Of a stretch of 64,000 nt of DNA, positions 1 through 64,000 are shown piece by piece. The notes beneath the pieces were generated by a model that saw only the letters and a program-made list of their open reading frames with translations, was not told where the DNA came from and did no database searches. The stretch is from Rathayibacter oskolensis (GTDB lineage: Bacteria > Actinomycetota > Actinomycetes > Actinomycetales > Microbacteriaceae), in assembly GCF_900177245.1 (NCBI RefSeq), contig NZ_FXBM01000004.1, positions 186,001-250,000 on the forward strand, written 5' to 3'. The position numbers and the translations under genes were made by a program. The first letter of the stretch is position 1. Each line of letters opens with the position of its first letter.

Positions 1-356
1 AGCTCCTGGAGCCAGTCCGGGAACCCGCCGTTGCGCGCCTCGCCGTGCGCCCACGGCCCGATGCGGAGCATGACGGAGAGGCCGGCCCGGTGCGCCTCCT
101 CGACGAAGCGGCGCAGATCGAGGTGCCCGTCGAAGCGGCGCTCGCCGCGAGCCTCCTCGTGCAGGATCCAGATGACGTAGGTGGCGACCACGTCGATCCC
201 GCCGGCGCGGATCTTCTGCAGCTCGTGCTGCCAGCGCTCGGGGCGGTCGCGGCTGAAGTGGTACTCGCCCATGACCGGGAACCACGGCTCGCCGCCGCGC
301 CTGACCGAGGTCGAGTCGATGGAGATGGTCCCGGCGCGCTGATCGTCTCTGAACAC
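1..356 (-). CDS. GH35 beta-galactosidase, N-terminal part (runs off the left edge)
   Basis: The minus strand encodes the first ~118 residues of a glycoside hydrolase family 35 enzyme, which removes beta-linked galactose from oligosaccharides. Visible family landmarks are the MGEYHFSR block near residue 28 and the RIGPWAHGEARNGGFPDWL block just before the edge, both at the N-terminal end of the GH35 barrel. The catalytic glutamates lie beyond the window. The GTG at 356 is the only start in this frame before the upstream LacI gene, but its purine-rich stretch sits very close to it, so the start is uncertain. It lies 76 bp downstream of the LacI gene on the same strand, suggesting co-transcription or at least shared control. 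Confidence 0.8.
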   Translation of the reverse strand, partial: MFRDDQRAGTISIDSTSVRRGGEPWFPVMGEYHFSRDRPERWQHELQKIRAGGIDVVATYVIWILHEEARGERRFDGHLDLRRFVEEAHRAGLSVMLRIGPWAHGEARNGGFPDWLQE

Positions 357-432
357 TCCTCGACCGTAGGGCCTCGACGCCCACCGCCTCCAGCGGGCGA
401 CGACGCTCCACCTGGACGATCCTCTGGTCGCG

Positions 433-1461
433 TCAGCGCAGCGGCGCGGTCGAGCTCCGCACCACCAGTCGCGCCGAGACCGCCGTGCGCTCCTGGTGCT
501 CGCCGGTGCGGATCCGCGCCGCGAGCATCTGCAGCGCCTTCTCGCCGAGCAGCTGGTGGTCGAGGTGCATCGTGGTCAGCGGCGGCGAGTAGAACTCGGA
601 GTCGGGCATGTCGTCGACGCCGACGATCGAGTAGTCGTCGGGCGCGCCGAACCCGCGCTCGGCCATCGCCCGGAGGAACCCGAGCGCGATCTGGTCGTTG
701 GCGGCCGAGACCGCGGTGAACGACTCCGGATCGACGGCGCGTCCCTGCGCGGCGCCCGACTCCGCATCCCACTCCCGGCACCGCAGCACGTCGAGCGGCG
801 CGACTCCCGCCTCGGCCAGCGCCGCCCGGTAGCCCCGCTCGCGGTCGACAGCCTCGTTGCGATCGCCGGGACCGGCGAGGTGCAGGATGCGCCGGTGGCC
901 GAGCTCGAGCAGGTGCCGGGTGCCCAGGTAGCCGGCGCCGTAGGAGTCGGCGTAGGTCGAGTCCTCGGAGTGAGCGGCCCGCTCGGACCGCGTCACGACC
1001 GGGACCGAGGCGGCGATGTAGTCGGTGAGCTCGTCGAGCCCCTCGTAGGGCGTGCCGACGATGATGCCGTCGACCTGGAACGACAGCAGCTTGTCGACCG
1101 CGTTGAGCATCTCGAGCCGGGCGCTCGGCTCGTGCGGATCGACCTCGAGCAGCGCCGTGATCAGCGAGAGCCCCTCGGCGCGGGCGGCGCGGCTCACTCC
1201 GGTCAGCAGCTCGGAGTGGCCGTAGTTCAGCGGGCCCATCGCCAGGAAGCCGATCGTGTCGGTGCGCTGCACGCGCAGGTTGCGGGCGACGCGGTTGTGG
1301 CGGTAGCCGAGCTCGGCGATGGCCGCCTCGATCCGTGCGCGGGTGGCGGGAGCGACGTAGCCGCCGGTGAAGAAGCGCGAGACGGTCTGCGCCGACACCT
1401 CGGCCCGGCGGCCCACATCGGCCATGCTCGGCCGCGCTCGGGGAGCCGGGACGCTCGACAT
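433..1461 (-). CDS. LacI-family transcriptional repressor
   Basis: A 342-residue sugar-responsive repressor. Residues ~12-32 form the LacI helix-turn-helix (MADVGRRAEVSAQTVSRF), followed by the hinge region and a periplasmic-binding-protein-like core (DTIGFLAMG onward, with the FTAVSAANDQIALGF and GVDDMPDSEFYSPPLTT blocks typical of the C-terminal half). The start at 1461 is chosen because a GGAGGAAGGAG ribosome site precedes it; an in-frame ATG at 1506 would add 15 unconserved residues. It is divergent from the sugar ABC operon at 1670 and co-directional with the GH35 gene. It probably represses both through the palindromes at 1530-1572. The inducer is unknown, probably a galactose-containing saccharide. 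Confidence 0.9.
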   Translation of the reverse strand: MSSVPAPRARPSMADVGRRAEVSAQTVSRFFTGGYVAPATRARIEAAIAELGYRHNRVARNLRVQRTDTIGFLAMGPLNYGHSELLTGVSRAARAEGLSLITALLEVDPHEPSARLEMLNAVDKLLSFQVDGIIVGTPYEGLDELTDYIAASVPVVTRSERAAHSEDSTYADSYGAGYLGTRHLLELGHRRILHLAGPGDRNEAVDRERGYRAALAEAGVAPLDVLRCREWDAESGAAQGRAVDPESFTAVSAANDQIALGFLRAMAERGFGAPDDYSIVGVDDMPDSEFYSPPLTTMHLDHQLLGEKALQMLAARIRTGEHQERTAVSARLVVRSSTAPLR

Positions 1462-1529
1462 CGACGCTCCTTCCTCCTCGGTGGGGGCCACTCTACTGAG
1501 GCCCACGCCGTTATCTGATCGTGACCTAT

Positions 1530-1572
1530 CAACCGGTTGGACGCATTGCCGCCCGAATGTGTTATCGATAAC
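1530..1572. promoter_or_regulatory. Probable LacI operators in the divergent promoter
   Basis: Two palindromes with the central CG typical of LacI-family operators lie between the repressor gene and the ABC operon: CAACCGGTTG at 1530-1539 and the perfect 12-mer GTTATCGATAAC at 1561-1572. Their position between divergent starts suggests control of both directions. Binding is inferred, not shown. Confidence 0.6.
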
Positions 1573-1669
1573 GTATTGCTCACTCCCCGCCCGTCGCTAC
1601 GACTCCGATCGGGTGGATCCGACGTCGACGTCGCGCTGATGCGGTGTCGCGCAGCGAAAGGACGCGAAG

Positions 1670-2932
1670 ATGCGTGCACTGCCCCGATCCGTCGCATTCG
1701 TGACGGGCGCCCTCCTCCTCGCAGGCCTGGCCGGCTGCTCCGCCGGCGGCGGCGACACCGGCGGGACGACCGAGATCACCTGGTTCAAGCTGACCGAGTC
1801 GGCCGAGTCCGCGAACGACACCATCAATGGCATCGTCGAGGACTTCGAGGCCGCCAACCCCGACATCACCGTGAAGATCGAGGAGCGCTCGACCGACGCC
1901 CACAAGGACGCCCTGCGCACCACGCTCGGCACGAGCGGGTCGCCCGACGTCTTCTTCTCGTGGGCCGGCCCCGGCCTCGGCGGCGAGTTCATCGACGCCG
2001 GCGCGAGCCTCGACCTCGAGAAGTACTACGACGAGTACGGCTGGGCCGACCGCTTCTCCGAGACGGCGCTCTCGACCGTCACCCAGTACGGCGGCTACGA
2101 CGGCGTGCCCTACACGCAGCGCACCGAAGCGGTCTTCTACAACAAGGACCTCTTCGAGCAGGCGGGCATCGACGCGGCACCCACGACCTACGACGAGCTC
2201 GTCGAGGACGCGGGGAAGCTCAAGGACGCGGGGATCACTCCGTTCGAGTTCGGCGGCACCGTCAACTGGCACGTGATGCGCCTGCTCGACAGCCTCCTCG
2301 AGACCGAGTGCGGCGCCGACGGCTACCAGGCCCTCGTCACCGGAGAAGCGAGCTGGGCGGACGAGTCCTGCGTCACCGACACCTTCACCGAGTTCGCGAC
2401 CTGGACGAAGGACTACGTCAACGACGGCTTCATCTCGATCAACAACGACGAGTCGAGCTCGCTGTTCTTCGCAGGCAAGGCCGCCATGGCGATCGAGGGC
2501 GACTGGTTCAACCAGCAGGTCCGCGACGCCGGCATGAGCGAGGACTCGGTGGGCATCTTCGCCTTCCCCACCGGCACCGACCGCATCTACGGCTTCAACG
2601 AGAACAACTACATCTCGTCGAACTCCGAGCACCCCGACGAGGCCGCGAAGTTCCTCGACTACCTCACCTCGGCCGAGGCGCAGCAGACCTTCATCGCGAC
2701 CTTCGGCAGCCGCTCGGTGAACGTCGACGTGCAGCCGGAGGGGCAGAGCGAGTTCGACGCGCTCTGGGGCCCGATCACCGAGGCCGCGACCGGCGTCTAC
2801 ATGAACAACGACCAGAACCTGTCGCAGTCGCAGACCACCGAGTACTGGCGCATCCAGAACCTCGTGGCGACGGGTGAGCTCGACCCGGCCGACGCGGGGT
2901 CCGAGTTCCAGAAGTTCCTCGACCAGCAGTAG
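1670..2932 (+). CDS. Sugar ABC transporter substrate-binding lipoprotein
   Basis: A 420-residue family 1 extracellular solute-binding protein that captures a carbohydrate at the cell surface for the permeases encoded next. The signal peptide ends in a lipobox (LAGLAGC) with Cys23 as the lipidated residue, followed by a flexible Gly/Ser/Thr stretch. The mature part has typical landmarks: a PDVFFSW block, a YTQRTEAVFYNKDLFEQAGI block and a GKAAMAIEGDW block. An AAAGGA ribosome site precedes the ATG. It is the first gene of a four-gene operon and is divergent from lacI. The substrate cannot be read from sequence; neighbouring GH35 and DUF5060 glycosidases suggest a plant cell-wall oligosaccharide. 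Confidence 0.93.
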   Translation: MRALPRSVAFVTGALLLAGLAGCSAGGGDTGGTTEITWFKLTESAESANDTINGIVEDFEAANPDITVKIEERSTDAHKDALRTTLGTSGSPDVFFSWAGPGLGGEFIDAGASLDLEKYYDEYGWADRFSETALSTVTQYGGYDGVPYTQRTEAVFYNKDLFEQAGIDAAPTTYDELVEDAGKLKDAGITPFEFGGTVNWHVMRLLDSLLETECGADGYQALVTGEASWADESCVTDTFTEFATWTKDYVNDGFISINNDESSSLFFAGKAAMAIEGDWFNQQVRDAGMSEDSVGIFAFPTGTDRIYGFNENNYISSNSEHPDEAAKFLDYLTSAEAQQTFIATFGSRSVNVDVQPEGQSEFDALWGPITEAATGVYMNNDQNLSQSQTTEYWRIQNLVATGELDPADAGSEFQKFLDQQ

Positions 2933-3011
2933 CGAGAGGGCGGCGGAGGGGTCGACACGCCCCCTCCGCCGCCGTCTGCCCCGAGACGTCCGAATCGCCG
3001 AGAGGTCCGAC

Positions 3012-3956
3012 ATGACGACATCCACCCCCGCGCCAAGGCGCGTCCAGCGCCGCCGCGCGCTCGCCCGCTTCGGCGGCACCGGCTTCCTCGCCGCGCTCCC
3101 GTTCCTCGCCCCGGCGCTCGCCGCCTACCTCGTGTTCGTCGTCGGCCCGTCGCTCGAGTCGGTGCGGCTGAGCTTCTTCGAGTGGACCGGCTTCCAGGGC
3201 GCTCCGCAGGTCTTCGTCGGCCTGCAGAACTACGTCCGCATCTTCACTCAGGACCCGGTCTTCTGGACGGCGTTCTCGAACACCCTCATCTGGGTGCTGC
3301 TCTCGCTGGTCATCCCCGTCGGCCTCGGCCTGGTGATGGCGCTGGCGCTCAACCGGCCGCTCTTCGGTCGGAACGCGTTCCGCTCCCTCTTCTACATCCC
3401 CGGGGTGCTCGCTCCGATCGCCATCGCGAACATGTGGCGGTGGATGTACAACCCGAACTACGGCGTCGGGGTGAACCTCGCGCAGCTGTTCAATCTGCCG
3501 TGGCTCGCCGAGGTGCAGTGGCTGGGCGACAAGAACCTCGCGCTCTACTCGATCTTCGCCGCGTTCGTCTGGCAGATCGCGGGCACGAACATGGTGCTCT
3601 TCCTCGCCGGGCTCCAGAGCGTCTCGCCCGACCACGTCGAGGCGGCCAAGCTCGACGGCGCCAACTCGTGGCAGGTGTTCCGCAACGTCACCCTGCCGGC
3701 GCTGCGCCCCACGACCGTCGTCGTGGTGGTCCTCACGATCATCAACTCGATCAAGGTCTTCGACCTGATCGTCGGCATGACCGGAGGCGGCCCCGCGCAG
3801 CAGACGCAGGTGCTCGCGCTGTGGTCGTTCCAGCAGTCCTTCAACAACCACGAGTACGGGCAGGGCAACGCGATCGCCACGGTCCTCCTCGTGATCACCC
3901 TCGTCATCGTCGTCCCCTACATGGTGTGGACAGCGCGTCAGGAGAAGAACGCATGA
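3012..3956 (+). CDS. Sugar ABC transporter permease 1 (MalF-like)
   Basis: A 314-residue inner-membrane permease with about six transmembrane helices. The cytoplasmic EAA loop that contacts the ATPase is visible as HVEAAKLDGANSWQVFRNV around residues 211-230. The start at 3012 follows GAGAGG, and the reading frame upstream of it overlaps the binding-protein gene and is not used. It lies 79 bp after the binding-protein gene and overlaps permease 2 by four bases (ATGA), so the two permeases are translationally coupled. As is common for CUT1 systems in actinobacteria, no ATPase is encoded here, so a shared MsmK/MsiK-type ATPase elsewhere must energise transport (inference). Confidence 0.93.
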   Translation: MTTSTPAPRRVQRRRALARFGGTGFLAALPFLAPALAAYLVFVVGPSLESVRLSFFEWTGFQGAPQVFVGLQNYVRIFTQDPVFWTAFSNTLIWVLLSLVIPVGLGLVMALALNRPLFGRNAFRSLFYIPGVLAPIAIANMWRWMYNPNYGVGVNLAQLFNLPWLAEVQWLGDKNLALYSIFAAFVWQIAGTNMVLFLAGLQSVSPDHVEAAKLDGANSWQVFRNVTLPALRPTTVVVVVLTIINSIKVFDLIVGMTGGGPAQQTQVLALWSFQQSFNNHEYGQGNAIATVLLVITLVIVVPYMVWTARQEKNA

Positions 3957-4852
3957 CCGTCACGAGCATCCCGACGAGCGCGCCGGGTCTGATCGAGCCG
4001 CGCAAGCGCGAGCGGCGCCCCGTCGGCGGGCGCGACTTCGTCCGCATCGGCCTCTGGATCGCGCTGGTCTTCGCCGTGCTGATCTGGGCGGTGCCGCTGA
4101 TCTTCATGGTCTTCACCTCGCTCAAGAGCGAGGCGGACATCTTCAGCACCCCCGCCTTCGTGCCGCCGTGGTCGCCCGACTTCGGCAACTACGTCGAGGC
4201 GCTCGACCGCGGCAACCTGCTGACGGCCGGCGGCAACAGCCTGATCATCGCGGTGATCAAGGTGCCGGTCGGCCTCTTCATCTCGGCCGCCGCGGCGTTC
4301 GCGCTCTCGCGGATGCGGTTCAAGCGCCAGCGCCTGCTGATGGGCGTCATCGCGCTCGGAGCGATGGTGCCGATCCAGGTCGCGATCGCGCCGCTGTTCC
4401 AGGTGATCAACGGGCTCGGGCTGCTGAGCAGCAACGTCGGCATCGTCCTGCCCTACATCGCCTTCGGCCTGCCCTACCAGACCTTCATCCTCTACGGCTT
4501 CTTCCGGCAGATCCCGGAGGAGATCGACGAGAGCGCGCGGATCGACGGCGCCGGCAACTGGCGGCTGTTCCTGACGATCATCCTGCCGCTGGCGAGGCCG
4601 GCGCTGGCCGCGCTGTTCATCCTCGACTTCGTCGCGACGTGGAACGAGTACTCGATCGCGCTGGCGCTGCTGCAGAGCCAGGACTCGTGGACGATCCCGC
4701 TCGCCCTGCAGGGCTTCCAGTCGCAGTTCACCAGCTCCTACGGGCCGCTGAACGCCTTCACCATCATGTCCGTGTTCCCGGTGCTGATCGTCTACCTGAT
4801 GTTCCAGCGCTACTTCGTCGAGGGCGCCTTCGCCGGCGCCGTGAAGGGTTGA
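3953..4852 (+). CDS. Sugar ABC transporter permease 2 (MalG-like)
   Basis: A 299-residue permease, the second half of the heterodimeric channel. It has a basic N-terminus, about six membrane helices and an EAA loop reading EIDESARIDGAGNWRLFLTI near residues 184-203, followed by the conserved LPLARPALAAL. The ATG overlaps the stop of permease 1 (ATGA). It ends with a typical MalG tail (QRYFVEGAFAGAVKG). The glycosidase gene begins three bases after its stop, so uptake and hydrolysis are made from one message. Confidence 0.94.
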   Translation: MTVTSIPTSAPGLIEPRKRERRPVGGRDFVRIGLWIALVFAVLIWAVPLIFMVFTSLKSEADIFSTPAFVPPWSPDFGNYVEALDRGNLLTAGGNSLIIAVIKVPVGLFISAAAAFALSRMRFKRQRLLMGVIALGAMVPIQVAIAPLFQVINGLGLLSSNVGIVLPYIAFGLPYQTFILYGFFRQIPEEIDESARIDGAGNWRLFLTIILPLARPALAALFILDFVATWNEYSIALALLQSQDSWTIPLALQGFQSQFTSSYGPLNAFTIMSVFPVLIVYLMFQRYFVEGAFAGAVKG

Positions 4853-4854
4853 CC

Positions 4855-6627
4855 GTGTCGCACGCCACCGACCTCACCGAGCGCTTCTCGCGCGCCACCC
4901 GCCTGATGGAGGTCCTGCGGGATCCGCGCGGGCACGCGATCGTCGAGCGGCACCTCCCCGGGCTGGTGCGCTCGTCGATCCTGCACACCCTGCACAGCTA
5001 CCCGGTCGGCCTCGTCGTCGACACCGAGGAGTCGCTGGACGCGGCGGGCCGCGAGGCTCTGCTCGACGAGATCGCGGCGATCCCGACGGAGGAGGCCGCC
5101 CCGGTGCGCGAGCAGGAGCGGTACGTCGCTCCCTCCGCGTCGTACGAGTCGCCCGAGGTGGAGCTCGGCTCCGCAGCGGTCGTCGCCCCCTCGACGGTGC
5201 CCGTCTACGAGCGGTTCGAGCTCGAGCTGCACGGCCCCTCCCACGGCAACCCGTTCGTCGACGTCGCTCTCTCGGCGGTCGTCGACGGGCCTACCGGCGC
5301 CGTGCGCGTGCCGGGCTTCTACGACGGCGACGGGGTGTTCCGCCTCCGTCTGATGCCCGAGGCGCCGGGGGAGTACGCGTGGACGACGTCGAGCAGCGCC
5401 CGCTCGCTCGACGGGATCACCGGGGCGTTCACGGTCACGCCTCCCCGCGACGGCAGGCACGGGCCGGTGCGCGTCGCCCACACGTTCCACTTCGCGCACG
5501 CCGACGGGACCAGGCACCGGCCGCTCGGGACCACCTCCTACGCCTGGACGCACCAGGGCGACGCGCTCGAGGAGCGCACCCTCGCCACCCTGGCCGAGGC
5601 GCCCTTCACGAAGATCCGCATGTGCGTGTTCCCCAAGTCGTACCTCTTCAACGAGAACGAGCCCGTGCTCTACCCGTTCGAGGGCTCTCCCGAGGAGGGG
5701 TTCGACTGGCAGCGGCCGAGCCCTGCGTTCTGGGCGCACCTCGAGCAGCGGATCGACCAGCTCGCCGACCTCGGGATCGAGGCCGACCTGATCCTGTTCC
5801 ACGCCTACGACCGCTGGGGCTTCTCGAGGATGGACGCGGTCGCCGACGACCGCTACGTGCGCTACGCGGTGGCGCGCCTCGCCTCCTTCGCGAACATCTG
5901 GTGGTCGCTCGCCAACGAGTACGACCTCCTCTTCGAGAAGACGGAGGACGACTGGGAGCGGTTCGCCGCGATCGTCGTCGAGGACGACCCGAGCCGCCAT
6001 CTGCTCTCGATCCACAACTGCCGCGACTTCTACGACTACTCCCGCCCCTGGATCACCCACGCGAGCATCCAGCGGCAGGACGTCTACAAGACGGCCGAGA
6101 TGACGACGGAGTGGCGCCGCTGGGGCAAGCCGGTCGTCATCGACGAGTGCGCCTACGAGGGCGACATCGACCAGGGCTGGGGCAACATCACCGGCGAGGA
6201 GCTGCTGCGGCGGTTCTGGGAGGGCGCGCTGCGCGGCGGCTACGTCGGGCACGGCGAGACCTACGTGCACCCGGAGGACGTGCTCTGGTGGGCGAAGGGC
6301 GGGGAGCTGCGGGGGACGAGTCCGGCGCGGATCGCGTTCCTCGACCGGATCCTCGCGGAGGGTCCGTCGCGGGGGCTCGAGCCGATCCCGCTGGACTGGG
6401 ACGTGCCGCGAGCGGGTGTGGAGGGCGAGTACTACCTCTACTACTTCGGCTTCGACCGGCCGACCTACCGCCGCTTCCTCCTCGAGCCCGACGTGTCGTA
6501 CACGGTCGACGTGATCGACACCTGGGGCATGACGGTCGAGCGGCTGCCCGGCACCTACTCCGGCCGGTTCCGGATCGAGCTGCCGGGGCGCGAGTACATC
6601 GCGGTGCGGCTGCTGCGCGTCGACTGA
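4855..6627 (+). CDS. DUF5060/DUF4038-type glycoside hydrolase with DUF5605 C-terminus
   Basis: A 590-residue predicted glycosidase with no signal peptide, so it should act on oligosaccharides already imported by the adjacent transporter. After an N-terminal helical segment there is a DUF5060 beta domain (~115-190), an apiosidase-like barrel (~205-500) and a C-terminal beta domain resembling DUF5605. The likely acid/base is Glu355 in WSLANEYD and the likely nucleophile Glu431 in VIDECAYEG, matching clan-A style paired glutamates. The GTG start at 4855 lies three bases after the permease stop. The exact substrate is unknown; relatives act on pectin- or hemicellulose-derived sugars, and naming one would be a guess. 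Confidence 0.85.
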   Translation: MSHATDLTERFSRATRLMEVLRDPRGHAIVERHLPGLVRSSILHTLHSYPVGLVVDTEESLDAAGREALLDEIAAIPTEEAAPVREQERYVAPSASYESPEVELGSAAVVAPSTVPVYERFELELHGPSHGNPFVDVALSAVVDGPTGAVRVPGFYDGDGVFRLRLMPEAPGEYAWTTSSSARSLDGITGAFTVTPPRDGRHGPVRVAHTFHFAHADGTRHRPLGTTSYAWTHQGDALEERTLATLAEAPFTKIRMCVFPKSYLFNENEPVLYPFEGSPEEGFDWQRPSPAFWAHLEQRIDQLADLGIEADLILFHAYDRWGFSRMDAVADDRYVRYAVARLASFANIWWSLANEYDLLFEKTEDDWERFAAIVVEDDPSRHLLSIHNCRDFYDYSRPWITHASIQRQDVYKTAEMTTEWRRWGKPVVIDECAYEGDIDQGWGNITGEELLRRFWEGALRGGYVGHGETYVHPEDVLWWAKGGELRGTSPARIAFLDRILAEGPSRGLEPIPLDWDVPRAGVEGEYYLYYFGFDRPTYRRFLLEPDVSYTVDVIDTWGMTVERLPGTYSGRFRIELPGREYIAVRLLRVD

Positions 6628-6747
6628 GGGCGAGCTCCGGCCTCGTCCTCATCTGCGTCCTCCTCGCGGCGGGCCTCCAGCAGGCGGAAGAGTGCATTCG
6701 CGACACCTGAGCGCCCGTGTTCCGGTGTGTCCGGAGCGCACCGAGGG

Positions 6748-7650
6748 TCAGGGCTGAGTGATGACGACCTTGCCGCTGCCGCTCTCGGCGAGGGTGTGCG
6801 CCTGGACGACCTCGGCCAGCGGGAGCTCGTGCTCGACGCGGGGCGTGTAGAGCCCGCGCCGCCCGAGCGCGGCTGCGGACCGCAGGAGCGCCGAGTCGTT
6901 GCGGGCGTCGACCTTCTTCAGGCCGAGCCGTGCGGCTCCCTCTCCGTCGATGACGGTGACGACGCGGGAGGTGTCGCCGACGATCGCCAGCAGATCCGCC
7001 AGGGAGTCGGACGGCGCGCTGTGCAGGGCGGCGTCCACGCCGCCGGGCGCGAGGGCGGCGACGCGCTCGGCCAGCCCCGGGCCGTACGTCGTGGGGCGCA
7101 CGCCGAGCGTCTCCAGGGCCGTGTGGCTGCTCGCGCGACCCGTGCCGATGACGGTGGCGCCGGCGGCGAGGGCGAAGGCCGCAGCGGCGCTGCCGACCGC
7201 ACCGGAGGCGCCCTCGATGAGGAGCGTCGTGCCGCTCAGGTCGCCCAGGGCGTCGATCGCCGCCGCGGCGGTGGCCGATGCGAGCCCCGCTGCCGCGGCC
7301 TGCGCCGTCGACCAGCCCTCGGGGACCGCGCTCCACGCGGTCAGGACGGCGAACTCGGCCGTCGTGTCGCTGACTCCGCCCAGACCGAACACGACGTCGC
7401 CAATCTCCGCGTCCGTCACTCCTGCCCCGACCTCGTCGACGACGCCGACGGCGTCCCGCCCGGGGATGGCGGGCAGATCCAGGGGCAGGTACGGCTCGAG
7501 GCGGCCGGCGCGCAGGAACACGTCGATCGGGTTCACGCTCGTGGCCTGCACCGCGATCCGGACCGAGCCCTCGCCGGCGTGGGGCTCCGGTGCGTCCTCG
7601 ACGACGAGGACGTCGGGGGCTCCGTAGTGGTGGAAACGGACAGCGCGCAT
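6748..7650 (-). CDS. Zinc-independent quinone reductase / MDR-superfamily NADPH oxidoreductase
   Basis: A 300-residue medium-chain dehydrogenase/reductase. The N-terminal GroES-like domain opens with MRAVRFHHYGAPDVL, and the NADPH fold carries GASGAVGSAAAAFA at about residue 145. No zinc-binding cysteines are present, as in quinone oxidoreductases (Qor type), which reduce quinones or other electrophiles with NADPH. It is divergent from a MarR regulator with matched inverted repeats between the two genes, so MarR control in response to a phenolic or oxidant is likely (inference). The gene has no close partner on its 3' side: 120 bp separate it from the convergent glycosidase gene, and nothing clear is seen there. 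Confidence 0.88.
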   Translation of the reverse strand: MRAVRFHHYGAPDVLVVEDAPEPHAGEGSVRIAVQATSVNPIDVFLRAGRLEPYLPLDLPAIPGRDAVGVVDEVGAGVTDAEIGDVVFGLGGVSDTTAEFAVLTAWSAVPEGWSTAQAAAAGLASATAAAAIDALGDLSGTTLLIEGASGAVGSAAAAFALAAGATVIGTGRASSHTALETLGVRPTTYGPGLAERVAALAPGGVDAALHSAPSDSLADLLAIVGDTSRVVTVIDGEGAARLGLKKVDARNDSALLRSAAALGRRGLYTPRVEHELPLAEVVQAHTLAESGSGKVVITQP

Positions 7651-7678
7651 GCGGGTTCTGCTCTCTGACGGTGACGCG

Positions 7679-7731
7679 GCAAGTACTTGCTGCGGAAAGG
7701 AACGCTAGCGCGGATCCCTTTCCGCGGCAAG
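7679..7731. promoter_or_regulatory. Probable MarR operator region
   Basis: The gap between the quinone reductase and MarR genes holds the perfect 12-bp palindrome GCAAGTACTTGC (7679-7690). It also holds a larger inverted repeat: CTTGCTGCGGAAAGG (7686-7700) against the reverse complement of 7717-7731, matching at 14 of 15 positions. Binding by the adjacent MarR is inferred. Confidence 0.6.
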
Positions 7732-7737
7732 CAACGG

Positions 7738-7743
7738 TACGAT
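7738..7743 (+). promoter_or_regulatory. -10 box of a leaderless marR transcript
   Basis: TACGAT lies six bases before the GTG at 7750, the spacing expected when transcription begins at the start codon. It supports the GTG at 7750 over the ATG at 7687, which lies inside the operator. Confidence 0.5.
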
Positions 7744-7749
7744 GGAGGT

Positions 7750-8241
7750 GTGCCAGCAGCAGATCGCCTCTCGCCGCAGCAGGACCGGACCTGGTCGTTG
7801 CTGGTCGGCGTCATGATGTGGCTGCCGGCCGAGCTGGACGCCCACCTCGAGCAGGTCGCGGAGCTCAGCCACGCCGAGTTCGGGGTTCTGCGCTGCCTGT
7901 CGATCGGCGAGGACCGCGAGATCCACATGAGCCGTCTGGCCGCGACCGCCAGCGTGACGCCGTCGCACCTGTCGCGGATCGTCGGCCGGTTGGAGAAGCG
8001 CGACCTGCTCGCACGCAGTACCGACCCGGCCGACGCCCGGAGGACGCTCGCGAGGCTGACGCCGTCCGGCGCCCGCCTCCTGGACGAGGTGGAGCCCGGC
8101 TACGTCGCGGAGGTCCGGGCGCGGGTGTTCGAGCTCCTCGGGGAGCAGCAGCTGGATCAACTGGAGGACATCGCCGAGGCGGTGCTCACCCCGCTGCGGA
8201 GCGACTGCGTCGACCTCCTCCCGCCCCGCTCGCCTCGCTGA
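7750..8241 (+). CDS. MarR-family transcriptional regulator
   Basis: A 163-residue winged-helix regulator. The recognition region reads HMSRLAATASVTPSHLSRIVGRLEKRDLL (cited here in parts: residues ~59-87), followed by the wing with the conserved DPADARRTLARLT. MarR dimers typically bind palindromes and release DNA when phenolics or oxidants bind. It is divergent from the quinone reductase at 6748, its most likely target, and probably controls itself. The GTG start at 7750 is preferred because a -10 box lies six bases upstream; GGAGG immediately before it is too close to act as a normal ribosome site. Confidence 0.9.
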   Translation: MPAADRLSPQQDRTWSLLVGVMMWLPAELDAHLEQVAELSHAEFGVLRCLSIGEDREIHMSRLAATASVTPSHLSRIVGRLEKRDLLARSTDPADARRTLARLTPSGARLLDEVEPGYVAEVRARVFELLGEQQLDQLEDIAEAVLTPLRSDCVDLLPPRSPR

Positions 8242-8273
8242 GCCGGTTTATCGAGGACTCGAATCAATTCCAC

Positions 8274-8279
8274 TAGGCT
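8274..8279 (+). promoter_or_regulatory. -10 box, leaderless promoter of the Gfo/Idh/MocA gene
   Basis: TAGGCT lies six bases upstream of the ATG at 8286 and no ribosome-binding site precedes that ATG. The arrangement matches actinobacterial leaderless promoters. No convincing -35 box is seen. Confidence 0.5.
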
Positions 8280-8285
8280 CGACGC

Positions 8286-9395
8286 ATGACTGAGAACACA
8301 CCCGAGCTCCGGGTCGGCGTCGTCGGCCTCGGCTTCGCCGGCACCACCCACCTCGACGCCTTCCAGGCCCTCCCCGGCGCGCGCGTCGTCGCGCTCGCCG
8401 GCCAGGAGGAGCCCCGACTCCGCGAACTCGGCGAGACGCGCGGCGTCCCCGACCTCTACGCCGACTGGGAGGACCTCGTCGCCCGCGACGACCTCGACGT
8501 GGTCTCGATCGGCGTGCCCAACCACCTCCACCACCCGATCGCCGTGGCAGCGCTGGCGAGCGGCAAGCACGTCTTCTGCGAGAAGCCGCTCGCCACGACC
8601 GCCGAGCTGGCGGCCGAGATGGTGGAGGCGGCGCGCGCCAACGACCGCGTCCTCGAGATCGCCTACAACCACCGCCGCCGCGCCGACGTCGCCTTCCTCC
8701 GCGACTACCTCGACGACGCCCCGCTCGGCGACATCTACCACGCCCGCGCCAGCTGGCAGCGGCGCACCGGCATCCCCGGCATCGGCTCGTGGTTCACCAG
8801 CAAGGAGCTCGCCGGCGGCGGACCGCTCATCGACCTCGGCTCGCACGTGCTCGACATCGCGCTGCACCTGCTCGACGAGCCGCGCGTGACGAGCGTGTCG
8901 GCCGTCGCCTACGGCGAGGTCGGCCGCTCCGGTCGCGGTGGGCGCCCGCACGGAGTCGCTGCCACCGGCACGCACGCGTTCGAGGTCGAGGACTTCTCGA
9001 GCGCGCTGCTGCGCCTCGACACCGGCCGCAGCCTCCAGCTCGACGCCTCCTGGGCGAGCTACTCGAAGGTCTACGAGGACATCGAGGTCGAGCTGCTCGG
9101 CTCTGTCGGCGGTGCGCGCCTGCACGTCGCCGACTACGCGACGGAGGGGACCCTCACGCTCTACTCGGAGGTCGCGGGCGCGCCCACCGTCTCCCGCCCC
9201 GACGTCAAGGTGCCCGCCGGGCACCACCGCTCGGTGATCGCCGAGTTCCTCGCCGCGATCGCCTCCGGAGCCGACGCACCCGCGGGCGGGCCCCGCTACT
9301 CCGGCCACTACGGCGAGTACGCGCTGCACCGCAGCCGGGTGGTCGACGCCATCTACCGCTCCGCCGCCGAGAAGAAGGAGGTGGAGGTCGCATGA
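8286..9395 (+). CDS. Gfo/Idh/MocA-family NAD(P)-dependent oxidoreductase
   Basis: A 369-residue sugar or cyclitol dehydrogenase. The N-terminal Rossmann fold carries VGVVGLGFAGTTH, and the family signature EKP appears in FCEKPLATT near residue 98. A C-terminal Gfo/Idh substrate domain follows, with the catalytic-type His in HHRS or LGSHVLDIALH. The start codon overlaps nothing upstream and appears leaderless. It overlaps the ThuA-like gene by four bases (ATGA), so the two products probably act in one sugar pathway. The substrate is not identifiable from the sequence. Confidence 0.9.
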   Translation: MTENTPELRVGVVGLGFAGTTHLDAFQALPGARVVALAGQEEPRLRELGETRGVPDLYADWEDLVARDDLDVVSIGVPNHLHHPIAVAALASGKHVFCEKPLATTAELAAEMVEAARANDRVLEIAYNHRRRADVAFLRDYLDDAPLGDIYHARASWQRRTGIPGIGSWFTSKELAGGGPLIDLGSHVLDIALHLLDEPRVTSVSAVAYGEVGRSGRGGRPHGVAATGTHAFEVEDFSSALLRLDTGRSLQLDASWASYSKVYEDIEVELLGSVGGARLHVADYATEGTLTLYSEVAGAPTVSRPDVKVPAGHHRSVIAEFLAAIASGADAPAGGPRYSGHYGEYALHRSRVVDAIYRSAAEKKEVEVA

Positions 9396-10132
9396 GCGAG
9401 CCCCTCGAGGTCCTGGTCTGGAACGAGTTCCGCCACGAGACGCGCGGCGACGAGACCGTCATGCGGCACTATCCGGAGGGGATCCACCGCGTGATCGCCG
9501 ACGGTCTCGTCGAGTCGCTGGGCGACGAGGTCGTGGCGCGCACCGCGACCCTGCCCGAGCCCGAGCACGGACTCACCGAGGAGGCGCTCGCGCGCACCGA
9601 CGTGCTGCTGTGGTGGGGGCACATCGCCCACGGCGAGGTGTCGGACGAGGTCGTGCAGCGCGTGCTGCGGCACGTGCAGGAGGGGATGGGGATCCTGATC
9701 CTGCACTCCGGCCACTACTCCAAGATCTTCCAGGCGCTGATGGGCACGACGTGCTCGCTGAAGTGGCGCAACGACCACGACCGCGAGCTGGTGTGGACGA
9801 TCGCGCCGACGCATCCGATCGCCGAGGGGGTGCCGAGCCCGATCGTGATCCCCGAGCAGGAGATGTACGGCGAGTACTTCGACATCCCGGTCCCGGAGGA
9901 GACGGTGTTCCTCTCGACGTTCACCGGCGGCGAGGTGTTCCGCTCGGGAGTCACCTACACGCGCGGTCTCGGGAAGGTCTTCTACTTCTCGCCCGGCGAT
10001 CAGGACTACCCGGTGTACCACCACCCCGACATCAAGCGCGTCCTGGCGAACGCGGTCCGCTGGGCCCGCCCGAAGCACCGGCGCACCCCGCTGACGGCCG
10101 ACCACCACCCCCGCGGCTGGTTCGAGTCGTGA
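9392..10132 (+). CDS. ThuA-like domain protein
   Basis: A 246-residue class-I-amidotransferase-like fold of the ThuA (trehalose utilisation) family. The core shows TDVLLWWGHIAHGEVSDEV, the GMGILILHSGHYSKIF nucleophile-elbow region, and VFYFSPGDQDYPVYHHPDI near the C-terminus. ThuA proteins are repeatedly found next to Gfo/Idh/MocA dehydrogenases and are thought to take part in keto-sugar metabolism in rhizobia. Here the ATG overlaps the dehydrogenase stop, giving the same pairing. No signal peptide, so it is cytoplasmic. Exact chemistry is not established for this branch. Confidence 0.87.
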   Translation: MSEPLEVLVWNEFRHETRGDETVMRHYPEGIHRVIADGLVESLGDEVVARTATLPEPEHGLTEEALARTDVLLWWGHIAHGEVSDEVVQRVLRHVQEGMGILILHSGHYSKIFQALMGTTCSLKWRNDHDRELVWTIAPTHPIAEGVPSPIVIPEQEMYGEYFDIPVPEETVFLSTFTGGEVFRSGVTYTRGLGKVFYFSPGDQDYPVYHHPDIKRVLANAVRWARPKHRRTPLTADHHPRGWFES

Positions 10133-10142
10133 GCGCCCCGCC

Positions 10143-11051
10143 CTACGAACGCAGCGGACGGTCGCGCCGGCGGCGCACCGCCGAGAGCACGATGAAGCCG
10201 ACCGCTCCCACGACGAGCGCCGTCAGGGCGGTGCGCAGCGACACGGCGGGGATCATCAGCGCCGTCGTGAACACCTGGCTGCCGTAGTCGAGCATCTCGA
10301 GCGGGTACGGCGCGAGCACCCGCGACCCCGCCGCCGACGACACCGCCGTCACCAGCGTCGGTCCGACCCACAGCAGCACGAGGCTCACCGCCCACGCGAG
10401 CGCCCGCACCACCGAGGTGAGCCCGCACCAGGCGAGACCGAGCCCCGCGAGGATCCCGGGAAGCCACTGCACCGCGTTCAGCACACCGAGGCCGGCGGCG
10501 GAGTCGGTGGTGAGCGGCGCGACGAGCGTGGTCAGCCAGCTCCCCGCTGCGATCGCGGCGATGGAGACGCCGATCGCCGCTCCCGGCTCCGCAGCCCGGG
10601 CGATCAGCAGCAGCACGACCGCCCCGACGACGATCGATCCGACGGCGCCGGCGACGAGCGCGGCGAGGTAGAGGTCGGAGGCGGTCCCCTCCGACAGCCC
10701 GCCCGCCACGGTCACCGCCGACTGCACGAGCGCGATGACCTGCACGCCGATCGCGCCGATCGCCGCCCCGAGAGTCCTCGGCCCGCGCCCGGCCCGCACC
10801 GCCGGGCCGACCCGCACCGCCAGCCCGGCCAGGGCCGACCCGACCAGGATCACCGCCGCGATCAGCACGATCGAGTACTGGCTGAACGGCAGCAGCGCGA
10901 GCGGCATCGCCTCCGGAGCGACCTCGACCGCCCACAGGTTCTGCACCGGCAGCCGCAGCCCGGTGAGCAGCCACGGCAGCAGCCCCACCACAGCGGCCGC
11001 GGCCCCGGTCGCGATGCTCGGCAGGAGTCGACGGTCGCTTCGAGGGGTCAT
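10143..11051 (-). CDS. Multi-pass membrane protein of unknown function
   Basis: A 302-residue protein with about eight hydrophobic segments beginning near residue 12 (ATGAAAAVVGLLPWLL) and a basic tail ending RRRRDRPLRS. No transporter or enzyme motif is recognised. Ala, Val, Leu and Gly dominate. It is convergent with the ThuA-like gene (10 bp apart) and lies downstream of the XRE regulator gene on the same strand with 31 bp between them, so the two may be co-transcribed. Function unknown. Confidence 0.75.
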   Translation of the reverse strand: MTPRSDRRLLPSIATGAAAAVVGLLPWLLTGLRLPVQNLWAVEVAPEAMPLALLPFSQYSIVLIAAVILVGSALAGLAVRVGPAVRAGRGPRTLGAAIGAIGVQVIALVQSAVTVAGGLSEGTASDLYLAALVAGAVGSIVVGAVVLLLIARAAEPGAAIGVSIAAIAAGSWLTTLVAPLTTDSAAGLGVLNAVQWLPGILAGLGLAWCGLTSVVRALAWAVSLVLLWVGPTLVTAVSSAAGSRVLAPYPLEMLDYGSQVFTTALMIPAVSLRTALTALVVGAVGFIVLSAVRRRRDRPLRS

Positions 11052-11082
11052 CCGCCCATCCTCCCCGACGGCCCCGGGTCTC

Positions 11083-11940
11083 TCACGAACGGCGGCGGAC
11101 CTCGCGCGCGGAGTCGGCGGTCGGCAGCCCGGCGGAGGCGAGCAGCGCGAACTTGTCGGCGTCGCTCGATCCCGCGTCCGGGTGGTAGACGACGAGCATC
11201 AGACCGTCGGTGCCCGCGATCTCGAGCCGTTCCCGGTTGAACAGCATCTCGCCGACCTGCGGGTGGTCGACGAGGATCGGGGTCCCCCGAGGGCTGCGCA
11301 CCTCGTGCCGTGCCCAGAGCTGCCCGAAGCGCGGACTCGCGAGGCAGAGCTCACCGGTCAGCTCGATGAAGCGCGGATCGTCGATGTCGCCTCCGACGGC
11401 CTGGCGGAGGTTGGCGACGAAGCACTCGGTGACCCTCTCCCACTCCGGATGCAGCGCCTGCTCGGCCGGGTCGAGGAACATCGCGCGCAGCTGGTTGCCG
11501 CCGACGACGAGGCCGGGGGAGAGCGCTCGCGCGAGGGCGTTCGAAGCGAGGATGTCGAAGTACCGGTCCTCGATGAACGCCGGCTGCACGAGCGAGTCGA
11601 GCAGCTTGAGTGCGCCGGCCGGCGGCGTCTGGGGGCGCGGCCGGGCGCGGCGTCGGCGGGGAGTGTCGGCCACCAGCGTCAGGAGGTGGGCGAAGTGGTC
11701 GTCGTCGAGCTGCAGCACGCGGGCGATCGCTTCGAGCACCTGCACCGAGGGCCTGTGGTCGCGCCCGCGCTCGAGGCGCAGGTAGTAGTCGGCGCTGATG
11801 CCGGCGAGCATCGCGACCTCCTCCCGCCGCAGACCGGGAACGCGCCGGACGCCGCTGTCCGGCAGGCCCGCCATCTGCGGCGTGACCAGCTCGCGCCGCG
11901 CGCGCAGGAAGGCACCGAGGGTGTTCGTCGACTCGCTCAC
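11083..11940 (-). CDS. XRE-family regulator with MmyB-like ligand-binding domain
   Basis: A 285-residue regulator. Residues ~10-80 are an XRE helix-turn-helix (VPGLRREEVAMLAGISADYY, then LERGRDHRPSVQVLEAIARVL). The rest matches the MmyB-like PAS-type ligand domain, including FLDPAEQALHPEWERV and the tail FNRERLEIAGTDGLMLVVY. Such regulators usually sit divergent from an SDR gene that they control, as here with the SDR at 12079, and the ligand may be fatty-acid-like (family knowledge). The 138-bp gap contains G/C-rich imperfect repeats around 11970-12000, but no clean palindrome was found. Confidence 0.92.
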   Translation of the reverse strand: MSESTNTLGAFLRARRELVTPQMAGLPDSGVRRVPGLRREEVAMLAGISADYYLRLERGRDHRPSVQVLEAIARVLQLDDDHFAHLLTLVADTPRRRRARPRPQTPPAGALKLLDSLVQPAFIEDRYFDILASNALARALSPGLVVGGNQLRAMFLDPAEQALHPEWERVTECFVANLRQAVGGDIDDPRFIELTGELCLASPRFGQLWARHEVRSPRGTPILVDHPQVGEMLFNRERLEIAGTDGLMLVVYHPDAGSSDADKFALLASAGLPTADSAREVRRRS

Positions 11941-12078
11941 CCGGCAACCCTAGATCGGGAGCCTCTCTGCTGAGGGGGCCCTGCCTCACCCCCCTCTCGT
12001 CAGGGCACTGGGTGCCGGCCGCGGCCGCGGCTAGCGTCCACCGTGGCCCATCGGGACCACCCATTCGAGAGGACAGAC

Positions 12079-12762
12079 ATGACCGTCACGCTGATCACCG
12101 GAGCGAACAAGGGAATCGGTTTCGAGACCGCGAGGCAGCTCGCCGAGCGCGGGCACGACCTGTGGATCGGCGCTCGGGATCGAGAGCGGGGGGAGCGGGC
12201 CGCGGCCGAGCTCGGTGTCCGCTCCGTGCAGCTCGACGTGACCGACGACGACTCGGTGGCGGCCGCACTGGCGGTGATCGACGAGGCGTCGGGGCGGCTC
12301 GACCTCCTCGTCCACAACGCCGGGATCCTCGAGACCGGCCTCGACGGTCCGACGGCGGTGCGGATGTTCGACACCAACGCCGTGGGGATGGTGCGGGTCA
12401 CGGAGGCGGCGCTGCCGCTGCTCCGCCGGTCGTCGAGCGCCCACGTCGTCACCGTGTCGAGCAGCATGGGCTCGTTCTGGGCGGTGAACAATCCGGCTCG
12501 AGCGGAGTCGCAGCTGCCGCTCGCGCTCTACGCGGCGTCGAAGGCAGCGGCCACGATGCTCTCGGTGCAGTACGCGAAGGTGCACCCGGGAATCACGTTC
12601 ACCGCTCTCGAGCCGGGGACGACCGCGACCGACATGACCGCCGGGTTCGGCATCGGCCGACCGGTCGCCGAGACGGCCGGCGTCGTCGTGCGTCTGGCGC
12701 TGGAGGGCGTGGGCGGCCCGTCGGGCACGCTCCGGGACGAGAACGGGGAGCTGCCCTGGTGA
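12079..12762 (+). CDS. SDR-family oxidoreductase
   Basis: A 227-residue classical short-chain dehydrogenase. The cofactor motif TGANKGIGFE begins at residue 7, LDVTDDDS and LVHNAGIL mark the fold, and the catalytic Tyr-X3-Lys is in LYAASKAAA. The ATG at 12079 is preferred over 12043 because AGAGGA stands before it and it begins directly with the Rossmann strand. It is divergent from the XRE regulator and overlaps the MFS gene by four bases, so it is probably the first gene of an XRE-controlled SDR-MFS operon. Substrate unknown. Confidence 0.92.
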   Translation: MTVTLITGANKGIGFETARQLAERGHDLWIGARDRERGERAAAELGVRSVQLDVTDDDSVAAALAVIDEASGRLDLLVHNAGILETGLDGPTAVRMFDTNAVGMVRVTEAALPLLRRSSSAHVVTVSSSMGSFWAVNNPARAESQLPLALYAASKAAATMLSVQYAKVHPGITFTALEPGTTATDMTAGFGIGRPVAETAGVVVRLALEGVGGPSGTLRDENGELPW

Positions 12763-13958
12763 CCACGGCGACCACTCCCACCGGCTCCACTCCCACCGGC
12801 CCGATCGAGGCGCGCACGCCGACCTCGTGGGCGGGCGTCGCCGCGCTCGGCCTGGGCATCTTCGCCATCGTGATGTCGGAGTTCCTCCCCGCGAGCCTCC
12901 TTCCCCGCATCGCGGGCGACCTCGGGGCGACCGACGGCCAGGCGGGCCAGGCCGTGAGCGTCACCGCGTTCGCCGCCGCCGCCTCCGCACTGCTCCTCTC
13001 GGTCGTGCTGCCCCGGGCCGACCGTCGCCGCGTGATGCTCGGGTTGACGCTGCTCGCAGTCGTCTCGAACCTGATCGTCGCCGTCGCGCCGAACCTCGTC
13101 GTGCTCCTGGCCGCGCGGATCCTCCTCGGGGTCGCCCTCGGCGGCTTCTGGGCGATGGCCACGGCGATGGCGTCGCGCCTCGTCCACGCCGACCACGTCG
13201 GTCGGGCGCTGACGGTGGTCAACTCCGGAGTCTCGGTGGCGACCGTCGCGGCCGTGCCGCTGGGCGCGTGGCTGGGCGAGGTCTGGGGGTGGCGCGGGGT
13301 GTTCGTCCTGGGCGCTGGAGTCGCGGTCGTCGCGGTGATCGTGCAGGCTGCCACCCTCCCGCACCTCGCTCCGGGCGCCTCGAGCGGGATCCGGGCGCTC
13401 GGGGCGGTCCTCCGCTCGGGAGTCGTCCTGGTCGGGCTGCTCGCCGTCCTCCTGATCTTCGGCGGGCACTTCAGCGGCTTCACCTACATCCGGCCGGCCG
13501 TGCAGGATCTGTCGAGCCTCGACCCGGGCGGCTTCGCCCTGCTGCTGCTCGTCTTCGGTGCCGCGAACTTCGCCGGGACGGCGGTCAGCGGTCTGCTCGC
13601 CGACCGGGCGCCGCGGGTGGGCGCGATCCTGTTCCCGGCCGTGCTGGGAGCCGGGATGCTCGTCATGGTCGCGGGAGGCTCCTCCGTGGTCGGGCTGTTC
13701 GCGGCGGCGGTGCTCTGGGGGCTCGGCTTCGGTGGAGTGCCGACCACGGTCCTCAGCTGGGGCGCGCGGGCGGAGCCGGCGCGGCTCGAGCAGGTCGGCG
13801 GGCTGATCGTGACGGTCTGCAACATCGGCATCGCGGCGGGAGCGATCGTCGGCGGGCTCCTCGTCGACGGCGTCTCGCCCCGCACGCCGCTCCTGGTCGG
13901 CGGAGTCGCCGCGCTGGTCGGAGCCGTCGCGCTCGTCTCGGCGCGCCGTCGGCCCTGA
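12759..13958 (+). CDS. MFS transporter, DHA1-like efflux type
   Basis: A 399-residue major facilitator with about twelve membrane helices. The first helix carries FAIVMSEFLPASLLPRIAGDLG, typical of AraJ/NepI-like small-molecule exporters, and the loop between helices 2 and 3 shows the short basic RADRRR turn. The GTG start at 12759 overlaps the SDR stop. The length fits the DHA1 family. It could export a product made or detoxified by the SDR. Because kynurenine genes follow 72 bp later, a role in tryptophan-metabolite export is possible but unproven. Confidence 0.9.
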   Translation: MTTATTPTGSTPTGPIEARTPTSWAGVAALGLGIFAIVMSEFLPASLLPRIAGDLGATDGQAGQAVSVTAFAAAASALLLSVVLPRADRRRVMLGLTLLAVVSNLIVAVAPNLVVLLAARILLGVALGGFWAMATAMASRLVHADHVGRALTVVNSGVSVATVAAVPLGAWLGEVWGWRGVFVLGAGVAVVAVIVQAATLPHLAPGASSGIRALGAVLRSGVVLVGLLAVLLIFGGHFSGFTYIRPAVQDLSSLDPGGFALLLLVFGAANFAGTAVSGLLADRAPRVGAILFPAVLGAGMLVMVAGGSSVVGLFAAAVLWGLGFGGVPTTVLSWGARAEPARLEQVGGLIVTVCNIGIAAGAIVGGLLVDGVSPRTPLLVGGVAALVGAVALVSARRRP

Positions 13959-13974
13959 CCCTGCCGCGTCCCGG

Positions 13975-13986
13975 TCGCACGTGCGA
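13975..13986. promoter_or_regulatory. 12-bp palindrome upstream of kynU
   Basis: TCGCACGTGCGA is a perfect palindrome in the short gap between the MFS and kynureninase genes, 45 bp before the kynU start. It is a candidate operator; no matching regulator is evident beside it. Confidence 0.4.
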
Positions 13987-14030
13987 ACGTGGAGGGAGCC
14001 CTCCTCCGGGCGCACCGAGATCGGACGACG

Positions 14031-15254
14031 ATGACCACCACCCTGACCACGGCCGCCGAGCTCGACCGGCTCGACCCGCTCGCCTCCTACCGGGCGCGCT
14101 TCCTCGGCGCCGACGACCCGGCGCTGCCCGCCTACGTCGACGGCAACTCCCTGGGCCGGCCCGTGGCCGATCTGCCGGAGCGCTATGCGGAGTTCGTGCG
14201 CGGCAGCTGGGGCGGGCGCCTGATCAGGGGGTGGGACGACAGCTGGTTCGAGCTTCCGCTGGCCCTCGGCGACCGCCTCGGCCGGGCGGTGCTCGGCGCG
14301 GGCCGGGGCCAGACCGTCGTCGGCGACTCGACCACGGTGTCGCTCTACAAGCTGATCCGGACGGCGCTGCACGCGCGTCCGGGCCGCTCCGAGATCGTCA
14401 TCGACCGCGGCAACTTCCCGACCGACCGCTACGTCATCGAGGGCATCGCGGCCGAGACCGGTGCGCGCATCCGCTGGATCGAGACCGAGCTCGGCGGCGG
14501 GGTCACGCCCGAGGACGTGCGCGCGGTCGTCGGCGCCGGCACGGCGGTCGTCGTTCTGAGCCAGGTCGCCTACCGCTCGGGCTTCGCGGCCGACGTGCCG
14601 GCGATCACCGGGATCGTGCACGAGGCCGGCGCGCTGGTGCTGTGGGACGTCTGCCACTCCGTGGGCGTCCTGCCGATCGAGCTCGACGCGTGGGGCGTCG
14701 ACCTCGCGACGGGCTGCACCTACAAGTACCTCAACGGCGGACCTGGCGCCCCCGCGTTCCTCTACGTGCGGCGCGAGCTGATCGCCGACGCCGTCCAGCC
14801 GATCTGGGGCTGGATGGGGGTCAAGGACTCGTTCCGGATGGGGGAGGCGTACGACCCCGCCGACAGCATCCGCCGGTTCGTCAGCGGCACCCCGCCGATC
14901 GTGGGGATGATCGCGATGCAGGCCATGCTCGATCTGATCGAGGAGGCGGGACTGCTCGCGATCCACGAGAAGTCGCGCGCGCTCACCGCCTTCGCCGTCG
15001 ACCTGTTCGACGAGCACCTCGCACCGCTCGGCGTCGTGCTGTCGACCACCCGCGACGCCGAGCGCCGCGGCGGCCACATCACGGTCGACCACCCGGACTT
15101 CGCCGCGATGGTGCCCGTGCTCTGGGAGCGCGGCGTCATCCCCGACTTCCGCACCCCGAGCGGCATCCGCCTCGGACTCTCCCCGCTCTCGACGTCGTTC
15201 GCGGAGGTCGAGGTCGTCGTGCTCGCGATCCGCGAGCTGCTCAGGACTCCGTGA
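14031..15254 (+). CDS. kynU: Kynureninase
   Basis: A 407-residue PLP enzyme that cleaves kynurenine to anthranilate and alanine. Recognisable features are YVDGNSLGRP near the N-terminus, WGGRLIRGWDDSW, the aspartate region LWDVCHSVGVLPIEL, and the PLP-binding lysine Lys232 in CTYKYLNGGPGAPAF. SGTPPIVGM and the C-terminal IRLGLSPLSTSF are also typical. The ATG at 14031 is used; the purine-rich stretch before it is weak. The next gene begins on its stop codon (GTGA) and looks like the preceding enzyme of the same pathway. Tryptophan 2,3-dioxygenase is not in the window. Confidence 0.95.
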   Translation: MTTTLTTAAELDRLDPLASYRARFLGADDPALPAYVDGNSLGRPVADLPERYAEFVRGSWGGRLIRGWDDSWFELPLALGDRLGRAVLGAGRGQTVVGDSTTVSLYKLIRTALHARPGRSEIVIDRGNFPTDRYVIEGIAAETGARIRWIETELGGGVTPEDVRAVVGAGTAVVVLSQVAYRSGFAADVPAITGIVHEAGALVLWDVCHSVGVLPIELDAWGVDLATGCTYKYLNGGPGAPAFLYVRRELIADAVQPIWGWMGVKDSFRMGEAYDPADSIRRFVSGTPPIVGMIAMQAMLDLIEEAGLLAIHEKSRALTAFAVDLFDEHLAPLGVVLSTTRDAERRGGHITVDHPDFAAMVPVLWERGVIPDFRTPSGIRLGLSPLSTSFAEVEVVVLAIRELLRTP

Positions 15255-15970
15255 CGGGCATCCTCGACCTCCCCGCCCGCGAGCCCGACGCCGTGCTGCG
15301 GTACGGCGCGGCACCGCAGCACCTGGTCGACGTCTACCGGGCGGCCGCCGCCGACTCCCTCGTCGTGCTCGTGCACGGCGGCTTCTGGCGCGCCCGCTAC
15401 GACCGGATGCACGCCCGCCCGCTCGCGGCGGCGCTCGCCGACCGCGGGTTCGACGTGCTCCTCCCCGAGTACCGCCGCATCGGCGACCCCGGAGGCGGGT
15501 GGCCGGGCACCGCCGACGACATCCGCTCGCTGGTCGCGGCGATCCCCGCGCTCGTGCCCGCGCCCGTCGGGCGGGTGACCCTCGTCGGCCACTCCGCGGG
15601 CGGGCACCTGGCGGTGTGGTCGCAGGCGGTCGACCCCTCGCCGCACGTGTCGGCGGTCGTCGCGCTCGCCGGAGTCGTCGACCTGGCCGCCGCGGCCGAC
15701 GCCCGCCTCAGCGACGACGCGGTGGCCGAGCTGCTCGGCCCCTCCGGACCGGTCGCCGTCGCCGACCCCTCTCAGCTCCCCTCGCCGCCGATGCCGGTTG
15801 CGCTCGTGCACGGCGACCGCGACGCGGTGGTGCCGGTCGCGTACAGCCGGCGCTACGCCTCCGAGCACCCCGGCGTCGAGCTGCACGAGCTCGCCGGCGT
15901 CGGACACTTCGAGCTGATCGACCCGCGCGCGCCGGCGTTCGAGACCCTGCTTCACGTGCTCCGCCGCTGA
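15251..15970 (+). CDS. Alpha/beta hydrolase, probable kynurenine formamidase
   Basis: A 239-residue alpha/beta hydrolase. The oxyanion HGGFW motif (VHGGFWRARYD, ~residues 39-49) and nucleophile elbow GHSAGG (~113-118) match the serine-type kynurenine formamidase and related arylformamidases. The Asp is in HGDRDAVVP and the His in GVGHFELID. Its GTG start overlaps the kynureninase stop, making a coupled pair: N-formylkynurenine to kynurenine, then kynurenine to anthranilate. The pathway assignment rests mainly on this context. A generic esterase with a similar motif remains possible. Confidence 0.82.
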   Translation: MTGILDLPAREPDAVLRYGAAPQHLVDVYRAAAADSLVVLVHGGFWRARYDRMHARPLAAALADRGFDVLLPEYRRIGDPGGGWPGTADDIRSLVAAIPALVPAPVGRVTLVGHSAGGHLAVWSQAVDPSPHVSAVVALAGVVDLAAAADARLSDDAVAELLGPSGPVAVADPSQLPSPPMPVALVHGDRDAVVPVAYSRRYASEHPGVELHELAGVGHFELIDPRAPAFETLLHVLRR

Positions 15971-16012
15971 CCCGCCTCGGTCCGGCCTCGATCCGTCACG
16001 GAAGGCGAGAGG

Positions 16013-16513
16013 TCAGCCCTCGACCAGGGGATCGCAGTCGCCCGTGCCGAAGAGGTCGGCCGGGTCGTCGCAGGCGTAGCCGGACCAGCCCGCACCGGGG
16101 CTCGTCGGGTCCTCGATCCTGCTGTGCCGGTCGAACGCGTCCGTCGTGTAGACCTGGATCCCCCGTCCGAGGCCGACAGTGGCGAAGGAGACGATCGGAT
16201 CGCCCTCGCTCGTCGGCGTGCTCCAGGCCAGCTCGGCGGGCTCGCCGGCGACGGACGCTGCGACGAGGCAGTCCCGGGCCTCCTCGGGGACGTCCTCTCC
16301 CTGCTCGAGGACGAACTCCCCGCAGGACCGGGCCCCGTCCTTGATCACGCCGCCCGCGTTCGGGAGCGCGCGCGCCGCGGCGATCGGATCCCCCTCCGGC
16401 GCCCGCGACGAGGGGCCCGGGACGCACCCGCTCAGCGCGGAGGCCGCCACCAGCACCGCCGAGGCCGACACCGCGAGACGCCAGCGCGGGAGCGACGGGC
16501 CCGAGTCAGGCAT
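16013..16513 (-). CDS. Small secreted lipoprotein, unknown function
   Basis: A 166-residue protein with a signal peptide (PRWRLAVSASAVLVAASALS) ending in lipobox SALSGC. The mature part is short and acidic with several cysteines (SCGEF, RDCLVA, YACDDP, TGDCDP), suggesting disulfides. The start at 16513 overlaps the end of the upstream gene by eight bases, so both are probably translated together. No family is recognised. Confidence 0.72.
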   Translation of the reverse strand: MPDSGPSLPRWRLAVSASAVLVAASALSGCVPGPSSRAPEGDPIAAARALPNAGGVIKDGARSCGEFVLEQGEDVPEEARDCLVAASVAGEPAELAWSTPTSEGDPIVSFATVGLGRGIQVYTTDAFDRHSRIEDPTSPGAGWSGYACDDPADLFGTGDCDPLVEG

Positions 16514-16880
16514 CCCGGCCACGCTCCGTGCCTTCTGTGCCGTCGGCGTGCCCCGTCCACTCGGCCGTGAGCGTGATGGTGTGCGTCGTGCCCGCCGGCT
16601 CGAAGTCGCCGGCCAGGCGCACGAGGGTGCGGTGGGCGGTCCAGCCGGAGGCACGCGTCTCGGCGTGGCCGACGGTCTCGACGAACAGCTCGAACCTCCG
16701 CTCGCCCTTCACGCTGTGCAGCCACTCGAGGACCTCCTCGACCGAGCCCGCCCCCTCGATGCGCTGCGGGTCGTGCTGCGCGGCCTGCTCGATGTCGTCG
16801 CCGGTCCAGAAGCAGACCCAGTAGACCGACGGGTCCTCCCGCTGCGCGTCGAAGAACGACTCGTCCCAGTCCGCTCGCAT
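16506..16880 (-). CDS. Hypothetical cytoplasmic protein
   Basis: A 124-residue protein with no recognised family. It is rich in Trp, Glu and Asp at the start (RADWDESFFDAQREDPSVYW) and ends in a beta-rich segment (TTHTITLTAEW). The ATG at 16880 is preferred because GGAGGT stands seven bases before it; the ATG at 16892, four codons earlier, contains that site. It overlaps the lipoprotein gene downstream by eight bases. A direct repeat of the bases CGAGGCTACC around 16900-16922 lies in its upstream region. Confidence 0.65.
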   Translation of the reverse strand: MRADWDESFFDAQREDPSVYWVCFWTGDDIEQAAQHDPQRIEGAGSVEEVLEWLHSVKGERRFELFVETVGHAETRASGWTAHRTLVRLAGDFEPAGTTHTITLTAEWTGHADGTEGTERGRDA

Positions 16881-16917
16881 GTCGACCTCCATCGCCGGTC
16901 CGAGGCTACCGTCGAGG

Positions 16918-17754
16918 CTACCGAGGGCCGTTCTCGGTCTCGGCGAGGTACGCCCCGGGGGTGGTGCCCGTGACGGCGTGGAACTCGTTCGTCAGGTGGG
17001 CCTGATCGGTGTATCCGAGGTCGGTGGCGATGGCGGCGATGCTCGAGTGCCCGGAGGAGAGCCGGCGGACCACCTCCTGCAGACGGACTCGGCGCGCGAC
17101 CTCCGCCGGTCCGCGGCCGAGGGTCAGGGCCAGCGCGCGCTGCAGGGAGCGGGGGCTCGTCCGCAGCGCCCTCGCCACCTCCGACACGGGCCGCACGTGC
17201 GGCTGGGCGGTGAGCAGGTCGAGGGCCGCGTTGGCGAGCCGGCCCTGCTCGGTGAGGGGCCTCTCGCGCAGGCTCGCGCGGATCAGGTCGTCGGCCCGCC
17301 GAGCCCGGCCGTCGGCGTCGCTCGACTCGGCGATCTCTTCGAGGAGCCGATGTGCGCGGTGGTCCACCGCCGTGATCACGCGCTCTCCGGTCAGCGTGGA
17401 GGGGTCGAGGTCGGTCAGGACGGCCAGGCCGGCGGGGCGGAGCCGGAGGGCGAAGACATCTCCGGCGCCGCTGATGGTGCGCTGCCAGGCCCTCGTCCTG
17501 ACGGCGGACACCACGAACGGCGCGACGACGCGGCCCCGCTCGACACTCAGCGTGACCGAGGGATGGTCGATGATCCGCTGATCGATCGTCTCGTCCTCCG
17601 CGAGCCGCCACTCGACGCTCCAGTAGGTGTCGACGACCTCGCGGACATCGGCGGCAGGAGTGATCCAGCGCGCGGCGAAGCGCTCGACGTTCGAGGGGTG
17701 CAGCACGCCCGACCGCTCGGCCGGCTCCACCTTCTGCCCGCGTTCCGTGACCAT
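16918..17754 (-). CDS. AraC-family regulator with DUF6597-like N-terminus
   Basis: A 278-residue regulator. The N-terminal ~110 residues (RWITPAADVREVVDTYWSVEW, then DHPSVTLSVERG) resemble the DUF6597 sensor found in many actinobacterial AraC proteins. The two AraC helix-turn-helix motifs fill residues ~165-270 (PVSEVARALRTSPRSLQRAL and SIAAIATDLGYTDQAHLTNEF). It is divergent from the DUF6157 gene at 17804, with 49 bp between them, so mutual regulation is likely. The effector is unknown. Confidence 0.9.
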   Translation of the reverse strand: MVTERGQKVEPAERSGVLHPSNVERFAARWITPAADVREVVDTYWSVEWRLAEDETIDQRIIDHPSVTLSVERGRVVAPFVVSAVRTRAWQRTISGAGDVFALRLRPAGLAVLTDLDPSTLTGERVITAVDHRAHRLLEEIAESSDADGRARRADDLIRASLRERPLTEQGRLANAALDLLTAQPHVRPVSEVARALRTSPRSLQRALALTLGRGPAEVARRVRLQEVVRRLSSGHSSIAAIATDLGYTDQAHLTNEFHAVTGTTPGAYLAETENGPR

Positions 17755-17803
17755 TGGCGCAATTCTCCAAGACCGGCCGTCGATCCGCCCGCAGGCTGAG
17801 CCT

Positions 17804-18211
17804 GTGACGACCGATTACCGAACCACCTTCATCACCATCGCTCCCGACTCGCCGGTCACCAGCGGGGTGGTCCCGCCGACGACCGCGACGCCGACGGTCG
17901 CGTCGCTGCAGTACGCGCTCGTGAGTGCGCGGCCGTACGAGTTGACCTCGGACGATGTGCTGTTCGAGGTCCACGCTCTCCGGGCGGGGATCCCCGACGA
18001 GGATCGAGACGCCGAGCGCGAGCGCTTCTTCGCGAAGGATCAGGCGTGCCTCCGGGCCTCGCCGCTCGCGAAGCGGTACGGGTGGGGCATCCATCATGAC
18101 GAGAACGGGCGGATCGCGCTGGTCGCCGCCGGCACTGCTCTCTACGACGATCTCGCCGAGCGCTCGGATCTCACTCAGAAGCCGGCGATGCGCTCGGCCC
18201 GCAAGCGCTGA
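17804..18211 (+). CDS. DUF6157 family protein
   Basis: A 135-residue protein matching DUF6157 along its full length: TFITIAPDSPVTSG at the start, SARPYELTSDDVLFEVHALR in the middle and CLRASPLAKRYGWGIHHDENG near the end. The family has no established function and is cytoplasmic. The GTG at 17804 gives the standard family N-terminus. It lies divergent from an AraC regulator; the imperfect palindrome AGGCTGAGCCT immediately before the start could be its operator. Nothing suggests an operon partner downstream. Confidence 0.88.
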   Translation: MTTDYRTTFITIAPDSPVTSGVVPPTTATPTVASLQYALVSARPYELTSDDVLFEVHALRAGIPDEDRDAERERFFAKDQACLRASPLAKRYGWGIHHDENGRIALVAAGTALYDDLAERSDLTQKPAMRSARKR

Positions 18212-18254
18212 GCACCCCGCCTCACCGGACTGCGGACGAACCGATCCGTGCCGC

Positions 18255-18971
18255 CTACTGCGACAGCTCCCGGTCGAGCCGGTCGAGGAGCGCCTCGAGG
18301 GAGATCTCGAACTCCTCGTCGCTGCGGTCCTCGCTCAGCAGGGCGCGGAGGCGCCTGACCTCGGGCGCACGGTCGAGCGTCATGCGGCCGTCTCCCTGCG
18401 GGATGGCGGCATCCCCTTCGTCGAGGGGTTCCTCGGCCGGACCGGTCTCGGCTCCGTGGACCGCGGACTGCAGGAGGAGCTGACCGAGCAGGAAGCTGCT
18501 GAACGCCCGGTAGGCGCCGACCGCTCGCTCGTCGGAGAAGCCGTGCTCGGTGAGCGCGCTGAGGAACGTGTTGACGACCTCGACGCTGCGCAGCGGCGGA
18601 CGCAGCCACGGCGCGGCGGGATGCCGGGTCGCGACGAGCGGGAACGCCTTGGGGTGGTCGGTCGCGATCCGTCGGACCTCGTGGGCGACCGTCTGCAGGA
18701 AGCCCTGCCAGTGCTGCGCCTCCGACTCGTCGAGACGCTCGTTGAGGTCGTGCATCAGCAGGGCGATGACGCCCTCGAGCAGATCCTCCTTGCCGTGCAC
18801 GTAGCGGTAGAGCGACATGGCCTCGACACCCAGCTCCTGCGCGAGGGATCTCATCGAGAGGCTCTGGCTCCCTGAGCGGTCGATCTGCGCCAGGGCGGTC
18901 TCGACGATCAGGTCGCGACTGAGCCGGGGCGTGTGCGACGCGCTCCTGGTCGTCTTCGGACGTTCTCCCAT
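18255..18971 (-). CDS. TetR-family regulator (TetR class C-terminal domain)
   Basis: A 238-residue regulator. The helix-turn-helix spans residues ~18-65 (LIVETALAQIDRSGSQSLSM, then LAQELGVEAMSLYRYVHGKE), and the C-terminal half resembles the tetracycline-repressor ligand domain. It is divergent from the PRC-barrel gene at 19170. Two identical 15-bp palindromic sites in the gap (19060-19099) are strong candidates for its operators, so it probably represses itself and the stress operon opposite. The ligand is unknown. Confidence 0.9.
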   Translation of the reverse strand: MGERPKTTRSASHTPRLSRDLIVETALAQIDRSGSQSLSMRSLAQELGVEAMSLYRYVHGKEDLLEGVIALLMHDLNERLDESEAQHWQGFLQTVAHEVRRIATDHPKAFPLVATRHPAAPWLRPPLRSVEVVNTFLSALTEHGFSDERAVGAYRAFSSFLLGQLLLQSAVHGAETGPAEEPLDEGDAAIPQGDGRMTLDRAPEVRRLRALLSEDRSDEEFEISLEALLDRLDRELSQ

Positions 18972-19059
18972 GGATGACGCTCCCGTCGGGATCCTCGTGC
19001 TCGATTACCAGCGCGGCGCCGGGAATGCAACCGCCCTCCGGCCCCTCCACCGTAACCCC

Positions 19060-19099
19060 GCTTACACCGTAAGCTGCACTGTCGGCTTACACCGTAAGC
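19060..19099. promoter_or_regulatory. Duplicate TetR operator sites
   Basis: GCTTACACCGTAAGC occurs at 19060-19074 and again at 19085-19099, each a perfect 6-3-6 inverted repeat, 25 bp centre to centre. A half copy (ACCGTAAC) lies at 19049-19056. They sit between the TetR gene and the PRC-barrel gene. Confidence 0.75.
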
Positions 19100-19169
19100 A
19101 AGCCCTCGCTCCGCTCCACCATCCACCTTCGAGTTCCGGACGATCCTCCGGGAGAGACGAGAGAGCACC

Positions 19170-19988
19170 ATGATCGACAGCAGCACCATCAACGACCTCA
19201 TCGGCGCCGATGTCCACGGCAGTGACGACGCCAAGATCGGCACCGTCGGCCAGGTCTACGTCGACGACGCCACCCAGACGCCCACCTGGGTCACCATCCG
19301 CACCGGTCTGTTCGGCTCCTCCGAGTCGTTCGCACCGCTGACCGACGCGAGCTTCGAGGGCGGCGTCGTGCGCGTCGCCTACGAGAAGTCGTTCGTCAAG
19401 GACGCCCCCCGCATCGCCGACGACGGCGACCTCAACGCCGACGAGGAGCAGTCGCTCTACTCCTACTACGGCACCGGCACCGCGTCCGCCACGACAGAGG
19501 CTCCCCTCGTCGACCGAGACGCCGACCGCACCACCGGTACCGAGGGCTACGACACGTCCGGCCCGACGACGGACGACGCGATGACCCGCTCCGAGGAGCG
19601 CCTGCGCGTCGGCACCGAGCGCGTCGAGGCGGGCCGTGCTCGCCTGCGCAAGCACATCGTCACCGAGCAGGTCACCCGGACCGTCCCGGTCAGCCACGAG
19701 GAGGTCACCCTCACCCGCGAGCCGATCACCGACGCGAACGCCGCCGACGCCCTCTCGGGCCCCGACCTCAGCGAGGAGGAGCACGAGGTCGTCCTCACCG
19801 CCGAGCGCGTGGTCACGGCGAAGGAGACCGTCCCCGTCGAGCGCGTGAGCCTCGGCACCGAGACGGTCACCGAGCAGCAGAGCGTCAGCGAGGACGTCTC
19901 CCACGAGGAGATCGAGCTCGTCGATCCCGACACGACCCGCACCACCTCGACCGACGAGTCCGTCGTCGACCGCGACCGCCGCTCCTAG
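19170..19988 (+). CDS. PRC-barrel and DUF2382 (YsnF/AvaK-like) stress protein
   Basis: A 272-residue acidic protein. Residues ~1-90 form a PRC-barrel (LIGADVHGSDDAKIGTVGQV, then TWVTIRTGLFG), a linker follows, and residues ~140-270 are a DUF2382 repeat domain (EERLRVGTERVEAGRARLRK, then TREPI and PVERVSLGTE). Proteins of this architecture accumulate in stress and in terrestrial bacteria; their biochemical role is not established. It is preceded by the paired TetR sites and followed by a hairpin and the membrane-helix gene, which may share its message. Confidence 0.9.
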   Translation: MIDSSTINDLIGADVHGSDDAKIGTVGQVYVDDATQTPTWVTIRTGLFGSSESFAPLTDASFEGGVVRVAYEKSFVKDAPRIADDGDLNADEEQSLYSYYGTGTASATTEAPLVDRDADRTTGTEGYDTSGPTTDDAMTRSEERLRVGTERVEAGRARLRKHIVTEQVTRTVPVSHEEVTLTREPITDANAADALSGPDLSEEEHEVVLTAERVVTAKETVPVERVSLGTETVTEQQSVSEDVSHEEIELVDPDTTRTTSTDESVVDRDRRS

Positions 19989-20002
19989 GCACCACCGGCG
20001 AC

Positions 20003-20029
20003 GGCCGCCCGACACCCGTCGGAGCGGCC
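20003..20029 (+). terminator. Hairpin between the PRC-barrel and membrane-helix genes
   Basis: GGCCGCCCGAC pairs with GTCGGAGCGGCC (one bulged A) across a four-base loop. There is no T-run, so it may be an attenuator or an RNA-stabilising stem rather than a full terminator. Confidence 0.4.
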
Positions 20030-20033
20030 GCCG

Positions 20034-20047
20034 CCCCCCCCCCCCCC
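20034..20047 (+). repeat. Run of 14 cytosines
   Basis: An uninterrupted C14 tract lies 30 bases before the start of the membrane-helix gene, with further C-rich sequence after it. Such tracts slip readily, so its length may vary between cells or be a sequencing estimate. Confidence 0.85.
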
Positions 20048-20077
20048 TCCGTCCCCCCGCCCCGAAAGGCTCACCCC

Positions 20078-20842
20078 ATGGACTTCCCCGCCGCTCTGCA
20101 GAACGGACTGGCCGCCGTCATCGCGTTCGTCCCGCTCGCGCTGCTGTTCCTGCTCATCCTCGTCGTCGGCCTCATCGTCGCGAAGCTCATCGAGAAGGGC
20201 CTCTCGAGGCTCCTGACCAAGGTCGGCTTCGACCGTGCCGTCGAGCGCGGCGGCATCAAGAAGGCGCTCGCGAACTCGAAGCTCGACGCCTCCGACATCG
20301 TGTCGAAGATCATCTACTACACGCTGGTGCTGTTCGTGCTGCAGTTCGCCTTCGGTGTCTTCGGGCAGAACCCGGTCAGCGATCTGCTCCAGGGCATCAT
20401 CGGATTCCTGCCGAAGATCATCGTCGCGATCATCATCATCGTGATCGCCGCCGTGATCGCCGCCGGGGCCAAGGGCCTGATCCAGAACACCCTGGGCGGG
20501 CTCTCCTACGGCAAGGTCCTCGGGAACATCGTCGCCGTCTTCATCCTGTTCCTCGGCGCGACCGCCGCGCTGAACCAGATCGAGGTCGCCACGACCGTCA
20601 CCACCCCGATCCTCATCGCGGTCCTCGCCATCATCGCCGGAGTGATCATCGTCGGCGCCGGCGGCGGTCTCATCAAGCCGATGCAGCAGCGCTGGGAGGC
20701 GATCCTCACGAAGGCCGAGGACGAGGCTCCCAAGATCCAGCAGCACGCTCAGAACGCCCCGAGCGTGAAGGAGCAGGCCGAGCAGGCCGCCGACAAGGCC
20801 CGCCAGGCGGCCCCGTCGACGACCGCGCGCCGCTCGCACTGA
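20078..20842 (+). CDS. Conserved TM-helix membrane protein (mechanosensitive-channel-like, CmpX type)
   Basis: A 254-residue membrane protein with about five helices, starting with ALLFLLILVVGLIVAKLIEK and including a long Ile-rich helix near 115-135. It resembles the TM-helix-repeat family (PF05552), related to CmpX and MscS-type proteins, but no MscS beta domain is present. The tail is charged and Ala/Gln/Lys-rich (QAEQAADKARQAAPSTT), probably a cytoplasmic coil. It follows the PRC-barrel/DUF2382 gene and could share its osmotic or envelope stress control. A strong terminator follows. Confidence 0.78.
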   Translation: MDFPAALQNGLAAVIAFVPLALLFLLILVVGLIVAKLIEKGLSRLLTKVGFDRAVERGGIKKALANSKLDASDIVSKIIYYTLVLFVLQFAFGVFGQNPVSDLLQGIIGFLPKIIVAIIIIVIAAVIAAGAKGLIQNTLGGLSYGKVLGNIVAVFILFLGATAALNQIEVATTVTTPILIAVLAIIAGVIIVGAGGGLIKPMQQRWEAILTKAEDEAPKIQQHAQNAPSVKEQAEQAADKARQAAPSTTARRSH

Positions 20843-20857
20843 CGTCTCGCCTCCACC

Positions 20858-20892
20858 CGGCCGGCCCCGCTCGTCTCGAGCGGGGCCGGCCG
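20858..20892. terminator. Strong bidirectional terminator hairpin
   Basis: A perfect 16-bp stem, CGGCCGGCCCCGCTCG and its complement, with a three-base TCT loop lies between two convergent genes. There is no long T-run, as is usual for high-GC actinobacteria. Confidence 0.8.
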
Positions 20893-20907
20893 TCGTCGTG
20901 CCGGCGG

Positions 20908-21477
20908 TCAGCCGAGGTGCGTCAGGGCCGTCCTCAGGCGGTCGAGCGCCGACCTCGTCATCGGAGCGAGCTCGCCGCCCTCGCCGGCCGACCACGCCGC
21001 GAACGCCTCCTTGAAGGCGAGCACCCCGAGCTCGGCGGCGGCGGCGGCCACGGAGTCGTCGACCCCGCGGTCGCGGAGGGCGTCGGCCATCGCCGCAGCC
21101 ATGCCGACCTTCTTCAGCAGGGCGCGCTCCTGCAGCTCCGCGCTCGTCGCGATGACCGCGTCGAGTCGCTGTCCGAGCTCGCGGTTGAACGGGGTCATGG
21201 CCGCCGAGGCGTTGGCGAGGCCGGCCTCGACCGCTTCGAGAGGGGTCGCGGTCGGCGGCGCGGCGGCGATGCCCTCGGCGAGGAGCGCCGACAGGGTCTC
21301 CTGGCCCGCGGCGAGCACGTCCCGCTTGTCGGGGAAGTGCCGGAAGAACGTGCTCTTCGTCAGCCCGGCGCGGTCCGCGATCTGGGCCACCGTGGTCTCG
21401 TCGTAGCCCTGCTCCGAGAACAGGTGCAGGGCGGCGGAGACGAACCGCTCGCGGGCGTCGGGTTCCCAGCGTGGCAT
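20908..21477 (-). CDS. TetR-family regulator
   Basis: A 189-residue regulator with an N-terminal helix-turn-helix (FSEQGYDETTVAQIADRAG, then LTKSTFFRHFPDKRDVL, residues ~20-60) and an all-helical ligand domain. It is divergent from the NAD-dependent epimerase-like gene at 21595, and an exact 9-bp inverted repeat lies between them, so it probably represses that gene and itself. The C-terminal domain gives no hint of the ligand. Confidence 0.9.
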   Translation of the reverse strand: MPRWEPDARERFVSAALHLFSEQGYDETTVAQIADRAGLTKSTFFRHFPDKRDVLAAGQETLSALLAEGIAAAPPTATPLEAVEAGLANASAAMTPFNRELGQRLDAVIATSAELQERALLKKVGMAAAMADALRDRGVDDSVAAAAAELGVLAFKEAFAAWSAGEGGELAPMTRSALDRLRTALTHLG

Positions 21478-21504
21478 GAGGACGATGATACGCGATGCGA
21501 CTTT

Positions 21505-21535
21505 TGTCCCATCGCGGTGCTACGGTGATGGGACA
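21505..21535. promoter_or_regulatory. Probable TetR operator
   Basis: TGTCCCATC (21505-21513) and GATGGGACA (21527-21535) form a perfect 9-bp inverted repeat with a 13-base spacer between the TetR and SDR-type genes. TACGGT inside the spacer could be a -10 box, so bound TetR would cover the promoter. Confidence 0.65.
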
Positions 21536-21594
21536 TTGATCGCATCACCGGAGTCGGCTCTCGCGGGTCACCGGTCCGTCACGAGGAGTCCCCC

Positions 21595-22479
21595 ATGCGC
21601 GTTCTCATCACTGGAGCATCAGGCGCGATCGGCCGCGCCGTCACCGAGGAGCTCGTCTCGCACGGGCACGAGGTGCTCGGCCTGGCCAGATCCGAGGTCG
21701 CCGCTCAGGCGGTCACGACGGCGGGCGGGTCGCCCGTCCGAGGCGGGCTCGGCGACCTCGACGTCCTGGCCGCAGCCGCCCGCGAGGCCGACGGCGCGAT
21801 CCACCTCGCCTTCAGCAACGACTTCTCCGACCTCGATCGCAGCATCGCCGAGGAGGGCGCGGCCATGGACGCCGTCGCCGAGGCCCTCGTGGGCACGGGC
21901 AAGCCGTTCTCGATCGTGTCGGGGACCACCTTCTCCGAGGGCCGCGTGGCGACCGAGCACGACCCGCTGTCGACGACGGGCCCGGTGGGCGGCAGGGGAG
22001 TCAACGCCGCACGGATCCTCGGTCTCGCGTCGCAGGGGATCCGCACGACGGCGGTCCGGCTCCCGCGCTCGGTGCACGAGCGCGCCGTGGCCTACGGCTT
22101 CGCCGGCCTGCTGATCCAGGCGGCGCAGCGCTCAGGAGTCTCGGCGTACGTCGGCGACGGCAGCCAGCGCTGGCCGGCGGTGCACCGCCGCGACGCCGCG
22201 TCGCTGTTCCGCCTGATGATCGAGCGCGGTGAGGCGGGCACGGCGGTCAACGCCGTCGCCGACGAGGGCGACACGATGCTCGACATCGCGACCGTGATCG
22301 GCGGGCAGCTCGGGGTGCCGGTGCGGCAGGTGCCGACGGAGTCGTTCGGCCCCCTCGGGCAGATCTTCGCGATGGACCAGCCCGCCTCCAGCGCCTGGAC
22401 GCGCGAGACCTACGGCTGGCGGCCGACCCACCCGAGCCTCCTCTCGGATCTCGAGGCGGGCGACTACCCGAGCGTGTGA
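21595..22479 (+). CDS. Atypical SDR / NAD-dependent epimerase-like oxidoreductase
   Basis: A 294-residue extended or atypical short-chain dehydrogenase. The nucleotide motif is TGASGAIGRA at residues 6-15, and later landmarks include AIHLAFSNDF, RGVNAARILGL and DGSQRWPAVHRRDAASLF, as in the SDR_a family often annotated as 3-beta-hydroxysteroid-dehydrogenase-like. There is no clear YxxxK, consistent with atypical members. GAGGAG precedes the ATG. It is divergent from a TetR gene whose operator lies upstream. The substrate is unknown. Confidence 0.88.
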   Translation: MRVLITGASGAIGRAVTEELVSHGHEVLGLARSEVAAQAVTTAGGSPVRGGLGDLDVLAAAAREADGAIHLAFSNDFSDLDRSIAEEGAAMDAVAEALVGTGKPFSIVSGTTFSEGRVATEHDPLSTTGPVGGRGVNAARILGLASQGIRTTAVRLPRSVHERAVAYGFAGLLIQAAQRSGVSAYVGDGSQRWPAVHRRDAASLFRLMIERGEAGTAVNAVADEGDTMLDIATVIGGQLGVPVRQVPTESFGPLGQIFAMDQPASSAWTRETYGWRPTHPSLLSDLEAGDYPSV

Positions 22480-22566
22480 TCGGCCGCCCCTGCCGCCGGC
22501 GCGTCGGCGGAGCTAGCATCCGAGGGCGGGCGCCGACCGCCGACGCCGTCGGAGGAGGAGAGCACC

Positions 22567-23136
22567 ATGTCGATCGTCGTGACCGTTCCCGAACACGAGG
22601 CGACGGGGGCGCTGGCAGGGCTCTACGCCGACGATCTCGGCGATCAGGGCTCCGTCGCCGCCCACACGAAGGTGCTGGGCCTCAATCCGGGCGCCCTCGT
22701 CGCGTGGAACGGCCTGAGCAGGGCCATCACCGCCCAGATGGACCGACGCCGCTACGAGCTCGTGACCCTCGCGGCCGCCCGCGGGGCGAGGTCCGAGCAC
22801 TGCCTCCTCGCCCACGGCCGGGTCGCCTCGCGCTACATCGAGGAGGAGCAGCTCACCCGGATCGCGCGCGACTACCGCGACGCCGACCTCACTCCGGCCG
22901 AGGTCGCCATGATGGAGTTCGCCGAGCGGGTGAGCCGTGACGCGGCCGACATGACGGAGGCGGACAGCCTCCGGCTGCGCGAGGCCGGCTTCAGCGATCG
23001 CGAGATCGTCGACATCGCGCTCGCCGCGGCGGCGCGCAACTTCTACAGCCGCGCCGTCCAGGCGCTCGCCGTCGAGGTCGAGCCGCCCGCCGACCTGAGC
23101 GCCGAGCTCCGGGCGGCCCTCGTGGAGAGGCTGTGA
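22567..23136 (+). CDS. Carboxymuconolactone decarboxylase / AhpD-like protein
   Basis: A 189-residue all-helical protein of the CMD/AhpD fold, close to the peroxidase-related subfamily. The active-site region reads ARGARSEHCLLAHG near residue 77: the second Cys and the following His are present, but the first Cys of the usual C-X2-C is replaced by Ser, so thiol peroxidase activity of the AhpD type is doubtful. GGAGGAGGAG lies before the ATG. It stands 87 bp after the SDR-like gene and may follow it on the same message. Confidence 0.85.
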   Translation: MSIVVTVPEHEATGALAGLYADDLGDQGSVAAHTKVLGLNPGALVAWNGLSRAITAQMDRRRYELVTLAAARGARSEHCLLAHGRVASRYIEEEQLTRIARDYRDADLTPAEVAMMEFAERVSRDAADMTEADSLRLREAGFSDREIVDIALAAAARNFYSRAVQALAVEVEPPADLSAELRAALVERL

Positions 23137-23255
23137 CCGCCCGCCTCCGCTCGGGGTGACGGCCGAGACCCCCTCTCGGGTGCGAGAAGCGATCACGGGA
23201 GTGCGGCAGACTCGTCGCTGCTTCCCGCCCTGCTCCATCGACCTCGAGGACCCCG

Positions 23256-24959
23256 ATGGACGGCGACAGCGCCTCCCGAGCATCGCCCGCTCTCCGCCCG
23301 CCCGCCGATGCGCCCACCGCGCGCGGCCGGCCCTCGGTCGGCTCGTGGGCACGCGCCCGGTTCTCGAGCCTCGGCGCGCCGCCGACCGGGCGCCGAGTGC
23401 CGGGCAGCGTGACCGTCTTCGTCCTCGTCCTCGTCATCGGAGCCGCCGCCTCCGTCGTCTCGGTCTCGTCGGGGGCGGGCATCACCTACCGCGACGAGCA
23501 GCTGCACCTGACCATCGCCCGGAGGCTCGTCGACAGCACGTCGCCCGGATTCCAGCAGCTCGGCACCGTGTGGCTCCCCGTGCCGCACCTGATCCTCGCT
23601 CCGTTCGTGATCGACTTCGGCTGGTGGGTCAGCGGAGCCGGCGCCGCGGCCGTCGGGACGCTCTGCCTCGCGCTCTCCGCCTCCGCCCTCTACCGGATCA
23701 GCGCACGGATGCGCTTCGGCCGCACCGCGCGCCTCGCGACGGTCGCGGGCTTCGTCAGCAGTCCCGCCGTGCTCTACGTCTTCACGACCCCGCTCACCGA
23801 GCCGGTGCTCATCGCCGGTCTGCTCGGATGCGTCGCGGGCCTCGCCCGGTGGGCCACCGACCGCCGCCCGCACTCGATCGGGGAGACGGCGGTCTTCTGC
23901 GGGGTGCCGCTGGCGATCGCGGTGATGTCGCGCTACGAGGGGTGGGCGCTGCTCCTGGGCGGCACGGCGTTCGTCCTCGTCGTCTCGTTCCGGCGCGACC
24001 GCCGGATCGCCCGTGCGGTGGCCTCGGCGATGGGCCTGGCGCTGCCCTCCCTGGTCGCGATCGCGTGGTGGCTGGCCTACAACACGGCGATCTACGGCAA
24101 TCCGCTCGAGTTCGCGAACGGCCCGTTCTCGGCCGCCGAGCTCCAGCGCGGCATCACGGAGGCGGGGCTCGTCACCACCGCCGGCAACCCCGGGATGGCG
24201 GTCTACGTCTACGTCTGGAGCGTCGTCGAGGCGTTCGGCCCGGTGACGGTGGCGCTGACCCTCGCCGGCGCGGCGGTGCTCGCCGTGCGCGACGGGCTCT
24301 CCGACCGCGCCCTCCTGCTCGGGCTCACCGCGGTGCCGGCACTCTTCTCCCTGGTCAGCCTCGCCGCCGGGCAGTCGGTGATGTACAGCGACCACACCCT
24401 GCCGACGGGCTGGTGGAACACCCGCTACGCCCTGGTCGCCGGGCTCGTCGCGGCCGTGATGATCGGGTTCCTCGTGCAGACGGTCGTCGAGCTGCACGGC
24501 CGCGGAGGAGGGTGGCTCGCCGGGCGGACCTTCCGGCCCGCGCTCGGCGCCGTGGTGCTCCTCGCCCTCGGCGGCCAGTCGCTGTGGATGCTGGAGGAGC
24601 CCGGTCGCGTCGCGGTGCTCGCCGAGGCAGCCGACCAGCGCGTCGCCTTCGCCGACCTCCGCCGCTCCTTCACCTGGCTGGGCGGCGAGTACGACGGCGG
24701 CGGGATACTCGTCGACGAGAGCCAGAACCCCTTCGTCCTCGACCTCGGACTGCCCCTGGTCGAGCTCGTCGACTACGCGGCGGGCGAGGCGTTCGTCCGT
24801 GCGCAGGAGGATCCGAAGGGCGCCGTCGAGTGGATCCTCCTCAACGAGAGCAACGACTCCGACACGATCACGAAGCTCCTCGCGGCGCACCCCGAGCGGC
24901 TCGACCGCTTCACCCTCGTCCACTCCGACGGGCCGTACCGCATCTACCGGAGGTGGTGA
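23256..24959 (+). CDS. Polytopic GT-C type glycosyltransferase (PMT/ArnT-like)
   Basis: A 567-residue membrane protein with about eleven helices and a C-terminal soluble segment. The first extracytoplasmic loop carries RDEQLHLTIARRL (~residues 78-90), where the acidic pair matches the catalytic D/E motif of lipid-linked-sugar GT-C enzymes. RYEGWALLLGG and GWWNTRYALV are typical of actinobacterial relatives. It would transfer a sugar from a polyprenyl carrier to a glycan or protein outside the membrane. GAGGA precedes the ATG. The acceptor is unknown, and the gene has no obvious pathway partner. Confidence 0.78.
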   Translation: MDGDSASRASPALRPPADAPTARGRPSVGSWARARFSSLGAPPTGRRVPGSVTVFVLVLVIGAAASVVSVSSGAGITYRDEQLHLTIARRLVDSTSPGFQQLGTVWLPVPHLILAPFVIDFGWWVSGAGAAAVGTLCLALSASALYRISARMRFGRTARLATVAGFVSSPAVLYVFTTPLTEPVLIAGLLGCVAGLARWATDRRPHSIGETAVFCGVPLAIAVMSRYEGWALLLGGTAFVLVVSFRRDRRIARAVASAMGLALPSLVAIAWWLAYNTAIYGNPLEFANGPFSAAELQRGITEAGLVTTAGNPGMAVYVYVWSVVEAFGPVTVALTLAGAAVLAVRDGLSDRALLLGLTAVPALFSLVSLAAGQSVMYSDHTLPTGWWNTRYALVAGLVAAVMIGFLVQTVVELHGRGGGWLAGRTFRPALGAVVLLALGGQSLWMLEEPGRVAVLAEAADQRVAFADLRRSFTWLGGEYDGGGILVDESQNPFVLDLGLPLVELVDYAAGEAFVRAQEDPKGAVEWILLNESNDSDTITKLLAAHPERLDRFTLVHSDGPYRIYRRW

Positions 24960-25014
24960 GCGGGGTCCGCCCGGCACCCTCGCCCTGTCCTGCGCCGCGG
25001 GAGCCCGATCTGAG

Positions 25015-25020
25015 TAGGCT
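25015..25020 (+). promoter_or_regulatory. -10 box of a leaderless promoter
   Basis: TAGGCT ends seven bases before the ATG at 25028. No ribosome site is present, so the transcript probably begins at the start codon. Confidence 0.5.
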
Positions 25021-25027
25021 CCGCCTC

Positions 25028-26305
25028 ATGGACTCCCTCCGATCCGCCGTCGACCGCGCCCTCTGGGGAACTCTCGCCGGGGCGGCCCCGTCCGAGGCGC
25101 CCGTCGAGGAGACTCCGAGAGGAGCGTGGAACTCCGTCGACAGAGTCGACGCGGTCCGGAGCGCACTGGGAGATCTCGGTGCGGGAGTCCGAGGCGACAT
25201 GGCCCTCTACGCGCTTCTCATCGGCGGGCGACTGGACGACATCCACGAGTCGGTCTCATCGCTCGCGCTGACGGCGGAGGCCATCGCGAGCATCGTGGCG
25301 AATCCGCTCTCGACTGCGGCCTCCGAGCTGTTCCGGCGAGGGACCCGTGCCGCGTCGCGGGGCTGGACCAGTGATGCGATCGAGGAGTTCGAGGCGGCCA
25401 TCGCGAAGGACAAGTACTTCGCACCGGCGCACCTCCATCTCGCCCTCGCTCATCTGTCCGCCGGTGATCCGGACTCCGCGGTCCGCTTCCTCTCGAGTGC
25501 GGCGAAGTACGGTGCAGTCGACTTCCCCGCCGAAGCCGTCGGGAGTGCTCTGCTCGCAGCACGCATCCTGATCGACCGAGGCGATCCGGAGGGAGCGCGG
25601 TCCGCTCTGTCGATCGTCGCCCGTCTCGAGCCGGAGGTTCCGGAACTGTCCCTCGCGCGGGTGCAGGCCGGGGCGGACGCACCGCATCTCGTGACCGCGC
25701 TGACCCTTGCTCCGGAGCTGGTCGCGCTCGTTCCCGATGCCGACTCGCGGTACGCCGATGCTGTCGCAGTCGTGGCGTCGACGGCCGGGGGCCCCGTGGA
25801 GCGGGCCTCGGAGATCGTCGGACTCTGCCGGACCGTCGATGACGTCGCACGACGACTGAACGTCCGGATTCCGGGATCGACGCTTGCGGCGATCGAGGAG
25901 ATCGGGCCCGGACTCGGATCCGGGAGTCCGTCGTTCCGCCTGCTGAGCGCCGGTGCGATCCTCGCGATCTGGTCGTCCGACCAGCGGAAGCTCGCGTGGT
26001 CGATCGGCGGTCTCGTGGTTCAGCACGAGACTCGAGCCAAGCGGATCATGAGCAGCCTGCAACCCATTCCGAACGGTGGGTCGCCCGAGATGATCAGGGT
26101 GCGGAAGGAGCAGCAGGAGCTTCGCGAGGAGTGGGCGAGAGTGCTGCGGCCGAGCGAGCGCCAGGAGCTCGCCGACCTCGTACCGGAGCTGCAGGCCGTC
26201 GTCGCGCCGCCCACGTCGAGGATCGTCCCGTGGCGTCACGACGGTGATCCCTCGTCGTCGCGGCCTGTCCCGTCCGCCGACGGCCGGGACGACCGCGGCT
26301 GGTGA
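25028..26305 (+). CDS. TPR-like repeat protein of unknown function
   Basis: A 425-residue protein with no enzyme motif. The first ~100 residues are helical, and residues ~103-210 contain tetratricopeptide-like units (AIEEFEAAIAKDKYFAPAHL, then LALAHLSAGDPDSAVRFL and ILIDRGDPEGARSAL). The C-terminal part includes a charged helix (MIRVRKEQQELREEWARVL) and a Pro/Ser-rich tail. Codon use is visibly less G/C-biased than in the flanking genes, hinting at a separate origin. The start at 25028 follows a -10 box; the frame stays open upstream but overlaps the glycosyltransferase gene. A scaffold or adaptor role is the most that can be said. Confidence 0.72.
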   Translation: MDSLRSAVDRALWGTLAGAAPSEAPVEETPRGAWNSVDRVDAVRSALGDLGAGVRGDMALYALLIGGRLDDIHESVSSLALTAEAIASIVANPLSTAASELFRRGTRAASRGWTSDAIEEFEAAIAKDKYFAPAHLHLALAHLSAGDPDSAVRFLSSAAKYGAVDFPAEAVGSALLAARILIDRGDPEGARSALSIVARLEPEVPELSLARVQAGADAPHLVTALTLAPELVALVPDADSRYADAVAVVASTAGGPVERASEIVGLCRTVDDVARRLNVRIPGSTLAAIEEIGPGLGSGSPSFRLLSAGAILAIWSSDQRKLAWSIGGLVVQHETRAKRIMSSLQPIPNGGSPEMIRVRKEQQELREEWARVLRPSERQELADLVPELQAVVAPPTSRIVPWRHDGDPSSSRPVPSADGRDDRGW

Positions 26306-26416
26306 CGTCCGGACCCCCCCGGGCTTCTACTGTCCTTCCCCGGTGGGCCGCTGACGTTCGCCTTCGTCTTCGCCACCCGCGACGGCCCCGTCACGGAGCT
26401 GACCATCGAGCCGGCC
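26306..26416 (+). pseudogene. Possible C-terminal remnant of a small protein gene
   Basis: Directly after the TPR gene stop, and in the same frame, an open stretch ends GGPLTFAFVFATRDGPVTEL and six more residues before TGA. It reads like the last beta strands of a SnoaL-fold or similar domain but has no start codon. It may be a decayed gene or chance. The rest of the 254-bp gap to the hydrolase gene holds only the palindromes at 26514-26532. Confidence 0.3.
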
Positions 26417-26513
26417 TGACGAGGACCGTGCGGACGGCGGAGGAGCGGATCCGGCGACTCGATTCGAGTACGGGGGAATTTCCGAGCCGCCTCTCGCCTT
26501 CTTCTTCCTGTGT

Positions 26514-26532
26514 GCAATATATTGCATGCAAT
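26514..26532. promoter_or_regulatory. Overlapping palindromes, probable GntR operator of the hydrolase gene
   Basis: GCAATATATTGC (26514-26525) and ATTGCATGCAAT (26521-26532) are perfect, overlapping 12-bp palindromes in the AT-rich promoter 28 bp before the alpha/beta hydrolase start. The core CAATATATTG recurs at 28202-28211 in front of the GntR gene. Confidence 0.65.
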
Positions 26533-26559
26533 ACGCTGAAGCTGACCCAAGGAGAGACC

Positions 26560-27297
26560 ATGTCCGCCACCGCCTTCGCCCCCGAGAACCACGCGCCGAC
26601 CGTCGTGCTCGTCCACGGCGCCTTCGCCGAGTCCGCGAGCTGGAACGGAGTCGTCAGCCGACTCCGCGCCGAGGGGCTGCCCGTCCTCGCCGTCGCGAAC
26701 CCCCTCCGCGGCCTCGCTCCCGACGCCGAGTACCTCCGCAGCGTTCTCGACGGCATCGACGGCCCGGTCGTCGTCGCCGGTCACTCCTACGGCGGCTCCG
26801 TCGCGAGCGAGGCGACCGAGGGTGCGGCGAACGTTCGTGCTCTCGTCTTCGTCGCGAGCTTCCTCCTCGAGCCGGGCGAGAGCACCGGTGAGCTCGCGGG
26901 ACGGTTCCCGGGCGGTGAGCTCGGCCCGGCCCTGACGCCCGTCCCCTACTCGGCCGGCTCCTTCTCGGGAGACGACCTCTACATCCAGCAGGACCGGTTC
27001 CGCGAGGTCTTCGCCGCCGACGTCGACGAGGCGACGACGGCCGTGATGGCCGCGACCCAGCGCCCCATCGCCGGCGCAGCCCTCGAGGACGCGGCCACCC
27101 GCGCCGGTTGGCGGAGCATTCCCTCCTGGACGCTCGTGACCCGCCAGGACCTCGCGGTCCCGGCCGAGTCGCAGCGCTTCATGGCCGAGCGCGCGAACTC
27201 GCACGCGGTCGAGATCGACGCCTCGCACGCCGTCACGGTGTCGGAGCCGGACGCGGTCGCGGACCTCATCCTCGACGCGGTCCGCGCGACCCGCTGA
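26560..27297 (+). CDS. Alpha/beta hydrolase
   Basis: A 245-residue hydrolase of the EstC/pyrethroid-esterase-like type. The oxyanion strand is VVLVHGAFAESASW, the nucleophile elbow GHSYGG (~residues 72-77), and the catalytic His is probably in DASHAVTVSEP. Similar proteins are often induced by organic chemicals, but the substrate is not known. GGAGAG precedes the ATG at 26560. The promoter shares the CAATATATTG palindrome with the GntR gene about 1.7 kb downstream, suggesting that GntR controls both. Confidence 0.88.
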   Translation: MSATAFAPENHAPTVVLVHGAFAESASWNGVVSRLRAEGLPVLAVANPLRGLAPDAEYLRSVLDGIDGPVVVAGHSYGGSVASEATEGAANVRALVFVASFLLEPGESTGELAGRFPGGELGPALTPVPYSAGSFSGDDLYIQQDRFREVFAADVDEATTAVMAATQRPIAGAALEDAATRAGWRSIPSWTLVTRQDLAVPAESQRFMAERANSHAVEIDASHAVTVSEPDAVADLILDAVRATR

Positions 27298-27364
27298 TGA
27301 CCGCCGGGAGGCCGGCTCGCTCCTCGGAGTCGAGCCGGCCGCCCCGATCGGGGGAGCGAGGCCG

Positions 27365-28011
27365 ATGACCGTCGAGGTGTTCGGGATCCCGCTGTGGGCG
27401 GAGCTCGCTGCCGCCGGCCTCGGTGGTCTGCAGGGGGCCCTTTTCGCGGCCGCCTCGCGGGATCGTCGCATCGACGTCCTCGGCGTGATGATCCTCGGCA
27501 TCGCGGTGGCGCTCGGCGGGAGCGTGCTGCGCGACGTCGTCCTCGACCAGCCCCCGGTCGTCGTCTGGAGCGGCGGCCATCTCGTGGTGGCGTCGTTCGC
27601 CGCCCTGGTCGGAATGGCCGTGGAGCCGTTCCTCCGGCACGTGGATCGCGTGATCCTCGTGCTGGATGCGGTGGTCATCGGCACCTTCGGTGCCATCGGG
27701 ACCACCAAGGCTCTCGCACTGGGCGTGGGTGAGGTGGGCGCGCTCCTCGTGGGAGTCGTCGCTGCGGTCGGCGGGTCGATCCTCCGGGATCTGCTGCTCG
27801 GCCGGCCGGTCGAGCTCCTGCAGGTGGGGTCGCTGTTCGCGGCCGCGGCCGGCGCCGGCGCGGCGACCTCCTCGCCCTGGTCGCTCTCGGCGTCCCCGTC
27901 GTGATCGCTGGCCTCGTCTGCATCGTGGTCACCGCGGTGCTGCGACTGGGCTCCGTGCGCTTCGGCTGGACGTTCCCGGAGCAGCGCTCGCTGCTGCGGT
28001 CGCGGGTCTGA
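27365..28011 (+). pseudogene. TRIC-type (UPF0126) cation channel gene with a frameshift
   Basis: The first ~165 codons encode a protein with two related three-helix halves, each carrying the family glycine-rich motif (LGGSVLRDVVL and VGGSILRDLLL), as in prokaryotic trimeric intracellular cation channels. In this frame the protein then turns into TSSPWSLSASPS and stops at 27904. The normal C-terminus (DLLALVALGVPVVIAGLV, then LRLGSVRFGWTFPEQ) continues in another frame from about 27865 to a stop at 28011. One base appears missing in the GC-rich stretch 27842-27866. This is either a real loss-of-function mutation or a sequence error; joined, the product would be about 215 residues, the usual length. 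Confidence 0.8.
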
Positions 28012-28201
28012 GCCGCGCTCGCACCACCCGCCTCGGACACCGGTCCGGGGCCATCACCACTGCTCCGAAGGAGGAGGAATGACCGATCGACACCGCATCG
28101 CGACGGTCCCGCCGTCCGCTCCGCACCGCGCGGAACGGTCCGCCGAGGGCATCGTCCGCGACGCGACAGCCATCGTCCGACCACGACCTCAACGACGTAT
28201 C

Positions 28202-28225
28202 CAATATATTGCCCAGTGCTATCGT
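28202..28225 (+). promoter_or_regulatory. GntR autoregulatory promoter: operator plus -10 box
   Basis: CAATATATTG (28202-28211) is a perfect 10-bp palindrome identical to the core of the site at 26514. TATCGT (28220-28225) lies six bases before the ATG at 28232 and fits a leaderless -10 box. The operator would sit just upstream of the -10. Confidence 0.6.
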
Positions 28226-28231
28226 CGCCCC

Positions 28232-28897
28232 ATGCCCATTCCGACGACAGCCGCTGTCTCACCCCGGTCGCTGCTGCGCGACGACGTCTACCGCGCTCTC
28301 CGAGACGCGATCGTCGACGGGACCTTCGAGCCGGGGGAGCGGCTGCGCGATCAGGAGCTCGAGGCGTGGCTCGGGGTGAGCCGGACGCCGATCCGCGAGG
28401 CGCTGCTCCGTCTCGCCCGCGTCGGACTCGTGACGGCGAAGCCGGGCAGGGCGACGATCGTGACCCCCTCCACCACCAAGAGCGTCAGCGACGCGCAGCA
28501 GATCGCCGCCTCGATGCACGAGCTCGCGACGCGCTTGGCCGGGCCGTCGGTGACTCCGGAGTCGCTCGACGCCATGGAGGCGGCGAACGCCGCCTTCGCG
28601 CGGGCGCTCGAGCGCACCGACGTCGAGCGGGCGCTGGAGGCCGACGACGCGTTCCACGCGGTGCTGACGCGTCTCAGCGGCAACGGGATGATCGACGACG
28701 TGCTCGAGCAGGCGACTCCGCTCATCCGCCGAGCGGAGCGCCAGCGCTTCGGGTCGCTGGCCGGCCGCGAGTCGGTCGAGCAGCACCGGGCGATCGTCGA
28801 GCGCCTGCGGGAGCGCGACGTCGAGGGTGCGGCCGCCCTCAGCCGTGAGAACTGGATGACCCTCGACCGCCATCTGCACGAGGAGGAGGAGGGATGA
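28232..28897 (+). CDS. GntR-family regulator, FadR subfamily (FCD domain)
   Basis: A 221-residue regulator. Residues ~15-75 form the winged helix (VYRALRDAIVDGTFEPGERL, then EAWLGVSRTPIREALLRL), and the C-terminal ~140 residues form an FCD ligand domain. The start at 28232 is supported by a -10 box six bases upstream. An in-frame ATG at 28079 has an excellent AAGGAGGAGG site but would add 51 unconserved residues and put the operator inside the gene. It overlaps the methyltransferase gene (ATGA) and probably controls itself, the methyltransferase and the hydrolase at 26560. Confidence 0.88.
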   Translation: MPIPTTAAVSPRSLLRDDVYRALRDAIVDGTFEPGERLRDQELEAWLGVSRTPIREALLRLARVGLVTAKPGRATIVTPSTTKSVSDAQQIAASMHELATRLAGPSVTPESLDAMEAANAAFARALERTDVERALEADDAFHAVLTRLSGNGMIDDVLEQATPLIRRAERQRFGSLAGRESVEQHRAIVERLRERDVEGAAALSRENWMTLDRHLHEEEEG

Positions 28898-29787
28898 CGG
28901 GCGCGCCTTCGATCACCGAGACCCTCGCCGAGCTGCGGACGAGCGCGCTGGTCACCGCGGCCCTCGCCTCGGCGCTCGGAGACGAGCGTGCGTCCACTCC
29001 CGCCGAGGCGCTCTCCGTCGATCCGGCCCGCGCGGCCGTCCTCGGCGCGCTGCCCGATGCGGAGTCGATGCTGAGCGCCCTCTGGGAGGGTCGCCGATCG
29101 CGGAGCAGCAACCTGGTGAGCGGACTGAGCCAGGCGGCGGCGGCCGCCGGTGGGACGATGCGGGCCTGGTCCGACCTCGGTGACGACGTCATGATCGCCC
29201 AGGGCCGCTCGTCCGCGCTGATGGCCCGCGTCCTGCTGTCGGCGGTGGCCCCGGCCTACGGGCTCATCGGCGCCGTCGCGCCGTCGCGGGTGCTGGATGT
29301 GGGCACCGGCATCGGAGCGATCGCGACGGCCCTCGCCGAGGGGCTGCCCGACGCCCGGGTCGTCGGCATCGACATCGCGGAGCGGCCGCTCGAGATCGCC
29401 CGCGACCTCCTGCGCGACGCGGATCCGCGGGTCGCCCAGCGGATCCGCCTCCGTCGCGAGGACGTGACCGAGCTCGCCGACGAGGAGCGCTACGACGTGG
29501 TCTGGATGCCCCTCCCCTTCCTGCCCGATGCGATCGTCGATCGAGCGCTCGACCGCGCGATCGGAGCTCTGCACCCGGGTGGCCTGCTGGTCCTGGGAAC
29601 CGGCGCCCCGATCGCCGATGAGCGGCTGAGGGCGGCGGAGGCGTGGCTCGCCTCCTTCACCGGGGGAGGGACGCTGACCACCGACGAGGTGGTGGGCCGG
29701 CTCACGCGGCGGGGTCTGCAGCGGGTCCAGCGGTTCGACACCGTGCCCGGCGGCCCCGTGCTGGTCGGAGCCGTCAGGCCGCGCTAG
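28894..29787 (+). CDS. SAM-dependent methyltransferase
   Basis: A 297-residue class I methyltransferase. The N-terminal ~110 residues are helical; the SAM-binding motif I is VLDVGTGIGAIATALAEG near residue 134, motif II region ARVVGIDIAERPLEIARDLL, and the post-motif RYDVVWMPLPFLPDAIVDRA replaces the more common D/NPPY, so the methyl acceptor is probably a small molecule. The ATG overlaps the GntR stop, so the two are coupled. No reaction can be assigned. Confidence 0.86.
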   Translation: MTGAPSITETLAELRTSALVTAALASALGDERASTPAEALSVDPARAAVLGALPDAESMLSALWEGRRSRSSNLVSGLSQAAAAAGGTMRAWSDLGDDVMIAQGRSSALMARVLLSAVAPAYGLIGAVAPSRVLDVGTGIGAIATALAEGLPDARVVGIDIAERPLEIARDLLRDADPRVAQRIRLRREDVTELADEERYDVVWMPLPFLPDAIVDRALDRAIGALHPGGLLVLGTGAPIADERLRAAEAWLASFTGGGTLTTDEVVGRLTRRGLQRVQRFDTVPGGPVLVGAVRPR

Positions 29788-29891
29788 GGTCCGACCCGGC
29801 TTCCTGCTCCGGCGGGAGGAGCCCGCGCTCGCGCATCCGACCGGCCGACTCGATCGCGTCGGCGACGAACCGCCAGGTCGCGCGGTGCGGG

Positions 29892-30461
29892 TCAGAGGTG
29901 GCGGATCCCGTGCGAGAGGGTTCGGGCCCACGGTGAGCCGATGTCGAACAGGTCGGCCTGGACGATGAGGTGGCACAGCTGCCCGTAGGCCATGAAGCGC
30001 TGGACGTCGTCGATGCCCGCGGACGAGGCGGTGGCGACCGCCTCCGTCGTCTTGGCCAGGCCACGCCGAACGGCGTCGCGGATCTCGGGGACGTCGCAGG
30101 CGCTCGTCGCGTGGACCTGGAGCGCGATGAGATCGCGGTCCGTGATCAGCTCGACGTAGGCGTCCCTCATGGCGTCGAGCTTGGCCTCCGGTTTCGTGGA
30201 CGACGACCTCGCGGCGCCGGCGGTCATGGCCGCTGCGACCTGGTCGTAGCAGCTGTCCACCGCGTCGACGAAGAGGCCGAGCTTGCCGTCGAACAGGCGG
30301 AAGACGTAGGCGGGGGACACCTCCGCCGCGGCGGCGATGTCGGCGACCGGAGTCGCGCGGTAACCGCCGCGAGCGAACACCCGCACCGCATGGCCCAGGA
30401 TGCGGCGCCGCTGCTGCTCCGCAGTCGACCTCGTGCCGGGTTCGTTCGTGGTGGTGCGCAT
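29892..30461 (-). CDS. TetR-family regulator
   Basis: A 189-residue regulator with helix-turn-helix residues ~14-60 (HAVRVFARGGYRATPVADIA, then EVSPAYVFRLFDGKLGLF). The C-terminal domain matches TetR proteins often found beside efflux or oxidoreductase genes, but its neighbours here are a convergent methyltransferase and the arsenic island. It has its own promoter with a perfect -35 TTGACA (30497-30492). The ATG at 30461 is chosen because it begins eight bases after the -10 position. The 104 bp between it and the methyltransferase gene holds nothing clear. Confidence 0.87.
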   Translation of the reverse strand: MRTTTNEPGTRSTAEQQRRRILGHAVRVFARGGYRATPVADIAAAAEVSPAYVFRLFDGKLGLFVDAVDSCYDQVAAAMTAGAARSSSTKPEAKLDAMRDAYVELITDRDLIALQVHATSACDVPEIRDAVRRGLAKTTEAVATASSAGIDDVQRFMAYGQLCHLIVQADLFDIGSPWARTLSHGIRHL

Positions 30462-30468
30462 CTGAGTG

Positions 30469-30497
30469 AGTGAACAGTGACAACAGCCTCCTGTCAA
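30469..30497 (-). promoter_or_regulatory. Promoter of the TetR gene
   Basis: On the minus strand TTGACA (30497-30492), a 17-base spacer and TTCACT (30474-30469) precede the ATG at 30461 by a few bases. The repeated TGAGTGAACAGTGA-like bases may hold an autoregulatory site, but it is not a clean palindrome. Confidence 0.45.
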
Positions 30498-30573
30498 CGC
30501 CACGTCGCCGGCTTCCCGGCATCGCCGACCGACTCGACGCTCCGCCGGTGGAGATCGTCGAGGACCGCTTCGG

Positions 30574-31005
30574 CTACGAGGCTGACTGATCGAGAACGCC
30601 CCTCGTGTCGGTTCCGTCGAGGATCTCGCTCCGGATCCGGGCGGCGACGGCATCGCGGAGGGGCCGCACGTTCTCGGCACTCCAGTCGGTCGGGTCGGGG
30701 AACGACCACTCGAGGAACCGGCCGGCCGGAGTCGCGGGGAGTGCGAGTCCGGGCTTCATGGCGACGACGATGTCCGCGTTCTCGAGGTCCTCGACGGTGA
30801 CCGCGCGGGGCGTGCGATCGCCGATGTCGAGCCCGAGTTCGGCGACGGTCGCCGCGATCGCGGGGTTGACGGCGTCGGCCGGGGAGAGGCCTGCGGAGGT
30901 GGCGGTGCAGCGGTCTCCGGCGAGGACTTCGAGCAGGCCTGCGCCGAGCTGGGAACGGCCGGCGTTGTGCTGGCAGAGGAAGAGGACGGTGGGCTTCTGG
31001 GTCAT
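30574..31005 (-). CDS. arsC: LMW-phosphatase-fold arsenate reductase ArsC, lacking the GCGDxC pair
   Basis: A 143-residue low-molecular-weight phosphatase-like protein. The catalytic loop is FLCQHNAGRSQ near residue 11. Unlike the three other ArsC domains of the island it lacks the downstream C-X3-C (GCGDAC) used by thioredoxin-coupled enzymes; instead it reads VVAMKPGLALPATPAGRF. This fits a mycothiol-dependent arsenate reductase or a relative (inference from known single-cysteine actinobacterial enzymes). Its ATG overlaps the stop of the FAD oxidoreductase gene, so both are translated from one message under the degenerate operator at 32419. Confidence 0.85.
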   Translation of the reverse strand: MTQKPTVLFLCQHNAGRSQLGAGLLEVLAGDRCTATSAGLSPADAVNPAIAATVAELGLDIGDRTPRAVTVEDLENADIVVAMKPGLALPATPAGRFLEWSFPDPTDWSAENVRPLRDAVAARIRSEILDGTDTRGVLDQSAS

Positions 31006-32387
31006 GCGGGGATGCTGCTTCCGGTCGTGGTGCGGGTCCAGGTCTGGGTGGCGATCTGCACGGCGTCCCACGGGGAGCCGAGCGGTGGCGTGTAGGAGAG
31101 ATCGAGGTCGCTGATCTGCTCGACCGTGAGGCCGGCGAACAGGGCCGTCGCATACGTGTCGACCCGCTTGGCGGTCTCGGTGCCGAGGCGGCCGACGAGC
31201 TGCGCGCCGAGAAGGCGTCCGTCGCGGGTGTCGCCGGTGATGCGGATCGTGATCGGCTGCGCACCCGGGTAGTAGCGCTTGTGATCGTCCGCGACCGCGG
31301 TCGTCGTCGCGGGTGCGAAGCCGGCAGCGACGGCCTCGTGGTCGCGGAGGCCCGTGCGGGCGGCCACGAGGTCGAAGACCTTGACGACCTGGGTGCCGAC
31401 GGATCCGGCGAAGCGGGCGTCGCCTCCGATCGCGTTCTCGCCGGCCACGCGGCCCTGCTTGTGCGCGGTGGTGCCGAGCGGCAGGTAGGTGCTGCCGAGG
31501 AGGCGGTGGTGGGTGGTGACTCCGTCGCCCGCCGCGAAGACGTGCGGAAGGCCGGTCCGCATGGCCTCGTCGACGGCGATGGCGCGGCCGGCGCCGAGGG
31601 ACGCTCCGGCGCGGGCGAGGAGGTCGGTGTTGGGCGTCACGCCGACGACGAGGAGGACGACGTCGGCGGTGTGCACGAGGGGAGTGCCGGAGTGGGAGGC
31701 GTGCACGGCGAGTCCCGTCGCGGTCTTCTCGATCGTGGCGACGGTGGTGCCGGTGCGGACGTCGACGCCGTGCTCGGTGAGCTCGGTGCGCACGAGCACG
31801 GAGAGCTCCGGGTCGAGGGTGGAGAGCACTTCCTGGCCCCGCTGCAACTGAGTGACGCGGAGGCCTCGGACGGTCAGCGCTTCCGCCATCTCCAGGCCCA
31901 CGTAGCCGGCGCCGACGATGATGGCGGTCTGCGGATCGTGCTCGTCGAGGTAGCGCTCGAGCGCGAAGGTGTCGCCCATCGAGTGCAGCACGTGGACGCC
32001 GTCGTCGGGCCCGAGCGCGCCGAGGCCCGCGATGCCGGCGTGTGAGGCGAGTGCGCCCGTGCCGACGATGAGCTCGTCGTAGCTGACGCGATCGAAGGAC
32101 CCGTCCTGGGCGCGGACGGTGAGCTGCTGCCCGGCGACGTCGATGTCGGTGGCGACGGTGTTCAGCCGAAGCCTCATGCCCGTGGCTTCGAGGTCGGCGT
32201 GGGTGCGGTGTGCGAGCGACTGCCACGGCTGCACCTCGCGCGAGAAGTAGTACGGGATCCCGCAGATCGAGAAGTTCGGGTCCGCGTCGGCGACGACCAC
32301 GGTCACGTCGACGGACGGGTCGAGCTCGCGGGCGCGCAGCGCGGCGGAGATCCCCGCGTCGCTGCCTCCGATGGCGACGAGATGCAT
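31002..32387 (-). CDS. FAD-dependent pyridine nucleotide-disulfide oxidoreductase (CoA-disulfide-reductase-like)
   Basis: A 461-residue flavoprotein. The N-terminal FAD motif is VAIGGSDAGISAALRARE and a single redox cysteine sits in FSICGIPYYF near residue 42, as in CoA-disulfide reductases and NADH oxidases. The NAD(P)H motif is IIVGAGYVGLEMAEAL (~residues 155-170), and a dimerisation domain follows. GGAGGA precedes the ATG. It is coupled to the single-cysteine ArsC by an ATGA overlap and is divergent from nothing close. In an arsenic setting it may recycle a low-molecular-weight thiol or disulfide, or oxidise arsenicals; neither is shown. Confidence 0.88.
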   Translation of the reverse strand: MHLVAIGGSDAGISAALRARELDPSVDVTVVVADADPNFSICGIPYYFSREVQPWQSLAHRTHADLEATGMRLRLNTVATDIDVAGQQLTVRAQDGSFDRVSYDELIVGTGALASHAGIAGLGALGPDDGVHVLHSMGDTFALERYLDEHDPQTAIIVGAGYVGLEMAEALTVRGLRVTQLQRGQEVLSTLDPELSVLVRTELTEHGVDVRTGTTVATIEKTATGLAVHASHSGTPLVHTADVVLLVVGVTPNTDLLARAGASLGAGRAIAVDEAMRTGLPHVFAAGDGVTTHHRLLGSTYLPLGTTAHKQGRVAGENAIGGDARFAGSVGTQVVKVFDLVAARTGLRDHEAVAAGFAPATTTAVADDHKRYYPGAQPITIRITGDTRDGRLLGAQLVGRLGTETAKRVDTYATALFAGLTVEQISDLDLSYTPPLGSPWDAVQIATQTWTRTTTGSSIPA

Positions 32388-32418
32388 GCTGTCCTCCGTC
32401 CGCGCCCGGGGGCACCGT

Positions 32419-32434
32419 ATTGATGGCGGTCTAT
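32419..32434 (-). promoter_or_regulatory. Degenerate ArsR-type operator
   Basis: ATTGA-N6-TCTAT, 32 bp upstream of the FAD oxidoreductase start. It matches the perfect ATAGA-N6-TCTAT sites at 33199 and 34140 at nine of ten defined positions. Confidence 0.55.
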
Positions 32435-32500
32435 GTATCGGCGAGTCTGCTGAGTGCAGGTGAACGCGGGATGAACCGGACGGGGTCGATCCGCGCCGCG

Positions 32501-33184
32501 TCAGGGGGCGGTGGTGTGCCCGGGCGTGAGGGCGCGCACGGCGACGGAGGCGAGGAGCGCGCCGAGCAGTTGCGCGCCGACGAAGAGCGGCGCCGAGCCG
32601 GGGGCGATGCCGGCGAAGGTGTCGCTGAACATCCGGCCGAGGGTGATCGCGGGGTTCGCGAAGCTGGTGGAGCTGGTGAAGAAGTAGGCGGCGCCGATGT
32701 ACGCCGCGACCGCGCCTGCCGCGGAGACCGACCGGCCGGTCCTGGCGAGGAGGAAGATCACCATCACGAGTCCCGCGGTCGCGACGACCTCCGCGACCAG
32801 GTGCCCCGGAGTGATCCGGTCGGTACCGCTGAGCGTGACCGGCGGGAGGTCGAACATGACGTTCGCCACGATGGCGCCCGTGATGCAGCCGAGGATCTGC
32901 GCCCCGATGTACGGCGCGATGTCTCGGGTGCTTCGGTAGCCGAGGGCGAGGTCGACGGCCGAGACGACCGGGTTGAAGTGCGCGCCGCTGATCGGCCCGA
33001 GGACCGTGATCAGCACGAACAGGCCGAACGCGGTCGCGATCGCGTTGACGAGCAGCTGCACGCCGACGTCCTCGGAGAGGCTCGTCGCAGCGATGCCGGA
33101 GCCCACGACGATCGCGGTCAGGGCGGCGGAGCCTCCGAACTCGACGGCGACACGGCGGGGGAGGGCGGCGGGAGGCGTGGTCAC
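32501..33184 (-). CDS. MIP/aquaporin-family channel, probable arsenite channel (AqpS-like)
   Basis: A 227-residue membrane protein with six helices and both half-helix signatures: SGAHFNPVVSA (NPV, ~residues 70-80) and SFANPAITLGRMF (NPA, ~180-192). The second motif with Arg is the selectivity region. Uncharged arsenite passes aquaglyceroporins, and in Sinorhizobium an ars-operon MIP channel exports arsenite made inside by ArsC. Its place here between two arsenate-reductase units, with no ArsB or Acr3, suggests the same role. The GTG at 33184 lies six bases after a minus-strand -10 (GATAGT, 33196-33191), so the transcript is probably leaderless. It is divergent from the ArsR-ArsC fusion and shares the operator at 33199. 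Confidence 0.88.
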   Translation of the reverse strand: MTTPPAALPRRVAVEFGGSAALTAIVVGSGIAATSLSEDVGVQLLVNAIATAFGLFVLITVLGPISGAHFNPVVSAVDLALGYRSTRDIAPYIGAQILGCITGAIVANVMFDLPPVTLSGTDRITPGHLVAEVVATAGLVMVIFLLARTGRSVSAAGAVAAYIGAAYFFTSSTSFANPAITLGRMFSDTFAGIAPGSAPLFVGAQLLGALLASVAVRALTPGHTTAP

Positions 33185-33198
33185 GCGCCTACTATCGC

Positions 33199-33214
33199 AT
33201 AGACTTTGATCTAT
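33199..33214. promoter_or_regulatory. ArsR operator shared by the channel and the ArsR-ArsC fusion
   Basis: ATAGA-N6-TCTAT, extended by C and G to a perfect CATAGA/TCTATG pair. It overlaps the likely -10 (TAGACT, 33200-33205) of the fusion gene and abuts the -10 of the channel gene, so one bound dimer could close both promoters. Confidence 0.75.
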
Positions 33215-34112
33215 GGATGCCGGTACCTCGACCAGTGCGCTGCGGCTGCTCGCCGACCCGACCCGGGCGCGGATCGCGTCGATGATCCTCGGCAGCGCGG
33301 ACGGTCGGCAGCTCGTCGGGAAGATGGCCGCCGCCCTCGAGCTGCGCCAGCCCACTGTCAGTCATCACGTCCGCGTGCTCGTGGCGGAGGGGCTCCTCGC
33401 GCGTGAGCCGCAGGGTCGGAACGTCTGGTACTCGATCGTGCCCGAGCAGCTGGACCGCGTGTCCGAGTACCTCCGCGACTCCCCGGTGCCGACTCGCGTC
33501 GGGGGCGACGTCCTCGAGCGGATCATCGCCGACCTGGCCATCCGCTTCGCCGGCACCTTCTCACGCGAGACCATCGAGCGGTACGTCCGCGAGAGCCATG
33601 AGCTGCTCGTCGATCGCGGACACGTGACCCGGCACCTCACCTCGCTGACCTCCCGGTTCGCGACCGACCGCCTCACCGCCCTCGACACGTCCGCCGCGGG
33701 ACGTTCAGGCGTCCCGGAGGTGCTCTTCGTCTGCGTGCAGAACGCCGGGCGATCTCAGCTCGCCGCGGCGATCCTCCGCCACCTCGCCGGCGACCGGGTG
33801 CGGGTGCGCACCGCCGGTTCGAAGCCCGCCGACGCGGTCCGGTCGGTGATCGTGACGGCTCTCGACGAGATCGGCGTGCCGATCGGAGGCGAGTACCCCA
33901 AGCCGCTCACGGACGAGGTCGTCCGCGCGTCCGACGTCGTGATCACGATGGGGTGCGGGGATGCCTGCCCGATCTACCCCGGTCGCAGCTACCTCGACTG
34001 GGATCTCGAGGATCCCGTCGGGCTGCCGCTCGCGCAGGTGCGCGCGATCCGCGACGACATCGACGGCCGGGTCCGCGCGCTCCTCGCTTCTCTCGAGGCG
34101 AGTGCCGCCTGA
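33213..34112 (+). CDS. ArsR regulator fused to an arsenate reductase (ArsR-ArsC)
   Basis: A 299-residue fusion. Residues ~1-88 form an ArsR winged helix (ALRLLADPTRARIASMIL, then LRQPTVSHHVRVLVAEGLL). Residues ~100-155 form a helical bundle (IADLAIRFAGTFSRETIERY) that also precedes ArsC in the gene at 34600. Residues ~165-295 are an LMW-phosphatase ArsC with catalytic FVCVQNAGRSQ and resolving pair [11 protein letters not shown]. The ArsR part contains no cysteine, so it lacks the usual arsenite site; sensing might be done by the ArsC cysteines. The ATG overlaps the operator and is probably a leaderless start. ArsRC fusions are known from a few bacteria. Confidence 0.9.
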   Translation: MDAGTSTSALRLLADPTRARIASMILGSADGRQLVGKMAAALELRQPTVSHHVRVLVAEGLLAREPQGRNVWYSIVPEQLDRVSEYLRDSPVPTRVGGDVLERIIADLAIRFAGTFSRETIERYVRESHELLVDRGHVTRHLTSLTSRFATDRLTALDTSAAGRSGVPEVLFVCVQNAGRSQLAAAILRHLAGDRVRVRTAGSKPADAVRSVIVTALDEIGVPIGGEYPKPLTDEVVRASDVVITMGCGDACPIYPGRSYLDWDLEDPVGLPLAQVRAIRDDIDGRVRALLASLEASAA

Positions 34113-34139
34113 TTCGCGAGGACACCCCTGGCGCTATCA

Positions 34140-34155
34140 ATAGATGTGCGTCTAT
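34140..34155 (+). promoter_or_regulatory. ArsR operator upstream of the second arsC
   Basis: ATAGA-N6-TCTAT, identical in its defined bases to the site at 33199, 28 bp before the ATG at 34184. The downstream genes use a normal AGGAAGGA ribosome site. Confidence 0.75.
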
Positions 34156-34183
34156 GGTTTGAGTGTTCGAGGAAGGAACACTC

Positions 34184-34594
34184 ATGACCGAGAAGCCCAC
34201 CGTCCTGTTCGTCTGCATCCACAACGCGGGCCGCTCGCAGATGGCCGCCGGCTACCTGCGCGAGCTCTCCGGAGGCGCCGTCGAGGTGCTCTCCGGCGGT
34301 TCCGAGCCGGGCGACCAGATCAACCCGATGGCCGTCGCGGCGATGGCGGAGGAGGGCATCGACATCTCGCAGGCCGTCCCGACGCTGATGACGACCGAGC
34401 AGGTCCGCGAATCCGACGTGGTCATCACGATGGGCTGCGGCGACGTCTGCCCGATCTTCCCCGGCAAGCGCTACGAGGACTGGGAGCTCACCGACCCGAA
34501 GGGCAAGTCGCTGGACGAGGTCCGCCCGATCCGTGACGACATCAAGGCGCGCGTCGAGGCCCTGCTCGCCGAGCTGCTGCCTGCGAAGGTCTGA
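34184..34594 (+). CDS. arsC: Arsenate reductase ArsC, thioredoxin-coupled type
   Basis: A 136-residue stand-alone enzyme that reduces arsenate to arsenite. The phosphatase-like loop is [11 protein letters not shown] near residue 11 and the resolving cysteines are in [17 protein letters not shown]. The C-terminal [17 protein letters not shown] is typical of actinobacterial ArsC. AGGAAGGA stands before the ATG at 34184. It is the first gene of an operon with a second ArsC and thioredoxin reductase, which would regenerate it. The ArsR-type site at 34140 lies just upstream. Confidence 0.95.
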
Positions 34595-34599
34595 CGACC

Positions 34600-35271
34600 G
34601 TGTCCGATCTCAGCACCCGCCGCGCTCTGCCCGGCCTCGTCTATCCGGAGGCGTACCTCCTGCGTCTCGCCGACGATCTCAGCGAGAAGTTCCACGGGAT
34701 CTTCGCGATCGAGACCGTCGAGCGGTACGTGCTCGAGTCGTACACCGGGCTTCTGCGCACCTCGAAGGTGAAGGCGCATCTCGCCAACCAGACCGTCCGC
34801 TTCGCGACCGACCGCCTCACCGCCCTCGCGCAGGCGAAGGGCGCCTACGCGCACGACGTGCCGGAGGTGCTGTTCATCTGCGAGCAGAACGCCGGCCGCT
34901 CGCAGATGGCCGCCGTCATCACCGCCTCCCTCGCCGGTGGCCGCGTGCATGTCCGCTCCGCAGGCTCCATGCCTGCCGCGGAGCTGAACCCGTCCGTGGT
35001 GGAGGCGATCACCGAGCTGGGTCTCGATGTCGCCGAGGCGTTCCCCAAGCCGCTCACCGACGACGTCGTGCAGGCCGCCGACATCGTCGTCACGATGGGC
35101 TGCGGCGACGCGTGCCCGATCTACCCTGGCAAGACGTACCAGGACTGGGAGCTCACCGACCCGGCGGGCCTTCCGCTCGAGGACGTCCGCGTCATCCGCG
35201 ATCAGATCACCACCAAGGTCGAGGCGATGCTCACGACCCTCGGCGTGACCCCCACAGGAGTCCCTTCATGA
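34600..35271 (+). CDS. arsC: Arsenate reductase ArsC with N-terminal three-helix bundle
   Basis: A 223-residue protein. Residues ~1-85 form the helical bundle ([20 protein letters not shown], then FATDRLTAL) common in front of actinobacterial ArsC, and the rest is the reductase with [11 protein letters not shown] near residue 93 and [17 protein letters not shown]. It closely resembles the non-ArsR part of the fusion at 33213, so one probably arose from the other by loss or gain of the ArsR domain. The GTG start is five bases after the previous arsC, and its stop overlaps the trxB start. Confidence 0.93.
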
Positions 35272-36254
35272 GCAGCATCGAGAACGTCGTCGTCGTCGGA
35301 TCCGGCCCCGCCGGCTACACCGCCGCCATCTACCTCGCCCGCGCGGGCCTGAACCCGATCGTGCTCACCAGCGCCGTCGAGGCCGGCGGCGCCCTGGTCA
35401 ACACCACCGAGGTCGAGAACTTCCCCGGCTTTCCCACCGGGATCATGGGCCCGGACCTGATGGAGAACATGCGCGCCCAGGCCGAACGCTTCGGCGCCCG
35501 CATCATCTACGACGACGCGACCGCCCTCGAGCTCACCGGCCCCGTCAAGACGATCACCACCGGCTACGGCGACATCTACCAGGCGCACACCGTGGTCCTG
35601 GCGATGGGCTCCGCCTACCGCAAGCTCGGCATCCCGGGCGAGCAGCACCTCACCGGACACGGAGTGTCCTGGTGCGCGACCTGCGACGGTTTCTTCTTCA
35701 AGGGGCAGGACATCGCGGTCGTCGGCGGCGGTGACTCCGCCCTCGAGGAGGCGATGTTCCTCACCCGCTTCGCCGCCTCCGTCACCCTCATCCACCGCCG
35801 CGACTTCCTCCGCGCGTCCAAGATCATGCAGGACCGCGCCCTGGCCGACCCGAAGATCCGCGTGCTCTGGAACACCGAAGTCACCGAAGCGCTCGGCGAC
35901 GAGAAGCTCACCGGCCTGCGGCTGCGCGACACGGTCACCGGTGCGGAGTCGGAGCTGGCAGCCACGGGACTGTTCATCGCGATCGGCTACGACCCCCGCT
36001 CCGAGCTGGTCCTCGGGCAGGTCGACGTCGACGCCGACGACTACGTCCTCGTCGACTCACCCACCACCGCGACGAACCTCCCCGGAGTGTTCGCCGCCGG
36101 AGACCTCGTCGATCACCGCTACCGCCAGGCCATCACCGCGGCCGGCACCGGCTGCGCCGCCGCCGCGGACGCCGAGCACTACCTCGCCGCGCAGGGCTCC
36201 GCCATTTACGCGCAGCAGGAGACTGCCGAACTCGACGACGCCCTCACCGTCTGA
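35268..36254 (+). CDS. trxB: Thioredoxin-disulfide reductase
   Basis: A 328-residue FAD/NADPH enzyme of the low-molecular-weight thioredoxin reductase type. The FAD motif is [20 protein letters not shown], the redox-active CATC is in [11 protein letters not shown] (~residues 136-146), and the NADPH motif is [15 protein letters not shown]. The C-terminal FAD motif is [16 protein letters not shown]. It overlaps the upstream arsC by four bases, so it is made with two thioredoxin-dependent arsenate reductases and would supply their electrons through thioredoxin. No thioredoxin gene lies in the window. It may be a second copy beside a housekeeping trxB elsewhere. Confidence 0.95.
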
Positions 36255-36260
36255 CCCACG

Positions 36261-36295
36261 CTCTTCCGCTCGCCACCCCGGCGGGCGGAGAAGAG
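36261..36295. terminator. Hairpin between trxB and the convergent arsR
   Basis: CTCTTCCGCTCGCC can pair with GGCGGGCGGAGAAGAG across a short CACCCC-like loop with a small bulge. Its place between convergent genes suits a bidirectional terminator. Confidence 0.5.
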
Positions 36296-36296
36296 G

Positions 36297-36635
36297 TCAG
36301 AGGTCTGCGAGCAGTCCCGCGAGGGCTCCCAGGGCGCCGGGAACGAGCGAGAAGTACGCCCACGGCCCGCGCTTCTCGCGCTGGAGGATCCCCGCGTCGA
36401 CCAGCACCTTCAGGTGATGGGACACGGTCGGCTGGCTCAGCCCGACCGGCTCGGTGAAGTCGCACACGCACACCTCGCCGCTCGCGCTGGCCGCGACGAT
36501 CGACACCAGTCGCAGTCGAGCGGGATCCGCCACCGCCTTCAAGGACCGCGCGAGAGCATGCGCGCTCTCGGCGCTCAGCGGCTCCCGTGCCGAGGGCGCA
36601 CCCACGGAGGGGGCCGGCAGTTCGACGACGGGCAT
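36297..36635 (-). CDS. arsR: ArsR-family arsenic-responsive repressor
   Basis: A 112-residue winged-helix repressor. The classical As(III)-binding site is visible as EVCVCDF (residues ~55-61), directly before the recognition helix LSQPTVSHHLKVLVDAG. On arsenite binding, family members leave DNA. The ATG at 36635 is chosen for family length; an upstream in-frame ATG at 36767 would overlap the divergent gene. It is the only protein in the island with a CVC sensor, so it may be the master regulator of all four ATnGA-N6-TCnAT sites, one of which lies at its own promoter. Confidence 0.92.
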   Translation of the reverse strand: MPVVELPAPSVGAPSAREPLSAESAHALARSLKAVADPARLRLVSIVAASASGEVCVCDFTEPVGLSQPTVSHHLKVLVDAGILQREKRGPWAYFSLVPGALGALAGLLADL

Positions 36636-36655
36636 GTCGACAGCCTGCCATACCC

Positions 36656-36671
36656 ATTGACAACCGTCGAT
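36656..36671. promoter_or_regulatory. ArsR-type operator between arsR and the ArsO-like gene
   Basis: ATTGA-N6-TCGAT, an imperfect match to the ATAGA-N6-TCTAT sites of the island with the same 16-bp layout. It lies 21 bp before arsR and 57 bp before the divergent flavoprotein gene. Confidence 0.5.
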
Positions 36672-36727
36672 GTCCTCCCGCAGACTCACGGCATCGACGT
36701 CGGTCGATATCGGAAGGAGTGCACGCC

Positions 36728-38044
36728 ATGACTCTGACGCTCTCCGTCCCGCCCCGCGCGGATGCACCCCGCCTCGCCGGGCTGCCCGTCGCCGTCATCG
36801 GCGCCGGACCCGTCGGCCTGGCCGCCGCCGCACAGCTGCTCGAGCGCGGGCTCGACGTCATCGTCTACGAGGCGGGCGAGAGCGCCGGAGCCGCGGTGCA
36901 GCAGTGGGGCCACACCCGCCTCTTCTCCCCGTGGGAGTACCTCGTCGACGCCGCTGCCGCGCGCCTGCTCGACCGGGCCGGCTGGGAGGCGCCCGCGGCC
37001 GAGGAGCTGCCGACCGGGAACGAGCTCGTAAGCGACTACCTGGCACCTCTCGCGACGACGCCGGTGCTCGCACCGCTCATCCGCTACGGCTCGCGTGTCC
37101 TCGCCGTCACCCGCGAGGGCATGGACCGCACCCGCTCCGCCGGCCGCGCCTCCACTCCCTTCCTCCTGCGCGTCCAGACCTCCGACGGTGTCACCGACGT
37201 CACCGCCCGCGCGGTCGTCGACACGTCCGGCACCTACTCGAGCCCGAACTCCCTCGCCTCCAGCGGCCTCGATCCGATCGGCGCAGCCGACGTCGCCGAG
37301 CACATCAGTCACGCCCTCCCCGACGTCCTCGGCACGGACCGCGACCGCTTCGTCGGGAAGCGGGTTCTCGTCGTCGGCGCTGGTCACTCCGCGGCGAACA
37401 CGCTCATCAAGCTCGCCCGCCTCGCCCGCGAAGAGCCCGGCACGAGCGTCACCTGGGCGATCCGCGGCACCAGCCCGCTGCGGGTCTACGGGTCCGGCGA
37501 CGACGAGCTCGAAGAGCGCGGCAAGCTCGGGGGCGTCGTCCACGACCTCGTCCGCGAGGGCGCGATCACTCTTGTCGACCGCTTCGAGATCGATCACCTC
37601 GAGCCCGCGGGCGACGGCGTCCTCGTCACCGGCCGCCGCCGGAAGGAGCGCGCCTCGATCGACGCCGACGTCGTGGTGAACGCGACCGGCTTCCGGCCCG
37701 ACCTCGACATGCTGCGCGAGATCCGGCTCTCCCTCGACGAGATCGTCGAGGCGCCCCGCGCGCTCGCGACGCTGATCGACCCGAACCTGCACTCCTGCGG
37801 CACCGTCGAACCGCACGGCGTCGCCGAGCTGGCGCACCCCGAGCCGGACTTCTTCATCGCCGGCATGAAGTCCTACGGCCGCGCCCCCACCTTCCTCCTG
37901 GTCACCGGCTACGAGCAGGTCCGCTCCATCGCCGACGAACTCGCCGGCAACCACGCGGCCGCGCGTCTCGTGCAGCTCGTCCTCCCCGAGACCGGCGTCT
38001 GCTCCACAGGCACCGGCACGGCAGGAGGCAGCTGCTGCGCATGA
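36728..38044 (+). CDS. ArsO-like FAD/NAD(P)-binding monooxygenase-type flavoprotein
   Basis: A 438-residue flavoprotein. The N-terminal FAD fingerprint is VAVIGAGPVGLAAAAQLLE and the NADPH motif is VLVVGAGHSAANTLIKLARL (~residues 218-237); NATGFRPDLDM is the typical flavin-monooxygenase ATG-containing strand. A C-terminal tail rich in Cys and Gly (VCSTGTGTAGGSCCA) could bind metal or metalloid. Related ArsO proteins occur in bacterial and actinobacterial ars operons, but their reaction is not settled. AAGGAG precedes the ATG. It is divergent from arsR and followed, with an ATGA overlap, by an arsN remnant. Confidence 0.85.
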   Translation: MTLTLSVPPRADAPRLAGLPVAVIGAGPVGLAAAAQLLERGLDVIVYEAGESAGAAVQQWGHTRLFSPWEYLVDAAAARLLDRAGWEAPAAEELPTGNELVSDYLAPLATTPVLAPLIRYGSRVLAVTREGMDRTRSAGRASTPFLLRVQTSDGVTDVTARAVVDTSGTYSSPNSLASSGLDPIGAADVAEHISHALPDVLGTDRDRFVGKRVLVVGAGHSAANTLIKLARLAREEPGTSVTWAIRGTSPLRVYGSGDDELEERGKLGGVVHDLVREGAITLVDRFEIDHLEPAGDGVLVTGRRRKERASIDADVVVNATGFRPDLDMLREIRLSLDEIVEAPRALATLIDPNLHSCGTVEPHGVAELAHPEPDFFIAGMKSYGRAPTFLLVTGYEQVRSIADELAGNHAAARLVQLVLPETGVCSTGTGTAGGSCCA

Positions 38045-38250
38045 CCGGGGAGTCGTCGAGCACTCGCTCTGCCGCGGGCCTGTGGACGATCCAGTCGAGC
38101 GTCTTCCCCGAGAACACCGCCAGTCTCGCCCTCCACGACCGCGCCGGGTTCCGCCGCGTCGGCACTCGCGAGCGCATCGCCCTGATGACCTACGGACCTC
38201 GGGAAGGCACCTGGCGCGACACGGTCCTCCTCGAGCGCCGCCGACCCTGA
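38041..38250 (+). pseudogene. C-terminal remnant of an ArsN-like GNAT acetyltransferase
   Basis: A 69-codon frame whose ATG overlaps the stop of the ArsO-like gene. From about residue 13 it reads like the last third of ArsN, the acetyltransferase that confers resistance to the organoarsenical arsinothricin and relatives: TIQSSVFPENTASLALHDRA, then GFRRVGTRERIALM and WRDTVLLERR. The acetyl-CoA loop (motif A, R/QxxGxG/A) and the N-terminal half are absent, so it cannot be a normal acetyltransferase. A deletion between the flavoprotein gene and arsN probably joined them, leaving the first ~12 residues as new sequence. Confidence 0.75.
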
Positions 38251-38260
38251 TCCTCCCGTC

Positions 38261-38292
38261 GCCTCCTTCGAGACGCGGCGCTCGGAGGAGGC
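38261..38292. terminator. Bidirectional terminator hairpin
   Basis: GCCTCCTTCGAG pairs along its full 12 bases with CTCGGAGGAGGC (one T-G wobble) across the loop ACGCGGCG, between the arsN remnant and the convergent MFS gene. Confidence 0.65.
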
Positions 38293-38295
38293 CGC

Positions 38296-39780
38296 TCAGA
38301 CCGTGGTGCGCTCGGTCTCGGACGGCGTGGGCTCCTCGGTGGCGCGGGAGTCGGTGAGGGACAGCGAGCCGACCGTCGCGATCACGCCGACGAGGACGGC
38401 GACGGCCAGGTAGACGACCCGCTCGCCCGCGAAGAAGGAGTGGACGAGGTCGGAGCTCCACGCGCCGGTCGGAAGGCTCTTCGTGACCAGGGCGGCGATG
38501 AGGGTGCCGACGACGGCCGTGCCGAGGCTGGTGCCGAGCTCCTGGGAGGTGTCGTTGAGGGCGGCGCCGATCGAGGTCCGGTTCTCGTCCATCGCCTCGA
38601 CGAGAGCGACCGCGCAGATGGTCATGATCGTCCGCAGACCGATCGTGAGCAGCACCATCATGGCGGCGATCGCGAGGTAGCCCTGATCCACCGCCCAGGC
38701 CATGCCGAGCAGTGCGCCCACCAGCAGCGCGGTGCCGACGAGGCAGGCCAGGCGGTGGCCGAGGCGGGCGGCGAGCTGCTCGGCGATCGGGGTCGCGGCG
38801 ATCATCGTGACGATGACGGGCAGGTTCGCGAGGCCGGCCTGCATCGGGCTCCAGCCGTAGGCGTACTGGAAGTGCAGGATCAGACCGAACAGGACGCTGG
38901 CGAAGGCGACCGAGGCCGCGAGCTGCGTGAGCGCCGCGCCTCGCACGGGTCCGGTGCGGAAGATCGCGAGGTCGATCATGGGCGAGGCTGCGCGACGCTC
39001 CCGGAGGATGAACCCGACGACCGCGGCGACGGTGCCGGCAGCGCAGGCGAGCGTGACGAGCGAGAGCCAGCCGTCCTGCACGCCGCTGGTGAGGGTGTAG
39101 CAGCCGAGCCCGATCGCGGCGACGGTGAGGGCGGCGCCGGGCAGGTCGAGCCGCTCGGAGGTCAGGTCGGCGCGCCGGTCGGCCTGCACGCCGACCCGGA
39201 CGCCGATCCAGGCGATCAGGGCGATGGGGGCGTTGGCGAGCAGGAGCCACTGCCAGCTGAACTGGCTGAGGACGCTCCCGCCCAGGATCGGACCGAGGAC
39301 GAACCCGGACATGCCGACGATCATCACGATCGTGATCGAGCGCATCCGGAGCTTCTCGTCGTCGAAGAGGCGGAAGATCAGCGACATCGTGACGGGGGCC
39401 ATGGCCGCCGCGGCGAATCCGAGCGCTGCGCGCAGGGCGATGAGCTGGCCGATGTCGGTGACGAGGACGACGGCGAGGCTGATCAGACCGAACGCCGCGA
39501 GGCCGGTGAGCAGGACGCGGCGTCGGCCGAACCGGTCGGCGGCCGACCCGGCGGTGAGCAGCAGTCCGCCGAAGGTGAGGGAGTAGGCGCCCGTCACCCA
39601 CTGCAGTCCCGCCGTCCCGCTGTCGAGCGAGCGGCCGATCGTCGGCAGGGCGATCGAGAGCAGCGTGTTGTCGACCATCTCGACGAAGAAGGCCAGGCAG
39701 AGGGCGGCCAGCGGGAGCGCTGCGGCGCGTAGCGAGGTGTAGGCCGGGGGCTTGGTGGAGCTGATCGTGAGTGCGCTCAT
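38296..39780 (-). CDS. MFS drug transporter, DHA2 (14-helix) family
   Basis: A 494-residue exporter. The first helix shows FFVEMVDNTLLSIALPTIGR, a DHA2 hallmark, followed by WVTGAYSLTFGGLLLTAGSA and the GRRR loop. The C-terminal region has GAALNDTSQELGTSLGTAVV, typical motif C-like sequence of the family. The ATG at 39780 follows AGGAGGT. It is divergent from a TetR gene with several matched half-sites between them, a standard regulator/efflux pair. Drug or solvent export is expected; the substrate is not known. Confidence 0.92.
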   Translation of the reverse strand: MSALTISSTKPPAYTSLRAAALPLAALCLAFFVEMVDNTLLSIALPTIGRSLDSGTAGLQWVTGAYSLTFGGLLLTAGSAADRFGRRRVLLTGLAAFGLISLAVVLVTDIGQLIALRAALGFAAAAMAPVTMSLIFRLFDDEKLRMRSITIVMIVGMSGFVLGPILGGSVLSQFSWQWLLLANAPIALIAWIGVRVGVQADRRADLTSERLDLPGAALTVAAIGLGCYTLTSGVQDGWLSLVTLACAAGTVAAVVGFILRERRAASPMIDLAIFRTGPVRGAALTQLAASVAFASVLFGLILHFQYAYGWSPMQAGLANLPVIVTMIAATPIAEQLAARLGHRLACLVGTALLVGALLGMAWAVDQGYLAIAAMMVLLTIGLRTIMTICAVALVEAMDENRTSIGAALNDTSQELGTSLGTAVVGTLIAALVTKSLPTGAWSSDLVHSFFAGERVVYLAVAVLVGVIATVGSLSLTDSRATEEPTPSETERTTV

Positions 39781-39791
39781 CGCGGACCTCC

Positions 39792-39848
39792 TATCGAACG
39801 CCGTACGACTATCGGACGACGTTCGATAACATAGAACCACGTTCGATA
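39792..39848. promoter_or_regulatory. TetR operator cluster of the MFS/TetR promoter
   Basis: The half-site TATCGAACG or its complement CGTTCGATA occurs at 39792-39800, 39820-39828 and 39840-39848. A one-mismatch copy TATCGGACG at 39810-39818 forms a 9-1-9 palindrome with 39820-39828. The two CGTTCGATAACAT copies are direct repeats 20 bp apart. Confidence 0.7.
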
Positions 39849-39859
39849 ACATGCAAGAC

Positions 39860-40615
39860 ATGGCTGCAGATCGATCGAAGGAGACCGGGCGCGCCGGTGC
39901 ACCGCCCGCTCGCGCCCGGGGCCGTCAGCGGGCGTCGCACTCGCTCGACACGGTGCTGGGGGAGGCCATCGCGATCCTCGACGAGTCCGGGGAGCCGGCG
40001 CTGACCTTCCGGGCGCTGGCTGCACGCCTCGGCGGCGGCGTCGCGAGCATCTACTGGTACGTCGGGAGCCGCGACGAGCTGCTCGACCGGGCGACCGAGG
40101 AGGTGATGGGCCGGGTCCTGGAGGAGAGCGAACCGCTCACTCACGGGCCCGACCCGATGGCCAACCTGCGTGCGCTCGCCCTCGCGCTGTTCGACGAGTT
40201 CGTCCGCCGGCCGTGGTTCGGCCAGTTCATGCTCCGCAACAACGGGCTGCAGCCCAACTCGATGGCGATGTACGAGCGGATCGGCCAGCAGCTCATGAGG
40301 CTGGATCTGACGCCGCGGCAGCGCTTCCACGCGGCGTCGTCGATCGTGAGCTACGTCGTCGGCGTCGCCATCGACCTGGCCCAGCCGCCGCCGCCCGAGT
40401 TCCTCGAGAGCGGGCTGGACAGGCTGGAGTTCCTGGCCGTGTTCGCCGACCGCTGGCGCGACCTCGACCCCGAGGCGTTCCCCTTCGCGCACCAGGTCGC
40501 CGACGAGATGGCCGTGCACGACGACCTCGACGTGTTCCGCTCCGGACTCGATCTGCTGCTGGACGGGCTGCGGCTGCAGGCCGGGCTCTGGCCCGCCTCG
40601 CGGCCGCCCGGCTAG
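39860..40615 (+). CDS. TetR-family regulator of the DHA2 transporter
   Basis: A 251-residue regulator. After a basic N-terminal extension (ARARGRQRASHSL) the helix-turn-helix reads EAIAILDESGEPALTFRALA, then RLGGGVASIYWYVGSRDELL (residues ~30-75); a TetR_C-type ligand domain follows. The ATG at 39860 lies seven bases after TAACAT (39847-39852), fitting a leaderless promoter overlapping the operators; an ATG three codons earlier is possible. Divergence from the MFS gene makes that gene its probable target. Confidence 0.88.
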   Translation: MAADRSKETGRAGAPPARARGRQRASHSLDTVLGEAIAILDESGEPALTFRALAARLGGGVASIYWYVGSRDELLDRATEEVMGRVLEESEPLTHGPDPMANLRALALALFDEFVRRPWFGQFMLRNNGLQPNSMAMYERIGQQLMRLDLTPRQRFHAASSIVSYVVGVAIDLAQPPPPEFLESGLDRLEFLAVFADRWRDLDPEAFPFAHQVADEMAVHDDLDVFRSGLDLLLDGLRLQAGLWPASRPPG

Positions 40616-41034
40616 TCGTCCGTCGGACGCCGCCGCTGCCGCTTGGTCGCCGAGCGCTGCTGCTTGGCTGCGAGATGCCGTCGTGCGGAGCCGCGCGTGG
40701 GCCGGGTGACGCGACGGGGCGCGGCGGGAGGGGCCAGTGCATCGCGCACCAGGTCGCCGAGCACCGCGAGGGCGATCTCACGATTGCGCAGCTGAGACCG
40801 CTGCTCCGACACCGTCACGGTGATCGTGCCCGACACCAGTCGCTGGGCGAGCCGCTCGAGGACGCGGGTGCGCTGCTCGTCGCTGAGCGTCGGCGACTCC
40901 GCGGCGTTCCAGGACAGCTGCACGCGGCTGTCGGAGGTGTTGACGTGCTGCCCGCCGGGACCGGAGGACCTCGAGAACTTCCACTGCAGCTCGGAGGCCG
41001 GAACGACCAGCCCCGAACCCACCTCGAGATCCAC
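40612..41034 (-). CDS. arfB: Ribosome-rescue peptidyl-tRNA hydrolase ArfB
   Basis: A 140-residue release-factor-like protein. The catalytic GGQ is at residues 27-29 in SSGPGGQHVN, in a domain equivalent to RF domain 3, and a long basic tail (RRHLAAKQQRSATKRQRRR) would reach into the empty mRNA channel of a stalled ribosome. It frees peptides from ribosomes stuck at the ends of broken messages. The length matches ArfB/YaeJ. Its last four bases overlap the convergent TetR gene. It belongs to core translation and has no link to its neighbours. Confidence 0.93.
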   Translation of the reverse strand: MDLEVGSGLVVPASELQWKFSRSSGPGGQHVNTSDSRVQLSWNAAESPTLSDEQRTRVLERLAQRLVSGTITVTVSEQRSQLRNREIALAVLGDLVRDALAPPAAPRRVTRPTRGSARRHLAAKQQRSATKRQRRRPTDD

Positions 41035-41070
41035 GCGACTAGAGTCGCACGCTCCACCCGGCGGAGGGTG

Positions 41071-41193
41071 TCAGTTGTACTTGATCCCGCAGACCGGGCA
41101 CTTCCGGTAGCTCGCGGGGGTCATGATCTCGGTGCCGCACCCGCGGCAGATGTAGGGCTCACGGGATCGGAAGGTGGACGGGACGGCGGCCAT
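41071..41193 (-). CDS. Small zinc-ribbon protein
   Basis: A 40-residue protein with two C-X2-C pairs: Cys16/Cys19 (YICRGCGTEI) and Cys32/Cys35 (RKCPVCGIKYN). It is a complete rubredoxin-like or zinc-ribbon knuckle with a short unstructured start. AAAGGA precedes the ATG at 41193. Comparable orphan zinc-ribbon miniproteins are common in actinobacteria but have no assigned role. Confidence 0.72.
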   Translation of the reverse strand: MAAVPSTFRSREPYICRGCGTEIMTPASYRKCPVCGIKYN

Positions 41194-41284
41194 GAGGGTC
41201 CTTTCAACGGTGGAGTCGACCCCGGGACAGGGTGCCTCAAAGTACCGGCCGATAACGGCGCGGAACAAGGGGCACAGAGCGGAA

Positions 41285-41530
41285 TCACCTGGTCGTCGGA
41301 TGGATCGACGTCACCCGCGGCAGCTGCAGCTCCTCCGCGATGCGGCTGAAGGCCGCGAGGGCCTGCTCGTTGGTGATGCGGCCGGTGTCGACGCCGTCGG
41401 CGATCCGGAGCACGTCGAGCTTCCGCGTCGCGCGCGCCGAGGTGGCCAGATCCGCGGCACCGATCGCGGCCGACGCGCGGACCCGCGCGACGATCGTCCC
41501 TACCTGCCACCGTCTGCTGGTGAACGCCAT
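41285..41530 (-). CDS. Hypothetical 81-residue protein
   Basis: A small helical protein with a basic first half (RRWQVGTIVARVRASAAIG) and a second half reading GRITNEQALAAFSRIAEELQ. No family is recognised. GAGGAGA before the ATG supports translation. It lies between the zinc-ribbon gene and the MdaB-like gene on the same strand, 27 bp after the latter, so it may be the tail of that operon. Confidence 0.55.
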   Translation of the reverse strand: MAFTSRRWQVGTIVARVRASAAIGAADLATSARATRKLDVLRIADGVDTGRITNEQALAAFSRIAEELQLPRVTSIHPTTR

Positions 41531-41557
41531 GCACTCTCCTCGTGTCCGCTGCCGGTC

Positions 41558-42214
41558 CTATCGGCTACCGGATGCTTCGGAGCGACGGCGGGGACTCGAT
41601 TGGACGCTCGCGCCGTCTCCCAGCATCGCGAGCTGCCGGTCGAGGTGCGGGCCGTAGCCCTCGAGGCGCTCGGCGATGTCCGCGGCGCGGAAGATGTCGT
41701 GGATCCCGTAGCTCTCGAGGACGGTGAAGCCGACGAACCGGTAGGCGGCGGTGATCCCGAGCAGCAGGTCGTCGACTCCCTTGCCGGCGAAGAGCACGCT
41801 GTCGGGGTTGCCGAAGGACTCCGAGGGAGCGTTCCAGGTCGCGGCGACGAGGAACCCCCTGCCGTGCAGGTGGCCGCCGGTGCCGTACTGGCGGCTGGGG
41901 TCGGCGCGGGTGCGTCCGTCGTTGTCGAGGAACTCGGTGCTGTGGAGTCCGGCGTTGAAGACGGCGTCGATGTAGCGCTTGTGGATCCAGGGGGCGCCGA
42001 ACCAGTTGATCGGGGTCTGCAGGATCACCAGGTCGGCCTCGAGGTGCCGCTGCACCTCCGCCTCCGGGTCGTAGCCGTCCTCGACCCTGGTCTCGGTGAC
42101 GTCGTGGCCGCCGGCTCGGAGGTGCTTCGTCGCCCTGTCGGCCATCGCGCGGTTGAGAGCGCCCTCCGTCCAGCCCGGGTAGGTCAGGTGCGCGCTGATG
42201 ATGTGGATTCTCAC
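41558..42214 (-). CDS. MdaB-like NAD(P)H:quinone oxidoreductase (flavodoxin fold)
   Basis: A 218-residue flavoprotein of the MdaB/NQO family. It starts with RIHIISAHLTYPGWTEGALN (FMN/FAD loop), shows ADLVILQTPINWFGAPWIHK and YGTGGHLHGRGFLVAATWN, as in modulator of drug activity B, and reduces quinones by two electrons. The GTG at 42214 gives the family start. The tandem palindromes at 42319-42343 lie 105 bp upstream, between it and a small membrane-protein gene, so it is probably part of the TetR regulon defined by those sites. Confidence 0.87.
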   Translation of the reverse strand: MRIHIISAHLTYPGWTEGALNRAMADRATKHLRAGGHDVTETRVEDGYDPEAEVQRHLEADLVILQTPINWFGAPWIHKRYIDAVFNAGLHSTEFLDNDGRTRADPSRQYGTGGHLHGRGFLVAATWNAPSESFGNPDSVLFAGKGVDDLLLGITAAYRFVGFTVLESYGIHDIFRAADIAERLEGYGPHLDRQLAMLGDGASVQSSPRRRSEASGSR

Positions 42215-42318
42215 GGGTCTCGGTCCTTCTGCGGCACACCGTGTGCCGACGACTCCCGTGTCTAGTCGCCCGGGGCCGGGCGCTTCAACGAGACCAGGTG
42301 TCGGCGAGGACACCTTCT

Positions 42319-42343
42319 GGTCGTTTGACTTGGTCAACTGACC
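42319..42343. promoter_or_regulatory. Tandem TetR-type operator, copy A
   Basis: GGTCGttTGACT (42319-42330) and GGTCAacTGACC (42332-42343), start points 13 bp apart, in the gap between the MdaB-like gene and the small membrane-protein gene. TTGACT (42325-42330) and TACGGT (42347-42352) give a possible promoter spanning the second site. Confidence 0.7.
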
Positions 42344-42377
42344 TGATACGGTGGACCCACGCCAGGAGTCCCCTGAC

Positions 42378-42611
42378 GTGTCGATCGAGAGGACCACCGT
42401 GCTCAGACGACTGGGAGCGATCATCGGGATCGCGGGCATCGCCCTCGGTCTGGCCGGCGTTCTGTGGGACACGCTCCTCCCGACTCCCGACGCGAACATC
42501 GGCGCCGGGCTCCTCCTGCTGATCGGGCTCCCGCTGACGATCATCGGGGTGGTCCTGCTCGTGCTCGCCGCGGTGATCGACCTGCGGTCGGGAGGTCAGA
42601 GGCGCAGGTAG
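42378..42611 (+). CDS. Small two-helix membrane protein
   Basis: A 77-residue protein with two hydrophobic segments (LGAIIGIAGIALGLAGVLW and AGLLLLIGLPLTIIGVVLLV) separated by a short Pro/Asp-rich loop. The GTG at 42378 is chosen because AGGAG lies nine bases upstream; a GTG at 42351 is an alternative. It overlaps the end of the convergent SDR gene by 16 bp. The operator pair directly upstream links it to the TetR at 44160. Function unknown. Confidence 0.65.
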   Translation: MSIERTTVLRRLGAIIGIAGIALGLAGVLWDTLLPTPDANIGAGLLLLIGLPLTIIGVVLLVLAAVIDLRSGGQRRR

Positions 42612-43369
42612 GAGGCACCGTTGGCGTCGAGGACGGCCCCGGACGACCAGGCGGCCTCGGGGGAGGCGAGCCAGAACGCCGCGGCGGCGACGTCCTCGGG
42701 AGGGCCGACGCGGTCGAACGGACTCTGAGCGCGGAGAGCATCGCCCTCCGGGCCGTCGAGCTTGGCGAGCTGCCGAGGCGTCGCCACGAAGCCGGGCGCC
42801 ACCGAGGTGACCGAGATGCCGTGCGGCGCGAGAGCGACGGCGAGGGACTGCCCGAGGGCGTGCAGTCCCGCCTTGCTCGCCGCGTAGGCGGGGTACTCCG
42901 GCTCACCGCGGAACGCTCCGCGGGATCCGATGGCGACGATCGATCCCGCTGCTCCTCGGCCGATGAGGTGGTGGGCGACGGCCCACGCGAGGTTCGCCGC
43001 GCCGAGCAGGTTGACGTCGATCATCTGCCGGAAGGCCGCGCCCCACTCCTCGTAGGACGTCTCGCTGATCGCGTGCCGGTTGGCGGCCGATGGTGCGACC
43101 GCGGCGTTGGCGATCAGGACGTCGATCGATCCGAGCGCCTCGACCGCCGACGTCACGAGCGCGGTCACTCCGGCCGGGTCGCCGATGTCACCGGAGACGA
43201 GCGCATGCCCGTCTCCCTCGAGGGAGGCGAGGGTCCGCTCGGCGCCGAGCCGGTTGCCGGCGTAGTGGACGGCCACCCGGTCGCCCGCCTCCGCGAACCG
43301 TCTCGCGACAGCGGCGCCGATCCCTCCAGAGGCACCGGTCACCAGGACGGTCCTCGTGGTCGTCGTCAT
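42596..43369 (-). CDS. SDR-family oxidoreductase
   Basis: A 257-residue classical SDR. TGASGGIGAA (residues 11-20) binds the cofactor, VHYAGNRLGAE suggests NADP preference by the Asn-Arg after the second strand, LIANAAVAP is the NAG-type motif and PAYAASKAGL carries Tyr-X3-Lys. It is divergent from a GNAT gene at 43526, and the operator pair at 43464-43488 lies between them. Its 3' end overlaps the small membrane-protein gene. It is a close architectural match to the SDR at 51682. Confidence 0.91.
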   Translation of the reverse strand: MTTTTRTVLVTGASGGIGAAVARRFAEAGDRVAVHYAGNRLGAERTLASLEGDGHALVSGDIGDPAGVTALVTSAVEALGSIDVLIANAAVAPSAANRHAISETSYEEWGAAFRQMIDVNLLGAANLAWAVAHHLIGRGAAGSIVAIGSRGAFRGEPEYPAYAASKAGLHALGQSLAVALAPHGISVTSVAPGFVATPRQLAKLDGPEGDALRAQSPFDRVGPPEDVAAAAFWLASPEAAWSSGAVLDANGASYLRL

Positions 43370-43463
43370 GTGTCTCCCTCACGGATCGGGCGTGGAGCGG
43401 TGTCGTCGCCGCGTCGGGGAACGCCGACCCTCTCGCGGTCATTCTCCTCCGAGTCCCCCTACT

Positions 43464-43488
43464 GGTCATATGAACTGGTCAGATGACC
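43464..43488. promoter_or_regulatory. Tandem TetR-type operator, copy B
   Basis: GGTCAtaTGAAC (43464-43475) and GGTCAgaTGACC (43477-43488), the same 13-bp register as the copies at 42319 and 44806. It lies between the divergent SDR and GNAT genes, followed by TGATATGTT. Confidence 0.75.
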
Positions 43489-43525
43489 TGATATGTTGGA
43501 GACCTCGAGATGAAGGAGGATCGCG

Positions 43526-44179
43526 GTGTTCGTGATCACCCCGGCCTCTGCGGCCGATGTCCCCGCGGCGGCCGCCGTCCTCGCCTCCGCGTTCTCCGAC
43601 GATCCCGTCATGGGCGCGTTCGTCTCCGGGCGGGATGCACACCGCCGGTTGGAGACGGTCTTCCGCGTCCTCCTCCGGTCCGGAGCCCTGCGGGACGGCC
43701 GCGTCGACCTGGCGCCTCGCGAGCCCGGGGGAGAGATCCTCGGCGCGACGATCTGGGAGCGGCCCGGGCAGAGCCCCTCGCTCCTCCTCCTGGCGCGGAG
43801 CATGCCGGCCCTGGTGGGAGTGCTCGGCGTCCGGGGACTCGTCGCGGGTGTTCGCCTCGGGAGCACCCTGGCCCGATTCCGCCCGGCCGAGCCGCACTGG
43901 CACCTGACCCACATCGGCGTCGGGCCGGGCGGTCGCGGCCGGGGGGTGGGGTCGGCGCTCCTGTCGTCGCGACTCGCACGGATCGACGACGAGAACGCGG
44001 CGGCCTACCTGGAGTCGTCGAACGAGCGCAACCGCGCGCTGTACCGGCGGCACGGCTTCGCCACGATCGCACTGATCACCGGCGTGAGCGGAGCCGCACC
44101 CGCGGCCATGTGGCGGAGCCCGTCGTCCGTCCGCGAGCCCCGTCAGGACGGCGCGCTGTCTACTCCTCCGAGCTCTTAG
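43526..44179 (+). CDS. GNAT-family N-acetyltransferase
   Basis: A 217-residue acetyltransferase. The acetyl-CoA loop is VGPGGRGRGVGSALLSSRLA (~residues 131-150), and LESSNERNRALYRRHGFATI is the conserved C-terminal helix-strand. The first part (PASAADVPAAAAVLASAFSD) fits puromycin-acetyltransferase-like members. AAGGAGGA precedes the GTG at 43526. It overlaps the end of the convergent TetR gene by 20 bp. Through the operator at 43464 it is likely induced together with the SDRs and the quinone reductase. The substrate is unknown. Confidence 0.88.
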   Translation: MFVITPASAADVPAAAAVLASAFSDDPVMGAFVSGRDAHRRLETVFRVLLRSGALRDGRVDLAPREPGGEILGATIWERPGQSPSLLLLARSMPALVGVLGVRGLVAGVRLGSTLARFRPAEPHWHLTHIGVGPGGRGRGVGSALLSSRLARIDDENAAAYLESSNERNRALYRRHGFATIALITGVSGAAPAAMWRSPSSVREPRQDGALSTPPSS

Positions 44180-44783
44180 GCGATCCGGGAGTGCCGGCGA
44201 GAGCGTTCTCGAGCAGGTGCGACAGCAGGGGGATCGCTGCCGCGCGATCGGGATCGCCGGGGTCGGCCAGCTCGGCGAGGGTCAACCCGTCGAACACGGC
44301 GAGGACGAGCGCCGTGAGTGCTCGGGAGCCCCCCGGCAGCTGGGCGTCGGCCGCCTCGTTCCAGGGGCGGAGCGCCGCGGAGGACGCTTCGGAGTAGGCG
44401 GCGTACTGCTCCCGCGCGAGGTGCTGCAGCCCCTCCGTGCGGAGGGAGTGGGTGGTGACCTCGACGAGCGCGATCTGGCGGGCCGTCGAGACCGCCGTGA
44501 CCCGCTCCCAGATGCCGGCCAGCCGCGCGGTCAGGGTGTCGTCGGCGTCGCCCTCCGCGATGCCCGCGCGGACGTCGGCGATGAGCACCTCGATGACCCC
44601 TGCCAGCAGATCCGCCTTGTCGGTGAACCAGTAGTGCACGGTGCCCAGCGGGAGCCCCGCCTCGCTCGCCACGCGCCGCGTGGTGACGGCCGCGATCCCC
44701 TCCCGCTCGACGACCGCTGCCGCCGCCCGCAGCAGCGCGTCTCTCGTCTCGGAACCGCGCTGTCGTCCTGTTCGCTCTGCCAT
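44160..44783 (-). CDS. TetR-family regulator (BetI-like), proposed regulon controller
   Basis: A 207-residue regulator. The helix-turn-helix reads AAAVVEREGIAAVTTRRVAS, then AGLPLGTVHYWFTDKADLL (~residues 20-60), and the C-terminal domain resembles TetR_C_6/BetI-like regulators. The ATG at 44783 is used; an in-frame ATG at 44879 would extend through the operator. It is divergent from the SDR at 44900, and its promoter contains the same tandem palindrome as the promoters at 42319 and 43464. It is therefore the best candidate to control the MdaB-like, membrane-protein, SDR and GNAT genes as well as itself. Confidence 0.88.
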   Translation of the reverse strand: MAERTGRQRGSETRDALLRAAAAVVEREGIAAVTTRRVASEAGLPLGTVHYWFTDKADLLAGVIEVLIADVRAGIAEGDADDTLTARLAGIWERVTAVSTARQIALVEVTTHSLRTEGLQHLAREQYAAYSEASSAALRPWNEAADAQLPGGSRALTALVLAVFDGLTLAELADPGDPDRAAAIPLLSHLLENALAGTPGSPKSSEE

Positions 44784-44805
44784 GCCTCCATCATGGCAGA
44801 GAACT

Positions 44806-44830
44806 GGACAGTTGACTTGGTCGTATGACC
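44806..44830. promoter_or_regulatory. Tandem TetR-type operator, copy C
   Basis: GGACAgtTGACT (44806-44817) and GGTCGtaTGACC (44819-44830), again 13 bp apart, between the TetR gene and the divergent SDR gene. Followed by AGATAGAGT as copy A is by TGATACGGT. Confidence 0.7.
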
Positions 44831-44899
44831 AGATAGAGTGAGCAGCGCGCCGGAAGGTGCGCCCACCCCCCTCCCGCACCGAGATCTCTGGAGATGCAC

Positions 44900-45757
44900 A
44901 TGTCGCTGATCGCTACGGCCCCCCTCGCTGGACGGATCGCTCTCGTGACGGGAGCCGGACGCCCGAGGGGGATCGGACGGAGCATCGCTCTGGCCCTGGC
45001 GGACGCCGGCGCCGACGTCGTCGTGACGGATGTGGGCAGGGCCCGCGCGGATCTGGAGGTGGGCGGCGCCGGCCTGGGTGACGACCCCGCCGACCTGGAG
45101 GAGTCCGCGGCTCTGGTCCGCCGGCGCGGCCGGCGGTCGCTGGCGGTGGGCCTCGACGTGACCGACGAGGAGGCGGTCTCCGCAGCGATCGACAGGGTCC
45201 GCAGCGAGTGGGGCGTCGTCGATGTGCTGGTGAACAACGCGGGGACCGGGGTGGGCACAGGGCCCTTCCTCGACGTCACCGATGCGCAGCTCGGCGTCTC
45301 GTGGCAGGTCAACGTCCTCGGGCAGGTCCACCTCGCCCGGGCCGTGCTCCCCGGGATGATCGACGCGGGCCGCGGATCCATCGTCAACATCGCCTCGACG
45401 ATGGGCCTCGCCGCTGCCGGCGGCTACGGCGGCTACGTGCTGGCCAAGCACGCCATCGTGGGCCTGACCCGGCTGCTCGCGCACGAGTTCGGAGGCCGGG
45501 GGATCCGGACGAACGCGGTCGCGCCGGGCTACATCTTCACCGACCTCGGCGAGGCCGAGCTGCGTCTGACGGCCACCCGGCTCGGGATCGATGAGGGCAC
45601 GGCACTGGAGGCGATGCTCTCCGAGATCCCCCTCGGTCGCGCGGGCACTCCGGAGGACATCGGCGCCGCCGTCGCGTGGCTCGCCGGTGACGGTGCCGGA
45701 TTCGTGAACGGCGCCGTGCTGCCGGTCACCGGCGGGCAGCCCGCCGGGCTCAACTGA
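44900..45757 (+). CDS. SDR-family oxidoreductase
   Basis: A 285-residue SDR. The cofactor motif is TGAGRPRGIGRS with a three-residue insertion, NNAGTGVGTGPF follows, and the catalytic Tyr-X3-Lys is in GGYVLAKHAIVG. The C-terminal GAPGY-type loop is APGYIFTDLGEAEL. The ATG at 44900 has GGAG six bases upstream, better placed than the ATG at 44894. It is divergent from the TetR gene and likely its target. A DUF2855 gene follows after 57 bp on the same strand. Confidence 0.9.
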   Translation: MSLIATAPLAGRIALVTGAGRPRGIGRSIALALADAGADVVVTDVGRARADLEVGGAGLGDDPADLEESAALVRRRGRRSLAVGLDVTDEEAVSAAIDRVRSEWGVVDVLVNNAGTGVGTGPFLDVTDAQLGVSWQVNVLGQVHLARAVLPGMIDAGRGSIVNIASTMGLAAAGGYGGYVLAKHAIVGLTRLLAHEFGGRGIRTNAVAPGYIFTDLGEAELRLTATRLGIDEGTALEAMLSEIPLGRAGTPEDIGAAVAWLAGDGAGFVNGAVLPVTGGQPAGLN

Positions 45758-45814
45758 GGGGCCTGGGGGCCCTGATCGAACTCCGACCGACCTGACCACG
45801 AAGGAGCGATCGCC

Positions 45815-46921
45815 ATGACCGTCCACACCGCCACCACCTTCGAGGTGCGCCTCGACGATCCGCTCGGGAGTTCGCGCCTGCTCACCGAGACGCTGCGCGA
45901 GCCGGAGCCGGGAGAGATCGTGCTCGAGGTCGAGAGGTTCGGGCTCACGTCGAACAACCTCACCTACGCGCTCCTCGGCAACGAGACGCCGACGCGCTAC
46001 TGGGACGCCTTCCCCGCCGCGGACGGCTGGGGGAGGGTTCCCGCCTGGGGCTCTGCGCGGGTGATCGACGGCGACGAGTCCGTCGCACGCCCTGGCGAGC
46101 GGTTCGTCGGGCTGCTGCCCATGGCCGACCGCTTCGTCTTCGCCGGCCGGCGTGCCGAGGACGGCGTGCTCGTCGGCTCGGCCACCGGGCGGAACGCGAT
46201 GCCGTCGATGTACCGGGACCTGCACCGGGTCGAGGACGAGGATGCGGCGCAGGGATCGGCGGCCGAGGTCCTCCTCCGCCCGTTCTTCACGTTCGCGGCC
46301 CTGCTCGCGCGCGAGGTGAGCGACGGCGGTGCCGAGACGGCGGTCGTGACGAGCGCCTCGAGCAAGGCGGGCCTGCTGCTCGGCCGGCTCCTCCAGCAGG
46401 GCGGCGTGCGAACGGTCGGCCTGACGGCGGCGCCCCGGGTCGCGGCGACGGAGTCGACCGGCGCGTTCACCGAGGTGAGGTCGTACTCCGACGTGTCCGG
46501 CCTGACGGCGGAGGGCCGGACCGTCCTCCTCGACATCGCCGGGAACGCGGAGGTGTCGTCGGCGGTCGCTCGGCAGCTGTCGGACGACCTCGCTCGCATC
46601 ATCGTCGTCGGGGCGACGCACCACGACGCGGCCGCGGGTGCGGCCGAGCCCGACGACTCCCCCTCGCCCGAGGTCGACCTGTTCGACACCGCCGAGCACG
46701 AGGCGGGATACAGCGAGGAGCACGGAGCCGCGGCTCTCCGCGCCCTCGAGGACGACGCCCGCGAGGCGCTCCTCCCCTGGGCCTCGCGCTGGATCCAGCT
46801 GGACGAGGTCGAGGGCGTCGGCAGCCTCGAGGAGGCGTGGAGGACGGTGCAGGAGCCGCCGGCGTCCCCCCTCCGCGGCATCGTCGTCACCGCCTCGCCG
46901 CGCCGGGGGGATCCGCGATGA
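45815..46921 (+). CDS. DUF2855 family protein
   Basis: A 368-residue protein matching DUF2855, which has a medium-chain-dehydrogenase-like layout but no assigned reaction. Landmarks are ERFGLTSNNLTYALLGNETP near the N-terminus, RYWDAFPAADGWGRVPAWG, and a nucleotide-fold region TAVVTSASSKAGLLLGRLL (~residues 174-192). ACGAAGGAG precedes the ATG. It follows an SDR gene and may act on the same metabolite. The downstream membrane-protein frame begins around its stop codon. Confidence 0.88.
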   Translation: MTVHTATTFEVRLDDPLGSSRLLTETLREPEPGEIVLEVERFGLTSNNLTYALLGNETPTRYWDAFPAADGWGRVPAWGSARVIDGDESVARPGERFVGLLPMADRFVFAGRRAEDGVLVGSATGRNAMPSMYRDLHRVEDEDAAQGSAAEVLLRPFFTFAALLAREVSDGGAETAVVTSASSKAGLLLGRLLQQGGVRTVGLTAAPRVAATESTGAFTEVRSYSDVSGLTAEGRTVLLDIAGNAEVSSAVARQLSDDLARIIVVGATHHDAAAGAAEPDDSPSPEVDLFDTAEHEAGYSEEHGAAALRALEDDAREALLPWASRWIQLDEVEGVGSLEEAWRTVQEPPASPLRGIVVTASPRRGDPR

Positions 46922-46949
46922 CCGCCGCACCCTCGCCGTCCGCGCGGGC

Positions 46950-47450
46950 GTGCTCCTCGGGCTCGCGGGAATGGCGGTCGCGTTCTTCATGACCGCGGGG
47001 CCCACTCCGTCGCAGGCCGCCGACTTCGAGGGCATCATGGGTGCGCATGCGGTCGGCGTGGAGGACGGAGGGCCCGGAGTGCCGTTCTTCGGGTGGAGCA
47101 CCGAGGCCGGTGATCTGCGCGCACCCCACTTCGTCGGGATGCACGCCCTGCAGGCGATCCCGCTCGGGCTGCTCGCCCTCGAGCTGCTGAGCGGTCGCGT
47201 CGCCGTGCTGCGCTCGGTGCGAGTGCGGTTCCGGCTCGTCCTGGTGGGCTCGTCGGCCTTCGCGGCGCTGCTCGGGATCCTGACCTGGCAGGCTCTCGCG
47301 GGCGAGTCGGTGATCGCCCCGAGCGGGCCGATCCTCCTCGCGGCTGCCGTCGCTGTCGTCGCGGCCGCCGGCGCTGCGGCCGCCGTTCTCGTCGCAGCGC
47401 ACCGGAGGACGGCGCACGAGGTCGGATCGGCCGGGGGCGTGCGACGGTGA
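46950..47450 (+). CDS. Membrane protein, probably truncated at its N-terminus
   Basis: About 166 residues with four hydrophobic segments. It contains MAVAFFMTAGPTPSQA, AHAVGVEDGGPGVPFFGWST and APHFVGMHALQAIPL, a block that in related actinobacterial membrane proteins, as far as I recall them, follows about 100 additional N-terminal residues with more helices. Here the frame runs back into the DUF2855 gene with no good start: GTG at 46950 and ATG at 46971 both lack ribosome sites, and the ATG at 46918 is in another frame. A 5' deletion or early frameshift is likely. The last four bases overlap the next gene. Confidence 0.55.
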   Translation: MLLGLAGMAVAFFMTAGPTPSQAADFEGIMGAHAVGVEDGGPGVPFFGWSTEAGDLRAPHFVGMHALQAIPLGLLALELLSGRVAVLRSVRVRFRLVLVGSSAFAALLGILTWQALAGESVIAPSGPILLAAAVAVVAAAGAAAAVLVAAHRRTAHEVGSAGGVRR

Positions 47451-48169
47451 CGTCCACCGAGCCGGAGCCGCGCCCCGCGGGGCGACTCGACGAGCTGGCC
47501 GGCATCGCCCTGTCCACGACCGTCTCCCTGCTGGCGGTGATCTACATCGTCGTGCCGTTCATCCCGGTCCTGATCGCGTGGCAGGTCGTCGCGGTGACGC
47601 ACCTCGTCCTCCTCTTCACGACGTTCAGCAACCGGACCACCCGGTCGGTCCCCGAGAGCGCCAGGCCGCTGCCGCGCAGGATGCTCGAGTCGCTCTCGTG
47701 GGTGCTGCCGATCGTCGCGAGCGGCACCGGCGTCGCATCGGGAGTGAGCCTGCTCACCACCGAGGGGACCACCGGGACCGGCGACTCCGACGACCTGCTC
47801 GTCGGACTACTCGGCTCGACCAGCGTCATCGTGGCCTGGCTGCTGCTGCAGACCGGCTTCGCCGAGATCTACGAGAGCGTCTACGAGCGCCTCCCCGACC
47901 CCTCGATGATCAGCTTCCCGGGCGTCGAGAGGGACCCGTCCCGCAGGGATCCGACACCGGCCGATCCGACACCGGCCGATCCGACACTGAGCGACTTCCT
48001 CTACATGGCCTTCACCGTCGGCACCTCGTTCGCGGTCGCCGGAGCCACCATCGCGTCGAGGAAGGTGCGGCGGGTGGTCATGATCCAGAGCGTGACGAGC
48101 TTCTTCTACAACGCGTTCCTCATCGCCGTGGCGATCCAGGTCATCCAGGGCATCATCGCGAACAGCTGA
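47447..48169 (+). CDS. DUF1345 membrane protein
   Basis: A 240-residue membrane protein. The C-terminal part (FLYMAFTVGTSFAVAGATIA, then RRVVMIQSVTSFFYNAFLIA) is the DUF1345 signature, with about five helices in all. Between helices 4 and 5 there is a soluble stretch holding a triplicated 15-bp sequence coding DPTPA (47948-47988). The GTG overlaps the previous stop (GTGA). The family has no known function; some members lie near ion-channel genes. Confidence 0.8.
   Translation: MTSTEPEPRPAGRLDELAGIALSTTVSLLAVIYIVVPFIPVLIAWQVVAVTHLVLLFTTFSNRTTRSVPESARPLPRRMLESLSWVLPIVASGTGVASGVSLLTTEGTTGTGDSDDLLVGLLGSTSVIVAWLLLQTGFAEIYESVYERLPDPSMISFPGVERDPSRRDPTPADPTPADPTLSDFLYMAFTVGTSFAVAGATIASRKVRRVVMIQSVTSFFYNAFLIAVAIQVIQGIIANS
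47948..47988 (+). repeat. Tandem 15-bp coding repeat
   Basis: GATCCGACACCGGCC at 47948-47962 and 47963-47977, then a partial third copy from 47978. It encodes repeated Asp-Pro-Thr-Pro-Ala within the DUF1345 protein and keeps the frame. Confidence 0.85.
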
Positions 48170-48246
48170 CCGGGGTCGGACGACGAGAGCGTGGGCTCCG
48201 GCAGACGAACACCATGCCGGGAATATCTCGATTCAAGCTTTGTTTA

Positions 48247-48261
48247 CTGTAGTGACTACAG
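48247..48261. promoter_or_regulatory. Probable HxlR operator
   Basis: CTGTAGTGACTACAG is a perfect 6-3-6 inverted repeat 13 bp before the HxlR start, in an AT-rich promoter stretch (CTTTGTTTACTGTAG). Autoregulation is inferred. Confidence 0.65.
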
Positions 48262-48274
48262 AAAAGAGAGTGGC

Positions 48275-48694
48275 ATGGAGGAAGAGTTCGTCGTGGAGCG
48301 CACACTGCACCACGAAGAAGCAGAGGACGGCGCGTGCCCCTCGTTCATCGCGGCGATGGACGTCGTGGGCCGGCGCTGGAGCGGCCTGATCATCGAGGCC
48401 ATCGGCCGGGGCAACTCGGGCTTCGCCGACATCGGGCGCTTCGTCGCCCACATCGGCGACACGATGCTCGCCAAGCGCCTCCGCGAGCTCGAGACCGACG
48501 GCCTGATCGAGCGGGAGGTCGTCGACGGGCGGCCCATCAGGGTCCGCTACTCGCTCACTCCCGCGGGTCGCGCGCTGCAGGTGATCCTGCAGGACCTGAC
48601 CGCGTGGGGACACGCCTACGCCCTGATCGAGAACGCGCCCCCGGCATCACCCCAGGACGTCTCACCACAGCACACAGAGCAGACGAGGAACTGA
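48275..48694 (+). CDS. HxlR-family redox regulator, YodB/CatR-like
   Basis: A 139-residue winged-helix regulator. Its start of domain reads CPSFIAAMDVVGRRWSGLII, the same arrangement as the N-terminal sensing cysteine of YodB and CatR (CPK...LLGKRW), here Cys21. Those proteins sense quinones and diamide through that cysteine and repress reductases. The recognition region is IGDTMLAKRLRELETDGLIE. It is followed after two bases by a luciferase-like monooxygenase gene and then an FMN reductase gene, a fitting regulon, with the palindrome at 48247 upstream. Confidence 0.88.
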   Translation: MEEEFVVERTLHHEEAEDGACPSFIAAMDVVGRRWSGLIIEAIGRGNSGFADIGRFVAHIGDTMLAKRLRELETDGLIEREVVDGRPIRVRYSLTPAGRALQVILQDLTAWGHAYALIENAPPASPQDVSPQHTEQTRN

Positions 48695-48696
48695 CC

Positions 48697-49752
48697 ATGC
48701 CGTTCGAACTCGGAATCCTCACCTTCGGTGAGCTCACCACTGATCTGTCGACCGGGACGATGCCGTCACCGGTCGAGCGGATGGAGCAGACGCTGGAGCA
48801 GGCGCGCCTCGCCGACGAGGTCGGGCTCGACGTCTTCGGCGTCGGCGAGCACCACCGCTCCGACTTCATCGCGTCCGCGCCCCACATGGTCCTGGCCGCC
48901 GCGGCGGCGCAGACCGAGCGGATCAGACTCACCAGCGGAGTCACCGTGCTCAGCTCGGAGGATCCGGTGCGGGTGTTCCAGCACTTCGCGACCCTCGACC
49001 TGATCTCGCACGGTCGCGCCGAGATGATCGCCGGCCGCGGCTCCTACACGGAGTCGTTCCCGCTCTTCGGCTACTCGCTGGACGACTACGCCGCTCTCTT
49101 CCGCGAGAAGCTCGACCTCCTCCTCGCGATCCGCGCCGAGAACCCCGTCACCTGGAGCGGCTCGCTGCGGCCGCCGCTCCGGGGGGCCGACATCGCGCCG
49201 CGCCCGATCGGCGAGCTGCCGATCTGGGTGGGAGTCGGCGGCACGCCCGCCTCGGCGATCCGCACCGGTCAGCTCGGCCTCCCGATGGCGCTGGCGCTCC
49301 TGCTCGGACCGATCACCCAGTTCACCCGCCCCGTCGACCTCTACCGCCGGGCCGCCTCGGAGGCCGGGCACGACCCCGCCGCGCTGAGGGTGAGCATCAA
49401 CGCCCACGGCCTGGTCGGGAGGACGAGCCAGAGCGCGCGGGACGACTTCTTCCCCTACTTCCGTCGCGGCCTGCGCGAGAACAACCATCAGCGCGGAGCA
49501 GGGTTCGACATCCCGCGCACGGCTTTCGACGCCCAGGCGACTCCCGGCGGCGGCCTCCTGGTCGGCAGCCCGCAGGAGGTCATCGACAAGCTGCTCACCT
49601 ACCACGAGCTCTACGGAGTCACCCGGGCGGTCTTCCAGATGGGCTTCGGCGGCCTGCCCCAGAGGGAGCACCTCGAGGCGATCGAGCGCCTCGGCACCGA
49701 GGTAGCGCCCGTCGTGCGGCGCGAGCTCCGCTCCGAGCAGGACGCGGCGTGA
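48697..49752 (+). CDS. LLM-class flavin-dependent monooxygenase
   Basis: A 351-residue luciferase-like TIM-barrel protein. It opens with FELGILTFGELTTDLSTG, followed by DVFGVGEHHRSDF, the run LTSGVTVLSSEDPVRVFQHF and MIAGRGSYTESFPLFGY, which together match the LLM subfamily exemplified by Agrobacterium structure 2I7G. These enzymes use reduced FMN to oxygenate small substrates. The FMN reductase encoded next, overlapping by four bases, would supply the reduced flavin. It forms one operon with the HxlR gene upstream. The substrate is unknown. Confidence 0.9.
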   Translation: MPFELGILTFGELTTDLSTGTMPSPVERMEQTLEQARLADEVGLDVFGVGEHHRSDFIASAPHMVLAAAAAQTERIRLTSGVTVLSSEDPVRVFQHFATLDLISHGRAEMIAGRGSYTESFPLFGYSLDDYAALFREKLDLLLAIRAENPVTWSGSLRPPLRGADIAPRPIGELPIWVGVGGTPASAIRTGQLGLPMALALLLGPITQFTRPVDLYRRAASEAGHDPAALRVSINAHGLVGRTSQSARDDFFPYFRRGLRENNHQRGAGFDIPRTAFDAQATPGGGLLVGSPQEVIDKLLTYHELYGVTRAVFQMGFGGLPQREHLEAIERLGTEVAPVVRRELRSEQDAA

Positions 49753-50294
49753 CCTCGCCGCTGCGCGTCGTCGTCGTGAACGGCAGCCCGACCGCCCGCT
49801 CCAAGACGATGGGCCTCGTCGGCCTGGTCACCGCCTCCCTCGGCGCGAAGGTGCCGATCGAGCTGCATCGGATCGATGTCTACGGGCTCGGGCCGGGCTT
49901 CACCGGTGCGATCACCCGGGACGACGTCCCCGCCGAGGTCGAGGCCGAGATCGCGGCGGCCGAGAGCGCCGACGTCCTGATCGCCGCTACTCCGGTGTAC
50001 CGCGCGTCGTCTCCCGGCATCTTCAAGCACTTCTTCGACCTCGTCGGCCAGTACGCCCTCGCGAACAAGCCCGTCGTCCTGGTGGCGACGGGCGGGAGCG
50101 ATCGCCACGCGCTGGTGATCGAGCACGAGCTGCGCCCGTTGTTCGGCTTCTTCCAGGCCGCGACGATCCCGATCGGCTTCTACGCGAACTCGGGCGACTT
50201 CGACGGCGAGCTCGTGCTCGACAGCGAGGTCTACAGCCGCATCGAGGTGGGTCTCTCGGACGTCATCGACCAGTTCCGCCGGCTGCGGGCGTAG
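49749..50294 (+). CDS. NADPH-dependent FMN reductase, MsuE/SsuE type
   Basis: A 181-residue flavodoxin-fold reductase. VVVVNGSPTARSKTMGLVG binds flavin phosphate, and ATPVYRASSPGIFKHFFDLV followed by VATGGSDRHALVIEHELRPL is the signature of the MsuE/SsuE branch, which feeds FMNH2 to alkanesulfonate-type monooxygenases. The GTG overlaps the monooxygenase stop (GTGA). The pair probably acts as a two-component oxygenase under HxlR control. Its end overlaps the convergent cupin gene by 32 bp. Confidence 0.92.
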   Translation: MTSPLRVVVVNGSPTARSKTMGLVGLVTASLGAKVPIELHRIDVYGLGPGFTGAITRDDVPAEVEAEIAAAESADVLIAATPVYRASSPGIFKHFFDLVGQYALANKPVVLVATGGSDRHALVIEHELRPLFGFFQAATIPIGFYANSGDFDGELVLDSEVYSRIEVGLSDVIDQFRRLRA

Positions 50295-50679
50295 CGTCGT
50301 CGGCGCGGTGCCGCTCCTGGGCCTCGATCGGCACCGTGCCCGCCACGACGACATCGCCGGTGTGAGCCGTCGTGACGGTCTCGATCAGCACGATCTCGAC
50401 CTCCTCCTCGGCGACGGGGTTGTGCCGCACTCCGCGGGGGACGACGTAGAACTCTCCGGGCTCGAGACGGACGTCCGGGCGATCCTCGAACTGCAGGAGG
50501 AGCGAGCCCGAGACGACGAGGAACATCTCGTCCTCGGCGTCGTGCGCGTGCCACACCAGCTCGCCGAGCAGCTTGGCGACCTTCACGTACTGGTCGTTGA
50601 CCCGGCCGATCACGCGCGGGGTCCAGTGCTCGGTCACGTGCGCGAGCTCGGCGGCGACGCTGGTGCTGTTCTCATCCAT
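50263..50679 (-). CDS. Small cupin-domain protein
   Basis: A 138-residue single-domain cupin. The first motif is LVWHAHDAEDEMFLVVSGSL with the metal-type His-X-His and Glu, and the second is PGEFYVVPRGVRHNP with the closing His. About 25 residues of Pro/Ala/Asp-rich tail follow. Small cupins bind metal and act as isomerases, dioxygenases or sensors; nothing narrows the role. The ATG at 50679 is used. The gene overlaps the convergent FMN reductase gene and lies about 100 bp after the HxlR gene on its strand. Confidence 0.84.
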   Translation of the reverse strand: MDENSTSVAAELAHVTEHWTPRVIGRVNDQYVKVAKLLGELVWHAHDAEDEMFLVVSGSLLLQFEDRPDVRLEPGEFYVVPRGVRHNPVAEEEVEIVLIETVTTAHTGDVVVAGTVPIEAQERHRADDATPAAGGTGR

Positions 50680-50780
50680 GCGTCCACTCTCGCGCCCGCG
50701 CCCGGCCGGGAGCATCTCCTGCCGGCCACCGAGAAGGCGGGCGAGCTTTGTCGCGGCCCGCAACGACGGCCGCGCCCAGG

Positions 50781-51170
50781 TCACGCGTCCTCGACCGCGA
50801 CCTCCCGGTCGTAGTGGGCGCGAGCCTCCTGCACGGCGGGCAGGTTGCTGCTCGTCCACGAGAGCAGCGCGTCGATGAGCTCGTTCAGCGTGTTGCCGAC
50901 CGGAGCGATCCGGTACTCGACAGCGACGGGGCGCGTGGCCAGGACGACGCGCGAGATCATGCCGTTGCGCTCGAGTCGGCGCAGCGTCGCCGTGAGCGAC
51001 TTCTGGCCGATCGCGGGCACCGCGCGGCGCAGTTCGTTGAACCGCAGCGGCCCCTCGCAGAGCTGATCGAGGACCTGGAGGGACCACTTGTCGAGGAGCT
51101 CGTCGAGGAGCTCTCGGTGGGGAGCATCGACGAGGAGGAGGTCGCGGGACGCGCCGGAGGTGTCGCTCAT
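50781..51170 (-). CDS. HxlR-family transcriptional regulator
   Basis: A 129-residue winged-helix regulator: LLDKWSLQVLDQLCEGPLRF, then ELRRAVPAIGQKSLTATLRR (~residues 26-66). It lacks the N-terminal Cys-Pro of YodB-like proteins; its only cysteine is inside the DNA-binding domain. It is divergent from the RidA-like gene at 51245, with an inverted repeat at 51190-51222 between them, so it likely controls that gene and itself. The cupin gene downstream may belong to its operon. Confidence 0.88.
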   Translation of the reverse strand: MSDTSGASRDLLLVDAPHRELLDELLDKWSLQVLDQLCEGPLRFNELRRAVPAIGQKSLTATLRRLERNGMISRVVLATRPVAVEYRIAPVGNTLNELIDALLSWTSSNLPAVQEARAHYDREVAVEDA

Positions 51171-51189
51171 GGAACCTAGTCTCGTTGAA

Positions 51190-51222
51190 GTTCCCTGAGA
51201 ACACCAGGTAGAACAGGGGAAC
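51190..51222. promoter_or_regulatory. Inverted repeat, probable HxlR operator
   Basis: GTTCCC (51190-51195) faces GGGAAC (51217-51222) across 21 bases, with further matching TG/CA on the inner side. TAGAAC at 51209-51214 is a possible -10 for the plus-strand gene. Confidence 0.45.
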
Positions 51223-51244
51223 CACCTACCCGAACGGAGTCGCC

Positions 51245-51655
51245 ATGACCGTCAGCACCCTGTCCCCCGAGGGCATGTTCCAGCCCGTCCCCTACGACCA
51301 CGTCTCGATCGCGACGGGATCGCGGCACGTGCACGTCGCCGGCCAGATCTCGCGCGACGGCGAGGGCAACAGGCTCGCCCCCGACGACCTCGTGGGCCAG
51401 ATCGTGCAGGTGTTCCGCAACACCGCGCGCGGTCTCGCCGCCGCGGGGGCCACGTTCGACGACGTCGTCCGGCTGCGCTTCTTCCTCACCCGCTCGACCC
51501 CCGGGATGTTCGACGACTTCACGGCCGGCATCGAGCTCGCCGCGAAGGAGGTGGGCCTGCCGACCCCGCTGCCCCCGCTGTCGGCGATCGGGGTCGACTT
51601 CCTCTTCGAGCCCGACGTGCTCGTCGAGCTCGAGGCCTACGCCGTCCTCGACTGA
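51245..51655 (+). CDS. RidA/Rid-family protein
   Basis: A 136-residue protein of the YjgF/YER057c/UK114 fold. The core reads HVHVAGQISRDGEGN, VFRNTARGLAAAGATFDDVV and VRLRFFLTR, but the tail ends VLVELEAYAVLD, with Glu rather than the Arg-containing IEIEAVA of true RidA imine deaminases. The Arg that binds the substrate carboxylate (usually in VE-ARV-DLP) is not evident, so it probably belongs to a Rid subgroup with another role. It is divergent from the HxlR regulator. Confidence 0.87.
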   Translation: MTVSTLSPEGMFQPVPYDHVSIATGSRHVHVAGQISRDGEGNRLAPDDLVGQIVQVFRNTARGLAAAGATFDDVVRLRFFLTRSTPGMFDDFTAGIELAAKEVGLPTPLPPLSAIGVDFLFEPDVLVELEAYAVLD

Positions 51656-51681
51656 GGCGACGGGCGGCTGAGGCGACGGGC

Positions 51682-52422
51682 TCAGGCGAGCCCGCCGTTG
51701 ACGAAGACGACCTGGCCGTTCACCCAGCGGGCGGGCCCGGCGAGGAAGGCGACGGTCTCGGCGATGTCCTCCGGCCGGCCGAGGCGCTCGAGGGGCACCG
51801 CTCCGGCGAGCCGGTCGATCTCCTCCTGGGTCTTGCCGTCGAGGAACAGCGGAGTCGCCGTCGGGCCGGGCGCGACGGCGTTGACCGTGATGTCCTTCCC
51901 GCGCAGCTCCCGGGCGAGCACGAGGGTCAGCGCCTCGACCGCGGCCTTCGACGCCGCGTAGGGCGCGTAGGTGGGGAACGAGGTGCGGGTGACGCTCGTC
52001 GAGAAGTTGATCAGCGCGCCTCCGGGCCGCAGGTGCCTCGCCGCGAGCTGCGCGACGACGAAGGCGCCGCGGATGTTGGTCCGGTGCAGGCGGTCGAGGT
52101 CGGCGAGGTCGAACGTGGCGACGGGTCCGAGGATCATGACGCCCGCGGTGTTCACGACGACGTCGACACCCCCGAGCGCGCGCTCGACCTCGGCGAACGC
52201 CGCGGCCATCTCGGTCTCGTCGGCCACGTCGCCTCCGACGACGACGGCATCGACTCCGGCCGCCCGCGCCGCCTCGGCCACCGACTCCGCCCGGTCGCGG
52301 TTTCCGGAGTAGTGGACGGCGACCGCGACGCCGTCGCGGGCGAGGCGCTCGACGACGGCACGGCCGATGCCGCCCGATCCTCCGGTGACGAGTGCGGTGC
52401 GGGTGGCGGTGCTCTGGGTCAT
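51682..52422 (-). CDS. SDR-family oxidoreductase
   Basis: A 246-residue classical SDR with TGGSGGIGRA (residues 13-22), VHYSGNRDRAE, VVNTAGVMILGP and the catalytic PYAASKAAVEAL. The C-terminal PGPTATPLFLDGKT and VNGQVVFVNGGLA are typical of 3-oxoacyl-reductase-like members. The ATG at 52422 overlaps the stop of the upstream SDR gene (ATGA), so the two are made together. Its substrate is unknown. Confidence 0.92.
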   Translation of the reverse strand: MTQSTATRTALVTGGSGGIGRAVVERLARDGVAVAVHYSGNRDRAESVAEAARAAGVDAVVVGGDVADETEMAAAFAEVERALGGVDVVVNTAGVMILGPVATFDLADLDRLHRTNIRGAFVVAQLAARHLRPGGALINFSTSVTRTSFPTYAPYAASKAAVEALTLVLARELRGKDITVNAVAPGPTATPLFLDGKTQEEIDRLAGAVPLERLGRPEDIAETVAFLAGPARWVNGQVVFVNGGLA

Positions 52423-53333
52423 CGTGAGGCTCCCTGGGTCGAGGTGTCGGTGGGGGTGAGCAGATCCTGCATGCCGATGCGCTCGTAGAACTCGCGCCGG
52501 ACGGCGTCTCCGAGCTCGTACACGCGGGCGGCGCCGTCGTCGGCCGGGTCGATGACCACGCGGAACGGCCGCTCCCCGCGGGGGAGGTCGACGACGCGGG
52601 CGATCTCGACGGCGATCTCGCCGGGGTCGGCGTCGCTCGGGGAGAGCTCGGCGAGCCGGGCCGAGACGTCCTCCATCAGACCGGGGTAGCGGTCGTCGTA
52701 GGCGGAGGCGACGGCGGTCCGCTCGGCGTGGCCGGCGTGCGCGAAGTGGTTGGTGCCCGTGGTGTACGACCCGGGCACGATGATGACGGTGTCCACTCCG
52801 AAGCGCGCCACCTCGACCGCATAGCCGACCGCGAGGGAGTCCTCGGCCGCCTTGGCGGCGAAGTAGGGCGCGAGGTAGGGGGGAGTGCCGCCCCGGGCGC
52901 TGGAGGAGCCGACCCAGACGAGCAGGCCCTCCTCCTGCGCGCGGAAGATCGGGAGCACCGCGTGGTTGAGCCGCTGCGTCGAGAGCACGTTGACGTCGTA
53001 GACCTCGGCCAGCTGCTCGACGGTGAAGGCCTCGGCCGGTCCGAGGACCATGTGCCCGGCGTTGTGCACGACGACGTCGATCCCGTCGCTCTCGCCGGCG
53101 ACCAGCGCGACGGCGGCGTCGACCGACGCCTGGTCCGAGACGTCGAGCTCGAGCGGTCGCAGGTCCACTCCGTGCTGCTCGGCGAATCCGCGGGCCTCGT
53201 CGGCGGCGGGAGCGTTGCGCTGGGCCGAGGCGCGCATACCGGCGTAGACGCGGTGGCCCGCCAGCGCCAGCCGGCGAGCCGTCATCGCACCGAAACCGCT
53301 CGATGCACCTGACACGATCACGATCTTCGACAT
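52419..53333 (-). CDS. SDR-family oxidoreductase, long variant
   Basis: A 304-residue SDR with SGASSGFGAMTARRLA (residues 7-22), VVHNAGHMVLGPAEAF and the catalytic Tyr-X3-Lys in PYFAAKAAEDSL. The C-terminal ~60 residues (VVIDPADDGAARVYELGDAV) are an extension seen in members acting on larger alcohols or sugars. The ATG at 53333 follows GAGAGGAG. The gene is first of a two-SDR operon; 101 bp separate it from the next SDR gene upstream, with no palindrome seen there. Confidence 0.9.
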   Translation of the reverse strand: MSKIVIVSGASSGFGAMTARRLALAGHRVYAGMRASAQRNAPAADEARGFAEQHGVDLRPLELDVSDQASVDAAVALVAGESDGIDVVVHNAGHMVLGPAEAFTVEQLAEVYDVNVLSTQRLNHAVLPIFRAQEEGLLVWVGSSSARGGTPPYLAPYFAAKAAEDSLAVGYAVEVARFGVDTVIIVPGSYTTGTNHFAHAGHAERTAVASAYDDRYPGLMEDVSARLAELSPSDADPGEIAVEIARVVDLPRGERPFRVVIDPADDGAARVYELGDAVRREFYERIGMQDLLTPTDTSTQGASR

Positions 53334-53434
53334 GGGGACTCCTCTCGTGGGGTTCTTCCACTGTGGGGTCCCGTCCCGCAGCACGGTGTCGCGTGGTTGC
53401 GGAGGACGCGCGCGATCCTGCGCACCCCGGAGGA

Positions 53435-54148
53435 TCAGGAGGCGAACGGCGCGTAGAGCTCCTCGGGCGTCCGGTCGAGCATCGCCTTGACGGCCGCGCT
53501 GTCGGCGTCGAGCGCCTCCGAGCGACCGGCGGCGAGAGCGTCGAGTGCGAGCCGGACGGCGGCCCGCGGGTCGTTCTTGGGGATGTTCCAGCCGGCCATC
53601 ATGTCGGTGTCGGTCGAGGAGAGATGCACTCCGACGACCTGCGTTCCCTGGGCGGCGAGCTCGAGCCGCGTGCTGTTCGTCAGCTGCCACTCGGCCGCCT
53701 TGGCCGCGGCGTACGCGCCGTTGCCCGGGTAGGTGCGGAACGAGAGCAGCGACATGACGTTCACGATCGCGCCTCCGCCGTTGCGGGCGAGGACGGGGGC
53801 GAACGCGCGGGTCATCCCGAGCGCCCCGAAGAAGTGCGTGTCCATCTCGGCCCTGATGAGGTCGAGATCGCCGGTCACGAGGTTCTGCTGGGTCGCGATC
53901 CCCGCGTTGTTGACGAGGAGGTCGACGTCGGCCGCCCGTGCCGCGGTCTCGCGGATCCGGACGGGGTCGGTGACGTCGAGCTCGAGCGGTTCGAGGCCGG
54001 GGCGCCCCCTGGTCCAGTCGAGGGTGGAGAGGCGGCGCGCGGTGACGTAGACGCGCTCCGCTCCCCGGTCGATCAGCTCGTCGACGAAGTGCCGACCGAG
54101 CCCCCTGTTGGCGCCGGTGACGAGTGCTGTTGCTCCTGTGATGTCCAT
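53435..54148 (-). CDS. SDR-family oxidoreductase controlled by a MerR-type promoter
   Basis: A 237-residue classical SDR. TGANRGLGRH (residues 10-19), LLVNNAGIATQQN and AYAAAKAAEWQL give the cofactor, NAG and catalytic motifs; HLSSTDTDMMAG marks the substrate loop. The ATG at 54148 lies six bases after the -10 TACGGT of a promoter with a 20-base spacer and a central palindrome, the layout activated by MerR proteins, so the adjacent divergent MerR probably activates it. The transcript would be leaderless. Confidence 0.91.
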   Translation of the reverse strand: MDITGATALVTGANRGLGRHFVDELIDRGAERVYVTARRLSTLDWTRGRPGLEPLELDVTDPVRIRETAARAADVDLLVNNAGIATQQNLVTGDLDLIRAEMDTHFFGALGMTRAFAPVLARNGGGAIVNVMSLLSFRTYPGNGAYAAAKAAEWQLTNSTRLELAAQGTQVVGVHLSSTDTDMMAGWNIPKNDPRAAVRLALDALAAGRSEALDADSAAVKAMLDRTPEELYAPFAS

Positions 54149-54154
54149 GCCGTC

Positions 54155-54186
54155 ACCGTAGGATGTGACACCGGTGTCAGGTTCAA
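54155..54186 (-). promoter_or_regulatory. MerR-type promoter with over-long spacer and central palindrome
   Basis: On the minus strand TTGAAC (54186-54181) is followed by a 20-base spacer and TACGGT (54160-54155). The spacer contains the perfect palindrome TGACACCGGTGTCA (54166-54179). This is the standard geometry of promoters that MerR regulators activate by DNA distortion. Confidence 0.75.
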
Positions 54187-54204
54187 GGGGTCGGAGGAGA
54201 TCGC

Positions 54205-54555
54205 ATGAAGATCGGTGAGCTCGCGGAGCGGACGGGAGTGAGCGTCCGCTCGCTGCGGTACTACGAGACCCGGCAGCTGATCACCTCCGACCGCACGTCC
54301 GGCGGTCAGCGCGTCTACCGGGCCGACGCGATCGAGCGCGTGCTCCTGGTGCAGCAGCTGTTCCGGGCGGGGCTGGGGAGCGCCGATGTCGTGAAGCTCC
54401 TGCCGTGCATCTACTCCGGCACCACGACGGTCGAGATGGTCCTCCTCATCGAGCGCGAGCACGCGCGGCTCGACGCGCAGATCCGCGATCTGATCGAGAC
54501 GCGGGATCGCCTGGAGGAGGTCCGCATCGCGGCTGCCGAGCGCCTGGCCGCCTGA
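54205..54555 (+). CDS. MerR-family transcriptional regulator
   Basis: A 116-residue regulator. It begins KIGELAERTGVSVRSLRYYE, then LITSDRTSGGQRVYRADAIE, the complete MerR DNA-binding domain, followed by a coiled helix (VEMVLLIEREHARLDAQIRD). The effector part is short; one Cys lies in LLPCIYSG, but no metal-binding pair is present, so an organic inducer is more likely. GGAGGAG precedes the ATG. The target is the divergent SDR at 53435 through the palindrome between them. Confidence 0.93.
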   Translation: MKIGELAERTGVSVRSLRYYETRQLITSDRTSGGQRVYRADAIERVLLVQQLFRAGLGSADVVKLLPCIYSGTTTVEMVLLIEREHARLDAQIRDLIETRDRLEEVRIAAAERLAA

Positions 54556-54564
54556 GCGCCGCGC

Positions 54565-55398
54565 TCAGTCGCGCTGGGAGCGGTGCTCGCGCGGACTGAC
54601 GCCGTGGTGCCGGCGGTACGCGGCGGCGAAGGCGGCGGGCGTGCCGTACCCGCAGGCGGCGGCGACGACCCCGATCGGGGCGTCGCCCCGGCGCAGCAGG
54701 TCGCGACCGTGTTCCATCCGGAGCGCGGTCAGGTGCCTCATCGGCGAGGTGCCGGTCGCCGCAGAGAAGAGCCGCAGGAAGTGGTACGAGCTCAGGTGCA
54801 CGAGCTCGGCGAGCTCGGCGAGGGTCACCGTCTCGGCGAGGTGGGCCGCGAGGTGATCGGTGACCAGGGCGAGCTGGGCTCGCGACAGGCCGGTCTCGGC
54901 CCGGCTGACCGCCGGCGCGGGGAGCGAGAGCAGATGGGACACGAGCGAGACGCTCACCGTGTCGGCGAGCAGGGCCGGAGCCCCCGCGCGCGCGGCACGG
55001 GCGATCTCGAGCATCCCCGAGCGGACGAAGCCGTCACTGAGGGCGAGGAAGTCGAGCTGACCGGCGGAGGCGCCGGGGAAGGCGTCGAAGACCCCGGCGA
55101 GGAGCGGTGCGTCCACGGCGACGTGCAGCGAGGTGAACGTCTCGGTGCTCCTGCTGCTCCAGGAGGCGCGGATCTCGCGCCCGGGCGGCGTCGCCGCAGA
55201 CCTCCCCGGCGCGGCCTGCCCCTTCTGCCAGCGGCCGTGCGGTCGAGCGCTCTCGATCACGTACGACCCCGAGGTGACCAGGATCAGCTGCAGCGCATCG
55301 AGGGGAGGCGACGACACCTCGCGCTCGTGCGGATCGACGACCTCCCGCACGTGCACGTTCTGCCAGCCGGGAGGCGAGCCGGTCAGAGGGGCCGTCAC
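54565..55398 (-). CDS. AraC-family transcriptional regulator
   Basis: A 277-residue regulator. The N-terminal ~150 residues form a cupin-like ligand domain (LDALQLILVTSGSYVIE, TFTSLHVAVDAPLLAG), and residues ~175-275 carry the two helix-turn-helix motifs (LAELVHLSSYHFLRLFSAAT and GVVAAACGYGTPAAFAAAYR). The GTG at 55398 overlaps the stop of the upstream SDR gene (GTGA), so it is co-expressed with that SDR and may control it. The convergent MerR gene ends nine bases away. Confidence 0.9.
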   Translation of the reverse strand: MTAPLTGSPPGWQNVHVREVVDPHEREVSSPPLDALQLILVTSGSYVIESARPHGRWQKGQAAPGRSAATPPGREIRASWSSRSTETFTSLHVAVDAPLLAGVFDAFPGASAGQLDFLALSDGFVRSGMLEIARAARAGAPALLADTVSVSLVSHLLSLPAPAVSRAETGLSRAQLALVTDHLAAHLAETVTLAELAELVHLSSYHFLRLFSAATGTSPMRHLTALRMEHGRDLLRRGDAPIGVVAAACGYGTPAAFAAAYRRHHGVSPREHRSQRD

Positions 55399-56219
55399 CG
55401 GATCCGCTCCTGCTCGGTCCCGAAGGCGCGCACCGCGACATCGTCCCACTCGCGCCAGGTCCGCAGGCGCTCCTCGTAGAGGGCCTCGATCGCCGGGAGC
55501 ACGGTTCCGAGGATGAGGCGGGCGGGCGGAGCGTCCGAGTCGACGAGTGCCAGGACCGCTCCGACGGTCGCCCGCGGGTCGCCGATCGAGAACTCGGGGC
55601 CGCCGTCGGCCCGGAGCGAGGCGTACTCGGGCAGCTCGGCGCTCCGCCGCGAGCCCCGCGACAGCCAGTCCGTGGCGTAGGGGCCGGGCTCGACGCACGT
55701 GACGTGGATGCCGAACGCCGCGACCTCCTGGCGCAGCGACTCCGACAGCCCCTCGAGCGCCCACTTGGACGCGTGGTACGCGCCGATCCCCGGGAACGCG
55801 CGCACGCCTCCCTCGCTGGTGACCTGCAGGAGGCGTCCGTCTCCTGATCGGCGGAGCGCGGGGAGCACGGCCTGGGTCACCCAGAGCGCGCCGAAGAAGT
55901 TGGTCTCCATCTGCTCCCGGATCTCGCGCTCCGTCAGCTCCTCGACCATCCCGAAGTGCCCGTAGCCCGCGTTGTTGACGACGATGTCGAGGCCGCCGAA
56001 GTGCTCGACGGCTCGGTCGACCGCCTCGTCCACGCCCTCTCTGTCGGTCACGTCGAGAGTGAGCGGGAGGAGGGTGTCGGGGTAGCGGTCGACGAGGTCG
56101 GCGAGGGAGTCGGTGCTGCGGGCGGTGGCTGCGACGCGGTCGCCGCGCTCGAGCGCGGCCTCCGTCCACAGGCGGCCGAAGCCGCTGGATGTTCCGGTGA
56201 CGAACCAGGTTCTGCTCAT
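55395..56219 (-). CDS. SDR-family oxidoreductase
   Basis: A 274-residue SDR with TGTSSGFGRL (residues 8-17), VVNNAGYGHFGMVEE and AYHASKWALEGL holding the catalytic Tyr-X3-Lys; VEPGPYATDWLSRGS follows. It closely fits the SDR subgroup often annotated as retinol-dehydrogenase-like or ketoreductases. Its stop overlaps the AraC gene start. It is divergent from the LysR gene at 56316; direct repeats of GCGAATGA (about 56235 and 56258) lie in the gap and could be part of a LysR site. Confidence 0.91.
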   Translation of the reverse strand: MSRTWFVTGTSSGFGRLWTEAALERGDRVAATARSTDSLADLVDRYPDTLLPLTLDVTDREGVDEAVDRAVEHFGGLDIVVNNAGYGHFGMVEELTEREIREQMETNFFGALWVTQAVLPALRRSGDGRLLQVTSEGGVRAFPGIGAYHASKWALEGLSESLRQEVAAFGIHVTCVEPGPYATDWLSRGSRRSAELPEYASLRADGGPEFSIGDPRATVGAVLALVDSDAPPARLILGTVLPAIEALYEERLRTWREWDDVAVRAFGTEQERIR

Positions 56220-56303
56220 GACGAGAGTCTCCGCCGCGAATGAGCATGCCACCAGCGAATGATCGGCAACCCGGGTAGTCCGCCGCGGAATGCCTCCCCC
56301 CGG

Positions 56304-56309
56304 CATACT
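56304..56309 (+). promoter_or_regulatory. -10 box of the lysR-type gene
   Basis: CATACT lies six bases before the ATG at 56316. No ribosome site is present, consistent with a leaderless transcript and with choosing that ATG. Confidence 0.45.
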
Positions 56310-56315
56310 GAGCCG

Positions 56316-57233
56316 ATGACGCTCGACGTGCACCCCCAGCTCCTGCGCGCCCTGGTCGCGGTGCTCCGCACCGGCTCCTTCACCGCCGCGTCGGAGGAGA
56401 CCGGATTCACGCAGTCGGCACTGTCGAAGCAGATCGGCGCGCTCGAGGCGGCCGTCGGGCTCCCGCTCTTCGATCGCGGCCCGCGGGGCGTGGTGGCGAC
56501 TCCGGCCGCACTGCGCCTGGCGAGGCACGCCACCGTCGTCCTCGACCACCTCGACGCGGCCGCTCGCGAGGTCGCCGCCCTCGACGGCCCACTTCTGGGC
56601 CGTGTCGTCCTCGGCGGGTTCGCGACGACGGCGATGCGGCTCGTCCCGGAGGCGATCGCGCTCGTCCGCCGCGAGCACGCCTCGGTCGACGTGACGTTCC
56701 TCGAGTCCTCGACCCCCGTGCAGATCCGCAGGCTCAGGGCCGGCCGCCTCGACCTCGCGATCCTGGCCGTCGGCACGAGTCCCGACGAGTACGACCTGAC
56801 GGGCCTCGAGACGGAGGTGCTCCCGGCCGGACCGCTGCACGTCGCGGTCGGTCGACGACACCGCCTGGCGCACGTGCAGCGGCTCACCGTCGACGATCTC
56901 GCGGACGAGGACTGGGTGGTCGGCCGCGGCGCCCGAGGGGATCCGCAGTTCGGGGCGTGGCCGACGCTCCCGCAGCCGCGCGTCGTCGCCGAGATCGGCG
57001 AGTGGAGCAGTCGGCTCGGGTTCGTCGCAGCGGGCCTGGGCATCACCACTGTGCCGAGCCTCGCCCTCGCGGCTCTGCCGGCGGGAGTGGTGGCCGTGCC
57101 GGTCGACGGGACGCCGTGGACGCGGCGCTCGCTCCGGCTCGCCTCCGTCGGCGGGCTCGACGAGGCGGCACGGGCCGTGCGCTCGGCGCTGCGCACGGTG
57201 GCGCTCGAGATCGCGGGTGGGGCGGCCGGCTGA
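56316..57233 (+). CDS. LysR-family transcriptional regulator
   Basis: A 305-residue regulator. The N-terminal winged helix reads LLRALVAVLRTGSFTAASEE, then FTQSALSKQIGALEAAVGLP (~residues 8-50), followed by a periplasmic-binding-like effector domain (VVLGGFATTAMRLVPEAIAL, GLGITTVPSLALAAL). It is divergent from the SDR at 55395, the most likely target by LysR convention. The ATG at 56316 is chosen over 56259 because of its -10 box and the family N-terminus. Confidence 0.91.
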   Translation: MTLDVHPQLLRALVAVLRTGSFTAASEETGFTQSALSKQIGALEAAVGLPLFDRGPRGVVATPAALRLARHATVVLDHLDAAAREVAALDGPLLGRVVLGGFATTAMRLVPEAIALVRREHASVDVTFLESSTPVQIRRLRAGRLDLAILAVGTSPDEYDLTGLETEVLPAGPLHVAVGRRHRLAHVQRLTVDDLADEDWVVGRGARGDPQFGAWPTLPQPRVVAEIGEWSSRLGFVAAGLGITTVPSLALAALPAGVVAVPVDGTPWTRRSLRLASVGGLDEAARAVRSALRTVALEIAGGAAG

Positions 57234-57240
57234 CGCCGCC

Positions 57241-57268
57241 GCGGGGCCGTCACTGCTGCAGGCCCCGC
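57241..57268. terminator. Hairpin between convergent lysR-type and beta-lactamase genes
   Basis: GCGGGGCC (57241-57248) pairs exactly with GGCCCCGC (57261-57268) across a 12-base loop. It overlaps the last codons of the beta-lactamase gene and could end both transcripts. Confidence 0.5.
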
Positions 57269-58170
57269 AGGACGATCTCGGCGGTCCGCGCGACGAGGGA
57301 GTCGTCGTACTCGCGCTCGGGGTCGTTCCGGCTCGTGAAGACCGTGACGACGATCGGCGCGCGCCCCGGGGGAGTGACGACCGCGAGGTCGTTGCGGGTG
57401 CCGCCGGCGCCGCCCGACTTGTCGGCGACGACCCAGCCCGAGGGGGTCCCGGCGCGGATCAGAGCGTCGCCCGTCGCGTTGCCGCTCATCCAGTCGAGGA
57501 GCGTCGCGCGGTCCTCCTCCGTCAGGCGGTCGCCCTCGAGGATCCGGGCGAGGTCGGCGGTGAAGGCGGCCGGAGTGCTGGTGTCGTCGGTGCTGCCGGC
57601 CTCGATGACGTTCAGCGCGGGTTCGTCGTCGACGACCTCGGTGGTGTCGTCGCCCAGCTCGGTGAGGCCCTCGTCGAGGGCGGTCGGCCCGCCGATGCGG
57701 TCGAGCACGAGGTTGAGTGCCGTGTTGTCGCTCGTGCGCACGGCCGCCTCGGCCAGCTCCGAGAGGGGCAGGCCGCCGTCGACGTGCTGGCTCGTGACCG
57801 GCGAGTAGCCGGCGGCCTCGACGTCGTCGGCCGACCAGGTGACGATCTCGTCGCGCTGGTCGACGGGGACGTCGTGCAGGAACTCGGCGGCGGCCAGGGC
57901 CTTGATGGTCGACGCGTAGCCGAAGCGCTCGTCGGCCCGGTGGGTGATCGCGGCGCCCGAGCCGGTGTCGACGGCGCTGACGCCCACTCGGGCGTCGAAC
58001 TCGGCCTCGAGCGCCCGCAGGTCGGCCGAGACATCGACGGGAGTCGCCGAGGGAGCGGGCGAGGCGGTCGCCGTCGCGGAGTCGTCGCGCGTCGAACCGG
58101 TGCTGCACGCGGTGGTCCCGACGGCGACGAGCGCCATCGCGAGGGCGACCGCGAAGCTCCTGATCGTCAT
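57250..58170 (-). CDS. Class A beta-lactamase, predicted lipoprotein
   Basis: A 306-residue class A serine beta-lactamase that hydrolyses beta-lactams outside the membrane. The signal peptide ends VGTTAC, suggesting lipidation at Cys22 although the -3 residue is not classical. Active-site motifs are complete: Ser87-X-X-Lys90 (ASTIKA), Ser147-Asp-Asn149 (TSDNTA), Glu183 in EPALN (general base) and Lys251-Ser-Gly253 (DKSGG, the K-T/S-G motif). It is the last of three minus-strand genes (TetR, SnoaL-like, bla) with short gaps; no mobile element is close, so it is probably chromosomal and intrinsic. Confidence 0.93.
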   Translation of the reverse strand: MTIRSFAVALAMALVAVGTTACSTGSTRDDSATATASPAPSATPVDVSADLRALEAEFDARVGVSAVDTGSGAAITHRADERFGYASTIKALAAAEFLHDVPVDQRDEIVTWSADDVEAAGYSPVTSQHVDGGLPLSELAEAAVRTSDNTALNLVLDRIGGPTALDEGLTELGDDTTEVVDDEPALNVIEAGSTDDTSTPAAFTADLARILEGDRLTEEDRATLLDWMSGNATGDALIRAGTPSGWVVADKSGGAGGTRNDLAVVTPPGRAPIVVTVFTSRNDPEREYDDSLVARTAEIVLRGLQQ

Positions 58171-58192
58171 GGCGTGCAGAGGTCGGTCGGCG

Positions 58193-58648
58193 TCAGCCGG
58201 CGCCGACCTGCAGCCGGCTCATCAGGGCGAAGGTGTCGGCGTTGAGCCAGTACTCGACGACCTGTCCGTCGGCGAGCCGCAGGATGTCGGTGCCGTGGAA
58301 GGTCACCTCCGTGCCCACCGGCGCCGCCGCGCCGGGGACGCCTCCGCCGTAATGCCCGGTCGCCACCCAGCGGACCACGACGTGGTCGCCGTCGACGAGG
58401 GGCCCGACGTCGATCGAGAAGACGAGGTCGGGCAGCAGCGATCTCATCTCCGTGACGAGGCTCGTCATCCCGGAGACGCCGCCGAGCGCGCTGCCGTCGC
58501 CGCCGTCGAACAGGGCGGCGTGGACGCGGTTGCCGCTCGAGATGATCGCCTCGGCGAGCGCCGTGTCGCCGTTCCACATCGCGACCCACTGATCGACGAT
58601 CTCGGTCGCTCGGTCACGGTCTGCGGCAGTGCTGCCGGTGCTCGTCAT
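58193..58648 (-). CDS. SnoaL-like polyketide cyclase / ester cyclase family protein
   Basis: A 151-residue NTF2-fold protein. ATEIVDQWVAMWNGDTALAE, HVVVRWVATGHYGGG and VTFHGTDILRLADGQVVEYW are the usual SnoaL-like landmarks, the last with the conserved Trp. Such proteins bind small cyclic or steroid-like molecules; enzymatic function is unproven for most. It lies 37 bp downstream of a TetR gene on the same strand and 22 bp upstream of the beta-lactamase gene. Confidence 0.85.
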   Translation of the reverse strand: MTSTGSTAADRDRATEIVDQWVAMWNGDTALAEAIISSGNRVHAALFDGGDGSALGGVSGMTSLVTEMRSLLPDLVFSIDVGPLVDGDHVVVRWVATGHYGGGVPGAAAPVGTEVTFHGTDILRLADGQVVEYWLNADTFALMSRLQVGAG

Positions 58649-58685
58649 GGTGCTCTCCCTGAGAGGTGCTGGTCGGTTCGGTGCT

Positions 58686-59276
58686 CTAGCGGGACGGCGT
58701 GGATCCGACGGTCTCGGCCCAGTGCTCGAGGGCGACGATGAAGCCGTTCACGAGCCGGTCGAAGCTGCGGTCGACGTCGGCGCTCCAGCGGAACGCGCCG
58801 GCCGTCTCGTAGGACACGAACCCGTGCAGAGTCGAGCGGAAGGCGCGGATCGCGTCGACCGAGTCCTCGCCCTCGAGGCGGTAGGCGGTCAGCACGTCGG
58901 CGATCACCTGGATCGCCGCGACCGAGACGGCCTCGTCGTCGACGTCGCCCGGGGCCGGCATCAGATTCGCCGCCTCGTACCGGGCGGGGTGCTTCCGCGC
59001 CCAGTCGCGGTATGCGTGCGACATCGCCGAGATCGCGTCCGCCCCCGATCGGCCCACGGAGGCCCGGGCGAGGACCTCGCCCAGATCGCGCTTGGCGTGC
59101 ACGGCGATGTCGCGGTGGAGGCCGGCCATCGAGTCGATGTGCTTGTAGAGCGAGGGCTGCCGGACGCCGAGTCGCTGCGCGAGCGCCGAGAGGGTCAGCG
59201 TCGCGAGACCGACCTCGTCGGCCATCGAGGCCGCCTCCTCGGCCACTCGGTCGCGGGTGAGGCCCGCCCTAGGCAT
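58686..59276 (-). CDS. TetR-family regulator with WHG-type C-terminal domain
   Basis: A 196-residue regulator. The helix-turn-helix reads EAASMADEVGLATLTLSALA, then RLGVRQPSLYKHIDSMAGLH (~residues 14-52). The C-terminal part (RDWARKHPARYEAANLMPAP, then RAFRSTLHGFVSYETAGAF) matches the TetR WHG domain. It is divergent from an SRPBCC gene; two copies of a 17-bp palindrome at 59325-59369 lie between. It probably controls both itself with its SnoaL-like and beta-lactamase followers and the SRPBCC gene. Confidence 0.9.
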   Translation of the reverse strand: MPRAGLTRDRVAEEAASMADEVGLATLTLSALAQRLGVRQPSLYKHIDSMAGLHRDIAVHAKRDLGEVLARASVGRSGADAISAMSHAYRDWARKHPARYEAANLMPAPGDVDDEAVSVAAIQVIADVLTAYRLEGEDSVDAIRAFRSTLHGFVSYETAGAFRWSADVDRSFDRLVNGFIVALEHWAETVGSTPSR

Positions 59277-59324
59277 GGAGGTGGTGGTTCAGGGGGTGCA
59301 TGCCCTCAGCCTGACCCCACGCCC

Positions 59325-59369
59325 GGCTAGCGTCAATAGCCGCCGAGCGATTGGCTATTGACACTAGCC
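59325..59369. promoter_or_regulatory. Paired TetR operators
   Basis: GGCTAGCGTCAATAGCC (59325-59341) and GGCTATTGACACTAGCC (59353-59369) are each GGCTA-N7-TAGCC palindromes. They are also inverted copies of each other at 16 of 17 positions, 28 bp centre to centre. The second contains a perfect TTGACA (59358-59363) that can serve as the -35 of the SRPBCC gene. Confidence 0.75.
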
Positions 59370-59434
59370 GAAAAGCAATGCAAGCTAGCCACATCACCCA
59401 CCGCACCACTCCTCACCGCAGAACGGAAGACATC

Positions 59435-59884
59435 ATGAGCATCGTCCTCGCCACCACGATCGACATCGCCGCCGCCCCCGAAGAGGTCTGGGAGGTCCTC
59501 ACCGACTTCTCCGCCTACGGCGAGTGGAGCAACTTCTCGCGGATCGACGGAGCCGCCGAGCTCGGCAGCACCCTGAAGATGCGGATGCCCGGGTTCTGGT
59601 TCTCGTCGAAGGTCACCGCCGTCGACGAGAACCGCGAGCTGCAGTGGTCGGCGACGATCCTGACGGCCGGCCTGTTCCTCGGCGCTCACCGCTTCACCCT
59701 CGTCGCCACCGACGTCGGCACCCGGCTCCACAACACCGAGACGTTCTCGGGCGTGCTCACCAAGCCCTTCGAGGGCCTGTTCGCGAAGAGCCACAACGAG
59801 GGCGGCTACGCCGCGTTCAACGCCGCGCTGAAGAGCCGTGTCGAGGCACGCGCGGCGCACCGTTCCGTGCAGCCGGTCGCGTGA
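59435..59884 (+). CDS. SRPBCC-family (START-like) protein
   Basis: A 149-residue lipid- or hydrophobic-ligand-binding fold. It begins IDIAAAPEEVWEVLTDFSAY with GEWSNFSRIDG, typical of polyketide cyclase/SRPBCC proteins, and ends with the long C-terminal helix GYAAFNAALKSRVEARA. The ATG at 59435 follows a weak GGAAGA. It is divergent from the WHG-type TetR gene, whose paired operators cover its promoter, and so is likely induced by the TetR ligand. No enzymatic role can be assigned. Confidence 0.88.
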   Translation: MSIVLATTIDIAAAPEEVWEVLTDFSAYGEWSNFSRIDGAAELGSTLKMRMPGFWFSSKVTAVDENRELQWSATILTAGLFLGAHRFTLVATDVGTRLHNTETFSGVLTKPFEGLFAKSHNEGGYAAFNAALKSRVEARAAHRSVQPVA

Positions 59885-59900
59885 CCCCCGCCTCCGCCGG

Positions 59901-60683
59901 TCAGTACACGAACCAGCGGAGCCACTCGCGGTTGTGGGCGTGCACCAGCGCGAGGAACACGACGAGATCGAACAGCAGGTGCACGCAGATCACGTAGGTG
60001 AGCGACTTCGTCCTCGAGAAGATCCAGCCCTGCAGCAGCGCGAAGGGGATCGTGAACGCCGGTGCCCACTCGCGGTAGCCGAGCTCCCAGAGGAACGACA
60101 CGAAGACGACGGCCTGCAGGACGTTCGCCTGCCACATCGGCAGATGCCGGCGCAGCACGGCGAACACGACGCAGATGAAGAACAGCTCGTCCCAGATCCC
60201 GACGAACCCGACTCCGACGAACAGGCGGGCGATCTCGTCGGGCGCCGAGATCGCCGGCCAGTTGAGGTAGGCCCCCGAGCGGATGAAGTAGAACGGCAGC
60301 AGGATCCAGCCGAGCACGACCACCGCGGGCAGGTAGGACTTCTCGAGGGTCGTCCAGCGCTGACCGGTGCGCAGCGGGAACCGGATGATGCGCCGCTTCG
60401 TCCCGTAGTGATCGATCGCCCAGGGCACGGCGACGGCCGCCGAGAGCACGACTCCCATCAGCGCCATGTTGGGGTAGTCGAGGTTCGCCTCGACCGAGAT
60501 CGAGCTCACGATCACGAGCCCCGCGCCGATCAGCGAGAGATCGACGGCGAGCGTGCGGTCGATGGCGACGGCCAGCAGGAGGCTCGCCGCGAGCACGAGG
60601 TAGCCCGCGAGCGGCAGGCGCAGTCCGAAGAGCAGCAGCGCCGAGATCGAGACCCCGGTGGCCGGTGCGAGCGCGGGTTTCAC
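59901..60683 (-). CDS. CPBP (CAAX-like) membrane protein with degenerate first motif
   Basis: A 260-residue membrane protein with about eight helices. The CPBP/Abi region is in the second half: DELFFICVVFAVLRR (~residues 164-178) stands where active members have E-E-X3-R, so the first Glu is Asp and the Arg is Ile; VSFLWELG and the last motif HLLFDL follow. Glutamic-protease activity is therefore uncertain. It is convergent with the SRPBCC gene (16 bp) and lies 21 bp after the AraC-GyrI gene on the same strand. Confidence 0.78.
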   Translation of the reverse strand: MKPALAPATGVSISALLLFGLRLPLAGYLVLAASLLLAVAIDRTLAVDLSLIGAGLVIVSSISVEANLDYPNMALMGVVLSAAVAVPWAIDHYGTKRRIIRFPLRTGQRWTTLEKSYLPAVVVLGWILLPFYFIRSGAYLNWPAISAPDEIARLFVGVGFVGIWDELFFICVVFAVLRRHLPMWQANVLQAVVFVSFLWELGYREWAPAFTIPFALLQGWIFSRTKSLTYVICVHLLFDLVVFLALVHAHNREWLRWFVY

Positions 60684-60704
60684 AGCTCCAGGGTAGGCGT
60701 GCCG

Positions 60705-61568
60705 TCACGCCCTCTCGACCGGCAGCCAGAGCTCGCAGGTCGCCGTGCTGAAGTCGGCCGCCCGGTCGAGGACGGCCACGATCGAGGGTCCGGGTCGCAG
60801 CCGCCACGGGTTGGAGGGGAACCAGTCGGTCGCCGTCGCCGCCCACATCGACTGCAGCGCCGCCGGGTGCGGTCCCTCCGAGCGGAACACCGCCCAGGTG
60901 CCCGCCGGCACCTCGAGGGCGTCGAGTCCCTCGGGCACGGGCGTCGCCTCGGTGACGGCGACCCCGTGCAGGTAGGTCAGCTCGCTGCCCTCGCGGTAGT
61001 CGGGGTCCACGTCGGCGCTGACCTGCAGCAGCCCCGCCGGCTCCGTGTCGCTCAGCTCCTTGAGACGGAGCTGCTCCGCCGCGGGCAGGGAGGCGATGTG
61101 CTCCTGGATGCGCGGGTTGACGCCCTCGTGGATCAGCGGGACGCGGGCCGCGTGGCCGATGAGCCGGAAGGCGGGGTGGTCGGTGAGTCGGGTGTCCATG
61201 GTCGTGTTCCCTTCGACGGTCAGGCGGAATCGGAGTCGCGGTTGCGTGCGGAGGGGGCCGCCGTTCCGGCGGACGTCGGCGGGTCCGACTCCGTGCACCG
61301 AGCGGAACGCGCGGCCGAACGCCTCGGTGGAGCCGTAGCCGTAGCGCACCGCGATCGTGAGCAGCTCGCCGTCGCCCAGGACCTCGGCCGCGGCGACCGA
61401 CATGCGGCGCCGTCGGACGTACTCCGACAGCGGCATCCCGGCGAGCGACGAGAACAGGCGGCGCAGGTGGTACTCGGTCGTGCCGAGCCGGCTCGCCAGA
61501 GCGCCGATGTCGAGCTCCTCGGTGAGGCGCTCCTCGATCTCCGAGACGAGCCCGTTCAGTGCCTCCAT
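60705..61568 (-). CDS. AraC-family regulator with GyrI-like effector domain
   Basis: A 287-residue regulator of Rob/SoxS-like layout. Residues ~1-105 hold two AraC helix-turn-helix motifs (ALASRLGTTEYHLRRLFSSL and IAVRYGYGSTEAFGRAFRSV). Residues ~122-287 form a GyrI-like small-molecule domain (FRLIGHAARVPL, VPAGTWAVFRSEG, CELWLPV). The ATG at 61568 has GGAGG ten bases upstream, supplied by a 17-bp duplication that also creates the mini-frame MEALT ending in TGATG on this start. Drug-like hydrophobic ligands are typical for the domain. Confidence 0.89.
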   Translation of the reverse strand: MEALNGLVSEIEERLTEELDIGALASRLGTTEYHLRRLFSSLAGMPLSEYVRRRRMSVAAAEVLGDGELLTIAVRYGYGSTEAFGRAFRSVHGVGPADVRRNGGPLRTQPRLRFRLTVEGNTTMDTRLTDHPAFRLIGHAARVPLIHEGVNPRIQEHIASLPAAEQLRLKELSDTEPAGLLQVSADVDPDYREGSELTYLHGVAVTEATPVPEGLDALEVPAGTWAVFRSEGPHPAALQSMWAATATDWFPSNPWRLRPGPSIVAVLDRAADFSTATCELWLPVERA

Positions 61569-61590
61569 CACGTCAGTGCCTCCATCACGT
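61557..61590 (-). repeat. 17-bp tandem duplication at the start of the AraC-GyrI gene
   Basis: CAGTGCCTCCATCACGT occurs at 61557-61573 and again at 61574-61590 without a mismatch. On the minus strand each copy carries the ATG and first codons. The upstream copy reads ATG GAG GCA CTG ACG TGA, whose TGA overlaps the gene ATG. Confidence 0.9.
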
Positions 61591-61669
61591 CGACCCCCTC
61601 ATGCATCGAGGATGACGGAGGTCCCGGCCTCGCACCCGATGATCGCGGTCCGATGCGATCGGGAGCGGC

Positions 61670-63829
61670 TCACACCACGATCGCCAGCCGCTGGGTCGCC
61701 CGCGTCATCGCGACGTAGCGGTCCACCGCACCCTCGATCCCGTCGCCCAGCGCGTCGGGATCGACCAGCACGACCAGGTCGAACTCCAGCCCCTTCGCCG
61801 CCGCGGGGGTGATGCTCCGGAGGCGCGCGTCTCCGGGGACGAGCGGCGCCCACGCCTCCGGGTCGGCGCTGAGCACGGAGGCGGTGCCGTCGGCCCGCGA
61901 GGCCAGCCACTCCTCGAGCAGGCGCGCGAGGTCTGCGGCGGGACGGTGCTCGACGGGGATCCCGCTCGAGCGGATCGATGTCGGCACGTTCGCGTCGGGG
62001 ACGGCCGCGCGGATCCCCGGCTCGGCGAAGGCCATGATCTCGGCGGGCGTGCGGTAGTTGATCCGCAGGGGAGCGACCTGCACGCGGCGGATCCCGACGC
62101 GCGAGAGCCGCTCGATCCACGACTCCCGGAAGCCGTGTCGTGCCTGGGTGCGGTCGCCGACGACGGTGACGCTGCGCGACGGGACGCGCCGCAGGAGCAT
62201 CGCCCACTCGGCGTCGGTGAGCTCCTGTGCCTCGTCCACGACGACGTGGGCGAAGGGGCCCTGCAGGGGGTCTTCGGGCTCGTCGGGGAGCGCGGTCGTG
62301 TCGACGAGCGCGTTCCTCACGTCCTGCCCGCGCAGCATCGTCATCAGCATGAGCTCGTCCGCCTCCTGACCGGCGACGAGCTCGTCGACGACGCTGTCCA
62401 TCCGCGACCGCTCCCGCGCCTCGGCCAGCTCGCGCTCGCGTCGTCGGCGGCCGGCACCAGGGTCGCCCACCCGGGATCGGGCGGCGTCGAGGAGCGGCAG
62501 ATCCGAGAGCGTCCAGGCGCGCGGATCGTCCCGCGCCAGCAGGGCGGCCTCGTCGGCGTCGAGCCAGGGCGCGCAGGAGCGGAGGTGCTCGGGCGAGGAC
62601 CAGAGATCCGCGACGACCCCCTCCGGGTCGAGCAGCGGCCAGGCGCGGTCGACCGCCGCGCGGAGGGCGTCGTCGCCCTCGAGCTGCGCCCGGAACTCCG
62701 CGCGCTCGGCCCGCGCACCGGCCCGCTGGGTGAGGATCGCGACGATCTCCTCCCAGACCGCGTCGCGGGCGTCGTCGTGCGGGGTGCCGGGCTCGGGGGC
62801 GTCGAAGGCGTCGGACCAGTCCTGGGGAGTCAGGACGACGTCCGCCCAGTCGGTCTCGACGATCAGCTCGCGCTGCGGGGGCTGCTCGTAGAGGTCGACC
62901 GCCCGGTCGACGGCCCTCAGGAGGCGGCCGTCGCCCTTGAGGGTGGCCACGCGATCGTGGCGCTCGGGCTCGGCGTCGAGACCCGCCGGGTCCAGGTCGC
63001 GCAGCGTCGCCATCCGCACGCCGTCCTCGCCGAGGTTCGGGAGCACATCGGCGACGAAGTCGAGGTAGGCGGCGTTCGGGCCGAGGACCAGGACGCCTCC
63101 GCGGTGCCGGCTCACCCGGGCGTCCGAGAAGAGGAGGTAGGCGGCGCGGTGCAGCGCGACGACCGTCTTGCCCGTGCCCGGGCCGCCGTCGACCACGAGG
63201 GCGCCGCTCGCACCGGCGCGGACGATCGCGTCCTGGTCGGCCTGCAGGGTGCCGAGCACGTCGCGCATCCGCGGGGAACGGCTGCCGGAGAGGCTCGCGA
63301 CGAACGCCGACCGGTCGTCGAGCGCGACGTCTCCCTCGCGACCCTCGTCCGTGAACGCCTCGTCCCAGTAGTCGGTCACGTGCCGGTCGGCCCACCGGTA
63401 CCGCCGGCGGCTCGCGATCCCCATCGGATCGGCGTCGGTCGCCCCGAAGAACGGCGCGGCGAGCCCCGAGCGCCAGTCGGCGAGGAGGCGCTCGCCGTGG
63501 GAGTCGGTCAGCCCCAGGCGGCCGATGTACACCGGATCCGAGCCGTCGGCCGGGACCATCCTGCCGAGGCAGAGGTCGACGCCGAAGCGCTCGACGGTGC
63601 GAAGCCGGGCGCTCAGGCGGCGGATCTCCTGGTCGCGGTCGAGGGCGTGCTGACCGGAGCCGCCGGCCGAGCGACGGGCCGCGGCGAGCCGCGAGAGCAG
63701 ATCGGCGGTCTCTGCGTCGAGGGCGGCGGCGACGGCGGCGAACTGCCGATCGTCGCGGGCGATCAGACGATCGGAGCGCTTGTCGGACGCTCGAGCGGGG
63801 AGGGCGAAGAAGCTGCGGGAGTCGGGCAT
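61670..63829 (-). CDS. helR: RNA polymerase recycling motor ATPase HelR (HelD family)
   Basis: A 719-residue SF1-type ATPase of the HelD family that pries stalled RNA polymerase off DNA; in actinobacteria HelR also displaces rifamycins. An N-terminal coiled-coil arm (residues ~12-85, LIARDDRQFAAVAAALDAET onward) would enter the polymerase channel. Walker A is GGPGTGKT (residues 215-222), Walker B is VVVDEAQELTDAEW, and later helicase motifs include VVGDRTQARHGF and YVAMTRATQRLAIVV. The ATG at 63829 is chosen to begin at the coiled arm. A CTTGCGGCAAG palindrome 30 bp upstream resembles the rifamycin-associated element. Confidence 0.93.
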   Translation of the reverse strand: MPDSRSFFALPARASDKRSDRLIARDDRQFAAVAAALDAETADLLSRLAAARRSAGGSGQHALDRDQEIRRLSARLRTVERFGVDLCLGRMVPADGSDPVYIGRLGLTDSHGERLLADWRSGLAAPFFGATDADPMGIASRRRYRWADRHVTDYWDEAFTDEGREGDVALDDRSAFVASLSGSRSPRMRDVLGTLQADQDAIVRAGASGALVVDGGPGTGKTVVALHRAAYLLFSDARVSRHRGGVLVLGPNAAYLDFVADVLPNLGEDGVRMATLRDLDPAGLDAEPERHDRVATLKGDGRLLRAVDRAVDLYEQPPQRELIVETDWADVVLTPQDWSDAFDAPEPGTPHDDARDAVWEEIVAILTQRAGARAERAEFRAQLEGDDALRAAVDRAWPLLDPEGVVADLWSSPEHLRSCAPWLDADEAALLARDDPRAWTLSDLPLLDAARSRVGDPGAGRRRRERELAEARERSRMDSVVDELVAGQEADELMLMTMLRGQDVRNALVDTTALPDEPEDPLQGPFAHVVVDEAQELTDAEWAMLLRRVPSRSVTVVGDRTQARHGFRESWIERLSRVGIRRVQVAPLRINYRTPAEIMAFAEPGIRAAVPDANVPTSIRSSGIPVEHRPAADLARLLEEWLASRADGTASVLSADPEAWAPLVPGDARLRSITPAAAKGLEFDLVVLVDPDALGDGIEGAVDRYVAMTRATQRLAIVV

Positions 63830-63858
63830 GACGCGAGATTCTCCGGCAGGGAGGGCAT

Positions 63859-63869
63859 CTTGCGGCAAG
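63859..63869. promoter_or_regulatory. Rifamycin-associated-element-like palindrome upstream of helR
   Basis: CTTGCGGCAAG equals the core of the published actinobacterial RAE, as I recall it, which makes rifamycin-resistance genes including helR inducible. Flanking bases (GGGCAT before, TCCCCC after) keep part of the outer G/C arms. Confidence 0.7.
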
Positions 63870-63959
63870 TCCCCCCTGCTGTCATAGTTTTGACGTGAGG
63901 GGGGCTCATGCCTCGGCGCGGCGTTCGACGCCCCCGGTGAGCACCCCTGAGGGCCCGAG

Positions 63960-64000
63960 CTAGAGGGCGGGCGGGTAGAGGAACAGCGGCACCTGCGCGG
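63960..64000 (-). CDS. C-terminal end of an unidentified protein (cut by the right edge)
   Basis: A minus-strand frame enters from the edge and ends AQVPLFLYPPAL followed by TAG. Only 12 codons are visible, so no family can be named. A gene here would be co-directional with helR and end about 130 bp upstream of its start; the gap between holds the RAE-like site and a possible promoter (TATGAC near 63885). Confidence 0.35.
   Translation of the reverse strand, partial: AQVPLFLYPPAL

Follow-up and report, generated by a model that had tools for sequence, protein, structure and literature searches.

Does a set of paired palindromes, repeated at three divergent promoters of a single gene cluster, represent one regulatory signature, and does this signature belong to the TetR-family repressor encoded beside the third of them? 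The question is raised by a 64,000-nucleotide stretch of Rathayibacter oskolensis DNA (hereafter, the window), in which the first-pass annotation had singled out two GGTCAnnTGACC-type units with starts 13 bp apart at each of three promoters, one near-perfect and one weaker, and had joined the flanking genes into one module.

Paired sites of the window and their gene neighborhood

The motif unit GGTCAnnTGACC was scored for mismatches throughout the window, and the pairs were read on the plus strand at all three promoters. Operator 1 (42319..42343) comprises the units at 42319 (GGTCGTTTGACT, two mismatches) and 42332 (GGTCAACTGACC, none); operator 2, lying before the GNAT gene (43464..43488), those at 43464 (GGTCATATGAAC, one mismatch) and 43477 (GGTCAGATGACC, none); and operator 3, situated between tetR and SDR2 (44806..44830), those at 44806 (GGACAGTTGACT, two mismatches) and 44819 (GGTCGTATGACC, one mismatch). 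The description of each pair as one near-perfect and one weaker unit was correct, the unit with more mismatches being the left one in 3/3 operators. Single GGTCAnnTGACC-like sites with at most two mismatches were not enriched in the window (27, vs. a mean of 33.6 in shuffles). For pairs at offsets of 1-40 bp with no more than three summed mismatches, the count in the whole window was three with a 13-bp offset and one with a 35-bp offset, the latter being composed of the unit at 42332 and a partner with three mismatches. Chance repeats are ruled out, as 13-bp pairs were absent from all 300 simulated first-order Markov windows, in which the pairs summed over offsets 10-30 had a mean of 0.06 and a largest value of 2. 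A repeat finder applied to positions 42200-45000, with the motif not supplied, aligned the same three operator regions over 51 bp, the other copies displaying 76% and 61% identity to the first one; the base composition of the window is 69-74% GC in 4-kb steps. The observation of three paired sites is confirmed.

The repressor gene (44160..44783, minus strand) encodes a 207-aa protein with TetR_N and TetR_C_31/TetR_C_6 domains above the Pfam cut-offs (38.5 bits for TetR_N, PF00440, vs. the cut-off of 24). Its structure model (mean pLDDT 88.4, ten helices) has an all-helical fold with a C-terminal sensor domain, and the best 50 matches of a fold search were led by TetR-type regulators with TM of about 0.5-0.7. 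The multidrug-type TetRs EbrR, QacR, RamR, EilR and EthR2 are among the fold neighbors of the model, which fits a drug-like ligand but does not show one. The leftward neighbors of operators 1, 2 and 3 are, respectively, the gene of an MdaB-like quinone reductase of the Flavodoxin_2 family (41558..42214, minus strand), that of the short-chain dehydrogenase SDR1 (42596..43369, minus strand), the regulation of both being uncertain, and tetR itself. To the right of operator 1 lies the gene of a 70-aa protein (42399..42611, plus strand), which matched no Pfam or NCBIfam family and shows two hydrophobic stretches by hydropathy, in agreement with its former designation as a two-helix membrane protein. 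Operator 2 is followed by the gene of a GNAT acetyltransferase (43526..44179, plus strand), and operator 3 by those of a second short-chain dehydrogenase, SDR2 (44894..45757, plus strand), and a DUF2855 protein (45815..46921, plus strand), which, judging from their spacing, probably share one transcript. Family searches and PDB matches upheld the earlier calls of TetR, the two SDRs, GNAT, DUF2855 and the MdaB-like protein. The latter matched PDB entries named Modulator of drug activity B with E 2.6e-39 to 4.6e-38, and no PDB relative of the DUF2855 protein was found by sequence. The GNAT matched puromycin N-acetyltransferase (PDB 7k09) with E 4.8e-16 over residues 7-201 and another GNAT structure (PDB 2qec) better, with E 1.2e-29; its relationship to puromycin N-acetyltransferase, as read from these alignments, is a sequence kinship and not a functional identity.

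Promoter-like elements fit all three blocks best at the identical offset, the -35 element beginning seven bases into the 27-bp block, the spacer being 16 bp long and the -10 element lying directly past the right unit. These elements are TTGACT (42325-42330) and TACGGT (42347-42352) at operator 1, ATGAAC (43470-43475, a poor match) and TATGTT (43492-43497) at operator 2, and TTGACT (44812-44817) and TAGAGT (44834-44839) at operator 3, and they all point rightward, to the 70-aa protein, GNAT and SDR2. The left unit reaches into the -35 region with its right arm, which may account for its weaker match, and the spacer is covered by the right unit. A blind promoter scan of positions 41000-47000 returned the promoter at operator 3 as the sole site above the threshold. 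The promoter register of the window was the best one in only 3 of 12 operators of other loci (L056, L057 and L059; L-numbers label loci in other genomes), and promoter overlap as a general feature of such operators is not established.

Several other regions of the window contain regulators or redox-related genes. The segment 34163-38044 encodes two low-molecular-weight phosphatases (arsenate-reductase-like), a thioredoxin reductase, an ArsR-type regulator and an FAD oxidoreductase, and looks like an arsenic or thiol cluster. At 38296-40615 an MFS transporter gene is divergent from a second TetR gene (TetR_C_1 type); the longest reading frames of the two genes share about 10 bp, hence the true starts are probably internal. 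Two HxlR-type regulators are located near an NADPH-dependent FMN reductase and a RidA-like protein at 48191-51655, a redox-type neighborhood.

Relatives of the repressor, their operators and the GNAT partner

In a search performed with the TetR protein alone against 396 genomes of one order (cut-off E 1e-18), 19 genomes yielded relatives, and the 250 bp preceding each of the 19 matches were scanned for the two-unit arrangement with any offset of 9-30 bp. All eight closer matches (44-58% identity) had their best-fitting pair at an offset of 13 bp, with a summed mismatch of 0-1, so that two neighboring palindromes per operator are found in these eight relatives as well as in the three operators of the window; shuffled upstream DNA equaled that 13-bp score in at most 0.5% of 200 shuffles per locus. 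At one of the eight (L029) a 12-bp offset was nearly as good, with one mismatch, and the eight are not independent, four of them originating from one small family of 13 genomes. Among the weaker matches (32-40% identity) a well-matched 13-bp pair was present in 2/11 (L041 and L042, with one mismatch and identical printed sites) and absent from 9/11, one of which (L040) had its best pair at 13 bp with a poor score, the remaining eight having theirs at other offsets. Among 293 genomes of the Streptomyces order there was one relative at the cut-off of E 1e-27, and this one had already been found by a pattern scan.

That scan of genome contigs for the operator pattern gave 13 loci. A TetR relative was found by BLAST within about 1 kb at seven of them (L002, L006, L008, L009, L011, L012 and L013), the paired site of L012 standing after the TetR gene, not before it. 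No TetR relative was found by BLAST at the other six (L001, L003, L004, L005, L007 and L010), and the pattern matches of L001 and L007 resemble simple repeats. The pair of the alphaproteobacterium Mesorhizobium xinjiangense (L005:4359-4383), beside which BLAST found no TetR relative, is well matched and lies near an SDR-like reading frame. A first contig scan with the TetR protein produced 269 stretches fitting the peptide pattern, none of which was confirmed as a relative.

Occurrence of the sites in whole genomes was determined using a degenerate 27-bp pattern with up to two mismatches, the reversed pattern serving as a control, in nine genomes possessing these TetRs (eight from the protein search and one from the pattern scan). 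Ten places had 0-1 mismatch, all of them at the TetR gene or, in the genome holding L053 (G130), also at the GNAT gene; three further places were found elsewhere, each with two mismatches, and the control matched nowhere. A single site per genome was counted in the ten genomes that represent 10 of the 13 loci of the pattern scan, and again none for the control. The genome scan for 13-bp pairs, which had been suggested as a check, thus returned well-matched places only at TetR or GNAT in the relatives' genomes, where, by this pattern count, such pairs are nearly unique. Considering that the 13-bp pair accompanies relatives identified from the protein sequence alone, in 8/8 cases at an identity of at least 44%, the assignment of the three paired sites to the TetR at 44160 is borne out, and they most likely constitute one regulatory signature belonging to this repressor.

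More distant TetR proteins encoded near this type of site have retained the DNA-binding domain better than the remaining sequence: those of L002 and L057 are identical to that of the window at 24/56 positions each in the DNA-binding domain and at 28/128 and 29/128 positions, respectively, in the rest. This is a weak hint that repressors responding to different inducers share one operator code, because TetR families in general conserve the DNA-binding domain more than the remainder.

A GNAT homolog was located within about 6 kb of the TetR gene in seven of the eight closer relatives (L048-L053 and L055; not L054). In G130, where some 5 kb separate the GNAT gene from tetR, the GNAT gene is equipped with a separate 13-bp pair, sharing 29/35 positions with the GNAT operator of the window, the two sibling operators of which share 27 and 24 positions with it in the same comparison. 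A search with GNAT alone detected 29 places in 27/396 genomes, and in ten of these a pair with no more than three summed mismatches precedes the GNAT gene (eight at 13 bp, two at 18 bp); a TetR relative is near all ten, seven in a short locus and three in a 19-kb stretch. No qualifying 13- or 18-bp pair was found before GNAT at the other 19 places, six of which still adjoin a distant TetR relative. Three-mismatch pairs with other offsets occur there at L088, where the 15-bp pair lies apart from the start of GNAT, and at L090 (23 bp, before GNAT); the remaining 17 places had none. Other enzymes accompany the pair variably: tetR and an FMO-like monooxygenase gene flank the operator at L052, L053, L055 and L056, aldehyde dehydrogenase genes are present at L052, L053 and L055, an SDR gene at L053, and an SMR-type pump gene follows GNAT at L057. 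On these gene neighborhoods, the recurring core consists of TetR and the puromycin-acetyltransferase-like GNAT, the latter being a likely target of the TetR in other genomes too.

The proposal of one module uniting MdaB, the membrane protein, the SDRs, GNAT and DUF2855 holds only in part: the GNAT linkage recurs, but MdaB as a conserved regulon member is unsupported, none of its four homologs (67-71% identity; 4 of 248 genomes) having the pair. The single homolog of the 70-aa protein in 179 genomes (E 8.9e-6) is also without it. The search for DUF2855 at E 1e-40 gave 0/198 genomes and contained no known positive, so this empty answer shows nothing. Three paired operators in one cluster were not found among 14 other stretches of 16.8-19.1 kb, which hold one or two. 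It is conceivable, although unlikely, that control by the TetR is limited to tetR itself, SDR2-DUF2855 and GNAT, operator 1 being an idle copy or the site of another regulator of the same type; besides the absence of the pair at the MdaB and 70-aa homologs, the promoter-like elements of operator 1 face away from MdaB. Against this, the right unit of operator 1 has stayed perfect, and operator 1 shares its promoter register with operators 2 and 3. MdaB and SDR1 may or may not be under TetR control, and a "detoxification" role is presumed here from the enzyme families.

Binding unit and proposed mechanism

The GNAT promoters of L052 (units at 2932/2950) and L055 (3199/3217) have two intact units 18 bp apart, the tetR promoters of the same loci keeping 13 bp, and upstream of the TetR relative of L054 (9223-9262) three units follow one another in a continuous 13-bp register, the first being weak. 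The 13-bp register, which had been regarded as fixed, is common to all three promoters of the window but is not the sole arrangement, the spacing being 18 bp at these two GNAT promoters and the number of units three at the TetR promoter of L054. The occurrence of intact units at different spacings suggests that the short palindrome TGGTCRnnYGACCA is the element bound by one dimer.

Alternatively, a single dimer could recognize a longer inverted repeat, either the central TGACC-T-GGTCA or the outer GGTC...GACC, and the pair would then be a by-product of symmetry, since two abutting palindromes always make a larger inverted repeat; an operator of about 27 bp has indeed been described as one inverted repeat for the TetR MAB_4384 (PMC5895659). 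We regard this reading as improbable, as it is disfavored by the 18-bp spacing of intact units in front of GNAT at L052 and L055 and by the third, weaker unit kept in register at L054, and the half-site spacing within one unit would better suit a single TetR dimer. That the repeats are merely shared promoter elements or chance similarity is hardly credible, for, although the left unit overlaps a TTGACT box in 2/3 sites of the window, the units persist at L048, L050 and L051 where this box is absent, which rejects promoter boxes alone as a full explanation, and they track TetR and are near-unique per genome.

Taken together, we consider it quite probable that the TetR encoded at 44160-44783 acts as a ligand-responsive repressor on the paired operators. 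Its binding site would be a pair of 14-bp units (about TGGTCRnnYGACCA) with a usual spacing of 13 bp, and it would occupy its own divergent promoter along with two more promoters in the cluster, two dimers being placed side by side on each paired operator. With the left unit on the -35 region and the right unit filling the spacer, RNA polymerase would be kept off the rightward promoters of the 70-aa membrane protein, GNAT and SDR2-DUF2855, tetR itself being probably repressed as well. A toxic small molecule would enter the C-terminal domain, whereupon the dimers would leave the DNA, allowing production of GNAT (presumably acetylating an amine) and the redox enzymes. We infer that the mechanism follows the usual TetR scheme, the paired operator being an orderly one, and most likely the locus is a small self-regulated detoxification regulon of a familiar type.

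More tentatively, and at somewhat short of even chances, the window might be an expanded member of a class of TetR-GNAT detoxification regulons that is scattered among actinobacteria and apparently undescribed. The operators of this class would consist of two or three intact 14-bp units at a fixed phase of 13 or 18 bp, the DNA-binding domains of the TetRs would be more alike than their sensor domains, and further redox genes would have been captured in the window by a copied operator-promoter cassette.

Comparison with known regulatory systems

Targets in further actinobacteria can be predicted from such a regulator-operator pair, the sequence code of which is recognizable, and the pair connects a sensor with an enzyme resembling puromycin acetyltransferase. 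Operators of the 13-bp, 18-bp and three-unit kinds form a natural series for studying cooperation of neighboring TetR dimers, and the regulator-operator pair is a possible inducible switch once the inducer is known. Among the literature matches listed for two-dimer TetR, GNAT, puromycin acetyltransferase and FMO regulons (open-licence full texts), no description of the regulon was found, and, judging by titles and abstracts, no TetR operator was among the open-licence matches listed for the operator sequence strings.

The GNAT of the window resembles puromycin N-acetyltransferase (7k09) by sequence kinship. In a study of Streptomyces TetR genes divergent from enzyme genes, such regulators repressed the neighbor (PMC3511530). 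The window shares with them a TetR gene divergent from an enzyme gene and a short intergenic region; however, the operators listed there have other sequences and contain no such 13-bp pairs, which also holds for the operator of SCO4099, adjacent to the acyltransferase gene SCO4098.

The closest parallels concern the operator. QacR binds its DNA as two dimers. Two dimers of DarR are reported to sit on a 20-bp operator, the second of them on a pseudo-palindrome with one poorer half-site (PMC10636190). The TetR fold and the two close palindromes, one of them weaker, are the features shared with the window, for which cooperative binding of two dimers is predicted from sequence; unlike in QacR and DarR, the palindromes of the window are complete, stand 13 bp apart with no interleaving, and have a different sequence.
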